This document shows, piece by piece, positions 1-64,000 of a stretch of DNA of 64,000 nucleotides; the stretch's first letter is position 1; the number at the start of each line of letters is the position of its first letter. The position numbers and the translations under genes are program-made. The stretch comes from Alcanivorax jadensis T9 (GTDB lineage: Bacteria > Pseudomonadota > Gammaproteobacteria > Pseudomonadales > Alcanivoracaceae), in NCBI RefSeq assembly GCF_000756655.1, contig NZ_ARXU01000004.1:62001-126000 (forward strand). Direction: 5' to 3'. The notes beneath the pieces were generated by a model, which ran no database searches, was not told where the DNA came from, and saw only the letters and a list, made by a program, of their open reading frames with translations.

Positions 1-37
1 CGATCAGTTGTTCAGTGAAGACAGCGACCTGTTTTAG
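1..37 (+). CDS. C-terminal tail of a YnbE-like lipoprotein (partial)
   Basis: Only the last codons are inside the window: they read DQLFSEDSDLF and end at TAG (35-37). The SDLF ending is what I recall for YnbE, the small lipoprotein encoded before ydbL in enterobacteria. The next gene here is a YdbL homologue only a few bases away. The assignment rests on the tail and this neighbour, so it is tentative. Confidence 0.5.
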   Translation, partial: DQLFSEDSDLF

Positions 38-48
38 GAGTAGGGACC

Positions 49-372
49 ATGAAGATTGTAAAGACCATGATTGCCACCCTGACCCTGCTGTTGAGCATGG
101 CGGTGTTTGCGCTGGATCTGGATGCGGCGAAAAGCCAGGGCATGGTGGGTGAACAACCGGACGGTTATCTGGGCGTGGTCAAGGCGACCCCGGCTGCTGT
201 GGAACTGGTGGCGGATATCAACCAGAAACGCCGTGATGCCTATGAGCGTATCGCCAAGCAGAATGGCATCACCCTGGATCAGGTGGCGCGCCTGGCCGGC
301 CAGAAGGCCATCGACAAGACCGATGCCGGTGATTATGTGCGAACCCCGGACGGCCAGTGGGTTACCAAGTAG
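49..372 (+). CDS. ydbL: YdbL-family (DUF1318) periplasmic protein
   Basis: A 107-residue secreted protein. The first ~21 residues form a clear signal peptide with a hydrophobic run ending VFA. The mature part has the YdbL-type pattern: a middle helix with NQKRRDAYERIA, then an ending of the type GDYVRTPDGQWVTK. A good ribosome site (TAGGAG) lies a few bases before the ATG. It follows the ynbE-like tail directly, as in the ydbH-ynbE-ydbL cluster. That cluster is linked to phospholipid transport to the outer membrane through YdbH; the exact role of YdbL is not settled. The family call is fairly firm, the function is inferred. Confidence 0.8.
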   Translation: MKIVKTMIATLTLLLSMAVFALDLDAAKSQGMVGEQPDGYLGVVKATPAAVELVADINQKRRDAYERIAKQNGITLDQVARLAGQKAIDKTDAGDYVRTPDGQWVTK

Positions 373-378
373 TGGTAA

Positions 379-522
379 TGCAAGGTCAGCGGTGACCGCA
401 TCAGCACCGAAGACTTCGGCGAGAACAAGCCGGTAGCGGATAACAGCACCCGCGAAGGTCGCGCCAAGAACCGCCGTGCGGACATCATCGTGAAAACCGA
501 AAGAAGAAAGCGCAGTTCAAGT
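379..522 (+). pseudogene. OmpA C-terminal domain remnant
   Basis: Just after the ydbL stop, and in the same frame, codons 385-501 read VSGDRISTEDFGENKPVADN and then STREGRAKNRRADIIVKTE. This is the end of an OmpA/MotB-type peptidoglycan-binding domain (the G-x-N/S-x-P-V-A-x-N-x-T-x-x-G-R-A-x-N-R-R signature). There is no start codon, no barrel and no N-terminal half. After KTE the natural ending (KKKAQFK then stop) is only reached by shifting one base, so the fragment also carries a frameshift. It looks like the stump left by a deletion that joined ydbL to the 3' end of an ompA-like gene. Confidence 0.75.
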
Positions 523-542
523 AACCGCGTGATTCGGGAAAC

Positions 543-575
543 AAAAAACGGGATGCTTCGGCATCCCGTTTTTTT
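543..575 (+). terminator. Rho-independent terminator
   Basis: A perfect stem ACGGGATGC/GCATCCCGT closed by a TTCG tetraloop, preceded by six A and followed by seven T. It can work in both directions. It was probably the terminator of the lost ompA-like gene and now serves ydbL. Confidence 0.9.
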
Positions 576-625
576 ATGGTCGTTGGTGGAGTTTACGTCT
601 CACTTTTCTACCAAGCGCTCTGTTT

Positions 626-787
626 GTAGGAGCTTTGCTTGTTCCCCAGGGGATCTGCGACATGCGAACCGCGAAGCGGGGGGGCTGATAACATCAGACG
701 TCGCTAGTGCCTTTGGCGAAATCGGGATAATGTTGCACCGTTTTTTCCTCGCTAAGGCTCGGTTCGCCATGCAAGCATGGCTCCTAC
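626..787. repeat. REP pair (GTAGGAGC ... GCTCCTAC)
   Basis: Two inverted REP-like ends, GTAGGAGCTTTGCTTGTTCC at the left and CATGCAAGCATGGCTCCTAC at the right, about 160 bp apart. Between them are traces of inner arms (CGAACCGCGAAGCG; GGCTCGGTTCGCC). The right end runs into the stop codon of recD at 791-793. It belongs to the same family as the repeats at 15.4, 19.6 and 53.1 kb. Confidence 0.75.
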
Positions 788-790
788 AAT

Positions 791-2722
791 CTATTTAAAA
801 AGCCGCTCTGCCAACCCCGATGCTCGCCAGGTACGTTTCTTGACGGCGCTGTCCAATACCGCTGGTTTGCCGAATTCAAGCAAGGTGAAACGGTCACGGG
901 CGCGGGTGACGGCGGTGTAGATCAGTTCGCGGGTGAGCAGCGGATGGGGGGCGTCCGGTAACACCAGCAGGGTATGCCTGAATTCCGAGCCCTGGGATTT
1001 GTGCACCGTCATGGCATAAACGGTTTCTACCCCGTCCAGGCGGCTGGGGAGTACCCATTTGATGCGACCGTCCGGTAACTGGAAGGCCACTCGCAGCAGC
1101 AGCTCCGGTTTGTCATTCCGCTGTTCCAGCAGGGGCAAGGTCAATCCCACATCACCGTTCATCAAGCCCAGCTGATAATCGTTGCGGGTCATCATCACCG
1201 GCCGCCCCGGATACCATTCCCTTTCCGGGGCCAGGTCCTGTTGTTGCAGATGGCGGGTGATGCGCTGGTTCAGTTGTTCCACCCCAAAAGGTCCGCTGCG
1301 CAGGCCACTGAGCAGTTGCTGGTGGGTGAGCTGCTTGAGTAATCCGGCTGCCCAGCCATCGAAATCCTGTCGTTGTGTGGGCGGCGTTGCTACTGCGTTA
1401 AACAGGGCGCGCAAGCCGCCGCTGCCGTTCAGTAGTTGCGTTTCCAGTTGCTGGCCGTCGCTGCGCAGGGGATGGCGATGCAGGCTGTCGTTGTACTGTT
1501 GGAACGCCTTGCGCACCTGCGGCAGGTTTTCCTCGTTCACCGCTCGGGCCAGTTCGCCGATGCCGGGGCTGTCCTTGGACCGCCAGTTGGTTCGCAGCAT
1601 GGCGGTCTGCTGGGCGAGGGCGTTGCCCGGGGCCTGTTCGGTTTCCTGGTAGTTGCTGATGTCGGCGCCGCAGGTGTCTTGGACAAAATCGATGGTGCTC
1701 TGTTTATAGCGGCCCTGGTGGGCATGGCGACACAGATCGCCCATCACCGCGCCGGCTTCCACGCTGGCGAGCTGGTCCTTGTCGCCCAGCAGGATCAGCC
1801 GGGTGTGTGGGCTGAGGGCTTCAAGCAGCCTGGCCATCATGTCCATGTCGATCATGCTGGCCTCGTCCACCACCACCAGATCCGCGTGCAGCGGGTTGTC
1901 GGCGTGGTGACGGAAGTGGCGGCTGTCCGGGCGGGTGCCGAGCAGGCGGTGCAGGGTGGTGACTTCCGTGGGGATGGCGTCGCGTACCGCGGTTACCACG
2001 TCGAGTTGTTGCACCTGTTCGCCGATGGATTCGGTGAGCCGCGCCGCCGCTTTGCCGGTGGGAGCGGCGAGGCGAATACGCAGACGCTGGTTGCTCGCCA
2101 TGGACAGGCTTTGCAGTAGCCCCAGCAGGCGAACCACGGTGGTGGTTTTGCCGGTGCCCGGCCCGCCGGTGATGATACCGATACCGCTGCGGCTGGCCAG
2201 GGCGCAGGCCACCTGTTGCCAGTCAGTCTGGTCGTCGGCGCTCGGAAATAATCGGGTCAGGGCGTCGCGCAGGCGCTTGACAGGCAGCGGGCTGACGGTG
2301 GCCAGTCGCTGGTCGATGGCCTCGGCCACAGACACTTCCCGAGCCCAGTTGCGGCGCAGGTAAAGGCGGCTGCCGTCCAGCACCAGCGGCGTGTTGCCAT
2401 CCTGACTCACCAGCGGACTTTGTCGAAGGTCATGCAGCCAGTCGTCCGGTTTTCCGGGCAGCAGGGTCACCAGTTCCGGCGGCGGGCTGGTGCCCCACAG
2501 CTGGGTGGCCAGCTGCCGGTTTTTCAGATCCAGACAGAGGTGGCCGCTGGCTTGTTGATTGCTGGTAAAGGCGGCGAGCAGCAGCACTTCGTAGCTTGCC
2601 TGGGGGCATTGCTGGTTGAGGAAACGGGCAATGGCCACGTCCAGATCGCGCAGCAGATTGTTGTCGCGCAGCAGAAGCAGTGCGTCTTCCCAGGTGAGGG
2701 CGGAGAACAGATCAGTTTGCAT
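791..2722 (-). CDS. recD: RecBCD enzyme subunit RecD
   Basis: The 5'-3' helicase subunit of the RecBCD (exonuclease V) double-strand-break repair complex; 643 residues. A Walker A motif GGPGTGKTTT lies near residue 187. A Walker B/DEAS motif VVVDEASMIDMD is near 282. The UvrD-type C-terminal motif VYAMTVHKSQGSEF is near 567. I chose the ATG at 2722 because GAGGAG sits seven bases before it. The longer reading frame upstream runs into repeat DNA and lacks family sequence. It is the last gene of recC-recB-recD, with a 201-bp gap after recB filled by a palindromic repeat. Confidence 0.96.
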   Translation of the reverse strand: MQTDLFSALTWEDALLLLRDNNLLRDLDVAIARFLNQQCPQASYEVLLLAAFTSNQQASGHLCLDLKNRQLATQLWGTSPPPELVTLLPGKPDDWLHDLRQSPLVSQDGNTPLVLDGSRLYLRRNWAREVSVAEAIDQRLATVSPLPVKRLRDALTRLFPSADDQTDWQQVACALASRSGIGIITGGPGTGKTTTVVRLLGLLQSLSMASNQRLRIRLAAPTGKAAARLTESIGEQVQQLDVVTAVRDAIPTEVTTLHRLLGTRPDSRHFRHHADNPLHADLVVVDEASMIDMDMMARLLEALSPHTRLILLGDKDQLASVEAGAVMGDLCRHAHQGRYKQSTIDFVQDTCGADISNYQETEQAPGNALAQQTAMLRTNWRSKDSPGIGELARAVNEENLPQVRKAFQQYNDSLHRHPLRSDGQQLETQLLNGSGGLRALFNAVATPPTQRQDFDGWAAGLLKQLTHQQLLSGLRSGPFGVEQLNQRITRHLQQQDLAPEREWYPGRPVMMTRNDYQLGLMNGDVGLTLPLLEQRNDKPELLLRVAFQLPDGRIKWVLPSRLDGVETVYAMTVHKSQGSEFRHTLLVLPDAPHPLLTRELIYTAVTRARDRFTLLEFGKPAVLDSAVKKRTWRASGLAERLFK

Positions 2723-2766
2723 GGGCTCTCCTCGCGATTGGCTGATAGAGAGGCCAGATAGCAATG

Positions 2767-2889
2767 CGCTTCGTAGCTTCACCCTCTCCCTGTCCCTCTC
2801 CCCTCAAGGGAGAGGGGACCCTCCAGAGAGGGGCGTGTTTATTAACTCCCCTCTCCCTTGAGGGGAGAGGGGTTGGGGGAGAGGGTGAG
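2767..2889. repeat. Palindromic CTCTCCC repeat between recB and recD
   Basis: The unit CACCCTCTCCCTGTCCCTC faces an inverted GAGGGGTTGGGGGAGAGGGTG, with nested CTCTCCC/GGGAGAG arms, giving a long stable hairpin in the recB-recD intercistronic RNA. Bases 2768-2820 are a perfect 53-bp inverted match to 6624-6676. Confidence 0.9.
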
Positions 2890-2923
2890 ACGCTCCATGC
2901 GTTGAGATGGTTTGTCATCGCGC

Positions 2924-5900
2924 TCATTCGTTCCCTCCAAACATCTCATCCAGCGCTTCAATCAACCCTGTCTCCGGCCGATCAAACACCGTGCCCGCTG
3001 CTGGCCCTTGCAGGCCGCGCAGGAACACATAGACGGCGCCGCCCAGGTGCTGGTCAGGCTGGTAATCCGGCAGGCGGCTTTTCAGCAGGCGGTGCAGGGC
3101 CAGCAGGTAGAGTACGTATTGCACTTCGTAGCGTTTTTCCAGCACCGCATCGGTCATGGCGTCCAGGGTGTAGGCGCTGTCATCCACGCCCAGCCAGTTG
3201 GATTTGTAGTCGAGCACGTAGTACTTGCCGTCGTGTTCGAACACCAGATCGATAAAGCCCTTGAGCATACCGTTGAGGGTGTCGGCTTCCAGTCGTGGCC
3301 GCGGGTGCTGCGGGTGGATGTGCTGGCGGATCAGGGTGTCCATCTCGGCCACTTTCACCTGGTGGGCGGGGAACACGAATTCCAGTTCCGGCACATAGGT
3401 GTGCAGGGTATTGAGGGCGATCTGGTTGTTTTTCAGCGGCAAGGCAGTGGTGACTGCCTGCTTCCACCAGTGGCGGATCACCTGGATGTAATCCTGCCAG
3501 CCCCGGGCCTGCAGTTTTTCTTCCACGCTGATTTCAAACTCGGCGGGGTCGGCCAGGGTTTGCGTGAAGCGCTGATTGGCGGCTTGCTCCAGCACATCGT
3601 GCAGCAGGGTGCCCGGCGCGGCGCCCCGCGGGAAGGCGTGGATGGTATCCGCTAACGGTTCTGCATCATCGACCAGGGTGTCGTCCTGCTGTTCGGCCAG
3701 TTGATCGCCGCGCGGGTCTGCCGGGGCCAGGGTTTCCTGTACCTGTTTGAGCGCACTGTAGCTGGCAATCCACCAGGGTTGCCGTTGCCGGGCCACAGGA
3801 ATCAGAGGCGTACGCAGGGTCCGCGATTCGGCTTTGGGCTGATAGCATTCCGCGTTGCTGTCCGGCGCCTGAATGATGCTGATCGCATCATGGGCAACCG
3901 GTGTCAGCGCGGCACGCAGGCCGTCGTTGGGCACACCAGTGCCGAACAGCAAGCGGCCGATGGCGCTTTTCTCCAGCTGGTTCTGTTTGCCGCGGCCCTT
4001 GATGTAGGGGGCCAGTCCCAGGGTGCAGGTGTGGCAGGCGCGGGTCAGGGCCACGTAGAGCAGACGCATGTCTTCGGCGAGCCGTTCATGGTCCGCCTTG
4101 TTTTCCACCGTCTCGTCCGGTTCCAGCGAGACATTGAGATGATCGTTTTCGTGGTAGCGCAGCGGCGGCTTGTTCTTGTCCGCCGGGCGGAAGCTGCAGA
4201 TAAAGGGCAGGTATACCAGCGGATATTCCAGGCCCTTGGATTTGTGGATGGTGATGACCTTTACCCGGTCGTCATCACTTTCCAGGCGCAGGATACTTTC
4301 CTTGCTGCTGCCGCGGCCTTCTTCAACGGTATCTTCCAGATAACGGATCAATGACTGTTCGCCATCGAGCTGGGTGGCGGCCTGCTGCAACAGCTCTGCA
4401 AGATGCAGCAGGTTGGTCAGGGCCCGCTCGCCGTCCAGGCTCTGGCTGAGCCGGGCGGGCACATGAAAATCCATCAGCAGGCTGCGCAACATGGGCAGCA
4501 CACCCTGGGTCTGCCATTGCTGGCGATAGCCGTGAAACTGCTCCACGGTTTCTTCCCAGCGCACTTCATCCTGATTGAGGGTATCCAGTTCCGCATAGGC
4601 CAGGTCCAGCACTGCACAGGCCAGGGCGCTGCGTACCCGGGTGTCGGATTCCGGGGTGGCGCAGGCGTGCAGGATCAACAACAGGTCATGGGCTTCGGGC
4701 TGGGCAAACACGGAATCCTGGTCGGACAGATAGACGCTGCGGACCTGGCGTTCCATCAGCGCATCGCGGATGGCTTTGGCTTCGGTGCGGTCGCGTACCA
4801 GGATGGCAATGTCGTTGGGATGCAGGGGCCGGAAGCTGTCGGCTTTCTGGAAGCCGGTGACGCCGTTGGCGGCACCGTTAAGCAGATGGGCAATTTCACT
4901 GGCACAGCGGGCCGCCTGCTGATCCCGATACTGGCCAGCGCTGACCGGTTTTTCCTGCTCGTCCACCCACAGGGTAATGCCGGATGTTTCTTTTTTGTCG
5001 ACTAACAGAACGTCCTTGCGACCGTTGGCTGTTACCGCTTCAAACGGAATGGCGTTGTCCATCATGAACACATCGCCAAAGGTGTTCTGGCTGTAGGTGA
5101 ACAGATGGTTCACCGCCTTGACCATGGCGTCGGCGCTGCGGAAGTTTTTATCCAGAGTGTAGTGGTTGCCTTCGGTGGCCCGATGGGCTTTCAGATAGGT
5201 AAAGACGTCGGCACCGCGGAACGCATAGATGGCCTGCTTGGGGTCGCCGATCATGAACCAGCCGGTGCCTTCTTGCCCTTCATAGAGTGCAGAAAAAATG
5301 CCGTACTGGGTCGGGTCGGTATCCTGGAATTCGTCGATCAACGCCACCGGGAACTGGTCGCGGATGACGTGTGCCAGACGCTCGCCGTTGTCGCCTTTCA
5401 AGGCATCGTGCAGGCGGCTAAGCATGTCATCGAAGCCCATGGTGGCGGTCTGGCGACGGACCTGGTCCACGCGCCGGTCGATCCAGGCGGCGGCATGGGC
5501 GAGCAGGTCGGTGCGGGGCAGAGAGGTGGTTGCCCGGCCTTCCATGACCGCATCCAGCTGCTGGCAGAAGGCAAAGTCCGGGCGGTGATCCTGACCGGCC
5601 TTGGTGAGCTTCATGCCTTCATGGGAAAACTTTGCCAGGGTGTCGTAGGCCTTGTCGTTGAGCCGTTCGCCATTGGCGTAGCGCTGCAGGGTCTGCAACA
5701 TGCCGGGCAGGCTGGTGGTGCGGTAGCTGTTGCCGTTGAGCCACTTGTTGTCGCGGGCGGCGCGTACCCATTCGAGAAAGTCCGGCAGCTCGGCGGCCAG
5801 TTGCTGGCGGGCCTGCTGGTCCTTGTCGGCCTGCGGGCCGGTTTGTGTCAGCCAGTGTTTGACGCTTTGCGGTAACGCTTCCGGGTCCGCTTCTTTCAAG

Positions 5901-6517
5901 CCGAGCAGAGGACGGCAGGCGTCCAGTAAGGCATCCGGATTGCCCAGGTTTTCGCTTTGCAGGGCATTGGCGGCGCTCACTGGGAAATCGGCAATTATCG
6001 AGCGCCAGTAATCCCGCGCCGCCATTTGCTGTTCGTCGCTGGCGTCCTCCTGCAACTCCAGGCTGAACAGGCTTCCGGAATCGAAGGCGTGTTGTTTGAG
6101 CATGCGGTTACAGAAGCCGTGGATGGTGTAGATGGCGGCTTCATCCATCCACTGGGCGGCGGCATCCAGACGCTGGGCACAACGGGCGCGGTCTTCCGGC
6201 TCGCGGTAGTCGTTGAGCAATTCGGCCAGTACCGGGTCGTCGGCGTCTGCATTGGCATCGGCAAAGATGCGCGCGGCATCGGCCAGGCGGTCGCGGATCC
6301 GTTCGCGCAGTTCTTCGGTGGCCGCTTCGGTGAAGGTCACCACCAGAATCTCCGGGGGTAACAGTGGCCGCGAGAACGCATTATCGTCGCCGTGACCGAG
6401 CACCAGCCGAAGATAAAGGGCGGCCAGGGTAAAGGTCTTGCCGGTGCCGGCGCTGGCTTCGATCAGCCGGGTACCGTGCAACGGGAAGGTAATCGGGAGA
6501 GGACGAGTGTTGGTCAT
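2924..6517 (-). CDS. recB: RecBCD enzyme subunit RecB
   Basis: The 3'-5' helicase and nuclease subunit of RecBCD, 1197 residues. The Walker A motif EASAGTGKT is at residues 20-28. The UvrD-family Walker B motif DEFQDTDPTQ is near 394. The helicase motif ITIHKSKGLEYP follows. The C-terminal RecB nuclease domain shows GFIDLVF near 1087 and the catalytic DYKSN near 1100, so the nuclease looks intact. Start at 6517: the protein sequence becomes family-like only from MTNTRPL, and the codons before it are repeat DNA. The purine-rich end of that repeat (GAGGGGGG) supplies the likely ribosome site. Middle gene of the recCBD operon. Confidence 0.96.
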   Translation of the reverse strand: MTNTRPLPITFPLHGTRLIEASAGTGKTFTLAALYLRLVLGHGDDNAFSRPLLPPEILVVTFTEAATEELRERIRDRLADAARIFADANADADDPVLAELLNDYREPEDRARCAQRLDAAAQWMDEAAIYTIHGFCNRMLKQHAFDSGSLFSLELQEDASDEQQMAARDYWRSIIADFPVSAANALQSENLGNPDALLDACRPLLGLKEADPEALPQSVKHWLTQTGPQADKDQQARQQLAAELPDFLEWVRAARDNKWLNGNSYRTTSLPGMLQTLQRYANGERLNDKAYDTLAKFSHEGMKLTKAGQDHRPDFAFCQQLDAVMEGRATTSLPRTDLLAHAAAWIDRRVDQVRRQTATMGFDDMLSRLHDALKGDNGERLAHVIRDQFPVALIDEFQDTDPTQYGIFSALYEGQEGTGWFMIGDPKQAIYAFRGADVFTYLKAHRATEGNHYTLDKNFRSADAMVKAVNHLFTYSQNTFGDVFMMDNAIPFEAVTANGRKDVLLVDKKETSGITLWVDEQEKPVSAGQYRDQQAARCASEIAHLLNGAANGVTGFQKADSFRPLHPNDIAILVRDRTEAKAIRDALMERQVRSVYLSDQDSVFAQPEAHDLLLILHACATPESDTRVRSALACAVLDLAYAELDTLNQDEVRWEETVEQFHGYRQQWQTQGVLPMLRSLLMDFHVPARLSQSLDGERALTNLLHLAELLQQAATQLDGEQSLIRYLEDTVEEGRGSSKESILRLESDDDRVKVITIHKSKGLEYPLVYLPFICSFRPADKNKPPLRYHENDHLNVSLEPDETVENKADHERLAEDMRLLYVALTRACHTCTLGLAPYIKGRGKQNQLEKSAIGRLLFGTGVPNDGLRAALTPVAHDAISIIQAPDSNAECYQPKAESRTLRTPLIPVARQRQPWWIASYSALKQVQETLAPADPRGDQLAEQQDDTLVDDAEPLADTIHAFPRGAAPGTLLHDVLEQAANQRFTQTLADPAEFEISVEEKLQARGWQDYIQVIRHWWKQAVTTALPLKNNQIALNTLHTYVPELEFVFPAHQVKVAEMDTLIRQHIHPQHPRPRLEADTLNGMLKGFIDLVFEHDGKYYVLDYKSNWLGVDDSAYTLDAMTDAVLEKRYEVQYVLYLLALHRLLKSRLPDYQPDQHLGGAVYVFLRGLQGPAAGTVFDRPETGLIEALDEMFGGNE

Positions 6518-6525
6518 GAACTGCC

Positions 6526-6680
6526 CCCCTCTCCCTGTCCCTCTCCCGCAAGGGGAGAGGGTACCCAATAGAGAGCGCCTCTCAAGGCTGAGAGCAGGGA
6601 AGTGACACCAGGCCTTTCTGAGCGGTCCCCTCTCCCTTGAGGGGAGAGGGACAGGGAGAGGGTGAAGCTACGAAGCAGCG
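6526..6680. repeat. Palindromic CTCTCCC repeat between recC and recB
   Basis: Two inverted CTCTCCCTGTCCCTCTCCC units separated by ~85 bp. The 6624-6676 part is a perfect inverted copy of 2768-2820, so recB lies between inverted repeats. The left edge lies just before the recB start codon. Confidence 0.9.
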
Positions 6681-6898
6681 TAAGCACAGAAGGCTCAATT
6701 CGCCCGGACTTTCTGCCGAAAGAAAGCCGAAACTTGAGTACTAACGCCGTCACAGTAAACCGAATCGCGGCTACGGGACAGTCAGCCTGGTATCGCACTC
6801 TCCCGCGTTGCAGCTTGTAGCTTGCAGCTTGCCGCCCATCAACGGTGCAGTTCGCCTTAGGCTCAGTGCACCCTACGAAAACAGGAGAAAGGGTGCGT
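6681..6898. repeat. Mixed short repeats in the recC-recB gap
   Basis: No gene seen. It contains a TTGCAGCTTGTAGCTTGCAGCTT run (6808-6830), a type also found before alaS at 43.6 kb. It also holds a GGTGCAGTTCGCC...CAGTGCACCCTACG half-palindrome near 6844-6880. Both look like dispersed intergenic repeats. Confidence 0.5.
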
Positions 6899-9800
6899 TC
6901 AATTGTCACCATGTTCACTCCATTGGGCGTGCTGGTAGAGCGGGGCATAGAGTTGCTCGGTCCAGTAGGCGAAGGCGCTATCGTCGCCATGGCGGGCAGC
7001 CAGCATGCTATCGAAGTCGGCCCAGGCGCGGGCAATGGCCGGTTCCTTGTCCTGCTCGCCGGTGTGCATAAAGCCGGATTCGAACACCTTGCGTGCCTCG
7101 TTGTCGCCGTTGTCTTTTTCTTCCCCTTTCAGCCAGGCAAAGGCGGTGGCGCAGGCGATGGGCAGGGGCTCGCACAGGGCTTGCTGCCAGGCGTGGCCCA
7201 GTTGATCCAGGCAGTGCTGGGCATCGCTGCGGTTCAGGTGAGGCAGGGTAATGCGGCCATCCTGTCCCTGGATGTGCGTGTTCAGCGGATGCCCGGCGGC
7301 GCAGGCGGCCAGGTGCAGGGTCCAGTCCCGGGTGAGCTTGTCGAAGCGCTCTTTCAGCTTGCCGGTGTGCAGCACCAGACGCTGGGCATTGGCGGCGGAG
7401 CCTCGCAGGTCGGTGAGCCAGTCTTCCAGTTGTAACGGGCCGGCGCTCAGGCGGATTTCCTGTTGCGGTTGCGGCGCGCCGCTGTCTGCCAGCAGGGCAA
7501 AGTACTGTTCCAGTGGTTGTGACAGTGGCATCAGCAGGCTGTCGCGGCTGCCCTCGTCAAAGGGCGCCAGGGGCAGGTCGCCGCTGCCGGCCAGTCGATT
7601 CATGGCCTCCGTCATGGCCCCGCCGGCATGCTCCGGGCCAGCGCGCAGGGCCACGCTGAGCAACTGGTCCTGTAGCTGGAAACGTTGCAGGCCATCGAAG
7701 GCGAAAGGTTCGCTGTCGTCCAGTACCTGGCGCTGTTGTTTCAGGCGGGCCTTCAGCCGTTGCTCGAAAAAGTGCGCTACCGGCTGCTTGAGAAAACGGC
7801 CGAGGGCGGCGCAGGTAATTGGCTCGTCGCTGTCCAGTGGTGGCAGGGGCTGGTCATTGCTGACACGGGTGGCCTGGCCATCGTGGAGGGCACGCCATTC
7901 GTTGGCATAGGTGTGTAGGGACTCGTTTAGCTGGATGTCGTTGGCTGCATCCTGCTCAGTGTGGAAGAAGTAGCGGGCGCTGAACGGTTGCAGCGGGTGG
8001 GCCACGGTGAGGGCATCCACCGGTTCGCCCTGGTCGGCGTGCCAGCGCTGGTTGATATGATCGCACAGTTGCGCCACCAGCACCGAGGGCGGGCGTTCGC
8101 TATTGTCGCGCACGTTGCGGCCGGTCCAGCTGATGTAGAGGCTGTCGCGGGCACTGAGCAGGGCTTCCAGAAACAGGTAGCGGTCGTCGTCGCGGCGGGA
8201 ACGGTCGCCGGGGCGATAGTTACCCCATTGCCGCATCAGATCGAAATCCATGGGCTGTTGTTGACGGGGGTAGTCGCCGTCCTTCATGCCCAGCAGGCAG
8301 ACATGGCGGAAGGGAATGGCGCGCATGGGCATCAGGGTGCAGAAGTTGATGCGCCCGGCCATGAACCGTTGCGACAGGCTTTCCGCATTCAGGGCATCGA
8401 GCAGGGGGCGGCGGGCCACGGTGAGTGGCAAGGTGCTGTCGAAGTCCGCTTCGGCGCAGGCAGCCAGCCAGTCGTTGAGGGCATCGCGCAGGCCCGCATC
8501 CAGGGTCTGGTCGGTTTCGTCCACCGGGGCGAACAGGTTATCCAGTAGCTGGGTGAAGCGTTGTTGCCACTCCCTGGCGCTGGCGTCCTGACGGGATTGC
8601 TGCCAGTGGTGTTCCAGGGTGTCGAGCAGGCGCGACAGCCGCCCGGCCAGTTCCGCGCCCAGGCCGGCCACTTCGTCCAGGGGTTCGATGCCCATCCAGG
8701 CCGGGCCGTCGCCGAGCAGGTAGCCGGCCAGCATCCGTTTCAGGCCGAAGGCCCAGCTGTTCTGTTCGAAGCCGGGCACGTCCAGGGTCTGGCGTTGCTG
8801 GCTGTTAAGGCCCCAACGGATGCGGGCCTGGTCGATCCAGCGAGCCAGTTGTGGCAGGTCGCCTTCGTCGATGCCGAAGCGTTCGCGCACGGCGGGCACA
8901 TCCAGCAGGTCGAGAATGTCGGTGGCGGTGAAGCGCCACTGGGGCAGGTGCAGCAGGGATTCCACGGCCTGGGCCAGGGGGGACGCGGCACCGGCACTGC
9001 GGTCGCTGAGGGTATAGGGCAGATAGCGCGGATCGTCCCGTTCCAGCCGACCGAATACGGCGTCGATGTGCGGTGCATAGGCTTCGATGTCCGGCACCAT
9101 GACGATCACGTCGCGGGGCTGCAGGCTCGGGTCGTTGCTGAAACGGTCGAGCAATTCATCCTGGAGGATTTCCACTTCCCGTTGGGCGCTGTGGCCGATG
9201 CGGAAATGGAGGGAGCTGTCCACTTCAAGTGATGGACGCTGGTCCGGGGCCGGCAGCGGTTCCAGATCGAGAATGTCCTGCTGCAGGTGTTGCAACAGGG
9301 TGTGCGGTTCGCGGTTTTCAAACAGATCAATCTGGTTCTGGAAGGCGCTGCGATAACTGTCCGGGTCGTCGTGGTCGTAGAGCAGACCGATAAAGTCCCG
9401 GCCCTGTTTGCCCCAGGCGGCCAGCAGTGGATTGACGCGGTTTTCCGGCAGGGCGGTCAGGTGGCGTTTGCGGTTATCCAGTTGGCGGCGCAGCAGTTGT
9501 TTGTCTTCGACGATATCTGCCCAGTAATGCTGGCAGGGGTTCTGTACCAGCATCAGGATCTGGCAATGCCGGCTGAGTGCGGCCAACGCTTCCAAAGCCT
9601 GCTGGGGCAGAGCGCTGATGCCGAAGATGATCAGCCGGCGTGGCAGGCCCGGCGGAGGCGTGCCCTGTTGTTGAGTGAGCGCGGCCATGAAATCCCGGTG
9701 GATGGCGCTGCGGCTGAGGCCTTGTTTGCTGTCATCCATGTCTGCCAGCAGGGCGCGCCACAGATGCGCCTGCCATAGCTGGTTGGTGGGGAAATCATCA

Positions 9801-10306
9801 AAGGCGTCGCGGTCCTGGGCCTTGCGCAGACGGTCATTGCCGCTTTCCCAGTCCGCCAGCCAGTCGGCCCGATAGACCTGGTAGGCATCGAACAGATCCG
9901 CCAGTCGCTCGGCCAACTGGTGGCTTTTGCGGCCATCCACATCGTCGGCGAGAAAATGCCGCAGGGGGCCGAAGTGCTCGTTATGGAGAAGCGTGGGCAA
10001 TAACCGGTACAGGCGCCACAACAGTCGTGATTTATCGAAGGGCGAGGTGCGCGGCACCTGGGTTTCGCCGAGCACGGTGCGATAGGCGCTCCATAAAAAA
10101 CGGGCCGGCATCTGGAACTGGAAGCCGGCGCTGATCCCCAGGGCATCCGCCAGTTGCAGTTTCAGCCACTGGGCCATGCCGTTGGACTGCACCAGAAAGG
10201 TTTCCGTTTCCAGTGGTGACAGCGGCTCACGCTGCAGCCAGTCGGCCACCAGCTCGGTGAGGGTTTCCAGACGGTTGCCGTGCAGCACCATCAGCCCGTT
10301 TTGCAT
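6899..10306 (-). CDS. recC: RecBCD enzyme subunit RecC
   Basis: The Chi-recognising subunit of RecBCD, 1135 residues, close to the usual ~1120. The N-terminus reads MQNGLMVLHGNRLETL, and family-typical blocks follow (SNGMAQWLK, MVPDIEAYAPHID, MPMRAIPFRHVCLLGMKDGDYPR split over the middle). RecC keeps a helicase-like fold without the ATPase motifs, and none are seen here. Start at 10306: AAGGAAT precedes the ATG at good spacing, and the longer frame is not family-like. First gene of recC-recB-recD; the upstream kamA ends in its own terminator, so the operon promoter should lie just before 10306. Confidence 0.95.
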   Translation of the reverse strand: MQNGLMVLHGNRLETLTELVADWLQREPLSPLETETFLVQSNGMAQWLKLQLADALGISAGFQFQMPARFLWSAYRTVLGETQVPRTSPFDKSRLLWRLYRLLPTLLHNEHFGPLRHFLADDVDGRKSHQLAERLADLFDAYQVYRADWLADWESGNDRLRKAQDRDAFDDFPTNQLWQAHLWRALLADMDDSKQGLSRSAIHRDFMAALTQQQGTPPPGLPRRLIIFGISALPQQALEALAALSRHCQILMLVQNPCQHYWADIVEDKQLLRRQLDNRKRHLTALPENRVNPLLAAWGKQGRDFIGLLYDHDDPDSYRSAFQNQIDLFENREPHTLLQHLQQDILDLEPLPAPDQRPSLEVDSSLHFRIGHSAQREVEILQDELLDRFSNDPSLQPRDVIVMVPDIEAYAPHIDAVFGRLERDDPRYLPYTLSDRSAGAASPLAQAVESLLHLPQWRFTATDILDLLDVPAVRERFGIDEGDLPQLARWIDQARIRWGLNSQQRQTLDVPGFEQNSWAFGLKRMLAGYLLGDGPAWMGIEPLDEVAGLGAELAGRLSRLLDTLEHHWQQSRQDASAREWQQRFTQLLDNLFAPVDETDQTLDAGLRDALNDWLAACAEADFDSTLPLTVARRPLLDALNAESLSQRFMAGRINFCTLMPMRAIPFRHVCLLGMKDGDYPRQQQPMDFDLMRQWGNYRPGDRSRRDDDRYLFLEALLSARDSLYISWTGRNVRDNSERPPSVLVAQLCDHINQRWHADQGEPVDALTVAHPLQPFSARYFFHTEQDAANDIQLNESLHTYANEWRALHDGQATRVSNDQPLPPLDSDEPITCAALGRFLKQPVAHFFEQRLKARLKQQRQVLDDSEPFAFDGLQRFQLQDQLLSVALRAGPEHAGGAMTEAMNRLAGSGDLPLAPFDEGSRDSLLMPLSQPLEQYFALLADSGAPQPQQEIRLSAGPLQLEDWLTDLRGSAANAQRLVLHTGKLKERFDKLTRDWTLHLAACAAGHPLNTHIQGQDGRITLPHLNRSDAQHCLDQLGHAWQQALCEPLPIACATAFAWLKGEEKDNGDNEARKVFESGFMHTGEQDKEPAIARAWADFDSMLAARHGDDSAFAYWTEQLYAPLYQHAQWSEHGDN

Positions 10307-10405
10307 GGATATTCCTTGAGGATAATTACCAAGGGGTAAGCCTAAGGGAGTCGGGGGGAAGGAGGAAGGGCCAGACCGATAAGAGATTTGGCGACACGAA
10401 AACGC

Positions 10406-10440
10406 AAGAGGCCGCGCCCACACTGCGGACGCGGCCTCTT
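10406..10440 (-). terminator. Terminator after kamA-like gene
   Basis: An 11-bp perfect stem AAGAGGCCGCG/CGCGGCCTCTT with a 13-nt loop. On the minus strand it is followed by GCGTTTTCG. It lies between the stop of the kamA-like gene and the recC start. Confidence 0.75.
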
Positions 10441-10488
10441 GGCTTTCAAATCAGCTCCACGCTCGCTAGCGTAGCGGTGAACTGATCC

Positions 10489-11847
10489 TTACTCGTTCTC
10501 CATCTCCGCCAGCTCGTCTTCGAAGAAGAATTTCTCTTCGCCGAAGGCCGGTTCCAGATGGTTGAGCCAGGTGGCTTCCTCGTTGTACTTGGCGAAGAAG
10601 GGGCGCTGTACCCAGTCGTGGTTACGGCCCTGGATGAAGCGCAGGGCGAACACTTTCTCGCCGTTGATTTCGGTAACGCCCTGGATTTCCACCTTGCCCG
10701 GGTGGCTGGACATGCTCGGGCCACGGGCGGTACGGGCGATACCGGATACCTGTTTCATGGCATCGCGGTAGATTTCCCAGGCCTTGGCCAGCGGCACTTC
10801 AAAGTAACGACGTGCACCGGTGTCCCGTTCCACAAACATGTAGTAGGGGATGATGCCCAGCTCTACCTGGGTCTGCCACAGGCGAGCCCAGTCGTCGGCG
10901 TTGTCGTTGATGTGAGCCAACAGCGGGCCCTGAGCACGGATCACGGCGCCGGTGGCACGGACACGGCGCACGGCTTCCCGGGCGATGTCCGTTTCCAGTT
11001 CCTGCCAGTGGTTGTAATGCGCCATCAGTGCCAGGTGTTTGCCACTGGCTTGCACTTCCTGGAACAGGTCCAGCAGGTCCTGGGCATCGTCGTCGGACAC
11101 GACACGTTGGGGCCAGAAGGTCAGCGCCTTGGAACCGATGCGGATGGTGCGGATCTGTTCCAGTTCCAGCAGCGGCTCGATATGAGCGCGCAGGTTCTTG
11201 GTCTTCATTACCAGCGGGTCGCCACCGGTGATCAGCACATCGGTGATTTCCGGGTGCGCCTGGATGTACTTCTTGAGCTGGCCGGCTTCCTTGGTGGCGA
11301 TCTTCAGATCGTTGTCACCGATGAACTGGGCCCAGCGGAAGCAGAAAGTGCAATAGCTGTGGCACACTTGCCCCTGGCTGGGGAAGAACAGCACGGTCTC
11401 GTTGTACTTGTGCTGGACGCCGTCGATCTTCTCGCCGTCCACTTCCGGCATGTTGTGTTCCATCTGCCCGGCGGGGTGCGGGTTCAGGGCTTCACGGACC
11501 TCGGCGATGGCTGCCTTGATTTCCGCCTTGTCGCCACCGCGCATGGCGTCAGCCACCTTGTCGAAGTGTTCCGGGGCCAGCATGCCTTTCTGTGGGAAGG
11601 TGAGCTGGTAGATGGGATCGTTGGGCACTTTGTCCCAGTTGATCAGTTCGTCGATGACGTATTCGTTGACCCGGAAAGGCAGCACATTGGCAACGACTTC
11701 CATGGCAAAGCGGGTCTCGTCGTCCAGGCGTTTGAGTGGCTCGATCTTGTCGAGCTGACGCGCGGTGAATACCTTGAAACGGCGCGGTTCATCAAACTGC
11801 GGTTCCGTGCTCTGATGCAGCGGAATGACGGCATTGGTTTCGGGCAT
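10489..11847 (-). CDS. KamA-family radical SAM protein (lysine 2,3-aminomutase-like)
   Basis: A 452-residue radical SAM/PLP enzyme. The iron-sulfur motif is CHSYCTFC (C-x3-C-x2-C) near residue 162, followed by RWAQF. A GGDP block (TGGDPLVMKT) follows. The likely PLP lysine is in SSHPGKVEI near residue 385. These are features of lysine 2,3-aminomutase and its relatives, which move the amino group of lysine from C2 to C3. It is longer than EpmB (~340), and no efp gene lies nearby, so I do not call it epmB. The C-terminus is markedly acidic. Start at 11847: GAGGAG seven bases upstream. Substrate not proven. Confidence 0.85.
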   Translation of the reverse strand: MPETNAVIPLHQSTEPQFDEPRRFKVFTARQLDKIEPLKRLDDETRFAMEVVANVLPFRVNEYVIDELINWDKVPNDPIYQLTFPQKGMLAPEHFDKVADAMRGGDKAEIKAAIAEVREALNPHPAGQMEHNMPEVDGEKIDGVQHKYNETVLFFPSQGQVCHSYCTFCFRWAQFIGDNDLKIATKEAGQLKKYIQAHPEITDVLITGGDPLVMKTKNLRAHIEPLLELEQIRTIRIGSKALTFWPQRVVSDDDAQDLLDLFQEVQASGKHLALMAHYNHWQELETDIAREAVRRVRATGAVIRAQGPLLAHINDNADDWARLWQTQVELGIIPYYMFVERDTGARRYFEVPLAKAWEIYRDAMKQVSGIARTARGPSMSSHPGKVEIQGVTEINGEKVFALRFIQGRNHDWVQRPFFAKYNEEATWLNHLEPAFGEEKFFFEDELAEMENE

Positions 11848-12257
11848 GGTATCGCTCCTCATCATGCGCCGGCATGACGACAGAATCGCCAATACCGGTA
11901 CACTGGTTGCCTACACCAGCGGGATTCGTATTCGGTACTACAGATGGCCAGCGGCAGCTGACGCTGAGTTGGGCCTAATGCCCGTTAACGTGCGCCGATC
12001 AGGGTCGGCGCTGAGGACCCGGGACTCACGTCTCCCAGCCTTGTCGGGGAGGACGTACAGCGCGTGGCGGCTGCGGTTGTCCCAAAAAAAGAGGGCGTAT
12101 TTTAGTGACTTGGGCTGCAAAGCGCAAAGCCGTTGATCTGACTGGTTTTTTGTCGCAATCCGCGGGGCGGCGGGGGATATGCTATGTTGGCCAGATATTG
12201 CCGCCCTGGGCGGATTTGAGCTCGTCAGGCGGTAGCTAGGCAAGGAGCGGAAAAGCG
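11848..12257. other. Divergent intergenic region, no gene seen
   Basis: A 410-bp gap between the divergent kamA-like and cardiolipin synthase genes. It presumably holds both promoters. No convincing ORF, RNA or known operator was seen. Confidence 0.4.
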
Positions 12258-13703
12258 TTGGATCTGACATTCTGGAAAAGCCGTTATGGCCAGGGGCTGG
12301 CAGTGCTGGAGCCGTTCTGGCCCTATATTGCCGCTGCCATCAGCCTTTTCCTGGCGATCTATGTGACTGCCCATGTGGCGCAAAACAAGCGCGATGCGCG
12401 GGCGGCAGCGGCCTGGACCGGGCTGGTGTGGCTGGTGCCCGTGGTCGGCGCAGTACTGTATTTCATGTTGGGGGTGAACCGTATCCAGCGTCGCGCCCGG
12501 CAACTCACCGGCGGGCTGATCGACACTGATGATGGCTGGCGGGTGGCCGCAGAAGCGGTGCCCACGGTGCCGCACCTGCAGGTGCTCAGCCGACTGGTAG
12601 GGCGCCTGACTCATTTGCCGCTCACCGACGGCAACGAGCTGGCACTACTGGATGCGCCGCAGACCTATCAGGCCATGCTGGACGCGATTAACGGTGCCAG
12701 TGAAAGCGTCTACCTGGTGACCTATATTTTCGGCAATGACGCTGCCGGCAAGCCGCTGGTGGATGCCCTGGCCGCCGCGGTTAAACGGGGCGTCAAGGTG
12801 AGGGTGCTGATTGATGGCATGGGCGCCCACTACTCCCTGCCGTCGGTGTTCTGGCGCTTGCGCCGTCGCGGGGTGCCGGTGCAGCGTTTCCTGTACTCCC
12901 TGGCGCCCTGGCGTATGCCTTATATCAACCTTCGCAACCACCGCAAGATCATGATCGTGGATCGCTCCCTGGGCTTTACCGGGGGCATGAATATCCGTGC
13001 TGGCTATCTACATAAACCGGCTCGCACCACGGATCTGCATGCCCGACTTGAAGGGCCGGTGGTCGGCCAGCTGTTGCGAAGCTTCGCCGCCGATTGGGTG
13101 TTTACCTGCGGGGAGGTGCTGGAGACCAGCTACCGTGGCCCTGCCCAGGTGGGCGAGGTGCAGGCGCGGGGCATCAGCGCCGGCCCGGATGCGGATTTTG
13201 ATAAACGCCGGCTTACCCTGCTGGCGGCCATTGGCAGCGCCGAGCAGCGTATCCGGATTGTCACTCCCTATTTCGTGCCGGATCTGACCCTTATGGCGTC
13301 CCTGCAGATGGCGATTCTGAAGGGCGTGCAGGTGCAGATCGTGATTCCCCGCAAGAGCAATCTGCGCATGGTGAACTGGGCGAGTCTGCATGCCTTGCGC
13401 TGGCTGGTGGGCGAGGGCGCCGAGCTCTATCTGTCGCCGCCGCCGTTTGATCACAGCAAGGTAATGACGGTGGATCAGCACTGGCTGATGCTCGGCTCCG
13501 GTAACTGGGACGCCCGCAGCCTGCGCCTGAATTTTGAATTTGATCTGGAATGTTACAGCGACACTCTGACCACCCGGGTGGATAAGATGCTGGATCGCCA
13601 TATCTTGCTGTCTACCCGCATGGAGCCGGAGCATTTCCGGGACATGGCGCCCTGGCGTCGTTTGCGTAACGCCCTCTCGCATCTGATGGAACCCTATCTG
13701 TGA
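12258..13703 (+). CDS. cls: Cardiolipin synthase (phospholipase D family)
   Basis: A membrane enzyme that joins phosphatidyl groups to make cardiolipin; 481 residues, the family's usual size. There are two N-terminal membrane segments (about residues 12-35 and 50-70), then two PLD catalytic motifs: HRKIMIVD near 228 and HSKVMTVD near 399, each with the following GG/GSGN-type block. The start is a TTG at 12258 with AAGGAG ten bases upstream; no ATG fits the family N-terminus. No frameshift or missing catalytic residue. Confidence 0.93.
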   Translation: MDLTFWKSRYGQGLAVLEPFWPYIAAAISLFLAIYVTAHVAQNKRDARAAAAWTGLVWLVPVVGAVLYFMLGVNRIQRRARQLTGGLIDTDDGWRVAAEAVPTVPHLQVLSRLVGRLTHLPLTDGNELALLDAPQTYQAMLDAINGASESVYLVTYIFGNDAAGKPLVDALAAAVKRGVKVRVLIDGMGAHYSLPSVFWRLRRRGVPVQRFLYSLAPWRMPYINLRNHRKIMIVDRSLGFTGGMNIRAGYLHKPARTTDLHARLEGPVVGQLLRSFAADWVFTCGEVLETSYRGPAQVGEVQARGISAGPDADFDKRRLTLLAAIGSAEQRIRIVTPYFVPDLTLMASLQMAILKGVQVQIVIPRKSNLRMVNWASLHALRWLVGEGAELYLSPPPFDHSKVMTVDQHWLMLGSGNWDARSLRLNFEFDLECYSDTLTTRVDKMLDRHILLSTRMEPEHFRDMAPWRRLRNALSHLMEPYL

Positions 13704-13768
13704 CCTGAACCCGTGCGTCAGTTGCCGCCATGACGTACCGGTCAGCGGGGTTTCGAGCGCACCGACTG

Positions 13769-13782
13769 TGCGACATGTCGCA
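13769..13782. promoter_or_regulatory. Perfect 14-bp palindrome TGCGACATGTCGCA
   Basis: Lies in the 203-bp gap between cls and the START-domain gene, about 125 bp before the latter's ATG. The perfect symmetry suggests an operator for a dimeric regulator. I cannot name the regulator. Confidence 0.35.
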
Positions 13783-13906
13783 TTTCCAGATTGTCTGTGT
13801 CACATTTTTTTCCGTCAGGCAGGTCTGGCGCTGTCAGGCAGGTTATAAAGTGATCACTCGCCGGGCTGTCTCAGGTGCGGCGATGGGGATGCGTCAGGAA
13901 AACAGA

Positions 13907-14647
13907 ATGATAATAAAACGACTTTTACTCGGCCTGATCCTGCTGGGCGGCTCCGCCATGTCCATGGCTGACCCGTCAAAATGGGTGCTGGTCACCGACC
14001 GCGATGATATCCAGGTTTATCGCCAGGATGACGACAGCTCACGGCTGAAAACCTTTCGCGGGGTGGGTGTGGTGCCGGTGGCAGATTTTAATGCCATTGG
14101 TGCCCTGATGGACGATTACGAGGCGGTGGCGTCTTTTATGCACATGGTCTCGGAAATCCGTGACCTGCATCGGGCGTCCCCTTATCAGCGTGATGTCTAT
14201 GTCACCACTCGCCTGCCGTGGCCGGTGAAGGATCGGGATGCGCCTTTGCGTGTGACTTTTTACCAGGAGCCGGACAGCTACAATCTGGTGATGCCGTTTT
14301 CCCTGAATCCGCCGGTATTTCCCGAGCAGTCTGATTATGTGCGCATGCCGCAGATGGAAGGCTATTACCGATTCGAGCCATTGTCGCCGGGGGAGGTGAA
14401 GGTAACCATTGAGGTGATACTGGACCCGGGTGGCGCTGTACCGGCCTGGCTGGCGAATATCATTTTGCGGGATATTCCCTATTTCTCACTGCGTCGACTG
14501 CGCCGGGTGGTGAACCTGCCCCGTTTTCAGGGAATCTCCCACGGCTACTACCAGACTCCGGAGAGCTGGCAGAAGCCACAGGAAAAGCAGTCGCAGGAGG
14601 TCGCTAACGCTTCAGCGGCGAGCCCGGCCCCATCAGCCCCCAGATAA
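13907..14647 (+). CDS. Secreted START-domain lipid-binding protein
   Basis: 246 residues. A signal peptide (about residues 1-21, ending AMSMA) leads into a START-like domain of the type found in marine and pseudomonad proteins: WVLVTDRDDIQVYRQ, then DDYEAVASFMH, TRLPWPVKDRD and GYYRFEPLSPG. START domains bind lipids in a hydrophobic cavity. The export signal suggests an envelope role, perhaps lipid handling. Start at 13907 (MIIKRLL) has AGGAA upstream. The C-terminus is a low-complexity Ala/Pro/Gln tail. The 3' end overlaps the next, convergent gene by 44 bp. Confidence 0.85.
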   Translation: MIIKRLLLGLILLGGSAMSMADPSKWVLVTDRDDIQVYRQDDDSSRLKTFRGVGVVPVADFNAIGALMDDYEAVASFMHMVSEIRDLHRASPYQRDVYVTTRLPWPVKDRDAPLRVTFYQEPDSYNLVMPFSLNPPVFPEQSDYVRMPQMEGYYRFEPLSPGEVKVTIEVILDPGGAVPAWLANIILRDIPYFSLRRLRRVVNLPRFQGISHGYYQTPESWQKPQEKQSQEVANASAASPAPSAPR

Positions 14648-14780
14648 TCAGCCCGACAAGCGGTAATACCAGCACCAGCAGCACCCACAGCACCTTGTGC
14701 AGGGTTTCCGCGCCGGACTGGATGATCATCACAATGGCATAGATCGCCAGGGCAAGTTGTAGCAGTCCCAGGATTTTCAT
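14604..14780 (-). CDS. Small membrane protein, PLDc_N-like
   Basis: 58 residues, two hydrophobic helices, with the loop pattern HKVLWVLLVL and then PLVGLIIWGLMGP typical of the small PLDc_N domain (the membrane anchor of cardiolipin synthases, often found alone). Start at 14780: AAGGAT eight bases upstream; a TTG six bases earlier would be too close to that site. Its 3' end lies inside the 3' end of the convergent START-domain gene. Function unknown. Confidence 0.75.
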   Translation of the reverse strand: MKILGLLQLALAIYAIVMIIQSGAETLHKVLWVLLVLVLPLVGLIIWGLMGPGSPLKR

Positions 14781-15008
14781 CAGCAAGATCCTTCTTGTAC
14801 CCGAATGGAATCCTCAATCTAGAGCAGCCGCTCCATCGGGTAAATCACTGATATGTAAAAGAAGGTCTGATGGCGTTGCGGGTTGTGCCGTCAGGACATC
14901 GGCGGCGCCGACCGACCAAACAGTGCGATGGTGGCATCGTTGAATCCCCCGGGTAACGCACAAGCAGCCCGGCAATGGAGCCGATGTGATACGGAACCAG
15001 AAAAGAAA

Positions 15009-15085
15009 TGGCGCCCCGAACAGGAGTCGAACCTGTGACCTAGCGCTTAGGAGGCGCTTGCTCTATCCAACTGAGCTACCGGGGC
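15009..15085 (-). tRNA. tRNA-Arg (anticodon CCT), CCA encoded
   Basis: Read on the minus strand: acceptor GCCCCGG pairs with TCGGGGC, discriminator G, encoded CCA. The D-arm is TAGCTCAGTTGGATAGAGC. The anticodon stem AGCGC/GCGCT holds the loop CTCCTAA, giving CCT. The T-arm is ACAGGTTCGACTCCTGT. A TACAAT -10 box lies a short way upstream (minus strand, near 15097-15102). Confidence 0.96.
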
Positions 15086-15245
15086 TGAAGAAGTGACGAT
15101 TGTAAGGACTTTTAGTTGTGGTGCCAGTTTCCGGGGAGCAAGCGACTATTTTATCGGCGCTGACTCGCCCTGCGGGCGCCGGCAAAGCGGCGATATCCGC
15201 CTCGCGTTCGTTCGGCCAAAGCACACTTTGGAAATCCCCGACCTC

Positions 15246-15314
15246 ACCCAACTGAGCTACCGGGCTTTGAAGAGGGACGATTGTAAGGACTTTTCGTCGT
15301 GGTGCCAGTCCGGG
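15246..15314 (-). pseudogene. Duplicated tRNA-Arg promoter and 5' end (truncated tRNA)
   Basis: Bases 15246-15314 repeat 15066-15134 with few changes. Both hold the tRNA 5' end through the D-arm (CAACTGAGCTACCGGG), the spacer, the TACAAT -10 box and the block GTGGTGCCAGT. In the second copy the tRNA loses its sequence after the D-arm, so it cannot fold. It keeps a promoter that would read toward the intact tRNA. Confidence 0.8.
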
Positions 15315-15355
15315 AATAGCGATTGGCTATTATTAACCCGGCAAGGGTTTAGTTC

Positions 15356-15430
15356 GCTGTAGGAGCGGCGCTTGAGCCGCGAACCCCGCGGCCTTGCTAA
15401 CCATTCGCGGCTCAAGCGCCGCTCCTACAG
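15356..15430. repeat. REP pair, near-perfect hairpin
   Basis: GTAGGAGCGGCGCTTGAGCC, then GCGAA, faces TTCGC and GGCTCAAGCGCCGCTCCTAC across a short spacer. The arms match perfectly over about 25 bp. Same family as 626-787, 19545-19692 and 53101-53186. Confidence 0.92.
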
Positions 15431-15616
15431 CAAAAACAATACAGGCTCCTGCCTCTCTATTTCCTTGCTATAGCGTTGCCGCAAAAATAGCCCCAAATAC
15501 CCACATGACACTCTGGGGCTGCCACCATAATTGCCTCGATCTTGCAGCGTTCACGTAACCTTTGCGACAAGCCCGCATCCAATTGCTAGCATTGAGGAAA
15601 CTGACACAGGTGACGT

Positions 15617-16576
15617 ATGCAGGATACCCACGATTTACTGGTGCGCAGCAGCACCGACTTCCCGCCGTTGCGGCGCCACGCTACGTCAATCTTGCAGGTG
15701 AACCTGGGGTATCTCTGTAACCTCAGTTGCGTTCACTGCCATGTGAACGCGGGCCCTACGCGCACTGAACTGATGGACCTGGCAACCGTGGACATGGTGT
15801 TGGAGGTGATCCGGCTGCGCGATATCAAGGTACTGGATCTCACCGGCGGTGCGCCGGAGATGAACCCCCATTTCCGTTATCTGGTGGAACAGGCCAGGGC
15901 TATGGATGTGGAAGTCATCGACCGTTGTAATCTCACCATTCTGCTGGAGCCGGGTTACGAGGATTTGCCGCAGTTTCTGGCGGATAACCGGGTGCATGTG
16001 GTGGCATCACTGCCCTGTTATCTGGAAGAGAATGTGAACGCGCAGCGCGGCAAGGGGGTGTATCAGGGCAGTATAGAAGCTATTCGCCGGCTTAATGCCC
16101 AAGGCTATGGCAGTGACGGACTGTTGCTGGACCTGGTCTATAACCCCACTGGCCCGAACCTGCCGCCACCCCAGGCGGTGCTGGAAGAGGACTATAAGCG
16201 TGAGCTGGATGAACGCTTCGGGCTGCGGTTCAACAGTCTGCTTACCATCACCAATATGCCCATCAGCCGTTTCGGTGCCGTGCTGTTGGCCCACAACCAG
16301 TTCAACGATTACATGCAGCTGCTGCGCGACAGCTTCAACCGCGACACCCTGCCGGCGGTGATGTGCCGGGCCACGGTGAGCGTGGATTATCAGGGCTACC
16401 TGTACGATTGTGACTTCAACCAGATGCTGGATATGCCCCTGGGGCACCATGAGGGCCACCCGCACCTGTCCGGGTTGCTGGATCACGATCTGGAAGGCGA
16501 GCCTATCTATGTGGCGGACCATTGTTTCGGCTGTACCGCGGGTGCCGGTAGTAGTTGCAGTGGTTCTCTGGGGTGA
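15617..16576 (+). CDS. arsS: ArsS-like radical SAM protein (arsenosugar biosynthesis type)
   Basis: 319 residues. The radical SAM cluster CNLSCVHC (C-x3-C-x2-C) starts at about residue 34. It is followed by VNAGPTRTE and LTGGAPEMNPHF, as in the ArsS/DUF3641 family. The C-terminus carries the second cysteine cluster DHCFGCTAGAGSSCSG, the family hallmark. ArsS-type enzymes are linked to joining a ribose-derived unit to dimethylarsenite when making oxo-arsenosugars. It is the first gene of a three-gene operon: its stop overlaps the next start by four bases (GTGA). No arsM methyltransferase was seen in the window, so the arsenic role here is by family only. Confidence 0.88.
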   Translation: MQDTHDLLVRSSTDFPPLRRHATSILQVNLGYLCNLSCVHCHVNAGPTRTELMDLATVDMVLEVIRLRDIKVLDLTGGAPEMNPHFRYLVEQARAMDVEVIDRCNLTILLEPGYEDLPQFLADNRVHVVASLPCYLEENVNAQRGKGVYQGSIEAIRRLNAQGYGSDGLLLDLVYNPTGPNLPPPQAVLEEDYKRELDERFGLRFNSLLTITNMPISRFGAVLLAHNQFNDYMQLLRDSFNRDTLPAVMCRATVSVDYQGYLYDCDFNQMLDMPLGHHEGHPHLSGLLDHDLEGEPIYVADHCFGCTAGAGSSCSGSLG

Positions 16577-17262
16577 GCGAGACCACCGTCAGTGTGATCG
16601 TGCCGGTGTATAACGAAGCCGGCAATCTGGACGCGACCCTGACCATGCTTCGCCATGCCCTGCAAGCCGGGGATGAGCTGGTGGTGGTGGATGGCGGCAG
16701 TACTGATAACAGTGTGGAGATTGCCCGTGAGCTGGCGGATCGGGTAGTGCTCAGTGCCCCTGGTCGTGCCCGGCAGATGAACGCCGGCGCCCGTCAGGCC
16801 AGGGGCGACTGGTTGTGGTTTGTCCATGCGGATAGCCAGCTTGATGGCACCCACCGGCAGCAACTGATGCGCCTGCCTGCCGACGCCCGCTGGGGCCGTT
16901 TTGATGTGCGCCTGAGTGGCCGGCGTTTTTTGTTCCGTGTCATCGGCGCCATGATCAATGTGCGCTCCCGGTTTTCCGGCATTGCCACCGGAGACCAGGG
17001 TATCTTCGTGCGCCGCGATATCTTTACCGCTCTGGAAGGCTATCCAGACCAGCCCTTGATGGAAGACATTGCCCTGAGCCGGCGGTTGAAGCAGGAGCAG
17101 GGACGACCCCATTGTCTGCGCCCTGTGCTGACCACCAGCAGCCGTCGCTGGGAATCGCGGGGGGCCTGGCCGACCATCTGGCTGATGTGGTCCCTGCGCT
17201 ATCGCTACTGGCGTGGCGCCCAGCCCGAGCAACTGTACCGGGACTATTATGGCGAGCACTGA
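16573..17262 (+). CDS. Family 2 glycosyltransferase (TIGR04283 type)
   Basis: 229 residues. It starts with the GT-A fold signature VSVIVPVYNEAGNLD, then VVVDGGSTDNS, GRARQMNAGA and the DxD-like HADS block. The pattern ATGDQGIFVRRDIF, then YPDQPLMEDIALSRRLK, is that of TIGR04283 glycosyltransferases found with ArsS. GTG start at 16573, overlapping the arsS stop. Its 3' end overlaps the next gene by 14 bases. It presumably acts on the sugar part of the same product as ArsS; sugar donor unknown. Confidence 0.87.
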   Translation: MSETTVSVIVPVYNEAGNLDATLTMLRHALQAGDELVVVDGGSTDNSVEIARELADRVVLSAPGRARQMNAGARQARGDWLWFVHADSQLDGTHRQQLMRLPADARWGRFDVRLSGRRFLFRVIGAMINVRSRFSGIATGDQGIFVRRDIFTALEGYPDQPLMEDIALSRRLKQEQGRPHCLRPVLTTSSRRWESRGAWPTIWLMWSLRYRYWRGAQPEQLYRDYYGEH

Positions 17263-17893
17263 GAGCACCTCGCAGCCGCTGCTGATCGTCTTTGCCCGGG
17301 CGCTGCAGGCAGGCCGGGTGAAAACCCGATTGATCCCCGATTTTGGCGAAGAGGGTGCCCTCACGCTGTACCGGCTGTTGTTGACCCGCACGATTGCCGC
17401 GGCCTGTGGTTTTCCGGGTCGGGTGCAGCTATGGCTGGATCAAGCCGATACGGAGCTGCAGGCATTGGCGCAACGCCATGGTTGGTCCTGTCACCTGCAA
17501 CAGGGCGAAGACCTGGGGGAAAAAATGGCCCAGGCCCTGAATAGCGGCCTGGCCCAGGCCGATCAGGTGTTACTGGTTGGCAGTGACTGTGCGGTACTGG
17601 ACCAGGATTACTTCGAGCAGGCCCTGCAGGCGCTGGACAAGGCGCCGGTGGTATTTGGTCCCAGCGAGGATGGCGGCTATGTGTTGATCGGCAGTTCCAG
17701 CCAAGCGCTGTGGCACCCTAAGCGCTTCCGTGGTGTTCGGTTCGGCGGCGAACAGGCCCTGGCCGACAGCATTGCCTGTTTTCCCGGGGAGCGGGTGGTT
17801 CGTTTACCGGTCCTATGGGACGTGGATACCCGTGATGACGTGATACGTGCGCAGTCCTGTGGTTTATTGCCCGTGCTCCAGGGAACGGAATAA
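17249..17893 (+). CDS. DUF2064/TIGR04282 nucleotidyl- or glycosyltransferase-like protein
   Basis: 214 residues. Motifs of the DUF2064 (TIGR04282) family: IVFARALQAGRVKTRL near the N-terminus, QGEDLGEKMAQAL, LLVGSDCAVL and VFGPSEDGGYVLIG, then LWDVDTRDDV. The fold is that of GT-A/CofC-like nucleotidyltransferases. It is the third gene of the arsS operon; the ATG at 17249 lies inside the end of the previous gene. The linkage of ArsS with TIGR04283 and TIGR04282 proteins supports an arsenosugar-type pathway, but the reaction is not known to me. Confidence 0.85.
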   Translation: MASTESTSQPLLIVFARALQAGRVKTRLIPDFGEEGALTLYRLLLTRTIAAACGFPGRVQLWLDQADTELQALAQRHGWSCHLQQGEDLGEKMAQALNSGLAQADQVLLVGSDCAVLDQDYFEQALQALDKAPVVFGPSEDGGYVLIGSSSQALWHPKRFRGVRFGGEQALADSIACFPGERVVRLPVLWDVDTRDDVIRAQSCGLLPVLQGTE

Positions 17894-18037
17894 CTTCCTG
17901 GAGGGTTCAGATATCCCAAGCACGGAAAGCCTCATTTAACGTCCCGCTACTAATTTTTTCTGGATTTTCGAGATATTCCACATAAGATTTCATGATTAAT
18001 GGTTAGGGTTACCCCCGTAAAGGAAGACGGAGCCGGT

Positions 18038-18376
18038 ATGCAAGATTCAGCGATTCTCGACGATGAGGTCGTTACAGAACTACAGGATGTAATGGGCCAG
18101 GATTTCTCCATGTTGGTCGATTCCTTTAAGCGGGATGGCGAGCAACGTCTCCAGACACTGGCGTCCGCGTATACGGCGGGCGACCAGGAAACCCTGCGCC
18201 GCCAAGCGCACAGCTTCAAGGGCAGCAGCGGCAATCTGGGTGCGGTGCGGGTTTTCGAGCTGTGCATGCAGCTGGAGAGTCTGGCTCGTGAAGGCGAGTT
18301 GGGGCAGGTTTCCGATTTGCTGACTCGGCTGCGCGATGCCTTCGACCAGGCCTGTGATGCCTTGCGTCAGATCTGA
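18038..18376 (+). CDS. Stand-alone Hpt (histidine phosphotransfer) domain protein
   Basis: 112 residues, all one four-helix Hpt domain. The phosphorylated histidine lies in AHSFKGSSGNLGA, the canonical H-x-x-K-G-S/A-S motif. It has no kinase or receiver domain, so it must relay phosphate between partners encoded elsewhere. Start at 18038 (MQDSAILDDE), with GGAG five bases before the ATG. It lies ~280 bp before the GacA box of the RsmZ-like sRNA gene. HptB-type proteins feed into Gac/Rsm control in Pseudomonas, so a link is tempting but unproven. Confidence 0.88.
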   Translation: MQDSAILDDEVVTELQDVMGQDFSMLVDSFKRDGEQRLQTLASAYTAGDQETLRRQAHSFKGSSGNLGAVRVFELCMQLESLAREGELGQVSDLLTRLRDAFDQACDALRQI

Positions 18377-18403
18377 TCAGACTCCGTTTTAGCGAATTTC
18401 AGA

Positions 18404-18443
18404 CAAAAAAAACCCTCTTCCTAATTTGGGGGGTGGAAGAGGG
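18404..18443 (-). terminator. Possible minus-strand terminator
   Basis: A perfect 9-bp stem CCCTCTTCC/GGAAGAGGG with a 13-nt loop. The A8 run before it becomes a T-run on the minus strand only, so it fits a leftward transcript. No minus-strand gene was identified that would need it. The rest of 18377-18657 shows no gene. Confidence 0.4.
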
Positions 18444-18657
18444 GGGTTGTGAGCGCTATTGCTAGCGCCTTGGGGGGATACTGGTCGAAGTTTTTAGGGG
18501 CCCTGGCCCTTCACTTCATGGAGACAATGCTAACGGTAAGCGCTTGGCAGTGCTGTAAAAACGGGTGAGAAAATGTAAAAACATGGGCGCGTTTTGGCAT
18601 CCCCATGTTTCGTTTACGGGGCTGTTGTTCATGAATCTGGGAAGGGGTGGCGCTGGC

Positions 18658-18677
18658 TTGTAAGAGATCTCTTACAA
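18658..18677. promoter_or_regulatory. GacA box (upstream activating sequence)
   Basis: TTGTAAGAGATCTCTTACAA, a perfect 20-bp palindrome that contains TGTAAG-N6-CTTACA, the consensus for the response regulator GacA. It is centred about 178 bp before the predicted start of the RsmZ-like RNA. The linker is strongly AT-rich. Distance and linker both match the known rsmY/rsmZ promoters. Confidence 0.88.
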
Positions 18678-18833
18678 AGCTGTAGGAAAAAGCAGTCTTT
18701 TTCGGCTGATTTCGGCTGTTTTGAAGCGACAAAATAAAGGTAAATTATTGATTTTAAATAGTTTTATTTTTTTTGGGTGGTTTTTGGGCAGACTTTTAAT
18801 ATTTATTTTACCCAAACGGCCTGGAGCCGTTGA

Positions 18834-18839
18834 TATAGT
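18834..18839 (+). promoter_or_regulatory. -10 box of the RsmZ-like RNA promoter
   Basis: TATAGT, with no good -35 hexamer at 16-18 bp. A weak -35 fits a promoter that depends on an activator such as GacA. Confidence 0.55.
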
Positions 18840-18845
18840 GGATTC

Positions 18846-18962
18846 GTGTTCAGGGATATGGGCACAAGGATAAGCAAGGACAGCACACAAGGATGTTGCG
18901 GTGAGCGCAAAAGGGTCAGGATGACTCGACGCAAAAAGGGCGGCAGGATGCCGCCCTTTTTC
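18846..18962 (+). ncRNA. rsmZ: RsmZ-like regulatory sRNA (CsrA/RsmA sponge)
   Basis: About 117 nt, with six GGA motifs at 18854, 18868, 18878, 18891, 18919 and 18946: AGGGA, AAGGA three times, CAGGA twice. GGA repeats in loops and single strands are how RsmZ/RsmY/CsrB RNAs bind and sequester RsmA/CsrA. The last one sits in the loop of the terminator hairpin. Upstream are a GacA box and a weak promoter. The neighbour is fdxA, as for rsmZ in Pseudomonas. The 5' end is predicted only from the -10 box. An ORF can be read across it, but it continues over fdxA and is not credible. Confidence 0.85.
18933..18961. terminator. Terminator of RsmZ-like RNA, also facing fdxA
   Basis: AAAAAGGGCGGC-AGGAT-GCCGCCCTTTTT: a 12-bp perfect arm with A- and T-runs on both sides, so it can stop the sRNA from the left and fdxA from the right. 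Confidence 0.92.
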
Positions 18963-19023
18963 TTTGTCTGCGAAATGGTGTTACCAGTAGTAGAACTGGC
19001 TTACCGGGTCCGCCGGGAAGCCC

Positions 19024-19359
19024 TTAGCCTTCCCATTGTTGAACCAGCTTCTCGCGTTTGTTGGGCACACCGTCCCACTCTTCCGCATCGTCCGGTGCAT
19101 CTTTCATTTCGGTAATGTTCGGCCACTTCTCGGCCAGGTCCGCATTGATCTCCAGGAATTCCTGCTCGCCTTCTGGCAGCTCATCCTCGGAGAAAATGGC
19201 GTTAACCGGGCACTCCGGCTCACACAGTGCACAGTCAATACACTCGTCCGGGTGGATAACCAGGAAGTTGGGGCCTTCGTAGAAACAGTCTACCGGGCAT
19301 ACTTCTACACAATCGGTGTGTTTGCAGTTAATGCAGTTCTCACCTACTACGAACGTCAT
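19024..19359 (-). CDS. fdxA: Ferredoxin FdxA (7Fe-8S type)
   Basis: 111 residues. The N-terminal half has [17 protein letters not shown] and then [16 protein letters not shown], the cysteine spacing of a [3Fe-4S][4Fe-4S] ferredoxin of the Azotobacter FdI/FdxA class. The acidic C-terminal extension ([11 protein letters not shown]) is also typical. It is a small cytoplasmic electron carrier. In Pseudomonas fdxA lies between mutS and rsmZ; here the same order is kept. The gene reads toward the sRNA and shares its terminator. Confidence 0.95.
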
Positions 19360-19544
19360 AGCCTGTCCTCGCCAGGTGTCTTGATCTTTGTACAGCGCCA
19401 GACTGCTGATTATAGCAGTGCAGGGCCTGTCTCGCTTGGGGTGGCGCTAGTCTAGCGACATGACCAAGGGCAGGCAAACAAAGCCTTGATATAAGGTAAT
19501 AACCCGACAGGGCCGGAGAGGACAGATCGCGGTGGCCTGGCTTC

Positions 19545-19692
19545 GTAGGAGCGCCGCTTGAGGCGCGAACCGGCCTTTGTACGGAGAGACGAGTCACGAG
19601 AAGCGAGTTGCGAAAACTCGTGGGTGGGAGCGTTGCTTTCCGTTTCTCGTGACTCGACTCTGGGTGCTTCGCGCCTCAAGCGGCGCTCCTAC
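19545..19692. repeat. Nested REP/MITE-like palindrome
   Basis: Outer arms GTAGGAGCGCCGCTTGAGGC and GCCTCAAGCGGCGCTCCTAC enclose a second inverted pair, GACGAGTCACGAGAA and TTCTCGTGACTCGACTC. The whole 148-bp block lies between fdxA and the end of mutS. Confidence 0.85.
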
Positions 19693-19697
19693 AACGC

Positions 19698-22271
19698 CTA
19701 AAGCAGTCCTCTCAGCTTGTACAGCGCTTCCAGCGCCTGCTTCGGTGTCAGATCGTCCGGATCCAGTTCCTTGAGGGCATGCTCCACGGCGCTGGGCTCG
19801 GCAAACAGGCTGGCCTGGGCAGGGGCCGCTAACGGTGTGGCGGCAGCTGGGGTTGAACGGTCTGCGGGTGCCAGTGGTTTACCGGCTTCCAGCTCGCGCA
19901 GCTTTTCCCCTGCCTGATGGATCACGCTCTGTGGCACCCCGGCCAGCTGGGCCACCTGCAAGCCATAGCTGCGGCTGGCAGGGCCCTCCTGTACCCGGTG
20001 CAGAAACACGATGCGGTTATCGTGCTCGCTGGCGGTCAGGTGGGCGTTGTAGATGCCGGGCAACTGGTCGGGCAGTTGGGTCAGCTCGAAATAGTGGGTG
20101 GCGAACAGGGTGAAGGCCTTCAGGTTGCGCGCCAGGTGTTCGGCGGCGGCCCAGGCCAGGCTGAGGCCGTCGAAGGTGCTGGTGCCGCGGCCGATCTCAT
20201 CCATCAATACCAGGCTGTGGGCGGTGGCGTTGTTGAGGATGTTGGCGGTCTCGGACATTTCCACCATAAAGGTGGAACGGCCGCCGGCCAGATCATCAGA
20301 CGAACCAATACGGGTAAAGATGCGATCCAGGCTGCCGATGCGGGCACTGGCTGCGGGTACGCAGCTGCCCAGATGGGCGAGCAGGGCAATCAGGGCGGTC
20401 TGGCGCATGTAGGTGGACTTACCGCCCATGTTCGGGCCGGTGATGATCACCATGCGGCGGGCGTCGTCCAGATGCAGGCTGTTGGGCACGAAGGCATCGT
20501 CCAGCACCTGCTCCACCACCGGGTGACGGCCATCGACGATTTCGATGATGGCATCGTCGTCCACCAGTTGCGGGCGCACCCAGTTGAGTGCTTCGGCGCG
20601 CTCGGCCAGGGAAGCCAGCACATCCAGCTCGGCCACGGCGGCGGCACTGCACTGCAGGGCGTGCAGGTCGGCGGCCACTTTTTCCAGCAGCGCTTCGTAG
20701 AGACGCTTCTCCAGCGTTAACGCCTTGCTGGAGGCGGACAGGGCTTTGTCCTCGAATTCCTTCAGTTCCGGAGTGATGAACCGCTCGGCATTTTTCAGGG
20801 TCTGGCGGCGTTGATAATCCGCTGGCGCCTTGTCCGATTCCCGCCGTGACAGCTCGATGTAATAGCCATGCACCCGGTTGTACTTCACTCGCAGGGTGGA
20901 AAGCTGGGTACGTTCGCGTTCGCGGGTTTCGATATCCACCAGAATGGCGCCGGCGTTCTCGCTGATGGAGCGCAGCTCGTCCAGCTCTTCGCTATAACCC
21001 GGCGCGATCACGCCGCCGTCGCGAATCAGCATGGGCGGATTGTCGATCACTGCGCGGCCCAGCAGCTCCACCTGATTGGGGAACTGGCCGATGCGCTCAA
21101 TCAGTTCGTAAAAGCAGTCGGCGCCGGGCAGGGTACCGATGAGAGGCGGCAGGGCCTTGAGGCTGGCGTGCAGGCGGGTCAGGTCGCGAGGGCGCGCAGA
21201 GCGCAAGGCCACCCGGCCGAGAATCCGTTCCATGTCACCGATGTCATTGAGTACATCGCGGGCGGACTCGAAACACCAGCCCTGCCGCAAGGCGTCGATC
21301 TGGTCCTGGCGCTGGGTGAGGGTGGTGCGGTTGCGTAGAGGCTGGTGTACCCAGCGTTTGAGCAGGCGCGCGCCCATTGCGGTTTCAGTGCTGTCCAGCA
21401 CCCAGGCCAGGGTGTTCTGTTCCTGGCCATCCAGGGTTTCGGTGAGCTCCAGGTTACGGCGGGTGGCGGCATCCATGGCCACCGCATCGTCAAAGCTTTC
21501 CACCGCCAGCGAGGTAATATGGGGTAGTTCGCCGCGCTGAGTTTCCTTGGCGTAACCCAGCAGGGCGCCGGCGGCGGCTACGGCCACCGGCGATGGCTCG
21601 CCAAAACCGGCCAGATCCTGCACCTGAAACTGCTGGCACAGCTGGCGGCGGGCAGCGTCTTCATCAAACTCCCAGCCCGGGCGCTTGCGAGTGCCGGGCC
21701 GCTCGGCCCAGCGACCGGGCAGGCCATGCTCCTCGCTCAGCAACAACTCCGCCGGTGACCAGCGCTCCAGCAGCGCCTGCAGTTGCTCGGCACCTTCCAC
21801 CTGGGTCACCACAAAGCGCCCGGCGGCCAGGTCCAGGCTGGCGCAACCGTACTGGTTGTTGTTATCGAAAACGGCACACAGAAGATTGTCGCGGCGCTCT
21901 TCCAGCAGAGCTTCGTCACTGACCGTGCCGGGGGTGACGATGCGCACCACCTTGCGCTCCACCGGGCCCTTGGCCAGGGCCGGGTCGCCAATCTGCTCGG
22001 CAATCGCCACGGATTCGCCCAGCTTTACCAGCCTGGCCAGATAGTTCTCCGCCGCATGGTAGGGAATCCCCGCCATGGGAATCGGCTTGCCGGCACTCTG
22101 GCCGCGCTGGGTTAGGGTGATATCTAGCAGCCGCGCGGCCTTCTGGGCATCGCCGAAGAACAACTCGTAGAAATCCCCCATGCGGTAGAACACCAGCTGA
22201 TCTGGGTGCTCGGCCTTGATCGCCAGGTATTGCTGCATCATCGGCGTATGTTGGCTCATGTCCGCGCTCAC
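19698..22271 (-). CDS. mutS: DNA mismatch repair protein MutS
   Basis: The mismatch-recognition ATPase of methyl-directed repair; 857 residues. The N-terminal mismatch-binding motif is [11 protein letters not shown] near residue 30 (the F-x-E wedge). The Walker A motif GPNMGGKST lies near residue 612, with [12 protein letters not shown] after it. The helix-turn-helix region is ATHYFEL followed by the C-terminal domain. I kept the GTG start at 22271, because GGAGG lies just before it; an ATG four codons in is too far from that site. A REP block follows the gene. Confidence 0.95.
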
Positions 22272-22350
22272 GCTTCCTCCGGGGGGTATCAGTGACTCAG
22301 ATGAAAGGAGGCATGATATAGGGAATGGGGGCGGGAATCATGGGGTAAGG
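22261..22350. repeat. Direct repeat, left copy (mutS leader)
   Basis: This segment covers the mutS start and leader. It aligns in the same orientation with 25460-25542. Shared blocks are TCCGC, TCACGCTT, TCAGTGACTCA, ATGAA, GCATG and GGAATGGG, with short indels; I estimate about three quarters identity by eye. Confidence 0.65.
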
Positions 22351-22515
22351 AGGTATGGGGGTGGTGGGATGGTAGAAGGGGCGAGGTTAAGGGTGTGGAG
22401 GTGGGTAACGTGAGATTTGATTGGTCGGATTTATGCGTGTCCCTTCTTTACTATGGTTTCTCCTGGCGGATACTCGGCATGGTTGGGATGGCCCCGCCAA
22501 GCGGGGCCGGATGGA

Positions 22516-23142
22516 TTATTTCCCTTCGGTAAGGGTGCTGTAACTGGTAATCAGGTTACGGTAATCCGGGATGTGGTTGGAGAAAAGAGCACCCAAACCT
22601 TCAATGTCGTTGCGCCAGTCACGATGCAGTTCGCAGGCGGTACCGAACCAGGTCATCAGTTGGGCGCCGGCGGAAGTCATACGATCCCAGGCCGCATCCC
22701 GGGTCATGGCATTAAAGGTGCCGGAGGCATCAGTGACGATGAAAACCTCGAAATCTTCCTCCAGGGCCGACAGCGCCGGGAAGGCCACGCACACCTCGGT
22801 GACCACGCCAGCAATAATCAGCTGTTTCTTGCCGGTGGCTTTAACAGCCTTTACGAAGTCCTCGTTATCCCAAGCATTGATCTGGCCCGGACGGGCGATG
22901 TAGGGCGCATCCGGGAACATTTCTTTTAGCTCGGGGACCAGCGGACCGTTGGGGCCGGTTTCAAAACTGGTGGTAAGAATGGTCGGCAGGTTGAAGTATT
23001 TCGCCAGATCGGCCAGGGCCAACACGTTGTTCTTGAACTTGTCCGGATCAATATCACGAACCAGAGACAGCAGGCCGGCCTGATGGTCGACCAGCAACAC
23101 TGCAGCATTGTCTTTGTCGAGACGAGTATATTGTTTACCCAT
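22516..23142 (-). CDS. Isochorismatase-family cysteine hydrolase (YcaC-like)
   Basis: 208 residues. The family's Asp is in LLVDHQAGLL (D19). The nucleophile Cys is in GVVTEVCV near residue 117, preceded by a cis-peptide-type VVTE turn. The overall sequence, including TTSFETGPNGPL and RPGQINAWDN, resembles E. coli YcaC, a hydrolase of unknown natural substrate. It is transcribed after pirin with a 54-bp gap, and an AGGAG-type site precedes its ATG. The pirin/hydrolase pair faces a divergent LysR gene that probably controls it. Confidence 0.87.
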   Translation of the reverse strand: MGKQYTRLDKDNAAVLLVDHQAGLLSLVRDIDPDKFKNNVLALADLAKYFNLPTILTTSFETGPNGPLVPELKEMFPDAPYIARPGQINAWDNEDFVKAVKATGKKQLIIAGVVTEVCVAFPALSALEEDFEVFIVTDASGTFNAMTRDAAWDRMTSAGAQLMTWFGTACELHRDWRNDIEGLGALFSNHIPDYRNLITSYSTLTEGK

Positions 23143-23196
23143 AGTCTTTCTCCTGGTGGTAACGGGTAACGATTTCGCTACCCTCGATTGAAAAAA

Positions 23197-24063
23197 TCAC
23201 GATGACATTTTCCCGAAATCACCCTGCTGGAAATCCCGGATTGCCTGACGGATTTCCTCCTTGGTATTCATGACAAAGGGACCGTAGCCTTCGATCGGTT
23301 CGTTCAGGGGCTCGCCTGAGATCAGCAGTAGCTGGCTTTCTGCCTCCGTCTGAATTTGCACCTGATTACCCTGTGAACTGAGCACAACCATCTGGCCGAC
23401 GGCGGCACGGGCATGTTCATTGATCAGGCTGCTGCCACTCCTGGCGATTACTGCCGTATTCCAGCCATCGGGTACGTCAAGCAGCACGTTGGCGTGATCC
23501 TGCAAGGTCACGTCCCAGACCAGCATGGGTGAAAAGGTCTTGGCCGGGCCTGCATGCCCTTGAAACTCACCAGTAATAACCCGGATTTCGCCGTTGGCGG
23601 CGGCCAGTGGCACCACGGGAATCTGGTCCCCGGTAATCGCCTGATAGGAGGGAGGGGCCATCTTGTCGGCTGCGGGCAGATTGACCCACAGCTGGATCAT
23701 TTCCAGGTGTCCGCCCTGGTAGGTGAATGCCGGAGAATGAAACTCCTCATGGAGAATCCCGGCACCGGCAGTCATCCACTGCACATCCCCGGGACCGATT
23801 ACCCCACCCTCACCGGTGGAATCCCGGTGCGCGACTTCGCCCTGATAGACAATCGTTACGGTTTCAAAACCGCGATGGGGATGTTCGCCCACGCCGCGTG
23901 GCTTGGTCGCCGGTGGAAAGCGGGCCGGGCCGGCATAGTCCAGCAACAGAAATGGGCTCAGCTGCTTGCCGTGGCTTTCATAAGAAAACAGGGAGCGAAC
24001 CGGAAAACCGTTACCCACCCAGTGGGGTTGAGGCGCGGAATATACACCCAGGATTTTTTTCAT
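23197..24063 (-). CDS. Pirin family protein
   Basis: 288 residues, bicupin. The metal-binding pirin motif is present: HPHRGFETVTIVYQG, then HRDSTGEGGVIGPGDVQWM and GILHEE. C-terminal cupin residues include the SGEPLNEPIEGYGPFVMNT block. Bacterial pirins are iron proteins; some have quercetinase-like activity, others bind metabolic enzymes. Start at 24063: AAGGAG seven bases before the ATG. First gene of the pirin-hydrolase pair. Confidence 0.92.
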   Translation of the reverse strand: MKKILGVYSAPQPHWVGNGFPVRSLFSYESHGKQLSPFLLLDYAGPARFPPATKPRGVGEHPHRGFETVTIVYQGEVAHRDSTGEGGVIGPGDVQWMTAGAGILHEEFHSPAFTYQGGHLEMIQLWVNLPAADKMAPPSYQAITGDQIPVVPLAAANGEIRVITGEFQGHAGPAKTFSPMLVWDVTLQDHANVLLDVPDGWNTAVIARSGSSLINEHARAAVGQMVVLSSQGNQVQIQTEAESQLLLISGEPLNEPIEGYGPFVMNTKEEIRQAIRDFQQGDFGKMSS

Positions 24064-24135
24064 CGACGGTCTCCTTATCAATCTGCTATGAATGATAAGG
24101 ATGGAACGATTGGGCTAATAGGTGGCAATATTGCG

Positions 24136-24149
24136 ATGCAGCGTTGCAT
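24136..24149. promoter_or_regulatory. Possible LysR operator
   Basis: ATGCA-GCGT-TGCAT, a perfect 5-bp inverted repeat, lies in the 100-bp gap between the divergent pirin and LysR genes, close to the LysR start. Position and symmetry suit autoregulation by the LysR protein. Confidence 0.4.
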
Positions 24150-24163
24150 TAATGGAACGATAA

Positions 24164-25069
24164 ATGGAAGACCTTAACGACCTGTATTACTTCGCGAAAG
24201 TGGTCGAATACGGCGGTTTTGCCCCGGCGGAACGGGCAATTGGTATCCCCAAGTCCAAGCTCAGTCGGCGGGTGGCGTCGCTGGAAGACCGCTTGGGCGT
24301 GCGGCTACTAAACCGCTCAAGCCGCCAATTTTCGGTGACCGAAATTGGTGGTCAGTACTATGAGCATTGCAATGCCATGCTTATTGAAGCCGAATCTGCC
24401 CAGGAGGCCATTGATACCGTTCGGGCCGAACCTCGTGGTGTGATTCGCGTAACCTGCCCAATTACCCTGCTGCATGTCCATATCGGGCCCTTCCTGGCCG
24501 ACTTTATGCGTCAGTACCCGCAGATCACGATCCATCTGGAAGCCACCAACCGCCGGGTGGATTTGATCAATGAAGGGGTGGATGTGGCCATTAGGGTACG
24601 GCCGCCACCGTTACAGGACAGCGACCTGCGGCTGCGGGTGCTATCCGACAGAGGGCTCGCCCTGGTTGCCAGCCCTGAGCTGATCACACAGTTCGGTATG
24701 CCGTGTCATCCAAGAGAGCTGGAGCTGTGGCCGAGTCTTGGGCTGGGATCACCGCGGCCGGATTTTCGTTGGGAGTTACGGGGCGAGGATGGCAGCCAGA
24801 TCAGCGTGTTTCATCAGCCCCGTTTCGTGACCACTGACATGATTGCCCTGCGCCGGGCCGCCATGGCCGGAGTAGGGGTGGTGCAGCTGCCTGTGCTGAC
24901 TGTGCAAAGGCAATTGGAACGCGGCGAGCTGGTAAAGATCCTGCCCCACTGGGCGCTGCATCGGGATATCATTCATGTGGTGTTCCCGTCCCGGCGTGGT
25001 GTTCTGCCTGCCGTGAGAACGTTGATTGACAGTCTGGTCGAGTTCTACGAGTCCTTTGATGAGGAATGA
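24164..25069 (+). CDS. LysR-family transcriptional regulator
   Basis: 301 residues. The N-terminal winged helix reads DLYYFAKVVEYGGFAPAERA, then IGIPKSKLSRRVASLEDRLG and LLNRSSR. The effector domain covers about residues 90-295. Divergent from pirin and the isochorismatase-like gene, and probably their regulator, as is common for LysR genes. Effector unknown. No damage seen. Confidence 0.92.
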   Translation: MEDLNDLYYFAKVVEYGGFAPAERAIGIPKSKLSRRVASLEDRLGVRLLNRSSRQFSVTEIGGQYYEHCNAMLIEAESAQEAIDTVRAEPRGVIRVTCPITLLHVHIGPFLADFMRQYPQITIHLEATNRRVDLINEGVDVAIRVRPPPLQDSDLRLRVLSDRGLALVASPELITQFGMPCHPRELELWPSLGLGSPRPDFRWELRGEDGSQISVFHQPRFVTTDMIALRRAAMAGVGVVQLPVLTVQRQLERGELVKILPHWALHRDIIHVVFPSRRGVLPAVRTLIDSLVEFYESFDEE

Positions 25070-25459
25070 TTCCGGGTGGCGAGCCTTTAATCGTTGTTAT
25101 GTTCTTGGTGAGATTGTCTGGATGTCTTGCCAAGCCAGCCTCGACAGGCGCGGTTAAAGGCAGATTACTCCGAGTAGCCCAGCAATCCGGCGATCTGACT
25201 GAATGGTTTTTTGTCATGGAACAGCAACCAGGATCATTATCCGGCTTTTGTTCTGCCAATATCTGTAAATGTATCCCACAGTCATTACTGTTATTTGACA
25301 CAGCGCAGGTAGGCCTGGTTCGCCCAGAGACGTTCATTTAAGTCCGTTGTCATCCTGTGAAAATTATAGTTTTTTGAAGAGAAATTTTTATTTATCAATT
25401 TTGGCCTGATTACATTAGGTCAAACACCCCCACGCATAATAGGCGGGTGTTGGCCCGAG
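25070..25459. other. Intergenic, no gene seen
   Basis: AT-rich in part (25375-25420). A few short ORFs in both strands have no family features. No RNA or operator recognised. Confidence 0.4.
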
Positions 25460-25542
25460 TCCGCAGTCACGCTTTCTTCAGAGTCAGTGACTCATATGAA
25501 GAATGCATGGTATTGGAATGGGTGGATGAGTCATGGGTATGG
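25460..25542. repeat. Direct repeat, right copy (degenerate mutS leader)
   Basis: A decayed copy of 22261-22350 in the same orientation, without a usable start or ribosome site. The pirin-hydrolase-LysR module lies exactly between the two copies. Confidence 0.65.
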
Positions 25543-25682
25543 TCTGGATGCCCAGCATTCAGCAGAGCGTTTCTATAAAGTGCTAAGGTGACGGACGTGA
25601 TTAGAGTCCTCGCCGAAGCAGAGTCAACGGCAAAACAGAGTGCACCATCCAATTCGCCCCTACGGCAATCCGGAATGATCTT

Positions 25683-26156
25683 ATGCCCCGCATCGCGGTC
25701 TTCGCCGACGTTCAGAATATCTATTACACCACCCGCCAGGCGTTTGGGCGGCAGTTCAATTATCGTGCCCTGTGGCAGCACCTTTCTGAGCGAGGTGAGA
25801 TTGTGCACGCCATGGCCTACGCCACCCATCGTGGCGATGATGGCCAGACGAAATTTCAGGATGCCCTGAAGCACATTGGGTTCACGGTAAAACTGAAGCC
25901 CTATATCCAGCGCAGCGATGGTTCCAGCAAAGGGGACTGGGATGTGGGTATCGCCGTGGATGTGATGACCCTGGCGTCGCAGGTGGATACGGTGGTGTTG
26001 CTATCTGGTGATGGTGACTTTGATGTGTTGCTGGAGCGGATCAACGTTGACCCCGGTGTTCGAACGGAGGTCTATGGAGTGGAATCACTGACAGCCCGTT
26101 CCCTGATTGATAGCGCCTCGGTATACCACCCGATCGGCGATGATCTTCTGTTATAG
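25683..26156 (+). CDS. NYN-domain protein (LabA/DUF88-like, PIN-fold)
   Basis: 157 residues. The PIN-like nuclease fold signature is visible: IAVFADVQNIYYT at the N-terminus (the first acidic residue), then KGDWDVGIAVDVM, and VVLLSGDGDFDVLL (conserved aspartates), ending SLIDSASVYHPI. NYN proteins are predicted metal-dependent RNases. Monocistronic; followed by a REP hairpin. Start ATG at 25683. The upstream segment is the degenerate mutS-leader copy. Function is a family prediction. Confidence 0.85.
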   Translation: MPRIAVFADVQNIYYTTRQAFGRQFNYRALWQHLSERGEIVHAMAYATHRGDDGQTKFQDALKHIGFTVKLKPYIQRSDGSSKGDWDVGIAVDVMTLASQVDTVVLLSGDGDFDVLLERINVDPGVRTEVYGVESLTARSLIDSASVYHPIGDDLLL

Positions 26157-26251
26157 GGATTGCGCCTTGCTTGCGCAGGCATTGTGTCGAGGTCGCGGTC
26201 GGTGAGCTGGGGCAGGGCAGAATGGCGCTGACTACAAGATGTAGCGAGTAC

Positions 26252-26281
26252 CGTTGGAGCTTTGCTCGCAAAGCTCCAACG
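26252..26281. repeat. Short REP hairpin (GTTGGAGC type)
   Basis: CGTTGGAGCTTTG-CTCG-CAAAGCTCCAACG, a perfect 13-bp stem. Second REP type of the window; related pairs lie at 42604-42676 and 61808-61875. Confidence 0.85.
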
Positions 26282-26349
26282 GGTGCTGACACAACGATGC
26301 TTCAGTGAATTTACCTGCCGTTCGGGCCGGTCCTGCTGTAGGCCACGTT

Positions 26350-27624
26350 CTAGCGTGCGGCGTCCAGAGCCTGGCTGATGTCTGCCAGGATATCGTCCAC
26401 ATGCTCTATACCGATGGACAGGCGCACCATCTCGCGGCTGACGCCGGCGTTGGCCAATTCCTTGTCATCCAGCTGACGGTGGGTGGTGGAAGCGGGGTGG
26501 CAGGCCAGTGAGCGGGCATCGCCAATGTTCACCAACCGCAGGATCAATTGCAGGGCGTCAATGAAACGGGCACCGGCTTCCTGACCGCCCTCAATGCCGA
26601 AGCTGAGAATACCGGACGCGCGGCCATCCATGTATTTCTGCGCCAGTGCATTGTCCGGGCTTTCCGGCAGCCCTGCGTAGTTCACCCAGTTCACCTGGGG
26701 GTGATCGCGCAGGAACTCGGCCACCTTCTGTGCATTTTCACAATGGCGATCCATGCGCAGCGGCAGGGTTTCAATGCCCTGCAGAATCAAAAAGGTATTG
26801 AACGGGCTCAGCGCGGCGCCGGTGTTGCGAAGCGGGGCCACTCGTGCGCGACCAATGAAGGCGGCTTCGCCCAGGGCTTCGGTGTAGACCACGCCGTGGT
26901 AGGACGGATCGGGTTCGTTGAGTACCCGGAAACGCTCCTTGTGCTTGGTCCAGGGGAATTTCCCGGAATCCACAATAATCCCGGCCACGGAGTTACCGTG
27001 CCCACCCATGTACTTTGTCAGCGAGTGCACGACGATATCGGCGCCATGCTCGATGGGCCGCCACAGGTAAGGTGTGGCGACGGTATTGTCGACGATAAGC
27101 GGTACGCCGGCCTGATGGGCTACCTCGGCCAGGCGTTCGATGTCGACAATATTGCCGGCGGGGTTGCCCACGGATTCACAAAAGACGGCCTTGGTGTTGT
27201 CATCGATGGATGCGGCAAGCGCATCAAAATCATCATGGCTGACAAAGCGTGCCTCGATGCCCCGGCGCGGCAGACTGTGGGCAAAGAAGTTGTAGGTGCC
27301 ACCGTAGAGTTTGCTGGTAGTGACGATGTTATCGCCCACTTCGGTGATGGTTTCCAGCGCATACTCGATGGCGGCCATGCCGGAGGCGACGGCCAGGGCG
27401 CCGACGCCTCCTTCCATGGCAGCGACCCGCTCTTCGAGAACCGCATTGGTGGGGTTCATGATGCGGGTATAAATATTTCCGGGCACCTTCAGATCAAACA
27501 GATCCGCCCCATGCTGGGTGTTGTCGAAGGCATAGGACGTGGTCTGGTAGATCGGTGTCACAACCGCCTTGGTCGTGGGGTCCACCTGAAAGCCGGCACG
27601 CACGGCAAGGGTTTCCATCTTCAT
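26350..27624 (-). CDS. metY: O-acetylhomoserine sulfhydrylase (MetY type)
   Basis: A PLP enzyme that makes homocysteine from O-acetylhomoserine and sulfide; 424 residues, right for the MetY branch of the Cys/Met metabolism family. Motifs: TPIYQTTSYAF, YTRIMNPTN, the phosphate-binding ASGMAAIEYA, and the PLP lysine in SLTKYMGGHG near residue 206. The C-terminus has SLACHPASTTHRQL. No riboswitch was seen in its short leader. It follows rnk on the same strand with a 73-bp gap. Confidence 0.92.
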   Translation of the reverse strand: MKMETLAVRAGFQVDPTTKAVVTPIYQTTSYAFDNTQHGADLFDLKVPGNIYTRIMNPTNAVLEERVAAMEGGVGALAVASGMAAIEYALETITEVGDNIVTTSKLYGGTYNFFAHSLPRRGIEARFVSHDDFDALAASIDDNTKAVFCESVGNPAGNIVDIERLAEVAHQAGVPLIVDNTVATPYLWRPIEHGADIVVHSLTKYMGGHGNSVAGIIVDSGKFPWTKHKERFRVLNEPDPSYHGVVYTEALGEAAFIGRARVAPLRNTGAALSPFNTFLILQGIETLPLRMDRHCENAQKVAEFLRDHPQVNWVNYAGLPESPDNALAQKYMDGRASGILSFGIEGGQEAGARFIDALQLILRLVNIGDARSLACHPASTTHRQLDDKELANAGVSREMVRLSIGIEHVDDILADISQALDAAR

Positions 27625-27697
27625 GAGCAGTCCTTGTGTTGTTGTATGAGTGAGTCAGTTTCCAGAGAGTATCAAACTGTTGAAGGCTTATCCGGGG

Positions 27698-28078
27698 TTA
27701 TGTTCGGCTTACAGCCAGCAAACGCAAGCGCAGAAAATGCCCCTGAAGAGGCCATTGAATGTCGTTCCCCACCTTCAGGCCCAGCAGCGCCGCTCCGGCA
27801 GGGGTGAGAATGGATATGGCGTCGCTGACTGACTGTGCTTCATGGGGAAGAGTCAGTGCTCGTTCGTGTTCCTTGCCGGTGGACTCATTGCGAAAACGCA
27901 TGCGGCTACCCAGCGTCACAACATCGTCCGGCATGGCATCAGCTTCAACAATATGGGCACGGGCCAACTCATCGTAAAGATAATCGATCTGGTCCGACTC
28001 CCCTTTGAAGTTGTCCAGTAGGGCAAAAAGACGGTCGCGATCAGTGGTGCTAACGGTAATTGGGGGTAGCGTATTCAT
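27698..28078 (-). CDS. rnk: Rnk-type GreA/GreB-family regulator
   Basis: 126 residues. Short N-terminal helical part (DRLFALLDNF), then the GreA/GreB C-terminal domain (DVVTLGSRMRF, then SILTPAGAALLGLKVGNDI). Its size and layout match Rnk, the nucleoside diphosphate kinase regulator that binds RNA polymerase near the secondary channel. The coiled coil is too short for a true Gre factor. A GC-rich hairpin (CCGGGGGCGCCGAACCCCCGG) lies just upstream. Confidence 0.87.
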   Translation of the reverse strand: MNTLPPITVSTTDRDRLFALLDNFKGESDQIDYLYDELARAHIVEADAMPDDVVTLGSRMRFRNESTGKEHERALTLPHEAQSVSDAISILTPAGAALLGLKVGNDIQWPLQGHFLRLRLLAVSRT

Positions 28079-28298
28079 GATGTTCTCCTGACGGTGTGAT
28101 GAGTGTTTGCCGGGGGCGCCGAACCCCCGGTTTCCGTCGGGTGTTCGGCGTCAGGAGAGAAAGGCAGGGGTACTCGTAACCAGGGCGAAAGCGCTGGCAG
28201 TGCGGCAAGAGATCAGACCGTCGGTGGCGACAATGGTGGTGCGAATCGGGTTCATGGCTTGAGATTAGCAGAGCCGCCCGGTTTGTCCAGCGGTCTCT

Positions 28299-28739
28299 TC
28301 AGACCGGTTTGCCCCGGAACAGCAGTTTCTCCAGCTCCCTGTCATTTTTCACCATGTCTTCAAGGCTGTATTCGTCCAGCACCGCCAGAAAAGCCTTCTG
28401 TGCTTTCTTCAGTGCATTCTTCAGTTTGCAGCCCGGGTCGATGGGACAGGTTGAGTCCGACCCGAAGCATTCCAGCAATTTCAGGTTTTCGGTTTCCCGC
28501 ACCAGTTTCCCGACCTTGATGGCGGCAGGCGTTTGCGCCAGCACCAGACCGCCACCACGACCACGCAGACTTTTCACATAGCCCAGCTGCGACAGAGTCT
28601 GGGCCACCTTGGCCACATGGTTGGCAGAAATACCGTAGTCCCGGGCAATTTCCTGCACGGTCACCGGGCGCCCTCCCTCTTTCAGTGCCAGATGAATGAG
28701 GGTGCGCAGGGAATAGTCGGTATGGGTAGAGAGTTGCAT
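28299..28739 (-). CDS. nsrR: Nitric-oxide-sensing repressor NsrR (Rrf2 family)
   Basis: 146 residues. Winged-helix N-terminus (YSLRTLIHLALKEG, then VQEIARDYGISANHVAKV) and the three cysteines CFGSDSTCPIDPGC that bind the iron-sulfur cluster. NsrR loses DNA binding when NO attacks the cluster, which releases hmp. Here it is divergent from hmp, with two operator-like sites between them. RGRGGGL is the conserved wing. Confidence 0.94.
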   Translation of the reverse strand: MQLSTHTDYSLRTLIHLALKEGGRPVTVQEIARDYGISANHVAKVAQTLSQLGYVKSLRGRGGGLVLAQTPAAIKVGKLVRETENLKLLECFGSDSTCPIDPGCKLKNALKKAQKAFLAVLDEYSLEDMVKNDRELEKLLFRGKPV

Positions 28740-28758
28740 GGCTTGACCCGTTCAAAAG

Positions 28759-28775
28759 AGGTATCTAATATGCCT
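28759..28775. promoter_or_regulatory. NsrR operator-like site 1
   Basis: AGGTATCTAATATGCCT: inverted half sites AGGTAT and ATGCCT. Close to the nsrR start, so suited to autoregulation. Confidence 0.6.
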
Positions 28776-28784
28776 TTTATAAAC

Positions 28785-28801
28785 AGGCATGTAAAATACC
28801 A
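28785..28801. promoter_or_regulatory. NsrR operator-like site 2
   Basis: AGGCATGTAAAATACCA, whose complement reads TGGTATTTTACATGCCT, close to the GGTATTTTA-type NsrR boxes known from other bacteria. It lies just before the hmp ribosome site and so could block hmp transcription directly. Confidence 0.7.
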
Positions 28802-28817
28802 CTTTTAGGAGGCAGTC

Positions 28818-30041
28818 ATGCTGACAGCGAATCAGGTGGCAGTGATCAAGCAAACCGTTCCCGTCCTGCAGGAAAATGGTGAGGTGCTGACCCGGCACTT
28901 CTACGAGCGCATGTTTCGGGAAAACCCGGAAGTGTTGACGTTCTTCAACCCGGCCCATCAGAAAGCGGGTACTCAGCAGCGGGCGTTGGCAGGGGCTATC
29001 TGTGCCTATGCTCAGCATATTGAAAATCCGGCAGCACTGGCCGACGCGGTGGAGCTGATTGCCCAGAAACATGCCTCCCTGGGGATTCAGGCGGAGCATT
29101 ACCCCGTCGTGGGTGAGAACCTGCTGGCATCTATTCAGGAAGTGCTGGGGGAGGCGGCCAGCCCGGAGATTATTGATGCCTGGGCGGCGGCTTATGGGGT
29201 GCTGGCGACTATCTTCATCGACCGGGAGCAGCAGATTTACCAGGACCAGAAGACGGACTTCGGCTGGACCGGCTTCAAGCGCTTTGTGGTGAAAAAACGG
29301 GAGGCAGCCAGCGACAATATCGTGTCACTGTACCTGGCGCCGGAGGATGGTCAGCCGCTCCAGGCCCACCAACCGGGCCAATACATTACCGTGCGATTGA
29401 CTCCGCAGGATGGTGAGCCGGTGATGCGCAACTACAGTCTGTCCAATCGTCCGGGAGCGGATTACTTCCGGATCAGTGTCAAACGGGAGCTGGCGGTGGT
29501 GGATGGCGCTCCTAACGGGGTCTGCTCCAACCATCTGCACGACCGGATTCAGGAAGGGGATGTGCTGGAGCTGGCGCCGCCCTGTGGCGAATTCACTCTG
29601 CAAACCCGTGATGAAACGCAACGCCCTCTGGTGTTGATGGCCGGTGGTGTTGGCATTACGCCATTGTTGTCCATGTTGTATGCGGCACTGGAAGCCCAGC
29701 CGGGCCGTGAGGTGATCTTCATCCAGTGCGCGCTTAACAGTGCGGTCCGGCCTTTTGCTGAAGAGCTGGTGGCGTTGCAACGTGATTACACAAACCTGTG
29801 CACTCATCTGCGTTTGAGTGAACCGTCAGAGAGTGATCGTCATCAGGGAGACTATGATAGTGAAGGTTTTCTGGATGCGGCACTGCTCGATGAGCTGCTG
29901 GGCGAGCGCCACGCCGACTTCTATCTGTGTGGGCCGGCGCCGATGCTTAAACATGCCTGGCAGTTGCTGAAAGCGCGGGGCGTGGACGAAGCGGATATCC
30001 ATTTCGAGTTCTTTGGCCCGGCTGATGATCTGGCGGCGTAA
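28818..30041 (+). CDS. hmp: Flavohaemoglobin / nitric oxide dioxygenase
   Basis: Converts NO to nitrate using O2, FAD and NAD(P)H; 407 residues. The globin domain carries the proximal haem histidine in QKHASLG (H85). The ferredoxin-reductase part has the FAD motif MRNYSLSN and the NAD motif MAGGVGITPLLSML, then YLCGPAPML. AGGAGG precedes the ATG. Divergent from nsrR, with operator-like sites upstream, so NO induction is expected. Confidence 0.95.
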   Translation: MLTANQVAVIKQTVPVLQENGEVLTRHFYERMFRENPEVLTFFNPAHQKAGTQQRALAGAICAYAQHIENPAALADAVELIAQKHASLGIQAEHYPVVGENLLASIQEVLGEAASPEIIDAWAAAYGVLATIFIDREQQIYQDQKTDFGWTGFKRFVVKKREAASDNIVSLYLAPEDGQPLQAHQPGQYITVRLTPQDGEPVMRNYSLSNRPGADYFRISVKRELAVVDGAPNGVCSNHLHDRIQEGDVLELAPPCGEFTLQTRDETQRPLVLMAGGVGITPLLSMLYAALEAQPGREVIFIQCALNSAVRPFAEELVALQRDYTNLCTHLRLSEPSESDRHQGDYDSEGFLDAALLDELLGERHADFYLCGPAPMLKHAWQLLKARGVDEADIHFEFFGPADDLAA

Positions 30042-30055
30042 CGGGTAAGGCCGTC

Positions 30056-30077
30056 CAGACAGGGGGGAACCTGTCTG
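30056..30077 (+). terminator. Hairpin after hmp, no T-run
   Basis: Perfect stem CAGACAGG/CCTGTCTG with a 6-nt loop, 15 bp after the hmp stop. It lacks a T-run, so it is a weak terminator candidate. Confidence 0.4.
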
Positions 30078-30147
30078 TGGCAAAACACCGCATTTCCTTT
30101 TTCCTGGTCCCTTTGTAGATTGCCCCAGTCAATAAGGGGGGCAGGAA

Positions 30148-32181
30148 ATGCGGTTTTGGTGTGCGGTTATCTTTTTTGTTGTCTACTCGGCGTGTGCCTC
30201 GGCAAATGAGCTTGCCACGGTAAGGGTGGGCGCTGCTGTTTCTTCTGAGCTCTCACCGGATGTGCTGCATTCTGCCGCCGACAGTGGTGACTGGTTACGT
30301 CAACAGCCCGGCGTGGATGGTGTCCGAATGGGAGGACATGGCATTGATCCGGTGATACGCGGCCAAAGCCAGAATCGTCTGAATATCCTCCTTGATGACA
30401 GCTTTGTGTATGGCGGTTGCCCTAATCGTATGGATCCACCAACCGCCTACGCCCCGCTGCACTCTTACGATGAGATCGAGATTCGCAAGGGAATCACTTC
30501 CTTGCAGGACGGGCCGGGAGGCTCCGGCGGTACGGTGCTGTTTCGTCGCGTTACGCCTGTTTTCCTGGAAAACGATGCCCCGGTGCGGGGTGATTTTGGG
30601 GGGCGTTACGGCAGCAATGGCGACAGTCGTGAAGCATGGACAAATCTGATTGTCGGCAATGAAGACGGCTACCTGCGGACCTTTGGTCAGTACGGCAAGG
30701 CAAACAATTATGAGGATGGTGATGGCCGGGAAATTGCCAGCGGTTATGAGATTCGTCAGGGGGGGGGGATCCTCGGGTGGACGCCGAATGCTGATAGTGA
30801 ATGGTCGGTGCAATACGAGGAAACCCGGGAGAGGGACGTGCAGTTTGCCGGAGCCGGCATGGACAGCCCACGCAGTGACAGTACCACGGTGGCCTTGAAA
30901 GGCCGCCACCGGATGAGTTCCCGTTGGACTCTGTCGGGCAATGTGAGCTGGAACCAGGTTGATCATCTCATGGATAACTTCAGCCTTCGCCCGGCGCCCA
31001 TACAGATGGGCTCAGCCATGAAGGTTGAGGTGCCTTCCGAGTCTGAAACCTTGACCGCAAAGTTGATGGCGGAATCCGTATCAGGCCCTACAGAAATTGC
31101 TTTTGGCCTCAATGCCCAACGCAATCGGCGTGATGCGGTGTTGCGAAATGTCTCAAGCTCCCCCGTGCTTGAGCTGGCGCGACTATGGCCGGACGTGATG
31201 ATTCGACATCTGGGCGGCTTTGCGGAAGTGACGCAGCACTTTTCCGATCAGCAGCGTTTGTCCGGTGGAGTGAGAATTGACCATGCTGTGGCCCGCCCCA
31301 GGGACAGTAACGAGCGCCCCGCCGGCCCGCCCTGGGTGCGTAGTGCAGCACAGCTCTATGAGCAGGCCTACGGGGTCAGGGGTGATCTTGAGGTGCGGGA
31401 ATGGTTGCCCGCCGCCTTCCTGCGATTTGAACTGGACCAGCAGGGCCACCACTGGTTTGCCAGTGCCAGCTACAGTGAGCGGTTGGGCGACGCCTCAGAA
31501 CTGTATATTGCCCGCAACGCTGCCATGGGTAACCAGCAGTGGATTGGTAATCCCGATTTGGCTCCGGAAGCCCATCGGCAGCTGGATATTGGCTTGCGCT
31601 CGCAAGCGAGCCGCTGGGACAGTCAACTAACCCTGTTTGCGGATGATGTGGAAGACTATATTTATCGAGAACAGGTACAGATTGGTACGATTAAGCGTGA
31701 TCGCTACCGGAATATTCGGGCGAGTCTGTACGGGCTGGAGTGGGAAGGTGGGGTACGCTATGCCTCCCACTGGGAGACTCGCGCCCAGGCACTGATCATG
31801 CGAGGAGACAACCGCAGCGATGGCGGCACCCTGGCGCAAGTTTCCCCTTATCAGGGGCAACTTTCCCAGCACTGGCGGCCGGGCAAATGGGATGCTTCAA
31901 TAACTTTGCGCCTGGCCGCTGCCAATGATCGTCTCAATGAGGATGCGGGAGAGCGGGCCAGTGCGGGATATGCCGTGGTCGATCTGGGGCTCATGTGGAT
32001 GGTGAGTCAGAATGCCGAGATCGCTCTTGGGGTGGATAATCTTTTCGACAAGCGCTACGTGAATTTCATCAATCGTAATCGGGCCGCCAGTGATCCGCTG
32101 AATATCGGCGAGGACAGTTTCACTGATACGCTGACAGAACCAGGCCGCAATGCCTGGATCAGCGCCAGCCACCGGTTCTGA
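30148..32181 (+). CDS. TonB-dependent copper receptor (OprC/NosA-like)
   Basis: 677 residues. Signal peptide about 1-19 (ending ACASA). The plug domain shows IRGQSQNRLNILLDD and then GGCPNRMDPPTAYA, the block characteristic of OprC/NosA copper porin receptors, followed by IEIRKGITSLQDGPGGSGG. The C-terminus is the usual ladder of beta strands, ending with NLFDKRYVNF and a terminal aromatic (SHRF). Likely takes up copper through the outer membrane. The next gene, a haem protein, is 36 bp downstream, so the two may be co-transcribed. No metal operator recognised. Confidence 0.88.
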   Translation: MRFWCAVIFFVVYSACASANELATVRVGAAVSSELSPDVLHSAADSGDWLRQQPGVDGVRMGGHGIDPVIRGQSQNRLNILLDDSFVYGGCPNRMDPPTAYAPLHSYDEIEIRKGITSLQDGPGGSGGTVLFRRVTPVFLENDAPVRGDFGGRYGSNGDSREAWTNLIVGNEDGYLRTFGQYGKANNYEDGDGREIASGYEIRQGGGILGWTPNADSEWSVQYEETRERDVQFAGAGMDSPRSDSTTVALKGRHRMSSRWTLSGNVSWNQVDHLMDNFSLRPAPIQMGSAMKVEVPSESETLTAKLMAESVSGPTEIAFGLNAQRNRRDAVLRNVSSSPVLELARLWPDVMIRHLGGFAEVTQHFSDQQRLSGGVRIDHAVARPRDSNERPAGPPWVRSAAQLYEQAYGVRGDLEVREWLPAAFLRFELDQQGHHWFASASYSERLGDASELYIARNAAMGNQQWIGNPDLAPEAHRQLDIGLRSQASRWDSQLTLFADDVEDYIYREQVQIGTIKRDRYRNIRASLYGLEWEGGVRYASHWETRAQALIMRGDNRSDGGTLAQVSPYQGQLSQHWRPGKWDASITLRLAAANDRLNEDAGERASAGYAVVDLGLMWMVSQNAEIALGVDNLFDKRYVNFINRNRAASDPLNIGEDSFTDTLTEPGRNAWISASHRF

Positions 32182-32217
32182 GCTGCCGGTGTTACCGGAG
32201 CAATGAAGGAGAGTCCC

Positions 32218-32826
32218 ATGAAAGCGGTTCATGTTGGTGGTTTGCTGTTGGCGATGGTTGCACCACTCTATGCCGAAATACCACAATCTCAATCTTCGCA
32301 GGCACCGCCTGAAGCGGCAATCGATCCCATGTCGGAGCCCCGCCAGCACAGCATGGCTCTGGCGGGTGCCTTGAAGCAGGCGTTGGTGGCAGCCATGCAA
32401 TCAGGTGGGCCAGTGGCGGCCATTGATGTGTGCCATATTCAGGCTATGCCGCTCACTCGCCAGATTAGTGAGAGTAGCGGTTGGCAAGTCGGGCGGACCA
32501 GCCTGAAAGTGCGCAACCTGAACAATGCGGCGGATGAGGTGGAGCGGGACGTTCTCGCCCGGTTTGAGCAGCGCCTGCAGGCAGGGGAGCCCGTCGGCAC
32601 TATCGAGTGGATGGATGAGCGAGAAGAGAATGGCAAGACCATTCAGCATTTCATGAAAGCGATACCGGTTCAGGCTCCCTGTATGGCTTGCCATGGAACC
32701 GATTTGGCGCCCGCCGTCAGTCAGCAACTGGATGCTTTGTATCCGGGGGATCAGGCCAGGGGCTATACCCTGGGCGAGTTGCGCGGCGCCTTTACGCTGA
32801 AGCGTGCAGTTCCTCCGGGTTCCTGA
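32218..32826 (+). CDS. DUF3365 (Tll0287-like) periplasmic haem protein
   Basis: 202 residues. A signal peptide (ending PLYA) and one c-type haem motif, CMACH, near residue 157. The pattern VCHIQAMPLTRQ, then SLKVRNLNNAADEVE, is that of the DUF3365/Tll0287-like family, often sensors or electron carriers. Start at 32218: AAGGAGAG precedes the ATG. It follows the copper receptor, suggesting a shared role in copper or redox handling, which is inference. Confidence 0.82.
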   Translation: MKAVHVGGLLLAMVAPLYAEIPQSQSSQAPPEAAIDPMSEPRQHSMALAGALKQALVAAMQSGGPVAAIDVCHIQAMPLTRQISESSGWQVGRTSLKVRNLNNAADEVERDVLARFEQRLQAGEPVGTIEWMDEREENGKTIQHFMKAIPVQAPCMACHGTDLAPAVSQQLDALYPGDQARGYTLGELRGAFTLKRAVPPGS

Positions 32827-32842
32827 CAGGAAAGCCAAGGCA

Positions 32843-32868
32843 GGCCTTGCCCTCGAACATGGGCAAGG
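32843..32868. terminator. Hairpin between convergent genes
   Basis: GCCTTGCCC/GGGCAAGGC, 9-bp stem, 8-nt loop, placed between the convergent DUF3365 and rhodanese genes. No clear T-run on either side. Confidence 0.5.
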
Positions 32869-32869
32869 C

Positions 32870-33250
32870 TTAGTCGAAATCGGGCATAGTGGGCTTTATT
32901 ACAGGCTTTTCGGCTTGTTGCCATGCATCAAACCCGCCTTCTATAGAAAAAATATGTAAATAGCCCATCTCTTTAAGTGCCCTTGCGGCAAGAGCTGCGC
33001 GCCCGCTGGTTTTGCAGTAAACCACTACTTTCTGGTCGCGATTCTCCAATTCCGGGTCGGAGCTGAGTTTGAATTCGAGGAGTCCCCTTGGAATATTGAT
33101 GGCTCCGGGAATATGTCCATCACGAAATTCGTCGGGTTCGCGGACGTCCAGTAACAAATCGGCGCTGGGAAGTGCTTCTTCAGCTTTATCCGGAGAAATC
33201 TCGTGGATGATACGTTTGGCTTCCTCGACCATCTGATGGGCGTTCTTCAT
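32870..33250 (-). CDS. Rhodanese-domain protein
   Basis: 126 residues, single rhodanese domain: LLLDVREPDEFRDGHIPGA, then the active-site loop YCKTSGRAALAA with the catalytic cysteine, and IEGGFDAWQQA. The loop is six residues long, as in sulfurtransferases. An N-terminal helix of ~25 residues precedes the domain. AGGAG lies before the ATG. It follows the peroxiredoxin gene on the same strand (66-bp gap), which suggests a joint role in sulfur or peroxide stress. Confidence 0.88.
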   Translation of the reverse strand: MKNAHQMVEEAKRIIHEISPDKAEEALPSADLLLDVREPDEFRDGHIPGAINIPRGLLEFKLSSDPELENRDQKVVVYCKTSGRAALAARALKEMGYLHIFSIEGGFDAWQQAEKPVIKPTMPDFD

Positions 33251-33316
33251 TGCTGTGCTCCTTTGCTTGCAACTTGAAACCCCGCGCGGCGCTCAGGCCG
33301 CGCGGGTAGCATTGCA

Positions 33317-33970
33317 TTAGAGGGACTTGGTGCAGAAATAGAAATCCGTGCACTCGTATTCGCCAGATTCCACCCGTTGATTGGCCGCCTCGGCTGTTTT
33401 CGCGGGGGGGACGATTACCTTGTCTCCCGGTTGCCAGCCTTCGGGGGTTGCAACACCATTTTCATCGCTGGTCTGGAGTGCTTCGAGCAATCGCAGGAAC
33501 TCCGGGATTGAGCGACCGTTGCTCATCGGGTAGTAGACCATGGCTCTGAGTACGCCATTGGGGTCGATGATGAAGGTGGCTCTTACCGCAGAAGTATCCG
33601 CTGCGCCCGGATGAATCATCCCGTAGGCGTTAGCAACATTCATTTTCAGATCTTCGATAATCGGAAAGGGAATCTCCACGCCGAAATTCTGTTTGATGTT
33701 ACGCATCCAGGCGATGTGTGAATGGATGCTGTCGATGGACAGACCCAGCAGTTCACAGTTGCGCTTTGCAAACTCTGGAGCTGCCTTGGCAAAAGCCATA
33801 AATTCGGTTGTACAAACCGGCGTAAAGTCAGCGGGGTGGGAAAACAGTACCAGCCATTTACCGCGGTAATCTGACAATGACTTCTCTCCGTCTGTGGTCA
33901 GCGCAGTGAAATCCGGAGCGGGTTCGTTGATCCGTGGCAGGCCGCTTTGAGTCTGGTTGTTCATATCCAT
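33317..33970 (-). CDS. Peroxiredoxin, Prx6-type (AhpC/TSA family)
   Basis: 217 residues. The peroxidatic cysteine sits in FSHPADFTPVCTTEF near residue 50. The C-terminal part (PMSNGRSIPEFLRLL, and a long tail with GWQPGDKVIVPP) marks the Prx6 subfamily. Two more cysteines, CTDFYFC, close to the C-terminus could act as resolving residues, so it may not be a strict 1-Cys enzyme. Start at 33970: GGAG six bases before the ATG; the longer frame has no support. Confidence 0.9.
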   Translation of the reverse strand: MDMNNQTQSGLPRINEPAPDFTALTTDGEKSLSDYRGKWLVLFSHPADFTPVCTTEFMAFAKAAPEFAKRNCELLGLSIDSIHSHIAWMRNIKQNFGVEIPFPIIEDLKMNVANAYGMIHPGAADTSAVRATFIIDPNGVLRAMVYYPMSNGRSIPEFLRLLEALQTSDENGVATPEGWQPGDKVIVPPAKTAEAANQRVESGEYECTDFYFCTKSL

Positions 33971-34050
33971 GGCAATCTCCGTAGGTTCCAGGGTTGTGAA
34001 ATTCATAACCAGACTATGGGCATTAATATATTCCATCAAGATATATGCTT

Positions 34051-34065
34051 ATATCGTTTCGATAT
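34051..34065. promoter_or_regulatory. Inverted repeat ATATCG-TTT-CGATAT
   Basis: A perfect 6-bp inverted repeat, beside a second imperfect dyad GATATATGCTTATATC (34040-34055), about 80 bp before the peroxiredoxin start. Probably an operator for that gene; I cannot name the regulator. Confidence 0.4.
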
Positions 34066-34140
34066 GTAAAACCTATCGAGCCTGGAAGCCAGCGATATGC
34101 CTGATGCCTTGTCCTGAGGGGCAGGGCCAGATTTGGCCAG

Positions 34141-34205
34141 CAATAACCAAACGCAACGAATCTCATAATGCTGTTTCGCCATGAATATGGATGATTTGGT
34201 TATTG
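34141..34205. promoter_or_regulatory. Long-spaced inverted repeat before wax synthase
   Basis: CAATAACCAAA (34141-34151) and TTTGGTTATTG (34195-34205) are perfect inverted copies 43 bp apart. They end 58 bp before the wax synthase ATG. This may be two half-operators or a leader hairpin. Confidence 0.4.
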
Positions 34206-34263
34206 GCAGATGACAGCCTCGGGGCCAACATCGTCCGTGGCCCATAACAATAAGGAGATCGGG

Positions 34264-35622
34264 ATGGCACGAAAATTATCCATTATGGATTCCGGCTGGT
34301 TGATGATGGAAACCCGGGAAACCCCCATGCACGTTGGCGGGTTGGCCCTGTTCGGGGTGCCGGAAGATGCCCCCAGCGACTACATGGAAAGCGTTTACCG
34401 CTACATGGTGGAGGTGGACGGGGTATGCCGGCCCTTCAGCCAGAAGATCCAGTCCCGCCTGCCGGGCCGGCTGGATGCGGCCTGGGTGGATGACAAGAAT
34501 TTTGATATTGATTACCACGTACGCCATTCGGCGCTGCCGCGTCCGGGGCGGGTACGGGAGTTGCTGGCGCTGGTCTCTCGCCTGCATGCCCAGCGTCTGG
34601 ATCCGGGCAGACCCCTGTGGGAGAGCTATCTGATCGAAGGGCTGGAGGGTAATCGCTTTGCCCTTTATACCAAGATGCACCATTCCATGGTGGACGGTAT
34701 GGCAGGCATGCATCTGATGCAGTCGCGAATGGCGAGCAGCGCCGATGAGCGTCTGCCTGCGCCCTGGTCAGGAGAGTGGGACAGCCGTAAAAAGCCGCGC
34801 AAGAAAAACGTGGCCGTGGCCGCCAAGTCGGGGGTGCTGGATGGCGTGGGAAGCGTGCGCCGCGGTGCCGGTCAGCTGGTGGATCTTCTGCGCCTGCCCA
34901 AAGAAAGCAACGTGAAAACCATCTATCGGGCCCCCAAGACCCAGCTTAACTGTCGGGTCACCGGCGCTCGCCGGTTTGCCGCCCAGTCCTGGTCCTTGCC
35001 GAGGATCAAGGCAGCGGCGAAACAGCACAACGGCACCGTCAACGATATTTTCCTGGCCATGTGCGGGGGCGCCTTGCGCCGTTACCTGGAATCACTGGAT
35101 GCTCTCCCTGCCGAACCGCTGGTGGCCCAGGTGCCGGTGTCCCTGCGCAGTGCGGACCAGGCGGAAGGCGGTGGCAATGCCATCACCACGGTACAGGTGA
35201 GTCTGGCCACCCACATTGCCAGCCCGCTGGGGCGGCTTGTCGCCATTCAGGAATCCATGCAGGCGGTGAAAACCCGTCTTGGCGAGATGCCGAAATCGGA
35301 CATCGACGCCTATACCGTGATGACCAATATGCCGCTTTCGTTGGGGCAGGTGACCGGTTTGTCCGGTCGGGTCAGCCCCATGTTCAATCTGGTGATCTCC
35401 AATGTGCCGGGGCCCAAAGAGACCTTGTATTTCAACGGCGCTGAATTGCTGGCGTCTTACCCGGTGTCGCTGGTACTGCATGGCTATGCGTTGAATATTA
35501 CGGTGGTGAGTTACAAGGACAGCCTGGAATTCGGCGTGATTGGTTGCCGCGTTACCTTGCCGCACATTCAGCGGTTCCTTGACTATTTAGAGGCTTCGCT
35601 GGGTGAACTGGAAGCTGGCTGA
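34264..35622 (+). CDS. atfA2: Wax ester synthase / diacylglycerol acyltransferase (AtfA2-like)
   Basis: Joins acyl-CoA to long-chain alcohols or diacylglycerol to make storage wax esters and triacylglycerol; 452 residues. The catalytic HHxxxDG motif is HHSMVDG at 139-145. The N-terminal MDSGWLMMETRETPMHVGGL and C-terminal PLSLGQVTG, then NLVISNVPGPKE, match, as far as I recall, the AtfA2 protein of Alcanivorax borkumensis, including its length (~451). AAGGAG precedes the ATG. It acts at the membrane or lipid droplet. A decayed second copy lies 4.3 kb downstream. Confidence 0.93.
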   Translation: MARKLSIMDSGWLMMETRETPMHVGGLALFGVPEDAPSDYMESVYRYMVEVDGVCRPFSQKIQSRLPGRLDAAWVDDKNFDIDYHVRHSALPRPGRVRELLALVSRLHAQRLDPGRPLWESYLIEGLEGNRFALYTKMHHSMVDGMAGMHLMQSRMASSADERLPAPWSGEWDSRKKPRKKNVAVAAKSGVLDGVGSVRRGAGQLVDLLRLPKESNVKTIYRAPKTQLNCRVTGARRFAAQSWSLPRIKAAAKQHNGTVNDIFLAMCGGALRRYLESLDALPAEPLVAQVPVSLRSADQAEGGGNAITTVQVSLATHIASPLGRLVAIQESMQAVKTRLGEMPKSDIDAYTVMTNMPLSLGQVTGLSGRVSPMFNLVISNVPGPKETLYFNGAELLASYPVSLVLHGYALNITVVSYKDSLEFGVIGCRVTLPHIQRFLDYLEASLGELEAG

Positions 35623-35664
35623 TGTTGCCGGGCATTAGCCCGGTTTGCCATTACCGGCGATTCT

Positions 35665-36024
35665 TCACTGGCGGTATCCCTTTTCATCGGTGGGCAGATT
35701 CTTTCCCCACCATTCCTTCATGCCGCCGGCAAGTTGGTAGGCCTCAAACCCCATGCGTATCAGTTGTCGGGTGGCAGGAATGCTGCGGTGGGCCGAACGG
35801 CAAATGGCAACCACCGGGCGGCGTTGGTCCAGTTGCAATGCCGCGACAGTGCCGTGGTTGAGTGCGGTAATGGCCAGGTGTCGGGCGCCGGAGATGTGTC
35901 CGGCGAGAAACTCCCGCCGGGTTCGCACATCAAGTAGCTGTACCTCGTTCAATCGCTCTGCCAGTTGTTCCGCCGAGAGTTCCGGCACCTTGCCAAAGGG
36001 CAGCCAGTCGCGCCATGGGCTCAT
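35665..36024 (-). CDS. Rhodanese-domain protein (second)
   Basis: 119 residues. Rhodanese fold with LLDVRTRREFLAGHISGA, then the active-site loop ICRSAHRSIPATR (catalytic Cys) and MGFEAYQLAGGMKEW. Its ATG overlaps the stop of the upstream thioredoxin-fold gene (ATGA), so it is the last gene of the GMC oxidoreductase operon. Sulfur donor and acceptor unknown. Confidence 0.88.
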   Translation of the reverse strand: MSPWRDWLPFGKVPELSAEQLAERLNEVQLLDVRTRREFLAGHISGARHLAITALNHGTVAALQLDQRRPVVAICRSAHRSIPATRQLIRMGFEAYQLAGGMKEWWGKNLPTDEKGYRQ

Positions 36025-36785
36025 TGCGCCGTTCCCTGTTGTGTCGAGGCATCACCGTATTGTTGCTGCAGGTAGCGGATGATGTCGCTGCTTTCGAACA
36101 GACCCGTGTGGGTATTGGGGTCATAAAGGTAAGGCAGCTGCACCTTGCCGGTTTGTTTCATGAGCCTGGCCCGGTTGGTGCCGGGAACAGGACGGTAGGG
36201 CCCCTTGCCCGGCCTTAGCCATGGCAGACCTGCATCACTGAGCTGCTGCTTGCCGCAATTGCGCAACACATAAGCCAGCCCCAGCTCGGTGAGCCGTTCA
36301 CGGACCAGCCGTGAGAAAGGACTGGATTCGAAACTGTACAGTTCGAGGGGCGTTTGGGGCGCCCAGGAGGGGCGGCCACGTGTTCCTTTTGCCAAACGGA
36401 GTGCGCTGGCCAGCTGGCTGAGTTTCAGGGATTCGCTGCTGCGGGGCAATTGGCCTTTGCCGTATTGTGTATGCAGGTAGGCGATGATGGCTTTGCTTTC
36501 GGTAACCTGGTGGCCGTTGTTTGGGTCGACCAAAAAGGGAACACGGCGCGTACCGCTGAGCTGTTCCAGCTCGTCCCAGTAACCGGCCTGTCCCTTGGGG
36601 CAGGGTTTGATCAGCACATCCAGATCCAGTTCGGTGAGCGCTTCGCGAACCGGGCGGCAGTAGGGGCAGCCTTCCATGTCGTAGAGGGTGAGCATGGCGT
36701 GGGGCTGTTCGTCGCGGATCAAGGCAGAGGTGCCGCGCCATTGTCGTGCCGTGGAAGCCAGCAGGGATGAGACAAGCTGTATCAT
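36021..36785 (-). CDS. Tandem GST-N/glutaredoxin-like protein
   Basis: 254 residues with two copies of the GST N-terminal (thioredoxin-like) fold. The first is around residues 30-108: LTLYDMEGCPYCRPVREAL has a CPYC active site, then VPFLVDPN and ESKAIIAYL. The second is around 148-245: LELYSFESSPFSRLVRERL has SPFS in place of CxxC, then LPYLYDPN and ESSDIIRYL. So one domain keeps the redox cysteines and the other has lost them. No GST C-terminal helical domain. It overlaps both neighbours by four bases. Confidence 0.88.
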   Translation of the reverse strand: MIQLVSSLLASTARQWRGTSALIRDEQPHAMLTLYDMEGCPYCRPVREALTELDLDVLIKPCPKGQAGYWDELEQLSGTRRVPFLVDPNNGHQVTESKAIIAYLHTQYGKGQLPRSSESLKLSQLASALRLAKGTRGRPSWAPQTPLELYSFESSPFSRLVRERLTELGLAYVLRNCGKQQLSDAGLPWLRPGKGPYRPVPGTNRARLMKQTGKVQLPYLYDPNTHTGLFESSDIIRYLQQQYGDASTQQGTAQ

Positions 36786-38347
36786 GCGGGTGTCCTTTGT
36801 TCAGTGTTTGCTTCAGTGGGTTTGGCGGTATTGATGGTTCTCCGGGCGCGTTTCCCTGTGCTGTTCCTGTTGTGCCCTGTGCGGATCAATCCTGTTGCCA
36901 CATGCCGAGACCATGCTGCAATGGTCATGGAAGGTGGGGTGCCAGGCGCTGCGGGGAGTGCGGCGGCATCAGCCACGTACAGGTTCGAGTGGCCGAACAC
37001 CTGGCCGCTGCCATTCACGACGCCGTTCTGTTCGCTGGCAGCGAGCCGGGCACCACCCAGAGGGTGGACGGTAAAGGCCATGCCGGGCAGTGTGCGCACG
37101 GGGCGCTGGCTGCGCCGACCGACTTCGGAAAATAATCGCTGGATCCTGGTCAGCACCGGGCTGTTCTCGGCCAGATAGCGAATCCGCAGCCGCCCCCGTT
37201 GCCAGGTGACCACGCCATCGGCCAGGTCGGCGCCCATCCCCACCAGCAGGGCGTTCCGGCGCAGGAAGGCTTTCAGTGATGCCGGTAGCGGCAGGGTGTC
37301 GATTCCGTTGAAACCATACCGGGTGAGAATGGGGCCGGGCTGAGCCTTGCCGGTGACCGGATCGCGCAGGGCGAAGCGGCCATGGGTGGCGGTGCCACGG
37401 GTGAAATCGGCCCCGTCCTGATTCAGCCCCCACCAGGCCACGCTGTCGCCATTGCCGCCAAAGCCTCGCCCCAGGGCCGGCATGCCCTCTAGTCCGCCCA
37501 GTTCCCGACTGTGGAACAGCAGGCGCAGAGTGTTGAGGGTGCCGGCGGCCAGGATGACACGGTCTGCCAGCAGGTAGCAGCGCCGGCGTGCGGCATGGTC
37601 CATGACTTCCAGTCGATAGCCCCCGCCGGGTTGGCGCCACAGGCTCAGGCATTCATGCTCCGCGGCTACCTGCAGTCCCTGCTCCATGGCGGGTAACAGG
37701 AAGGCCAGGTCCAGGGTCATCTTGGCGCCGTTGGCGCTGCCGAAGAAGCTGTTGTTGGCGTAGTCTGCCTGGCAGCCTTCCATACGAATGGCCATGGCCG
37801 GCTGCGGCACGCTGTCATCGGCGACAAAGGCGGTGTTGTGGGCAAAGGCCTGCGGGGTCCAGTTGGGAATCCGGTCGTCGGCACTGGCCCGGCGGGAACC
37901 CATTCGCTGCATCATCCAGCGGTAGTGGTGTTCCATCCCGGCGGCCTGGATTCCAGCTTCGGGATGGTCCCAGTAGTCAGGCTGTTCCGGGCGGGTATTC
38001 ATGGCGCTGTAGACATGGCTGCCACCACCGACACCGTTGCTGGCTACCACGGTCATGTCCCTGCCCAGATAAATATCAAACAAGCCGTGGCGGGACAGCT
38101 TCAGGCCCTTGCCGGGAAGCCAGCGCTGGCCGAAACGGTGCAGCAGTCCGCTCCAGAGGTGGCGTCCGGCGGGCAGGGGCCTGCGGTGCGGGATGCCGGC
38201 TTTGCGGACCGGGTCAGTATCTCGCCAGGGACCGCGTTCCAGTAACAGTACGGATTCACCCGCTTCGGTGAGGGTGCTGGCGGCCACGGCGCCACCGAAA
38301 CCGCTGCCGATGACAATGGTGGAATGGTGTTCAATGCTGCCTGGCAT
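36782..38347 (-). CDS. GMC-family FAD oxidoreductase
   Basis: 521 residues. FAD-binding Rossmann motif STIVIGSGFGGAVAASTL, then LLERGP. Central block SNGVGGGSHVYSAMN. The C-terminus has the GMC/cholesterol-oxidase pattern FTVHPLGGARLA and then ADAAALPAAPGTPPSMTIAA. The HPLGG histidine is the likely catalytic base. Substrate could be a sterol, alcohol or other hydrophobic compound. It overlaps the genes on both sides (one base upstream, four bases downstream), so the four genes act together. No signal peptide. Confidence 0.88.
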   Translation of the reverse strand: MPGSIEHHSTIVIGSGFGGAVAASTLTEAGESVLLLERGPWRDTDPVRKAGIPHRRPLPAGRHLWSGLLHRFGQRWLPGKGLKLSRHGLFDIYLGRDMTVVASNGVGGGSHVYSAMNTRPEQPDYWDHPEAGIQAAGMEHHYRWMMQRMGSRRASADDRIPNWTPQAFAHNTAFVADDSVPQPAMAIRMEGCQADYANNSFFGSANGAKMTLDLAFLLPAMEQGLQVAAEHECLSLWRQPGGGYRLEVMDHAARRRCYLLADRVILAAGTLNTLRLLFHSRELGGLEGMPALGRGFGGNGDSVAWWGLNQDGADFTRGTATHGRFALRDPVTGKAQPGPILTRYGFNGIDTLPLPASLKAFLRRNALLVGMGADLADGVVTWQRGRLRIRYLAENSPVLTRIQRLFSEVGRRSQRPVRTLPGMAFTVHPLGGARLAASEQNGVVNGSGQVFGHSNLYVADAAALPAAPGTPPSMTIAAWSRHVATGLIRTGHNRNSTGKRARRTINTAKPTEANTEQRTPA

Positions 38348-38841
38348 CAGCGAGTCTCCTGCAGGGTGAAATAGAGCAGGGTGCGGGTGCCACGGCGGGT
38401 GCGGTAGCGCATGCGGGCGAGATAAAGCGCGTCCTGAAAGTAGCGTACTTCGCCGAGAATCGGGCGAAGCAGGGCTGGATTGCCCTCGACGTCGTAATCC
38501 AGCGCCAGTGCATCGCTGTCTTGCCGATCCTCAATCCGGTATTGCCCCCAGGCGCCCTGCAGGGTGCCAAGACCCCACAGGTTGGCGCCATTGGACGCGT
38601 CGAAGTGCTTTCCCTGCCAGGGATTAAGCCAACTGGCCAGCAGTCGGTAGAGGCCAGACTTGATCACGCCGGGCAGACTGCTCAGGCCACTGATACCCAG
38701 CAGGGTGCCTTGATAGTCGCCTTGCAGTTCGTTCTTGCGCGGCGCTGGAAGGGTAGCGAACAGAGCATCCAGTTCGTCCTGGCGGTGCCGGGCAAGGAAG
38801 GTGCGCGGGGGAAAAGGAGCAAGGGGTTTAGCGACTGCCAT
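38347..38841 (-). CDS. Conserved hypothetical protein before GMC oxidoreductase
   Basis: 164 residues, no signal peptide or membrane segment. Visible blocks are LQGDYQGTLLGISGL, LNPWQGKHFDAS and a beta-rich second half ending RTRRGTRTLLYFTLQ. The GDYQG and WQGKHF pieces faintly recall the GXWXG (DUF4334) type, but I would not assign it. It is the first gene of the GMC operon; AAGGAAT precedes the ATG, and the stop overlaps the GMC start (TGATG). Probably a partner or substrate-binding protein of the oxidoreductase. Confidence 0.75.
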   Translation of the reverse strand: MAVAKPLAPFPPRTFLARHRQDELDALFATLPAPRKNELQGDYQGTLLGISGLSSLPGVIKSGLYRLLASWLNPWQGKHFDASNGANLWGLGTLQGAWGQYRIEDRQDSDALALDYDVEGNPALLRPILGEVRYFQDALYLARMRYRTRRGTRTLLYFTLQETR

Positions 38842-38947
38842 GGTGCAAATTCCTTATAGCGTCTTTGCACATCAATCTAGGTAGTCAGGGGGGCTTGGAC
38901 AAACGATAAAAATTAATGTTTCGCGTTAGGCTCGCTAATCTGAATCA

Positions 38948-39835
38948 TCATGCCGGCAACGTGGCAAGCCGTGTCTTGAGCCAGTCGATGAAGGACCGGC
39001 CGCCTTTCGGGAGTTCAGCGTTGTCCGGGTAAACGGCGTAGATGGCGTTGTCCAATGGGCCCAAGGGCGGAAAGGGTGCTTCCACCCGGCCGCTCTGTAC
39101 CAGGGAGTATTCCACCGGGTAGAGAGCGAGAGCGGCACCGAGGGTTTCGGCGGCCTGTATCGCAGCAGGGTAATCGTCGACGTAGTACTGGGGACCCTCC
39201 GGTTCCGGTAGTCCCAGTTGGTTGAACCAGTGCTGCCAGGCCTGGGGGCGGCCGGTCATGTGAACCAGCGGCACCCTTGTCATGGCTTGAACATTGCCAG
39301 CTAGCCCATAGCGGTCGGTGAAGCCGTTGGGGGTGAAGACCTGGATCATCACTTCGGCGAGTTTTTCGTGACTGAGGCCGGGCCAGGGAGGTTGCCCGTA
39401 GCGGATAGCCAGATCAAACGAACCTTGTTGGAGATCCATGTTGGCCAGATTGGTTTCCACTTCCAGTTCTACTTCGGGGTGCTGCTCGCGGAAAGTTTCC
39501 ATGCCAGGCAGTACCACCCGTGCAGCAACCGGGGGCATCATGCTGACCCGCAAGCGACTGTGAAGCGGTGTTGTCAGAGCAAGTGTGGCGCGACGTAGCC
39601 CTTTGAGATGTGGCTGTATCTGGTTCAGGTAACGGGTGCCTTCTTCGGTGAGGGTCAGGGCGCGGTTATGACGTTCGAACAGCGTGACACCCAGACTCTC
39701 TTCCAGTTGCTGGATCTGCTGGCTGACGGCTGAGGGGGTGATGTGAAGTTGCTTCGCCGCTTGCTTGAAGCTGAGCTGCCGGGCGGCGGCTTCGAAGGTC
39801 ATCAGAAAGTTCAGATTTGGAAGGGGTCGACGCAT
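38948..39835 (-). CDS. LysR-family regulator (GcvA-like)
   Basis: 295 residues. Helix-turn-helix LNFLMTFEAAARQLSFKQAA, then LHITPSAVSQQIQQLEESLG and LFERHNRALTLTEEG, the GcvA-type arrangement. The effector domain follows. Start at 39835 (MRRPLPNLNFL) with GGAAACAGC before the ATG. It lies upstream of the GMC operon on the same strand with a 106-bp gap and may control it. The longer frame upstream reads antisense through the wax synthase remnant and is not real. Confidence 0.9.
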   Translation of the reverse strand: MRRPLPNLNFLMTFEAAARQLSFKQAAKQLHITPSAVSQQIQQLEESLGVTLFERHNRALTLTEEGTRYLNQIQPHLKGLRRATLALTTPLHSRLRVSMMPPVAARVVLPGMETFREQHPEVELEVETNLANMDLQQGSFDLAIRYGQPPWPGLSHEKLAEVMIQVFTPNGFTDRYGLAGNVQAMTRVPLVHMTGRPQAWQHWFNQLGLPEPEGPQYYVDDYPAAIQAAETLGAALALYPVEYSLVQSGRVEAPFPPLGPLDNAIYAVYPDNAELPKGGRSFIDWLKTRLATLPA

Positions 39836-39937
39836 GCTGTTTCCATTCTTTTGTTCGCTATTCTTCTGACGCCAACTCGGCCGGCCAGTCACCAACCATA
39901 GCATGCCAGCCTGTCTCGGCGGGTGCCCAGGGGATGG

Positions 39938-40353
39938 GTGATTCGAGTGCTCTGTTTTTACGGGGCTGTTCAGTTTGCTATCGATGATTATATTGGACAG
40001 GTGTATTGCGGCATGGTGGATGTGAAAGGCATCTGTCGACCGTTCAAACAGAAGCTGTATTCGCGGGTCTCGGGCAACCTGGATGCTTTCCTGGATTACC
40101 GATAGCAACTTCGATATCGACTATCACGTGCGTCATTCGGCTCTGCCGCGCCCGGGCCGTATTCGTGGGTTGCTGGCGCTGATGCCGCGGCTGCACGTGC
40201 AGCGTCTCGATCCCCGCCGCCCTGGTCCTCGGCGTGGAATACCCTCTTGCCGCGCAAGCGCCGCTAGGGCTCTCTGGCCCGTGCAGGGATGTTGAAACCC
40301 CTGCGTAGTCTTCAACGCGGCACAGAGCAGTTTGTTAGGTGGTGTCGACACGG
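39938..40353 (+). pseudogene. Wax ester synthase (atfA-like) pseudogene
   Basis: Pieces of a WS/DGAT gene in order. DDYIGQVYCGMVDVKGICRP and NLDAF; then, after a one-base frameshift near 40096, WITDSNFDIDYHVRHSALPR and LDPRRP. Then comes an internal deletion that removes the HHxxxDG active site, followed by PWSSAWNTLLPRKRR, an in-frame TAG, and GMLKPLRSLQRGTEQFVRW. Each piece aligns with the intact gene at 34264. The N-terminus is decayed and the C-terminal half is missing. Clearly non-functional. Confidence 0.9.
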
Positions 40354-40424
40354 CTCCATGGTCGGTAAACTAAGGCTCTCTGATCTCCCGACCTGTGGGA
40401 AATCGACAATTCAGGAAGGCAAGT

Positions 40425-40913
40425 GTGACACAAGGCTCAATTCAACAGGCGGCGTTGCAGCTGTCAGAGAATCTGCTCAAGCAGCAACTGATGGCGGTGA
40501 CAGCGGAATCCTGTACCGGCGGTGGTATTGCTCAGGCGCTTACTGAGATTCCCGGTTCCTCACGCTGGTTTGAACGTGGCTACGTATCCTATTCCAACGA
40601 GGCTAAACAGGAGCTGCTGGGGGTGAACGCCGAAACCCTTGAGACGCACGGTGCGGTGAGTGAAGAGATCGCGCTGGAGATGGCCTGTGGTGCCGTCGCC
40701 CGCTCACGGGGCCATATTAGTGTTGCGGTGACCGGTGTGGCTGGCCCGGATGGCGGCACGCCTTCCAAGCCGGTGGGGACGGTGTGGATTGCCTGGGGCC
40801 AAAAGCTGGGCTATGCCGAGGCGCAATGCTTTCATTTCGAGGGTGATCGTCACGCCGTTCGTCAGCAGACCATTCTGGAAGCCATCAAGGGCTTGAATGC
40901 CCGTCTCCAGTAG
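40425..40913 (+). CDS. pncC: CinA C-terminal / PncC nicotinamide-nucleotide amidase
   Basis: Deamidates nicotinamide mononucleotide in NAD recycling; 163 residues, the size of the stand-alone CinA domain. Motifs: AVTAESCTGGGIAQALTEIP (the ESCTGG active site), GYVSYSNEAK, AVTGVAGPDGG and KPVGTVWIAW. GTG start at 40425 with AGGAAGG five bases upstream; another GTG ten codons earlier lacks a good site. Next gene is recA, the classical cinA-recA arrangement. Confidence 0.9.
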   Translation: MTQGSIQQAALQLSENLLKQQLMAVTAESCTGGGIAQALTEIPGSSRWFERGYVSYSNEAKQELLGVNAETLETHGAVSEEIALEMACGAVARSRGHISVAVTGVAGPDGGTPSKPVGTVWIAWGQKLGYAEAQCFHFEGDRHAVRQQTILEAIKGLNARLQ

Positions 40914-40972
40914 TCACAATCTGCCCATTGGATAAACAGGGTTGCAAAGGACAGGAATACCTGTTCATAATG

Positions 40973-40988
40973 CTGTCCATATTGTCAG
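40973..40988. promoter_or_regulatory. Possible LexA box before recA
   Basis: CTGTCCATATTGTCAG against the consensus CTGT-N8-ACAG: a single mismatch in the right half. It lies 80 bp before the recA start, where an SOS operator is expected. Confidence 0.45.
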
Positions 40989-41067
40989 TGCTGTCCGAAA
41001 GGTCAGCCAGAACGGATCAGATAACGGCGATGCAATGACTGTCACGCCGAAACGGAGAGGGGTCATA

Positions 41068-42105
41068 ATGAGCGATAAATCCAAGGCGCTGTCCGCCGCA
41101 CTATCCCAGATCGAACGTCAGTTTGGTAAAGGTTCCGTGATGCGCATGGGCGATCGCAAGCGCGAGCGCATGCCGTCCATTTCCACCGGCTCCCTGGGGC
41201 TGGATATTGCTCTTGGTATTGGTGGTCTGCCGAAAGGGCGTATCGTGGAAATCTATGGCCCGGAATCCTCTGGTAAGACCACCCTGACCCTGAGCGTGAT
41301 CGCCCAGGCGCAGAAGAAAGGCGCTACCTGTGCCTTTGTGGATGCAGAGCACGCCCTGGACCCGGACTATGCCGAGAAGCTGGGCGTGAACGTGGATGAC
41401 CTGATCGTGTCCCAGCCGGACACCGGTGAGCAGGCACTGGAAATTACTGACATGCTGGTGCGTTCCGGCGCGGTGGATGTGGTGATTGTTGATTCCGTGG
41501 CGGCACTGGTGCCGAAGGCCGAAATTGAAGGCGAAATGGGTGACACCCACGTTGGCCTGCAGGCTCGTCTGATGAGCCAGGCGCTGCGCAAGATCACCGG
41601 CAATGTGAAAAACGCCAATACCCTGGTGGTGTTCATCAACCAGATCCGCATGAAGATCGGCGTGATGTTCGGTAACCCGGAAACCACCACCGGGGGTAAC
41701 GCCCTCAAGTTCTATTCCTCCGTGCGCCTGGATATCCGTCGTATCGGCGCGGTGAAGCAGGGTGACGAAGTCACCGGTAACGAAACCCGCGTGAAGGTGG
41801 TGAAGAACAAGGTATCGCCGCCGTTCCGTCAGGCCGAATTCCAGATTCTTTACGGCCAGGGCATCAATCAGCTGGGTGAAGTGCTGGACCTGGGTGTGCA
41901 GCAGGGCCTGGTGGATAAATCCGGTGCCTGGTATGCCTACAAAGGTGACAAGATCGGCCAGGGCAAGCAGAACGCCTGTGAGTACCTGCGTGAAAACCCG
42001 GCTGTCGCCGAGGAAATCGAACAGGAAATCCGCGCTCGCTTGCTGCCTGATCCCACTGAGGCGCCGGCTGTCAAGGAAGAGGAAGCCGAAGCCGGCAATG
42101 AGTGA
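41068..42105 (+). CDS. recA: Recombinase RecA
   Basis: Strand-exchange ATPase and SOS coprotease; 345 residues. Walker [10 protein letters not shown] near residue 68, preceded by [15 protein letters not shown]-binding loop blocks [16 protein letters not shown] and [20 protein letters not shown] are intact. The acidic tail EEEAEAGNE is typical. Start at 41068 ([12 protein letters not shown]), with GGAGAGG upstream; the longer frame is not family-like. A possible LexA site lies before it. recX overlaps its end. Confidence 0.98.
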
Positions 42106-42565
42106 ACCGCTCACTGAATCCGAACTGCGCCAGCGGGCTGTCAGCCTGCTGGCGCGTCGGGATCATGCCCGCCGGGAGCTGGAAACCAAGCTGTACCGCA
42201 AGCTCGGTGAGCAACCGGCGCTGCCAGCGGTGCTGGCCTGGTGTGACGAACACGGCTTTATCGACGACCGGCGCTTTGCCGGTTTTTTTGTGCGTTCGCG
42301 CATCGATCGCGGGCAGGGCGCCCTGCGCATCCGGCAGGAACTACAGCTGAAGGGCGTGGATAACGAGCTGATCGCCCAGGCCCTGGCAGAGGCTGAGGTG
42401 GACTGGTTCGCGCTGGCCCGGGAGGTGCGGGCTCGGCGCTTTCGTCAGTACCCTGGCAAGGACCAGAAAGAAAAAGCTCGCCAGCTAAGGTTCCTGCAAC
42501 AGCGCGGTTTCAATGCCGAACAGAGCTTTGCTGCGCTGGATTGTTCCCCGGAAGACGAGCTGTAG
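42098..42565 (+). CDS. recX: RecA regulator RecX
   Basis: 155 residues, inhibits RecA filament growth. Three-helix repeats with [16 protein letters not shown], then [20 protein letters not shown] and [11 protein letters not shown], as in RecX. The ATG at 42098 overlaps the last eight bases of recA, so the two are translationally coupled. Confidence 0.93.
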
Positions 42566-42603
42566 TTCGTCCTTCCCGTTTCCCATCGCTGCTATCCTCA
42601 CCC

Positions 42604-42676
42604 CGTTGGAGCTTTGCTCGCAAAGCGAAGGGCTGACGTTACCCGGATGATTCGCCTTGCGAGCAAGGCTCCAACG
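42604..42676. repeat. REP pair (GTTGGAGC type)
   Basis: CGTTGGAGCTTTGCTCGCAA faces CCTTGCGAGCAAGGCTCCAACG over a ~30-bp spacer. Located between recX and the transporter gene. Confidence 0.85.
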
Positions 42677-42779
42677 GTGCCGGTTTGTGGTCGACGGAGC
42701 CAGCCCGGTAATTTTTCCTCTTGGTTTGAATTCCGTTCACGGCGTATCCTTCGCTTTTGCGGCTTGTGTGAGATTTTCC

Positions 42780-43547
42780 ATGGAGTACCTGTCTGATCCC
42801 TGGTTGGCGGCAGCCATGCTGGGTGCTGGTGTATTGGCGGGTTTTATCAACACCCTGGCCGGTGGCGGGGGGCTGCTGATCCTGCCGTTGCTGATGCTCA
42901 GTGGCATGAGCGCGGCATTGGCTAACGGCACCATGCGGGTAGGGGTGCTGATACAAAGCGTGGAGGCGGTGCGCCAGTTCAACAAGCGCGGCACCATGCC
43001 GTTCAAGCCGCTGCCAGCGATTCTGGTGCCCTGCCTGCTGGGGACGCTGGTGGGTACTCTGGCGGCGTCCTATCTGCCGGAGTCCATTCTCAAACCGGTA
43101 TTGCTGACGACCCTGGTGGTGGTGGCACTGATTATGGTGTTCAAACCCAATCAACTGTCGCCAGCAGCGGATGAGCTGCCACTGCAACCTAATGACTCTG
43201 TTGCCGGCTGGTTGGGCCTGTTCTTCTGTGGCGCCTACGGCGGCTTTGTGCAGGCGGGCGTGGGCTTTGTGTTGATCGCGGTGCTGGTGGGCCAGCTCCG
43301 CTATGACATGCTGCGCGGCAACGCCCTGAAGCTTGCCATCACCGGCAGTTTTACCGTGCTGGCCCTGGGCATTTTTGTGGCCCGCGACCAGGTGGCCTGG
43401 CTACCGGGCCTGCTGGTGGCTGCCGGCACCCTGCTCGGCGTACGCCTGGGGGTAGGCTTCGCCCACCGGGTCTCCCCGACAGTGCTCAAGCGTATTTTGC
43501 TGGTGATGGTGCTGGCGGTGTGCCTGGCGGCGGCGATCAAGGGCTAG
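42780..43547 (+). CDS. TauE/SafE (TSUP) family transporter
   Basis: 255 residues with about eight membrane helices. The first duplicated motif reads GFINTLAGGGGLLILPLLML; the second is AGVGFVLIAVLVG. TSUP proteins move sulfite, sulfonates or other organic anions; substrate unknown here. Start at 42780 (MEYLSDPW); the ribosome site is weak. No co-transcribed partner is evident. Confidence 0.85.
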   Translation: MEYLSDPWLAAAMLGAGVLAGFINTLAGGGGLLILPLLMLSGMSAALANGTMRVGVLIQSVEAVRQFNKRGTMPFKPLPAILVPCLLGTLVGTLAASYLPESILKPVLLTTLVVVALIMVFKPNQLSPAADELPLQPNDSVAGWLGLFFCGAYGGFVQAGVGFVLIAVLVGQLRYDMLRGNALKLAITGSFTVLALGIFVARDQVAWLPGLLVAAGTLLGVRLGVGFAHRVSPTVLKRILLVMVLAVCLAAAIKG

Positions 43548-43550
43548 AAA

Positions 43551-43649
43551 CAAGCTACGAGCTGCTAGTTTCAAGCTATTAGATTAAAGAAGGGCTACCT
43601 TCTGTTTTCGGGTTGTTCTCGAAGCTAGAGGCTAGTAGCTCGCAGCTTA
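43551..43649. repeat. AGCTNNNAGCT-type inverted repeat before alaS
   Basis: CAAGCTACGAGCTGCTAGTT on the left and GAGGCTAGTAGCTCGCAGCTT on the right form an imperfect palindrome. Similar AGCTTGTAGCTTGCAGCTT wording occurs at 6808-6830. Confidence 0.6.
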
Positions 43650-43723
43650 CTGAACCATCGCAACCGGGCCGGCAGGGCGGTATACTCGGCGCTCTCTGAT
43701 AGCCAGCCGATAATGTTTCTCCT

Positions 43724-46324
<2,601 letters not shown>

Positions 46325-46417
46325 GCCGCGGTCAAGACCATGGCTCAGCCCTCAACATGAAATCCCGGCGCGTTTCTGTTAGAGTTACGCGCTCTTTTTT
46401 GCAGATAAAGCGACTTT

Positions 46418-47644
46418 ATGGCCCTTATAGTGCAGAAATACGGCGGTACCTCAGTGGGTACAGTCGACCGCATTCAAGCCGTCGCCGAGAAGGTGGCAGG
46501 CTTCCATAAACGGGGCGACCAGGTGGTCGTGGTGGTGTCCGCCATGAGCGGCGAAACCAATCGCCTGATCGAGCTGGCCAAAGGTGTCAGCGATAACCCT
46601 TCACCGCGCGAGATGGATGTGCTGGTCTCCACCGGCGAGCAGGTCACCATTGCCCTGTTGTCCATGGCGTTGCAGAAGCAGGGCATCAATGCCCGCTCCT
46701 ACACCGGCAGCCAGATTCCCCTGCGCACTGACAGTGTCCACTCCAAGGCTCGTATCGAAGAGATCGACGACAAGAAAGTGCGTGCCGACCTGAATGGCGG
46801 CAGCGTTGTGGTCGTGGCAGGTTTCCAGGGTGTGGATGCCGACGGCAACATTACCACTCTCGGCCGTGGCGGCTCCGATACCACCGCCGTGGCTCTGGCC
46901 GCCGCATTGCAGGCCGACGAGTGTCAGATCTACACCGACGTGGACGGCGTTTACACCACCGACCCCCGTGTGGTGGATAACGCCCGTCGCCTGGACAGCA
47001 TTACCTTCGAGGAAATGCTGGAAATGGCCAGTCAGGGCTCCAAGGTCCTGCAGATCCGCTCTGTGGAATTCGCCGGCAAGTACAATGTGCCGCTGCGTGT
47101 CTTGTCCAGTTTCCAGGATGGTCCTGGAACTCTCATTACCGTCGACGACGAGGTTGATATGGAAAAGCCGGTAATCTCCGGAATTGCCTTTACCCGTGAT
47201 GAAGCCAAAATCATCGTGCGTGGCGCCCCGGATACCCCGGGCATTGCCTACAAGATCCTCGGCCCGGTGAGCGCAGAGAACATAGAAGTGGACATGATCG
47301 TGCAGAACGTGGGCAAGGACGGCGCCGCCGACTTTACCTTCACTGTGCACCGCAACGATTTCGCCCGTGCCCAGGAAGCACTGCGCAAGGCTTCCGAAGA
47401 GCTGGGCAACCCGGAAATCATTGGTGACGACAAGATTGCCAAGGTGTCCCTGGTGGGTGTGGGCATGCGTTCCCACGCTGGTGTAGCGTCCAAGATGTTT
47501 GAAACCCTGGCTAACGAAGGGGTCAACATCGAGATGATCTCCACCTCCGAAATCAAGGTGTCTGTAGTGATTGCCGAGAAATACCTGGAGCTGGCGGTAC
47601 GTGCTCTGCACTCCGCGTTTGAGCTGGATCAGCCTGCCGGCTGA
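46418..47644 (+). CDS. lysC: Aspartate kinase
   Basis: Phosphorylates aspartate, the first step to lysine, threonine and methionine; 408 residues. N-terminal KYGGTSVGTVDRI, then TLGRGGSDTTAVALAAAL, and the catalytic TDVDGVYTTDPR. Two C-terminal ACT domains (about 265-330 and 345-405) carry feedback regulation. Size and layout match the Pseudomonas-type alpha/beta lysC, with a possible internal start for the ACT-only beta subunit. No lysine riboswitch in the 93-bp leader. Confidence 0.96.
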   Translation: MALIVQKYGGTSVGTVDRIQAVAEKVAGFHKRGDQVVVVVSAMSGETNRLIELAKGVSDNPSPREMDVLVSTGEQVTIALLSMALQKQGINARSYTGSQIPLRTDSVHSKARIEEIDDKKVRADLNGGSVVVVAGFQGVDADGNITTLGRGGSDTTAVALAAALQADECQIYTDVDGVYTTDPRVVDNARRLDSITFEEMLEMASQGSKVLQIRSVEFAGKYNVPLRVLSSFQDGPGTLITVDDEVDMEKPVISGIAFTRDEAKIIVRGAPDTPGIAYKILGPVSAENIEVDMIVQNVGKDGAADFTFTVHRNDFARAQEALRKASEELGNPEIIGDDKIAKVSLVGVGMRSHAGVASKMFETLANEGVNIEMISTSEIKVSVVIAEKYLELAVRALHSAFELDQPAG

Positions 47645-47647
47645 GGG

Positions 47648-47674
47648 TGTGGATCAGCTTGCCGCTGATCCACA
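47648..47674 (+). terminator. Strong hairpin after lysC, no T-run
   Basis: TGTGGATCAGC-TTGCC-GCTGATCCACA, an 11-bp perfect stem with a 5-nt loop, starting just after the lysC stop. Without a T-run it may be a processing or pausing hairpin. Confidence 0.5.
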
Positions 47675-47879
47675 TACTGCCAGGTAGGTACGGGGCGACG
47701 ACCGGTTGGTCTCGCCCCCCTTCACGGCGAGACTTACGAATACGCTTCAGGCATACTACCGCCCCCGTGCCAGGGGTGGGTAAATGGTCCCGCACCAAGG
47801 AGTCGTCAAGGACGGCAACCCGCGAGCCTCAGGTACGGCATGCGCTCACGGAAATTGAAGGACCCCAGGAGGGATCATT

Positions 47880-48068
47880 ATGTTAATTCTTACGCGTCGA
47901 GTTGGTGAGACCCTGATGGTAGGTGATGAAGTCACTGTGACTGTCCTGGGTGTAAAAGGTAACCAGGTTCGTATCGGTGTGAATGCACCGAAAGAGGTTG
48001 CCGTGCATCGGGAAGAAATCTACCAGCGAATTCAGCACGAAAAATCATCAGACGGTGAGTCTGCCTGA
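47880..48068 (+). CDS. csrA: Carbon storage regulator CsrA/RsmA
   Basis: 62 residues. [20 protein letters not shown] and [10 protein letters not shown] are the RNA-binding strands, including the key Arg near residue 44. It represses or stabilises mRNAs by binding GGA motifs near ribosome sites, and is itself sequestered by RsmZ/CsrB RNAs; a candidate is at 18846. AGGAGG lies before the ATG, and the leader 47680-47879 is long enough for its own promoter. Confidence 0.97.
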
Positions 48069-48171
48069 TTTTTGGGCTGTATTTTCTCCGCAAAATCGTT
48101 ATGATGCGCGGCGAGTTTGGAAACAGGCCGGCAAGAGCCCACATTCCAAGCTGACAATATGACCGCATTCC

Positions 48172-48261
48172 GGAGAGGTGGGTGAGTGGCTGAAACCAGT
48201 TCCCTGCTAAGGAACCATACGGGTTACCGTATCGCGGGTTCGAATCCCGCCCTCTCCGCCA
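48172..48261 (+). tRNA. tRNA-Ser (anticodon GCT), CCA encoded
   Basis: Acceptor GGAGAGG/CCTCTCC, discriminator G and CCA. Anticodon loop CTGCTAA gives GCT. A long variable arm (CATACGGGTTACCGTATC) and T-arm GCGGGTTCGAATCCCGC fit a class II serine tRNA. It follows csrA, a common arrangement. Confidence 0.97.
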
Positions 48262-48265
48262 TATA

Positions 48266-48297
48266 TAAAAAAACGCCCCGCACTGCGGGGCGTTTTT
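48266..48297 (+). terminator. Terminator after tRNA-Ser
   Basis: ACGCCCCGC-ACT-GCGGGGCGT, a 9-bp stem with A-run before and T5 after. Confidence 0.92.
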
Positions 48298-48489
48298 CGT
48301 TGCAGCCTTGCTCACCAGGCGAAGCCCCTCCGATTTTCCTCACTCGTCACGCCTCAATGATTCAGGCTCTCACGCAAAAAGCGCCCTAACGAGCCGCGCT
48401 CATACTTACAAGCAAACATTTTCAACCCGCCCGGCCTCGCAGTTGCGCTACACTATGTACCCCGAAAAACTCCGACCCAAGGTGACGCC

Positions 48490-49524
48490 ATGACTGACAC
48501 CCTGACCATCGCCCGCCCTGACGACTGGCATCTGCATTTCCGCGACGGCGCTCTGCTCGCCGAGACGGTGCCGGCCACGGCGAACGTGTTTGGCCGTGCC
48601 ATTGTCATGCCCAACCTGACCCCGCCGGTGAATACGGTGGCCCAGGCCGACGAGTACCGGCAGCGAATTCTGGCTCAGGTGCCTGCGGGCGTCGCCTTCG
48701 AGCCGTTGATGGTGTTGTACCTGACCGATACCACCTCGGTGGAAGAGGTGGCGCGGGCCGCGAAGAGTGACTTCGTGCATGCCTTCAAGCTGTACCCGGC
48801 CGGTGCTACCACTAACTCCGACAGTGGCGTCACCGATCCGGGCAAGATCACCCATCTCTACGCGGCCATGGAAAAACACGATGTGCCGCTGCTGGTTCAC
48901 GGTGAAGTCACCGATGCAGACATTGATATTTTTGACCGTGAAAAAGTCTTTATCGATCGTTACCTCAATGATATCCGCCGCCAGTTTCCCGGCCTGCGGA
49001 TTGTCTTCGAGCATGTGACAACGGCAGAAGGCATTCACTTTGTGCGCGAGGCCAGTGAGCTGACGGCGGCGACAGTGACGCCGCAACATTTGCTGATGAA
49101 CCGTAACGATATGCTGGTGGGAGGGGTGCGCCCGCACAACTACTGTCTGCCGATCCTCAAGCGTCGCCAGCACCAGGAAACGATCCAGCAGGCGGTGCTG
49201 GAAGGTCATCACCGTTTCTTCCTGGGCACCGATTCCGCGCCCCATGCGCGCAACAAGAAAGAAGCGGCCTGTGGCTGTGCCGGTTGCTATTCCGCGCGGG
49301 CGGCGTTGCCGCTGTATGCCAGCTTTCTCGAGCAGCACAACGCGCTGGACAAGCTGGAAGGCTTTGCCAGCCATTTCGGCGCGGATTTCTACGGTTTGCC
49401 CCGCCATACCGACACGGTGACCCTGGTGCGCAAGCCCTGGTCCGTGCCCGAGGTGATTGATGCGGCCGGGGAGGCTATGGTGCCTTTCTACGCTGGTCAG
49501 CAACTGCCCTGGTCCCTGGGCTGA
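48490..49524 (+). CDS. pyrC: Dihydroorotase
   Basis: Zinc enzyme of pyrimidine synthesis; 344 residues, the type II length. Metal-binding DDWHLHFRDG at residues 10-19. The carboxylated lysine is in HAFKLYPAGATTNSDSGV near 100. Further ligands are in LLVHGEVTD and FEHVTT, and the catalytic Asp is in GTDSAPH. The next gene, a CobW-type metallochaperone GTPase, lies four bases on, which suggests supply of zinc to PyrC or shared zinc control. No Zur box was found by eye. Confidence 0.96.
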   Translation: MTDTLTIARPDDWHLHFRDGALLAETVPATANVFGRAIVMPNLTPPVNTVAQADEYRQRILAQVPAGVAFEPLMVLYLTDTTSVEEVARAAKSDFVHAFKLYPAGATTNSDSGVTDPGKITHLYAAMEKHDVPLLVHGEVTDADIDIFDREKVFIDRYLNDIRRQFPGLRIVFEHVTTAEGIHFVREASELTAATVTPQHLLMNRNDMLVGGVRPHNYCLPILKRRQHQETIQQAVLEGHHRFFLGTDSAPHARNKKEAACGCAGCYSARAALPLYASFLEQHNALDKLEGFASHFGADFYGLPRHTDTVTLVRKPWSVPEVIDAAGEAMVPFYAGQQLPWSLG

Positions 49525-49528
49525 TTGA

Positions 49529-50533
49529 ATGGAACGCTTGCCGGTCGTTGTCCTGAGCGGGTTTCTGGGCAGCGGCAAGACCACGCTGCTCAACCGCTGG
49601 CTCAGTGAGCGCCAGGACCTGGCGGTGATCATCAATGAGCTGGGCGATATCGGCATCGACAAGCACCTCACCGGCCCGGGGCGGGTACCGGTAACCTTGC
49701 TGGCCGGTGGCTGCCTGTGTTGCGTGATACAAGGTTCTCTGTCGAGCACCCTGCGCAATCTCTTCATGGCGCGCAAGAATGGTGAGCTACCGGCGTTTTC
49801 CATGCTGGTGCTGGAAACCACCGGCGCTGCCGATCCCTTCGGTGTCACCGCACCGCTGGAGCAGGATCCCTGGTTGAAGAAACGATTTTTCTGCCAGTCG
49901 GTACTGACCGTGGTGGATGCGCTGGCCGGGGTCCGTAGCCTGGAGCGTCATCCTGAGTGGCTGGAACAGATCCATGCTGCCGATGCCTTGCTGTTGTCCA
50001 AAACAGCGCACTGTGAGCCGCAAGCCCTGGCGGCTCTGAAGGCGCAACTGGCTGCCCTGAATGTCACCGCGCACATTTACTCGGAACCGGCCCCGGTGGA
50101 TCTGCTGGCACAGTCATTTCCCCGTCGCTGCCGGGTCACCGGCAGTTTTGCGCCGGTGCAACCGGGCGGCTCGCTGTTGTCGACACAGTCACCGGTTACC
50201 CCATCATCCCGTCACCAGCTGTATAGCGCTTCACTGCGCTGGGATGGAGTGTTGTCCTGGCCTCTTTGGCAGGCCGCCCTCAAGCAGCTTGCCGAGCAAT
50301 GCGGTGATGCCCTGATCCGGGTAAAAGGCCTGTTGCGCGTGGACGGCCTGGATGGGCCCTTGCTGGTGCAATGGGTGGAAGGCAGTGAGCCGGCGCTTGG
50401 CCCGCTGAATCAATGGCCGGATCAGGATAGGCTCACCCGATTGGTACTGATTGTTCGCCATCCCCAGGCTGACTTTGCGCAACAACAACTGGCACACTGG
50501 GAAACCTTGCTGACACAGCTTGCCGATCAATAG
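49529..50533 (+). CDS. CobW/COG0523-family metallochaperone GTPase
   Basis: 334 residues. Walker A GFLGSGKTT at 11-19, the family's metal-binding GGCLCC at 60-65, LETTGAADP (switch/Walker B region) and SKTAHCEP in place of the usual NKxD (so the G4 motif is altered: SKTA). A CobW C-terminal domain follows. COG0523 proteins deliver zinc or other metals to enzymes in an energy-dependent way. Transcribed with pyrC (4-bp gap), which makes PyrC a plausible client. Confidence 0.88.
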   Translation: MERLPVVVLSGFLGSGKTTLLNRWLSERQDLAVIINELGDIGIDKHLTGPGRVPVTLLAGGCLCCVIQGSLSSTLRNLFMARKNGELPAFSMLVLETTGAADPFGVTAPLEQDPWLKKRFFCQSVLTVVDALAGVRSLERHPEWLEQIHAADALLLSKTAHCEPQALAALKAQLAALNVTAHIYSEPAPVDLLAQSFPRRCRVTGSFAPVQPGGSLLSTQSPVTPSSRHQLYSASLRWDGVLSWPLWQAALKQLAEQCGDALIRVKGLLRVDGLDGPLLVQWVEGSEPALGPLNQWPDQDRLTRLVLIVRHPQADFAQQQLAHWETLLTQLADQ

Positions 50534-50541
50534 GATCCGAC

Positions 50542-50874
50542 ATGGGTTATCTATACCTTGCCGTAGCCATCCTCGCTGAAGTGGTGGCGACCAGCGCGCT
50601 GAATGCCTCCCAGGGATTCACCCGGCTGTGGCCTTCTGTGGTGACTGTGGTGGGCTACAGTATCGCTTTTTATGCCCTGTCGTTGACCCTGCGTACGGTA
50701 CCCATGGGGATTGCCTATGCGGTGTGGGCCGGTGTCGGTATTGTATTGATTGCGCTTGTCGGGGCGCTGTTTTTTCGCCAGCAACCGGACTTGCCGGCAG
50801 TGATCGGTATGGCGTTTATCGTACTTGGTGTGGTGCTGGTAACGTTCGTATCGCGCACCATGCACATTGAATAA
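50542..50874 (+). CDS. SMR-family efflux protein (EmrE-like)
   Basis: 110 residues, four membrane helices. The essential glutamate is in AVAILAEVVATSALN (residue ~13), and the helix-4 region has VLGVVLVTF. The block AYAVWAGVGIVLIALVG is the SMR signature. Exports quaternary ammonium or other cationic compounds by proton exchange, as a dimer. Only 8 bp after the GTPase gene and 12 bp before the next, so it belongs to the same transcript. Confidence 0.92.
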   Translation: MGYLYLAVAILAEVVATSALNASQGFTRLWPSVVTVVGYSIAFYALSLTLRTVPMGIAYAVWAGVGIVLIALVGALFFRQQPDLPAVIGMAFIVLGVVLVTFVSRTMHIE

Positions 50875-50886
50875 CAAGGAGTTCCC

Positions 50887-53037
50887 GTGACAGAGCGGAT
50901 GCAGAATGCCGAACAGGCAGTGGATTATGTGATCGAGCAGACCGGTGGCGAAATTCGCCTGGCCATGCCGCTGGGACTGGGCAAGCCAAACCGTTTTGTG
51001 AATGCGCTTTATGCCCGGGTGGAAAAGGATTCCTCTCTGTCCCTGGATATCTATACCGCCCTGTCCCTGGGCAAGCCGGGTGCCGGCAGTGATCTGGAAA
51101 AACGCTTTCTCAATCCTTTCGCCGATCGCTTGTTCGGCGACTATGAAGAACTGGCTTATCTGAAGCCCCAGAAACGCAGTGCCCTGCCGGATAATATCCG
51201 CGTCTTCGAATTCTTTGTGCAGCCAGGCAGCATGCTGGGCAGCGACAGCGCCCAGCAGCATTACATCAGCAGCAACTACACCCACGTGGCTCGGGATCTC
51301 AACGCTCGCAAGGTCAATGTGGTGGCGCAGATGCTCGCGCATCGGCAGGAAGACGACAGTGATTGCTACAGTTTTTCCTGTAACCCGGAAGTGACTCTGG
51401 ATCTGATGCCGCTGCTCAAGGCGCGCCGGGATGCCGGCGAGACCATCATCTCCGTGGGGCAGGTGCACCGGGACCTGCCCTTTATGGAAAACGATGCCCG
51501 GGTGGATGACTGGCTGGCTGAGATGGATATCCTGCTGGACGATCCCCAGGGGCATACGCGGCTGTTCAGCACCCCGAACATGCCGGTGAATATTCAGGAC
51601 CACTTTGTCGGCTTGCATGCCAGCACCCTGATCAAGGACGGCGGTACGTTGCAGATCGGTATCGGCGCCCTGGGAGATGCGCTGGTACATCATTTGCGTC
51701 TGCGCGAGCAGGATAACGATCTCTATCAGTCCCTGCTTAATGCCTGGTCGCTACCGAAAAGCCACCAGGAACTGGTCGATAGCGAGGGGGGCACCGGGTC
51801 TTTCCGTGAGGGGCTGTACGGATGCAGCGAGATGATGACTCATGGTCTGCTGACGCTGATTGATGATGGCATTATCCGCCGCCCGGTGTATGACTGGGCA
51901 CCGCTGCAGCAGCTGGAAATGCATAACCCGGCCAAGCCCGGTCTGGCCCTGCTGGATGCTCTGCGTGAGCAGGATGCCATTCGCCGTCGTCTTAATCATG
52001 ACCACTTGCGTCAGCTGAAACGCTTCGGAATTTTCCGTCACGATGTTGAAAAGCACGGTGATGAACTGGTGCTGCCCAATGATATCCGCGTGGCCAACGA
52101 CCTTGATGACCGCGCTACCCGGGAGGCTCTCAAGGCGGTATTCGGCGAAGAGCTGGCCGGTGGCGTGGTCATGCATGGTGGCTTCTTCCTGGGGCCCCAG
52201 GCGTTCTATGCACGCCTTCGTGAGATGGATGCGGCGAGCCGGGCTGCCATCAACATGACCCACATCAGCTTCATCAATCATCTTTACGGTGATGAAACCC
52301 TCAAGCGCTTGCAGCGCCAGGATGCCCGTTTTGTGAATACCGCTTTCACTGTGACTCTTCTTGGGGCGGCAGTGGCCGACCAGGTGGAAGATGGTCGGGT
52401 ACTCAGTGGGGTAGGCGGGCAGTACAACTTTGTCAGCCAGGCCCATGAACTGGAAGGGGCCCGTTCCATCCTGATGGTTCGTGCCTGGCGTGAACGCGCC
52501 GGCGAGGCCATGAGCAATGTGCTGTTCCGCTATGGTCACAACACCATCCCTCGCCATTTGCGCGATGTGGTAGTCACCGAATACGGGGTGGCAGATCTGC
52601 GCGGCAAGACCGATGAGGAAGTGGTGATGGCCATGCTCAATGTGGCCGACAGTCGTTTCCAGATCGAACTGATGGAAGAAGCCCAGGCCGCCGGCAAGCT
52701 GCGTAAGGATTACCAGATCCCGGAATCTTATCGGCGTAACAATCCGGAGCATCTTCACGAGATCGCTGAACGGCATGGTGACAAGGCGTTCCCCACTTTC
52801 CCGTTGGGGTCAGATTTCAATGACGTGGAGCAACGGCTGCTCAAGGGGCTGACCTGGCTTAAGGAAAAAGTCAGCCAGAAGGAATATCTGAAATTGGGTC
52901 GAAAGGCGTTGTTCGAGGAGGGAAGCGAAAGCGATTTCGCTGCCGAAATGGAACGCATGGCGCTGGCCGATCCGCACGGAATCCGCGCCCACCTTTACCA
53001 GCGGTTGTTGCTGACGGCGCTGGAAGCCACGCGCTGA
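50887..53037 (+). CDS. Acetyl-CoA hydrolase/transferase family protein (long form)
   Basis: 716 residues, well above the ~500 of acetyl-CoA hydrolase and 4-hydroxybutyrate CoA-transferases. The C-terminal CoA-transferase domain is recognisable (GVGGQYNFVSQAHELEGARS, then VVTEYGVADLRGKT). The N-terminal part has IRLAMPLGLGKPNRFVNALY and GGTLQIGIGALGDAL. A ~200-residue insertion with GTGSFREGLYGCSEMMTHGLL lies between them. GTG start at 50887, AAGGAG upstream. It may transfer CoA between short-chain acids; substrate unknown. Confidence 0.85.
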   Translation: MTERMQNAEQAVDYVIEQTGGEIRLAMPLGLGKPNRFVNALYARVEKDSSLSLDIYTALSLGKPGAGSDLEKRFLNPFADRLFGDYEELAYLKPQKRSALPDNIRVFEFFVQPGSMLGSDSAQQHYISSNYTHVARDLNARKVNVVAQMLAHRQEDDSDCYSFSCNPEVTLDLMPLLKARRDAGETIISVGQVHRDLPFMENDARVDDWLAEMDILLDDPQGHTRLFSTPNMPVNIQDHFVGLHASTLIKDGGTLQIGIGALGDALVHHLRLREQDNDLYQSLLNAWSLPKSHQELVDSEGGTGSFREGLYGCSEMMTHGLLTLIDDGIIRRPVYDWAPLQQLEMHNPAKPGLALLDALREQDAIRRRLNHDHLRQLKRFGIFRHDVEKHGDELVLPNDIRVANDLDDRATREALKAVFGEELAGGVVMHGGFFLGPQAFYARLREMDAASRAAINMTHISFINHLYGDETLKRLQRQDARFVNTAFTVTLLGAAVADQVEDGRVLSGVGGQYNFVSQAHELEGARSILMVRAWRERAGEAMSNVLFRYGHNTIPRHLRDVVVTEYGVADLRGKTDEEVVMAMLNVADSRFQIELMEEAQAAGKLRKDYQIPESYRRNNPEHLHEIAERHGDKAFPTFPLGSDFNDVEQRLLKGLTWLKEKVSQKEYLKLGRKALFEEGSESDFAAEMERMALADPHGIRAHLYQRLLLTALEATR

Positions 53038-53100
53038 TATTGATGCGTGGGAATCTTCCGCAGGGTGCGATGAGCGAGGAGAACCGCACCCTGCGTAATC

Positions 53101-53186
53101 GTAGGAGCGGCGCTTGAGCCGCGAATGGAGTTAAGGTGTGGAATCAACCTTCTTAAGCCTATTCGCGGCTCGAGCGCCGCTCCTAC
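53101..53186. repeat. REP pair (GTAGGAGC type)
   Basis: GTAGGAGCGGCGCTTGAGCC, then GCGAAT, faces ATTCGC and GGCTCGAGCGCCGCTCCTAC over a ~35-bp spacer; a single mismatch in the arms. Confidence 0.9.
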
Positions 53187-53251
53187 AGAAAAGCATTCTC
53201 TCCGTGTTCTCTGTGACCTCTGTGGTAAAAGCGGATTTTGAAAGCGCCTGA

Positions 53252-53770
53252 TCAGGCGCTTTTCCTTTCCTCTACCTGATCGGCTTTTTTGGAACGTGTC
53301 TTGGCGGGGTTGCTGGACAGTGCTCGCCAGAACGGAATGCGGCGGGTGACCGCCACCATTTCGTCGACGCTGTCGCTGATGCCGGAGAGGCGATCCACGG
53401 TATCCCTCAGGCCCACCAGTTCGTCCACATGTTCGGACATCTTGAACACCACCATGTAAAACTCCAGCAGGGCGCGCAGTACCGATGCCAGTACCAGAAA
53501 CGTCAGTGGTGCGGCGAAGAAAAAGTAGAACAGCCCACGCCAGGTTGAAGCCATAAAGGCTTCCACGCAGACGTAGACCAGACCGCAGGCAATGGCTACC
53601 AGAGCGATCCCGTAGACGCCGGGCAGCACCTGAATGATCATGTATTTGTCGAACTTGAAGTTGAACAGCTCGCGCCAGTACTGCACAACCCAGAAGAGTC
53701 CGCGGCGCATACGGTCACCGAATTTTTCCGTTTGTTTTTCCGGTGTTATGTGCTGATTATTCTCTACCAT
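53252..53770 (-). CDS. DUF4282 membrane protein
   Basis: 172 residues. Two long membrane helices (about residues 48-72 and 78-108), preceded by LFNFKFDKYMIIQVLPGVY, the DUF4282 opening. A helical region of VDELVGLRDTVDRLSGISDS and a basic C-terminus follow. Start ATG at 53770 overlaps the DUF2804 stop by seven bases; last gene of the PadR operon. A hairpin (AAAGCGCC/GGCGCTTT) covers its stop codon. Function unknown. Confidence 0.82.
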   Translation of the reverse strand: MVENNQHITPEKQTEKFGDRMRRGLFWVVQYWRELFNFKFDKYMIIQVLPGVYGIALVAIACGLVYVCVEAFMASTWRGLFYFFFAAPLTFLVLASVLRALLEFYMVVFKMSEHVDELVGLRDTVDRLSGISDSVDEMVAVTRRIPFWRALSSNPAKTRSKKADQVEERKSA

Positions 53771-54798
53771 TTTGCGTACTGCTCCTCGACAAAACCGTAT
53801 TGCCCGTCAATGGTCAGGGTGCGTCCGTCCTTGAGTCGGAGCTCGCCATCGAAGCGGCCAAACAGCTGATTGAAATTGCTGGCAAACAGGCCCAGGTTCA
53901 TCCGTTCGCGATGATTGCCATTGGGGGTGAAGCGAAGCGATACCTGCCCGCACTGACTGCGCAGGGTCCAGGGTTGCATCAGATCATCCCGGTTGTATTC
54001 AAAGATCACACCGCCGGTGGGGATCAGCTGATCGTCCACCCACAGGCAGTTTTCTGAAAATGTGGTTTCGTTGACGCCGCAGGACAGATTCAATCCCACC
54101 CGTGTGCTGCCGATCAGGGCGGACAGGCACGCCCAGTTCCAGAATGTTTCGCGGCGCATATAGCCGGCGGAAAAATCGTGGTGGCCGCTGGCGCCCAGCT
54201 CGGCCAGATCCTGGTGATTGCCGTCCTGCTGCAGGGTGCCGGTGACAGTGCGACCGGCGACTTTATTGGCGTACACCCAGCCATTGACGCCGGTGCGGGT
54301 ACACAAGGACATGGGCTGATACTCCGGGCCCTCGTCCATCTGTACATTCAGCGACAGGTCCTTCAGGTCCACCCGCAGGGTTTTGCTCAGGGCGCCGTCC
54401 TGCTCCTGGTAGCCCAGGCGGATATCCACGCCGCGGCGCTGAAAGTGGCTTTCACCATGCCTTGGTGACGTGGACATGTTCAGTTCCCGGCCCAACGGCG
54501 AGCGCCAAGTATATTCTCGTAAGCGCCCGGTGCGGGGCTCAAAGATGTAAAAAAACGCCATCCCTAGGTAGGCGGTATGGGCCAGGGCACAGCCGGCCAG
54601 CAGCTCCTGGCTGATAACGCCGAAATACTGGAACTGCTTGTAATGAAAATGCCGGGCAAAACGTGGCGCGGGCTGACCCATGGGGGTGCGGTAATCCGCC
54701 TCGCGACCGTTGATGGTGGCGACGGTCTCGGGAAAGACGCCAAGGGCGACCTGGCCCTGGTTGTCTACCAGTGCCAGGGGTTGAGGCTGAAAGTTCAT
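53764..54798 (-). CDS. DUF2804 family protein
   Basis: 344 residues, beta-rich, no signal peptide or membrane helix. Blocks typical of DUF2804: FHYKQFQYFGVISQELLAGC, then AYLGMAFFYIFEP, and a C-terminal NQLFGRFDGELRLKDG, then YGFVEEQYAKW. The fold is probably lipocalin- or calycin-like; activity unknown. It overlaps DUF1853 by four bases and DUF4282 by seven, which points to tight co-expression. Confidence 0.85.
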   Translation of the reverse strand: MNFQPQPLALVDNQGQVALGVFPETVATINGREADYRTPMGQPAPRFARHFHYKQFQYFGVISQELLAGCALAHTAYLGMAFFYIFEPRTGRLREYTWRSPLGRELNMSTSPRHGESHFQRRGVDIRLGYQEQDGALSKTLRVDLKDLSLNVQMDEGPEYQPMSLCTRTGVNGWVYANKVAGRTVTGTLQQDGNHQDLAELGASGHHDFSAGYMRRETFWNWACLSALIGSTRVGLNLSCGVNETTFSENCLWVDDQLIPTGGVIFEYNRDDLMQPWTLRSQCGQVSLRFTPNGNHRERMNLGLFASNFNQLFGRFDGELRLKDGRTLTIDGQYGFVEEQYAKW

Positions 54799-55607
54799 GT
54801 GTTTGGCCAGCTGACAGGAACAATAAAACCCGGTGTATCACGATGGCGTTGGGTCACCATGAGGGGGCGTTGACGGGTTTCAACATAGTCAATCAGGGTG
54901 GGGGTAGCAATCAAAGTGGTACTTTTGTCCGACATGAACGGACAGGGCCAGTAAGGCCGCTCAACAATTGACCATTCGCCGTCATCCAGGGCGTCGCTGG
55001 GTAGCCACCAGCCCCGTTCATGGCCCGGGTGGGGTTGCTGGCCCGAGGTGGGGGTATGCTGCCGGTAGAACAGCCGTCCCCGGCTCAGCAAGGCGGTGCC
55101 ATCCGGCTGCCAACCTTGCTCGGCAAGCTGGGTGCGCACTTCCGGCATGGAGGAACGTGGCAGCTGCTGGTCGAACAGATGGCGGGCCTTGCGGTCCAGG
55201 GTGTCGTGGCTGTTGGGGCCAAACCAGGCCTGCTCTGTGCCCAGGTAAAATTTCAGGGCCAGCTCCCAGTGCCACAGCTTTCCGTCCAGGTGATCGCGGA
55301 CCAGCAGGTCCAGCTCCCCCAGTGTGCGGCCCTGGTGGCGAAAGGGCAGATTACTGGCAATTCGCTCCAGATTGTTGCTGGCATCTACCATCGCGGATAC
55401 CCATTGCTCGAACATCAGCCCCAGTCGTCTTGCTGGCGTGTGTGCCTGCAGACGCAGTGAGGCCCGTTCCGGCAACCCCGGGTCGAGTTGGTATTCGCGT
55501 TTTAGCAGTTCGCCGGCATCCCGGCAGGGAGAAGGGCAGGGCAGGAGGGATGGGGCCTCCACCAGCCAGCGCAGCAGGCCAGCTGGTGTATGAGAGGCTG
55601 TGGTCAT
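54795..55607 (-). CDS. DUF1853 family protein (PD-(D/E)XK-like)
   Basis: 270 residues. The core NLPFRHQGRTLGELDLLVRD, then LWHWELALKFYLG, has the spacing of a PD-(D/E)XK nuclease-fold active site (E-L-D ... E-x-A-x-K). This is typical of DUF1853. Whether it cuts nucleic acid is not known. It overlaps PadR (ATGA) and DUF2804 (ATGA). Confidence 0.85.
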   Translation of the reverse strand: MTTASHTPAGLLRWLVEAPSLLPCPSPCRDAGELLKREYQLDPGLPERASLRLQAHTPARRLGLMFEQWVSAMVDASNNLERIASNLPFRHQGRTLGELDLLVRDHLDGKLWHWELALKFYLGTEQAWFGPNSHDTLDRKARHLFDQQLPRSSMPEVRTQLAEQGWQPDGTALLSRGRLFYRQHTPTSGQQPHPGHERGWWLPSDALDDGEWSIVERPYWPCPFMSDKSTTLIATPTLIDYVETRQRPLMVTQRHRDTPGFIVPVSWPNT

Positions 55608-56152
55608 GCTGAAGTGGATAGAATCTCGCGTTTGTTTAATGCCGTTTTTACCTCATCAGCCCAGTGAAGCCAGGCCTGTTGATCGAGAATACCCCGGCGC
55701 AGGGTCAGATAGGTAAACAGATCCTTTTCACGGCCCTGTTCATCCAGTTTCCTGGCCAGTGCCTCGAAGGTATGCAGACGCTCACGACGCAGATCCGCCT
55801 GGTCATCCAGCTCGCGCAGGATCGACGACGAATCCGACAGGGCACCGCCTGCAATTTTTACCATAAAGGCGTCGCGGATGCGCGGTGGGGCTGCGGGTTT
55901 TCGAAGCCATCGAATCAACTCGTCGCGGCCTTCTTCCGTGATCCGGTACAATTTTTTGTCCGGTTTGCCATCCTGGGGGATATGGCGAAATTTCACCATA
56001 TGCTGGTCATTGAGTTTTCCCAGCTCCAGGTAAATTTGCTGATGGGTGGCGTTCCATACCAGCCCAATGCTGTTAGCAAATTCGCGAGCGAGGTCGTAAC
56101 CGCTGGCTTCCTGATCTTGAAGCAGGACAAGTATGGCATGGCGCAAAGACAC
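55604..56152 (-). CDS. PadR-family transcriptional regulator
   Basis: 182 residues. Winged helix MSLRHAILVLLQDQEASGYD, then LVWNATHQQIYLELGKL and KKLYRITEEGRDEL, then the Vir-type C-terminal dimer helices. First gene of the overlapping operon, so it probably senses a compound and controls its own operon. The ATG is at 56152. An inverted repeat lies just upstream. Confidence 0.92.
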   Translation of the reverse strand: MSLRHAILVLLQDQEASGYDLAREFANSIGLVWNATHQQIYLELGKLNDQHMVKFRHIPQDGKPDKKLYRITEEGRDELIRWLRKPAAPPRIRDAFMVKIAGGALSDSSSILRELDDQADLRRERLHTFEALARKLDEQGREKDLFTYLTLRRGILDQQAWLHWADEVKTALNKREILSTSA

Positions 56153-56183
56153 GGCTCACTCCTCGTTTTATTATGTGACGTAA

Positions 56184-56199
56184 TACTATTTTGATAGTA
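56184..56199. promoter_or_regulatory. Inverted repeat before padR
   Basis: TACTAT-TTTG-ATAGTA, a perfect 6-bp inverted repeat about 35 bp before the PadR start, placed as an autoregulatory operator would be. Confidence 0.45.
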
Positions 56200-56391
56200 G
56201 AGAGCCGTGTTATTGCTGCGCAATCCGTTGAATAAGTAGTTTTGTAAAAACTTGGTGAACTTACACCACAGCCAAAGTGCAATGTAAGTAATTGTTATCA
56301 AAAGGGATGCACTCTGTAGGCCGAGCAGGCCATAAAGGAAAAGATTGTTTCAGTCAGGCTTACAAGATTTGGAGCACAGGGAGTAGTCCAT

Positions 56392-56415
56392 AATCCTGTC
56401 AGCAATGACAGGATT
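56392..56415. terminator. Hairpin after the hypothetical gene
   Basis: AATCCTGTC-AGCAAT-GACAGGATT, 9-bp stem, with TTTT on the plus strand only. It lies downstream of the minus-strand gene at 56430, so it is at best a weak terminator for it. Confidence 0.4.
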
Positions 56416-56429
56416 TTGGACGTTGCCGG

Positions 56430-57116
56430 TCAGGCGGAACGGGGGGGAAGCGGGATCAGCTGGCTTGCCTGAAACTCCGCGGAGGCCTTGAGCTGTTCTG
56501 CGTTTAGTTTGGGGACCAGGCTGTTGATCAGACTGCGTGATGCCTTGCGGGTGGTTTCCACACCCATGCTGGCTAACTTGCGCAGTACCGGGCCGAATTG
56601 CAGTAAGGCCATGGGCCGCTCGAAATACCATTCGATGGCCTGATCGGTCAGTGCCAGCAGGTAGCGCACCAGCTCTTGTCGCGCCTTTTCGGGATTTTCC
56701 TCGCACAGGCCGGGCAGGCTTTTCCCCAGGGCAGCCATTTCCTCATCCACCGGGAACGCCACGTACCAGAAATTCTCGCCGGGAGCGGGCTGACGAACCA
56801 GATCCATGTAGTCGGCGGCAGCGCGATTCTGCTGCAGATCCAGTTTTTTGGCGCTGCGGCTGACCACCAGGTAGGTGGTCTTGCTGATGGTCTGGGTGGT
56901 CATGCGGACCACTTTCATCATGGCCGGGGATAACTGGGCTGCCTCGGCGGCCCGGGTCAGAAAGGCGTTGAGGGCCTCGTCGATGAAGATGCCCATGATC
57001 GCTTCGATCTCCTTGGGCTCTGGCCGGGAGGCGTCACCCTGCATGCGACGGATAAAGCCGTCGGTTTTCTCATGCAGGATATCGCTGGAGCGGAAGGCAA
57101 CGTGAGGTATTGTCAT
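56430..57116 (-). CDS. Hypothetical protein
   Basis: 228 residues, no signal peptide, no obvious membrane helix, mainly helical. Visible blocks: IFIDEALNAFLTRAAEAAQL, TTQTISKTTYLVVSRSAKKL, and FERPMALLQFGPVLRKLASM. I do not recognise the family. It is monocistronic and divergent from ybjN. Codon use and length look genuine. The first ATG (57116) has no strong ribosome site. Confidence 0.7.
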   Translation of the reverse strand: MTIPHVAFRSSDILHEKTDGFIRRMQGDASRPEPKEIEAIMGIFIDEALNAFLTRAAEAAQLSPAMMKVVRMTTQTISKTTYLVVSRSAKKLDLQQNRAAADYMDLVRQPAPGENFWYVAFPVDEEMAALGKSLPGLCEENPEKARQELVRYLLALTDQAIEWYFERPMALLQFGPVLRKLASMGVETTRKASRSLINSLVPKLNAEQLKASAEFQASQLIPLPPRSA

Positions 57117-57284
57117 TATTCGGGTCCTGAAGCGAGGGATGAAGGAATCATACCCAGCCTGGCCGCGGGCTCAAATGACCGAAAATGGCGTGGCCTGACT
57201 ATTCCTGATGGCACGACTCAGCTATTTCTTTTTGTGTTCCAATGGAAGATGATTCGCGCCCTGCGGGGTAGGCTAGGAGAAATC

Positions 57285-57752
57285 ATGTTAGGCGTCGTCA
57301 ATGCGGATGCGGAGCGGGTAAAACAGTGGCTCCAGCAAGCGAATATTCGGCATTACATCTGTGAGCACTGCCATGGGTTGCACCTGTCCGAGTTGCAGGA
57401 GCGCGAAGGGGTGGTGGATGCCCGTGTGTTCGTGGAAGAGGATGGCATCCTGCTGACCACCGAGCTGGAATTGCGCCCGTCGGCCCTGTTTGCCGTGCAG
57501 GCGGAGCTGACCCGGCTGAACATGGCGTATCCGTCCATCAAGCTGTTCCTGGATGTGAGCGACGATTCTCTGCCCCGGCTGGTTGCCTGCGACCTGCTGC
57601 TGGGCCGTCACGGCGTTTCCTTCGAGCAGTTCATCTACTTTGTCCAGGCCACCGTGGATGCCACGGTGCAATTGCTGGATGAAGGCCAGGAGTTTAACTG
57701 GCTGATCTGGCCGGACGAGATGGATAGTGGTGCCGGCGAGGCACTGCATTAA
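57285..57752 (+). CDS. YbjN-family protein
   Basis: 155 residues. YbjN-type fold: MLGVVNADAERVKQWLQQ, then HYICEHCHGLHLSELQ, and a C-terminal FEQFIYFVQATVDATVQLL, the family signature. YbjN proteins are linked to stress and motility control in enterobacteria; the mechanism is unknown. Start at 57285: TAGGAG upstream. The next gene starts 14 bp on. Confidence 0.8.
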   Translation: MLGVVNADAERVKQWLQQANIRHYICEHCHGLHLSELQEREGVVDARVFVEEDGILLTTELELRPSALFAVQAELTRLNMAYPSIKLFLDVSDDSLPRLVACDLLLGRHGVSFEQFIYFVQATVDATVQLLDEGQEFNWLIWPDEMDSGAGEALH

Positions 57753-57766
57753 TCGGGAGCACCAGC

Positions 57767-58432
57767 GTGCAAGACAATGTGGATTCACTGGGTGGCGTCG
57801 GCGGCGATCGCCTGGACGGACTTATCGACGGGTTGGTCCAGCATGGCTATGCCATTTCTCCCGGTTATTTCCCCTTGTCACTGGTGCGAGCCCTGCGCGA
57901 GGAAGCGCAGCATCGTGACCGGCAGGGTGAGTTTCAGCTGGCCGGTATTGGTCGGCGCCAGGTGCACCAGAAAGACACCCGGGTTCGCAGTGATCGGACC
58001 TGTTGGCTAAGGGGAGAAACCCTGGCCCAGTGTCAGTTGCTGGAAGGTCTGGAAAGCTTGCGGGTGGCGGTGAACCGGTCTCTTTTCATGGGGCTGTTCG
58101 AGCTGGAATCACACTTTGCCATTTACGGGCCCGGTGATTATTACCAGCGTCATCTGGATGCCTTCAACGGCAATAACGGGCGCCTGTTGTCCGTGGTGTT
58201 GTACCTGAACGAAGGCTGGCAGAGCCAGTGGGGCGGGCGCCTGCGGCTGTGGCCGGAGCCTGATGCCCAGGGCGTGGCCAGCGAAGTGGAACCCCGTGCC
58301 GGCACTCTGGTGGCTTTCCTCAGCGAGAAAATTCCCCACGAAGTCTTGGCAGCCACCCGGGAACGCTACAGTATTGCCGGATGGTTTCGCTGCAACAACA
58401 CCACCGCCGACTGGCTCGATCCACCGCGCTGA
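57767..58432 (+). CDS. 2OG-Fe(II) oxygenase family protein
   Basis: 221 residues. Jelly-roll oxygenase with the iron triad HLD (YYQRHLDAFNGN near 128) and H in KIPHEVLA near 190, and the 2-oxoglutarate Arg in RERYSIAGWFR. The layout is that of prolyl-4-hydroxylase-like proteins: GTLVAFLSEKIPHEV. GTG start at 57767 with GGGAG upstream. Its end overlaps the next gene by 52 bp. It may hydroxylate a protein or small substrate; none is known. Confidence 0.87.
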   Translation: MQDNVDSLGGVGGDRLDGLIDGLVQHGYAISPGYFPLSLVRALREEAQHRDRQGEFQLAGIGRRQVHQKDTRVRSDRTCWLRGETLAQCQLLEGLESLRVAVNRSLFMGLFELESHFAIYGPGDYYQRHLDAFNGNNGRLLSVVLYLNEGWQSQWGGRLRLWPEPDAQGVASEVEPRAGTLVAFLSEKIPHEVLAATRERYSIAGWFRCNNTTADWLDPPR

Positions 58433-60435
58433 TACTTGCCCTGCTGCTGGGGCAGAGCGGCGCGTGGGCGACGGTCTGTGCCAACCCCGGTCGCGATGGC
58501 CAGGGCGGCAATGATGCCCTTATCAACAGCTATTTCACCGGCCGGGACACCCAGACCCTCTCCCCGGGCACCCGTACCTTTTCACTGACTCGCCAACGCG
58601 GCCACATTCCCCTGCATGCCGGTGACCTGGCTCTGTTACTGCAAGTGCAGAGTGCTTCCATGAACACTGCCAACCGTACCGGTTATGGCCAGCTTCAGGG
58701 CCATGGCCTGATGGCCGAGTGGGTGCGGGTGGATCGTGTGGAGGGAGAACAGGTGTGGATTCAGGGCGATGGTGCCGGTGGTGGCCTGATACACAGCTAT
58801 GTGAATGCACCGGCCAGCGGCGAGCAAGGTCGCCGTCGTTGGCAGCTGGTGCGGGTACCTCAGTACGAGCATTTCTCCTTGCAGCAGGATACCCGGGCGC
58901 TGCCCTGGGATGGTTACACCGGTGGTGTGCTGGCGGTGGATGTGCGCCGCAAGGTAACCATGAATGGGCACCGGTTGTCGGTGGCGGGTGCCGGTTTCCG
59001 CGGTGGCCCGGCGTTGTCCTTGCAGGGAGCGCTGGGGCGGCCGGCAGATTGGCGCTATCCGGCGCCGTCGGTCCAGGATCGGCAAGCCGGTTACGGCCAT
59101 CACGCCAGCAAAGGGGAGGGCCTCGCCGGTACACCGGTGTTGCTGCTGGATACCGGTACGCGTTATCCCGGCGGCGACATGGGGCGCGGTGCCCCCGCCA
59201 ATGCCGGCGGCGGGGGTAATGGCCTGGATTTATCTCACCAGCAGCTGGGTAACGGTGGCGGTGGTGGCAACGGGGCGCCTGGTGGCCACGGACTGCCGGC
59301 GGAAGGCGGTGGCCGGGGTGGCCATCCCGCTCCCCGGGTGTTGGTGCTGGGCGGTGGCGGCGGTGCCGCCGCCAGACGCCAGGGTGATGGCGGCCAGGGC
59401 GGTAACGGCGGTGGGCTACTGCTGGTCAGGGCCGCCGGCCTGCAGGGTCAGGGAGCCCTGGATTTGCGCGGTCTGGCAGGCAGCGCTGCTGCCGATGTGG
59501 GCGGGGGTGGTGGTAGTGGCGGCACCCTGTGGCTGGATCTCCCGGTCACCGATTCGCTGGCCGTCACCATCAAGCATGCGGGGGGTGCCGGGGCCAAAGA
59601 CGGTGGCCTGGGTGGCGATGGTCAGTTGCTGGCCCGGGGCGAGCGCGGTTGGCCGGGCTTTCATTCCCTGTCGGTGGCGGGTGCCGAGGCAGGATTTCGT
59701 TGTCGCCCCGCCGGTCACTGGCTTACCGGCGTGTTGTTCGAGGATAACGGGGCTGGCGGTGGCCAGGCGTTCAATCAGCGTCGCGAGGGTGGCGAAGCGC
59801 CCTTGCCCGGTCTGACGCTGACCTTGCAGGACCCGGCCAGCGATTGGCAAAAGACCACCACCTCCGGTGCGTCCGGGGCCTTCCAGTTCCGCTTGTCGGA
59901 AGCGCAGAGTCGTGGCCAGACATTGTGGTTGTCACTGTCGTTGCCGACAGGGAAGAGGTTGCCGCAGTTGCCTTCACTTAACGGCAAGCCGGGTCAGCGT
60001 AAAGACAGTCAGATTCGCTGGCAGGTGACTGCCAGCGCCGATCGCCATTCCGGGCCGTTGCCGCTGGGCCTGATCGCGGAACCGGGCTGGCAGGCGCCTG
60101 ACGACACGGTACTGGCACCGGGCAGTACCGCAGTGCTGACCTTTGAATACCGGGCGCCGGTGACCGGGCAGGTACAATTCCACAGTGATCACCCGGCGTT
60201 GCGTGGTCTGTTGATGGACCGGGCCTGTTCCGGGGATAGCGAGCAATGGCAGAGCGGGCAGAACGCCGGCTGGCCGGTGACCGCCGGCGAGCGGTTGTGC
60301 GTGCGGGTGCCGGTACGTTTTGACGGTCAGCCAGCCCGCATCCCGGTGACGGCCACAACACTGCCTGATAATGCGCCTGCCGATTTTATGATTACACCCC
60401 AGCAGACCTCGGTAAAAATTCTTCCCGGGTCTTGA
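58381..60435 (+). CDS. Large glycine-rich secreted protein
   Basis: 684 residues. Signal peptide ~1-30 (ALILALLLGQSGAWA). An N-terminal domain follows (FSLTRQRGHIPLHAGDLALL, and a repeated basic/Trp region). Residues ~263-385 are a glycine-rich stretch with runs of GGGGG. Residues ~473-540 resemble a Cna-B/SdrD-type beta domain (LTLTLQDPASDWQ, then TTTSGASGAFQF). The start overlaps the oxygenase gene by 52 bp, and the ribosome site is weak. Likely a cell-surface or extracellular protein. It could be a substrate of the oxygenase; that is inference. Confidence 0.75.
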   Translation: MVSLQQHHRRLARSTALILALLLGQSGAWATVCANPGRDGQGGNDALINSYFTGRDTQTLSPGTRTFSLTRQRGHIPLHAGDLALLLQVQSASMNTANRTGYGQLQGHGLMAEWVRVDRVEGEQVWIQGDGAGGGLIHSYVNAPASGEQGRRRWQLVRVPQYEHFSLQQDTRALPWDGYTGGVLAVDVRRKVTMNGHRLSVAGAGFRGGPALSLQGALGRPADWRYPAPSVQDRQAGYGHHASKGEGLAGTPVLLLDTGTRYPGGDMGRGAPANAGGGGNGLDLSHQQLGNGGGGGNGAPGGHGLPAEGGGRGGHPAPRVLVLGGGGGAAARRQGDGGQGGNGGGLLLVRAAGLQGQGALDLRGLAGSAAADVGGGGGSGGTLWLDLPVTDSLAVTIKHAGGAGAKDGGLGGDGQLLARGERGWPGFHSLSVAGAEAGFRCRPAGHWLTGVLFEDNGAGGGQAFNQRREGGEAPLPGLTLTLQDPASDWQKTTTSGASGAFQFRLSEAQSRGQTLWLSLSLPTGKRLPQLPSLNGKPGQRKDSQIRWQVTASADRHSGPLPLGLIAEPGWQAPDDTVLAPGSTAVLTFEYRAPVTGQVQFHSDHPALRGLLMDRACSGDSEQWQSGQNAGWPVTAGERLCVRVPVRFDGQPARIPVTATTLPDNAPADFMITPQQTSVKILPGS

Positions 60436-60456
60436 AAGTTTTTCCACCATCCCCAT
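60431..60456 (+). promoter_or_regulatory. Sigma-32 (heat-shock) promoter
   Basis: CTTGAAA, 13 bp, CCCCAT: a full match to the sigma-32 -35 and -10 consensus. The -35 box overlaps the stop codon of the glycine-rich protein gene (60433-60435). It gives the hsp20 gene a leader of ~140 nt, in which an RNA thermometer is possible but not shown. Confidence 0.9.
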
Positions 60457-60603
60457 TTATTTCACTGTGACAACCCGGCCGGTTGGAACCTTGCTGACAT
60501 CGTGGATGGCAGCGGTTCCGTGTCACGCACAATTCTGTAAACCTTTTTTCAGTGGATGCCGAAAGAACCTGTGGGTCTGCTGAAGAGTATGGAGATATGT
60601 GTG

Positions 60604-61053
60604 ATGAATACCGGATTTTCCCTTGCCCCCCTGTTTCGCCATTCCGTGGGCTTTGATCGCTTTGATGAATTGCTCGATGCCGCCCTGCGTGCGGACCAGT
60701 CCAACGGTTACCCGCCTTACGACATTATCCGCGAAAGCGATGGTCGTTACCGTATCGTGATGGCGGTGGCCGGTTTTGGTCGCGATGATATCGAGATCAC
60801 GGTCCAGGAAAATGAGCTGCGCATTCGCGGTAATCTGGCGCCGCAGAATGACGGTGAGCGTACCTGGTTGCATCAGGGTATCGCCCGGCGAGCATTCGAA
60901 CGTACCTTCAAGCTGGCGGATCACGTGGAAGTGGACGGCGCCGGCCTTACCGATGGCCTGCTCACGGTGACATTGAACCGTGTGGTTCCCGAGGAAAAGA
61001 AGCCCCGGATAATCCCCGTTGAAGGTGAACAATCGCCAACAAATCGTAATTAA
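60604..61053 (+). CDS. Small heat-shock protein Hsp20 (IbpA-like)
   Basis: 149 residues. The alpha-crystallin domain covers ~36-135: PPYDIIRESDGRYRIVMAVA, DDIEITVQENELRIRG, AFERTFKLADHVEV and GLLTVTLNRVVPEE. It is an ATP-independent holdase. Start at 60604 (MNTGFSLAPLF), with GGAG upstream. A sigma-32 promoter precedes it and a strong terminator follows, so it is its own heat-shock unit. Confidence 0.94.
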   Translation: MNTGFSLAPLFRHSVGFDRFDELLDAALRADQSNGYPPYDIIRESDGRYRIVMAVAGFGRDDIEITVQENELRIRGNLAPQNDGERTWLHQGIARRAFERTFKLADHVEVDGAGLTDGLLTVTLNRVVPEEKKPRIIPVEGEQSPTNRN

Positions 61054-61091
61054 ATCGCTGCACTTTGTGACGCGTTTTCTGTGACATAGTT

Positions 61092-61115
61092 AAGGGGCCG
61101 ATAAGGCCCCTTTTT
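61092..61115 (+). terminator. Terminator after hsp20
   Basis: GGGGCC-GATAA-GGCCCC followed by five T, 38 bp after the stop. Confidence 0.9.
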
Positions 61116-61282
61116 GCTAGTTTGGGAGTGATGCGTAGCGGCATCGACCCGATATAACCAAAGGGTCTTAAGCGGAGACTGATCATGCTCACCGGATCAG
61201 TGCAGAGTCGCTGTTATCCAGGCCAGGAGGGCCGGAACTCTGCAAACCCAACCCCATTGTCAGCCACAGGGAGCGGCATGCA

Positions 61283-61801
61283 ATGAAACGTCTGTATTAC
61301 TTCGCCAAATCACTGACCTCTGTTCAGGGGATAACCACGGATCTGCGCCAGGCGGGTATCGGTGAAAACCGCCTGCATGTGATGGGCAATGACAGCTCGG
61401 CCATGGCCCAGGCCCATGTGCATACAGCTACCCCCTGGGAAGAAACCGATATCATGCATTCCGGCTTTGTGGGCGCGCTGGGCGGCATGGCTGCGGGTCT
61501 GGTGGTCGGCTTTATGCTGGCCGGTGCAGACCCTTGGGGTATGCAGCTGGACACCGGCGCGATCATCGGCGTGACCCTGTTCGGTACCTGTTTCGGGGCC
61601 TGGCTGGGAGGCCTGCGCGGGGTGTCGTCCCGCAGCCATCACCTGACGCCCTATCTGGACCGGGTGGAGCAGGGTGACTATCTGATGATGGTGGATGCCG
61701 ATGATGAGGTGCAGGCCAGCAAGGTGGAAAAGGTCATGCAAGGGCATCGCCACGAAGCGGAAGAAGCCGGACGCGAGGAGCACTTCAGTCCGTTTGATTG
61801 A
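61283..61801 (+). CDS. DUF1269-like membrane protein
   Basis: 172 residues. N-terminal soluble part (RLYYFAKSLTSVQGITTDLR), then two glycine-rich membrane helices (about 60-80 and 92-112: GFVGALGGMAAGLVVGFMLA, and GVTLFGTCFGAWLGGL), then a soluble tail. This is the pattern of DUF1269-type stress proteins (a cytoplasmic domain with a glycine-zipper-like pair). It is placed after the heat-shock unit but behind its terminator. Function unknown. Confidence 0.75.
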   Translation: MKRLYYFAKSLTSVQGITTDLRQAGIGENRLHVMGNDSSAMAQAHVHTATPWEETDIMHSGFVGALGGMAAGLVVGFMLAGADPWGMQLDTGAIIGVTLFGTCFGAWLGGLRGVSSRSHHLTPYLDRVEQGDYLMMVDADDEVQASKVEKVMQGHRHEAEEAGREEHFSPFD

Positions 61802-61807
61802 GACCCT

Positions 61808-61875
61808 CGTTGGAGCCTTGCTTGTAAGGCGAAGGGGTTAGTCACGCAATGCGCCTTGCAAGCAAGGCTCCAACG
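61808..61875. repeat. REP pair (GTTGGAGC type)
   Basis: CGTTGGAGCCTTGCTTGTAAGG faces CCTTGCAAGCAAGGCTCCAACG; ~22-bp arms with a single mismatch, between the convergent genes. Confidence 0.85.
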
Positions 61876-61900
61876 GGGCTGGTAATGCTGACGCCCGGTT

Positions 61901-62917
61901 TCAGGCGTCCATCCAATACGCTGCCACGTCCAGCATGCGGTGGCTGAACCCCCACTCGTTGTCGTACCAGGCCAGCAGTTTCAGCTGTTGGCCCAGTAAT
62001 CGGCTGTGGTTGGTATCCACCACGCAGGAGTAGGGCAGGTGGTTGAAGTCGCTGGAGACCAGCGGCAGGTGGTTCACTGCCAGCACCCCCTGCAGATCGC
62101 CATGGGCAGCATTGCTAAGAGCCTCATGGACCTGTTCCAGGGATTCCACCTGCTCCAGGGTGACGGTTAAATCCACCAGTGACACATTCAGGGTGGGCAC
62201 CCGCACCGCCAGGCCATCCAGTCGTCCTTGCAGATGGGGCAGTACCAGCCCCACGGCTTTCGCGGCGCCGGTGCTGGTGGGGATCATGTTCACCGCTGCC
62301 GCCCGGGCGCGCAGCAAATCCCCGTGGGCCTTGTCCACCAGGTTCTGGTCGTTGGTATAGCTGTGGATGGTGGTCATCAGGCCCTGGCGAACCGTAAAGG
62401 CCTGATCCAGCACTGCCACCATGGGCGCCAGGCAGTTGGTGGTGCAGGAGGCGTTGGAGACAATCTGCTGCTCGCTACCCAGTACGGCATGATTGACGCC
62501 ATAGACTACAGTGGCATCGGCGTCGTTCACCGGGTAGCTGGCCAGAACCCGGGTGGCGCCGGCTTCAAGGTGACCGTTCAAGGCATCCCGGGTCTTGTAC
62601 TTGCCTGCGCATTCGATCACCAGGTCCGGTGCCAGCGATGTCCAGGGCAGGTCTTCCAGCCGGCTTTCGGCGAAACAGGGAATCCGGTGGCCATTGATTT
62701 CCAGGTGGTTGCCGTCGTAATGCACGGAGTGTGGCCAGCGGCCGTGGGTGCTGTCGAAGGCCAGCAAGTGGGCGAGCACATCAAAATCTGCCAGATCGTT
62801 AATGGCAACCAGTTCGAAGCGGTCGCCGGCGGGATGTTCACTGATCGCCCGGACAATACAGCGACCGATGCGGCCAAAGCCGTTGATGGCAATACGAATC
62901 TTCTTGCTGCTTGTCAC
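61901..62917 (-). CDS. GAPDH-family dehydrogenase (GapA or Epd)
   Basis: 338 residues, type I GAPDH fold. NAD motif AINGFGRIGRCIVRA and INDLADFD; catalytic Cys in NASCTTNC near residue 155; His in TIHSYTNDQ; phosphate-site PTSTGAAKAVG; C-terminus DNEWGFSHRMLD. Some blocks (DATVVYGVN, LPLVSSDFNH) resemble erythrose-4-phosphate dehydrogenase, others (TIHSYTNDQ, PTSTGAAK) GapA. So it makes either 1,3-bisphosphoglycerate or erythronate-4-phosphate; I cannot decide. GTG start at 62917 with GGAGAG upstream. Confidence 0.9.
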   Translation of the reverse strand: MTSSKKIRIAINGFGRIGRCIVRAISEHPAGDRFELVAINDLADFDVLAHLLAFDSTHGRWPHSVHYDGNHLEINGHRIPCFAESRLEDLPWTSLAPDLVIECAGKYKTRDALNGHLEAGATRVLASYPVNDADATVVYGVNHAVLGSEQQIVSNASCTTNCLAPMVAVLDQAFTVRQGLMTTIHSYTNDQNLVDKAHGDLLRARAAAVNMIPTSTGAAKAVGLVLPHLQGRLDGLAVRVPTLNVSLVDLTVTLEQVESLEQVHEALSNAAHGDLQGVLAVNHLPLVSSDFNHLPYSCVVDTNHSRLLGQQLKLLAWYDNEWGFSHRMLDVAAYWMDA

Positions 62918-63091
62918 GGTACACTCTCCGTCCACCATAGACTTTCAGTGTAGACCCGGGCTGTCATCACGGCCAGCCTGATCAAGCTTTAGGCAGATGG
63001 ACTGGGCCTATCTTGCAATGGCCGGTCGCTTTGGCCACAATGCGCCCTCGCTCTGCAGCCTTGGCCGCAGGCGCGTTATGGTCGACCCGTC

Positions 63092-63189
63092 GGTCCCCCC
63101 GCAACGACAGACTGTGAACTCCGCCAGGCCCGGAAGGGAGCAACGGTAGCAGTGGACTCGTGTGCCGGGGTGTGGCTGGCGGGAAGACC
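63092..63189 (+). ncRNA. ffs: 4.5S RNA of the signal recognition particle
   Basis: The conserved core GCCAGGCCCGGAAGGGAGCA (SRP loop with GGAAGG) and GTGTGCCGGGGTGTGGCTGGC match bacterial 4.5S RNA. The outer arm CCCCGC pairs with GCGGG. It binds Ffh to target membrane proteins. It lies just before dnaX, as in many gammaproteobacteria. Confidence 0.95.
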
Positions 63190-63320
63190 TCCAAATTCTG
63201 CTACACGCCGCACGCCTTCACGCAACACGCTTCCGCACTGTCCTCCCCCGGTGAACTTCGATAGCATAAGGCCCTTCCCAAGCCGTTATTGTTGGTGGCC
63301 ACGATTGCCGCTGGAGTGCT

Positions 63321-64000
63321 ATGAGTTATCAGGTTCTTGCCCGTAAATATCGTCCCCGCACCTTTGATGAGCTGGTGGGGCAGGAGCACGTCTCCAGGGC
63401 CCTGATGCATGCGCTGGATCAGGATCGCCTGCACCACGCCTATCTGTTCACCGGCACCCGCGGGGTGGGCAAGACCACCATCGCGCGCATCCTGTCCCGT
63501 TGCCTTAACTGTGAGCAGGGTGTCAGTGCCCGTCCCTGTGGGGTTTGCCCCACCTGTGTGGAAATCGGCGAAGGCCGCTTCGTGGACTTGATCGAAGTGG
63601 ATGCGGCCAGCCGTACCAAGGTGGAAGATACCCGCGAGCTGCTCGACAACGTGCAGTACGCGCCGACCCGGGGCCGCTACAAGGTCTACCTCATCGATGA
63701 GGTGCACATGCTGTCGGCGCATTCCTTCAATGCGCTGCTCAAGACCCTGGAAGAACCACCGCCCCATGTGAAATTCCTGCTGGCCACCACCGATCCGCAG
63801 AAGCTGCCGGTGACGGTGCTGTCCCGCTGTCTGCAGTTCAGCCTCAAGGCGTTGCCGGCGGAGCAGATCGCCGGCCATCTTCAGGCCCTGCTGGACAAGG
63901 AAATGATCCGCTACGAGGCGCCGGCCCTGCTGGCCCTGGGCAAGGCGGCTCAGGGCTCCATGCGCGATGCGCTCAGCCTGACCGACCAGGCCATTGCCTT
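63321..64000 (+). CDS. dnaX: DNA polymerase III tau/gamma subunit DnaX (partial, runs off the window)
   Basis: At least 226 residues. MSYQVLARKYRPRTFDELVG is the DnaX start. Walker A GTRGVGKTT follows near residue 44, then a zinc-binding cysteine cluster (CLNC ... CGVCPTC) and VYLIDEVHMLSAHSFNALLK (DExx-type Walker B), then CLQFSLKALP. It is the clamp-loader ATPase subunit. GGAG precedes the ATG at 63321. The 3' part is outside the window, so the frameshift that gives gamma cannot be checked. Confidence 0.95.
   Translation, partial: MSYQVLARKYRPRTFDELVGQEHVSRALMHALDQDRLHHAYLFTGTRGVGKTTIARILSRCLNCEQGVSARPCGVCPTCVEIGEGRFVDLIEVDAASRTKVEDTRELLDNVQYAPTRGRYKVYLIDEVHMLSAHSFNALLKTLEEPPPHVKFLLATTDPQKLPVTVLSRCLQFSLKALPAEQIAGHLQALLDKEMIRYEAPALLALGKAAQGSMRDALSLTDQAIA

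Follow-up and report, generated by a model that had tools for sequence, protein, structure and literature searches.

A probable rsmZ gene with a conserved csrB/rsmZ-type promoter beside fdxA in Alcanivorax jadensis T9

Between a gene for an orphan HPt-domain protein (hpt) and the ferredoxin gene fdxA, the DNA of A. jadensis T9 carries a GacA/UvrY box, a further half-site, an IHF-like site in an AT-rich linker, an extended -10 promoter element and a GGA-rich stretch that ends in an intrinsic terminator (Table 1). These elements lie in the 64,000-nucleotide stretch that was analysed, hereafter the window, which also holds csrA.

Table 1. Features of the rsmZ locus and of csrA, with positions counted from the first letter of the window
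Feature	Position	Strand	Basis
Gene for an orphan HPt-domain protein, preceding the RNA	18038..18376	+	PF01627, 6e-19
GacA/UvrY box, perfect palindrome TGTAAG-N6-CTTACA (TGTAAGAGATCTCTTACA)	18659..18676	.	sequence match and family conservation
Third half-site TGTAGG, 22 bp between its start and that of the box	18681..18686	+	family and Pseudomonas comparison
IHF-like site within the AT-rich linker, matching WATCAANNNNTTR perfectly	18741..18753	-	9 of 9 positions
Extended -10 promoter element TTGATATAGT	18830..18839	+	sequence; -10 hexamer TATAGT at 18834
RsmZ-type small RNA (CsrR2 ortholog), 117 nt, six GGA	18846..18962	+	both ends predicted
Near-symmetrical intrinsic terminator hairpin with a GGA in the loop, where RNA and fdxA converge	18933..18961	.	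fold and sequence
Ferredoxin gene fdxA, convergent to the RNA and used as synteny anchor	19024..19359	-	NF045490 over cut-off
csrA leader with six GGA motifs	47799..47874	+	motif count
csrA, presumed target of the RNA	47880..48068	+	profile matches; only CsrA gene found in the genome

An earlier note on this DNA had counted six GGA motifs in the 117-nt region, and all of them are found there, at 18854, 18868, 18878, 18891, 18919 and 18946. Their number by itself says little, being reached by 24% of base shuffles and by about 1% of the 111-nt stretches of the window, while the density of [AC][AG]GGA at the RNA is the highest in the window (6), the csrA leader coming next (5). The RNA folds more stably than its shuffles (z -3.9), and we judge this to be due mainly to the terminator. 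In the consensus structure all six GGA lie outside the helices, in keeping with the several loop or single-stranded GGA motifs of RsmZ/PrrB, whereas the minimum-energy fold of the single sequence pairs the third and leaves five of the six unpaired. Across the Alcanivoracaceae, the RNA carries six GGA in 26 of 43 genomes and seven in the other 17. GGA-rich intergenic DNA that happens to precede a terminator could account for such a stretch by chance, and both the unexceptional GGA count and the tendency of terminators to produce false Rfam matches would fit this explanation. It is contradicted by family-wide conservation, covariation and synteny, and we give it a negligible probability. The GGA count is ordinary; conservation of the locus is not, and it is this that raises it above chance.

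Indeed, fdxA is present in all 46 family genomes and the box adjoins it in 45 of them. Among 51 fdxA matches, four distant second copies were omitted and 44 of the remaining 47 loci were parsed automatically; the box lies 318-441 bp ahead of the fdxA stop in 43 of these 44, and two genomes scanned by hand (G045 and G031, loci L097 and L099) add a box and a third half-site each and stand outside the RNA alignment. A second fdxA copy in G045 (L098) has no good box. In the family only G030 (86% complete) lacks both box and RNA at this position; tRNA genes are seen there by eye, and hpt is absent. Of 44 family loci, 41 have hpt next to the RNA, two of the three misses having only about 600 bp of flank; none of 80 named fdxA loci of other bacteria has it. 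The RNA was aligned in 43 family genomes, and covariation was assessed on the 39 distinct RNAs that are left when four identical ones are dropped. The consensus comprises 22 pairs in four helices, with 98.8% of the alignment cells paired and a covariation score of 0.111; five of the 22 pairs change on both sides, in 20 cells, and one of the four helices shows no double change. Four of five covariation measures are reached by none of 500 shuffles, which ignore relatedness, and every slid version scores lower; the fifth, further pair types, is unexceptional (reached by 50 of 500). The secondary structure is conserved, as is characteristic of RsmZ/PrrB.

A search of the own genome with the family model returns one strong locus, at 128.6 bits with the next at 27.5, and no strong second Rsm RNA. 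Across the order, the model matches at E 0.01 or better in 123 of 341 genomes; the 15 family genomes in this set score 104-133 bits at rsmZ, and the best match outside the family reaches 35.3 bits. The next order-wide match, with 37.7 bits in a family genome (G023), was rejected as a terminator. The box was sought over the full length of 19 loci, 15 from outside the family and four weak ones of the own genome; 18 have none and one has a poor match.

The earlier note had placed rsmZ beside fdxA in Pseudomonas and had read the present RNA as its ortholog. Of the 80 named fdxA loci, 40 were scanned with Rfam and all 80 with the family model. The RsmZ/PrrB model RF00166 exceeds its cut-off in 17 of 20 Pseudomonas-type loci, always convergent with and adjoining fdxA and thus on the same side and in the same orientation as here, and in none of the 20 others. 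At these 17 loci the box start precedes the RNA start by 170-192 nt, compared with 187 nt in A. jadensis; the Pseudomonas boxes match 10-12 of 12 positions. The family model in turn recovers 14 of the 17 Rfam-confirmed RNAs at the same place, weakly (14.4-23.4 bits), and misses three. All 14 agree at the 3' end, where the terminator lies, and 10 also at the 5' end, the other four being short there by 19-20 nt. As each Pseudomonas match is weak, the evidence lies in the agreement of place. Over the 80 loci the model gives 37 matches at E ≤1, of which 23 face fdxA convergently and 14 lie on the opposite strand. The best of them (34.2 bits; L151:3842-3951, Halomonas sp. M20) shares the strand of fdxA, from which it lies about 1 kb downstream, is by eye GGA-rich with a terminator, and is likely another CsrA-sponge RNA.

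Rfam itself does not supply the proof. The RsmZ covariance search that had been suggested as a check yields 26.2 bits at the locus, below the 44-bit gathering cut-off, and RF00166 exceeds this cut-off in none of the 46 family genomes. The score was rejected as proof of RsmZ because a false match, the pnp terminator of the same genome, outscores the locus with 28.2 bits. The RsmY model, suggested alongside, likewise gives no RF00195 match over cut-off in the 46 family genomes; the six best-ranked sub-cut-off loci were fetched and turned out by eye to be terminators with no good box upstream. The orthology is supported by the convergent position directly downstream of fdxA, by covariation and by the box distance.

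The RNA itself is already known. It was reported by dRNA-seq as CsrR2 in the sister species Alcanivorax dieselolei B-5, a transcript with its own promoter, hpt and fdx as neighbours and homologs in all Alcanivorax species, and was likened to rsmZ (PMC9788540). Gac has no occurrence in the main text of that article, where Gac control is not stated, and we recognised no other work on CsrR2 among titles and abstract openings. Its authors also proposed, as a second function, an antisense action on the fdxA mRNA (PMC9788540), and the convergent arrangement of RNA and fdxA, here and in Pseudomonas, would suit an RNA acting mainly as an antisense regulator. The predicted RNA end, however, falls about 60 nt short of the fdxA stop codon, so that the two transcripts should overlap no further than the shared terminator unless read-through occurs, and the stretch between the RNA end and the stop varies by eye among genomes. 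We consider antisense regulation very improbable as the main role and retain the sequestration of CsrA.

As for the promoter, the perfect TGTAAG-N6-CTTACA palindrome is present, one base later than the start at 18658 that had been given, and the -10 element is borne out within an extended -10. The centre of the box lies 178.5 bp ahead of the predicted RNA start. In a scan of the 64-kb window at up to two mismatches, the palindrome is the sole match, itself with none; 0.76 matches per window are expected by chance at this threshold and 56 of 100 shuffles contain one. The 3.63-Mb genome holds 16 box-type sites at up to one mismatch, compared with 4 for a reversed control pattern, and two of the 16 are perfect. 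The second perfect one (C10:45573) has ORFs nearby and, by eye, no adjoining GGA-rich RNA. A distinct observation concerns TGTAGGATATGGCTTACA, of which the genome has five dispersed copies (L003, L004, L005, L007 and L015), each with a different downstream sequence and four with a TTGATATA- or CTGATATA-type -10-like element about 20 bp downstream; these copies look like promoters with a GacA-type box near the -10 element.

The spacing of the promoter elements is nearly constant in the family. The box start is 173-177 bp from the -10 in 35 of 43 promoters and 163-165 bp in five, three being unscored. In 43 of 45 family promoters (41 of 43 plus both of those added by hand), a third half-site, [TC]GTA[AG]G, follows with 22 or 23 bp between the start of the box and its own; in the rest of the family linkers, 3 of 5332 positions carry the same pattern. 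The third half-site is found in all 17 Pseudomonas rsmZ promoters and in none of the 30 rsmY promoters examined. The AT-rich linker matches WATCAANNNNTTR, which we take to be the IHF site consensus. Among the 43 family promoters, 37 have an IHF-like site that scores at least 8 of 9, placed at either of two distances, compared with 20% of shuffled linkers, and 14 of the 17 Pseudomonas rsmZ promoters have one of 8 or 9 of 9, a raw count since the shuffle control covers the family linkers only. The best-scoring site begins between -106 and -108 in 14 of these 17, and at -105 in A. jadensis. In the five short-spaced family promoters, the IHF-like site is 71-72 rather than 81-83 bp from the box start with the third half-site still at 22, so that about one helical turn is missing between these two sites. 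A third half-site of rsmZ is described neither in the titles and abstract openings covered nor in the covered parts of PMC7911923, PMC2375449, PMC8041468 and PMC9159945. What the present analysis adds is the promoter architecture, made of box, third half-site and IHF-like site as at E. coli csrB.

Across the order, the triple motif formed by box and third half-site occurs at 39 sites in 35 of 341 genomes, compared with one site for the reversed control. Fifteen are the family rsmZ promoters, and 16 of the other 24 were inspected. The 16 comprise two upstream of GGA-rich stretches adjoining fdxA, eight before csrA and six with neither setting. The two former, both in the f29 family (L274 and L275), have up to 12 and 7 GGA motifs in 120 nt and are likely further Rsm RNAs. 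The f27 family has the motif start 72-80 bp ahead of csrA in all eight loci examined (L276-L283), where an extended dyad in some may mark a hairpin instead of a GacA site.

With regard to the circuit, the earlier note had announced a complete Gac/Rsm module in the window. The box, the RNA and csrA, the latter at 47880 as stated, are there; gacA and gacS lie elsewhere in the genome. A GacA-type regulator is encoded beside uvrC (C1:327428-328063; 304.5 bits, cut-off 280), and the GacS-like kinase is a 937-aa hybrid kinase whose best family is BarA, although its 766 bits remain below the BarA cut-off of 890. The genome thus encodes GacS, GacA and CsrA, the kinase with the reservation of its score, and the genus has been described as having gacS, gacA, ladS and retS (PMC7366521). 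The GGA-rich leader makes autoregulation of csrA by CsrA possible. With a single Rsm RNA and a single CsrA found in the genome, the circuit is simpler than that of Pseudomonas.

The RNA could also be a CsrA sponge whose box is inactive or serves another NarL/FixJ-type regulator, expression being constitutive or set by other inputs. The level of CsrR2 is indeed constant between hexadecane and acetate (PMC9788540), and two genomes, G036 (92% complete) and G041 (64% complete), keep the box without an over-cut-off GacA match, the use of the box by GacA being itself predicted from the letters. Against this stand the near-constant distances among the three sites (box, third half-site and IHF-like site) in Pseudomonas as well as in the family, the over-cut-off GacA in 43 of 46 family genomes, and G030, which lacks box and RNA at fdxA and has only a sub-cut-off GacA-type match (227.9 bits). 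The case of G030 is not a clean co-loss, because G036 and G041, as well as the two of 46 genomes without a CsrA match (G044 and G045), keep the box; these four are all incomplete (64-92%). We regard control independent of GacA as improbable.

Positions 18659-18962 are very probably an rsmZ gene, whose product would be a GacA-activated RsmZ ortholog that sequesters CsrA. Judging from homologous systems, the RNA would be transcribed in this strain under the control of GacA and IHF. Phosphorylated GacA would bind the palindrome about 180 bp upstream, probably along with the third half-site, and an IHF-induced bend in the AT-rich linker would bring it to RNA polymerase at the extended -10 promoter. 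The 117-nt RNA would then expose five to six GGA sites and bind CsrA, and this capture would free the CsrA-repressed mRNAs as its targets. This reading assigns CsrR2, an RNA of oil-degrading bacteria, to a Gac/Rsm circuit with testable promoter elements. A tie between carbon or wax storage and Gac signalling is speculation. More tentatively, and with rather less than even confidence, we propose that the promoters of Gac-activated RNAs divide into two groups. Those of a distal class, to which csrB and rsmZ belong, would combine a box near -180 with an IHF bend and with a third half-site that begins two helical turns after the start of the box; those of a proximal class, represented by rsmY, would have no site but the box. 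In the distal class the extra half-site might be occupied by a second dimer of GacA or by a third subunit, and in this family the adjacent orphan HPt protein may feed the same relay. If this is true, the distal class could show a steeper response to phosphorylated GacA.

Taken as a whole, the RNA is a well-supported, if ordinary, ortholog of RsmZ, and its promoter is conserved and of the csrB/rsmZ type. With CsrR2 of A. dieselolei B-5 it shares the order hpt, RNA, fdx, an own promoter, six GGA and a proposed role as CsrA sponge (PMC9788540); the two are equated by synteny rather than letter by letter, and the present analysis contributes the GacA box and the promoter architecture. Like Pseudomonas RsmZ/PrrB (RF00166), it is convergent at fdxA and has a GacA box and an IHF-like site at about the same distance, a third half-site, GGA motifs and a terminator, but it scores below the Rfam cut-off, is about 15 nt shorter and has hpt upstream; in P. 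brassicacearum, an rsmZ enhancer has been placed in the rpoS coding region (PMC7911923). Pseudomonas RsmY (RF00195) shares the GacA box and a GGA-rich RNA and differs in the absence of the third half-site and in its box near -76, good and at -75 to -79 in 24 of the 30 loci and weak or displaced in six; six of these 30 loci score below the RsmY cut-off. The likeness to csrB of E. coli and Salmonella is one of promoters only (repeat, extra half-site and IHF site). The E. coli csrB promoter has an 18-nt inverted repeat centred at -183/-182 and an extra TGTAGGAGA 5 bp downstream, and depends on IHF, with an IHF site between repeat and promoter (PMC4682653). A specific target for mutation is offered by the third half-site, which rsmZ has both in A. 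jadensis and in Pseudomonas, which has been described at E. coli csrB, and which the rsmY promoters examined lack.
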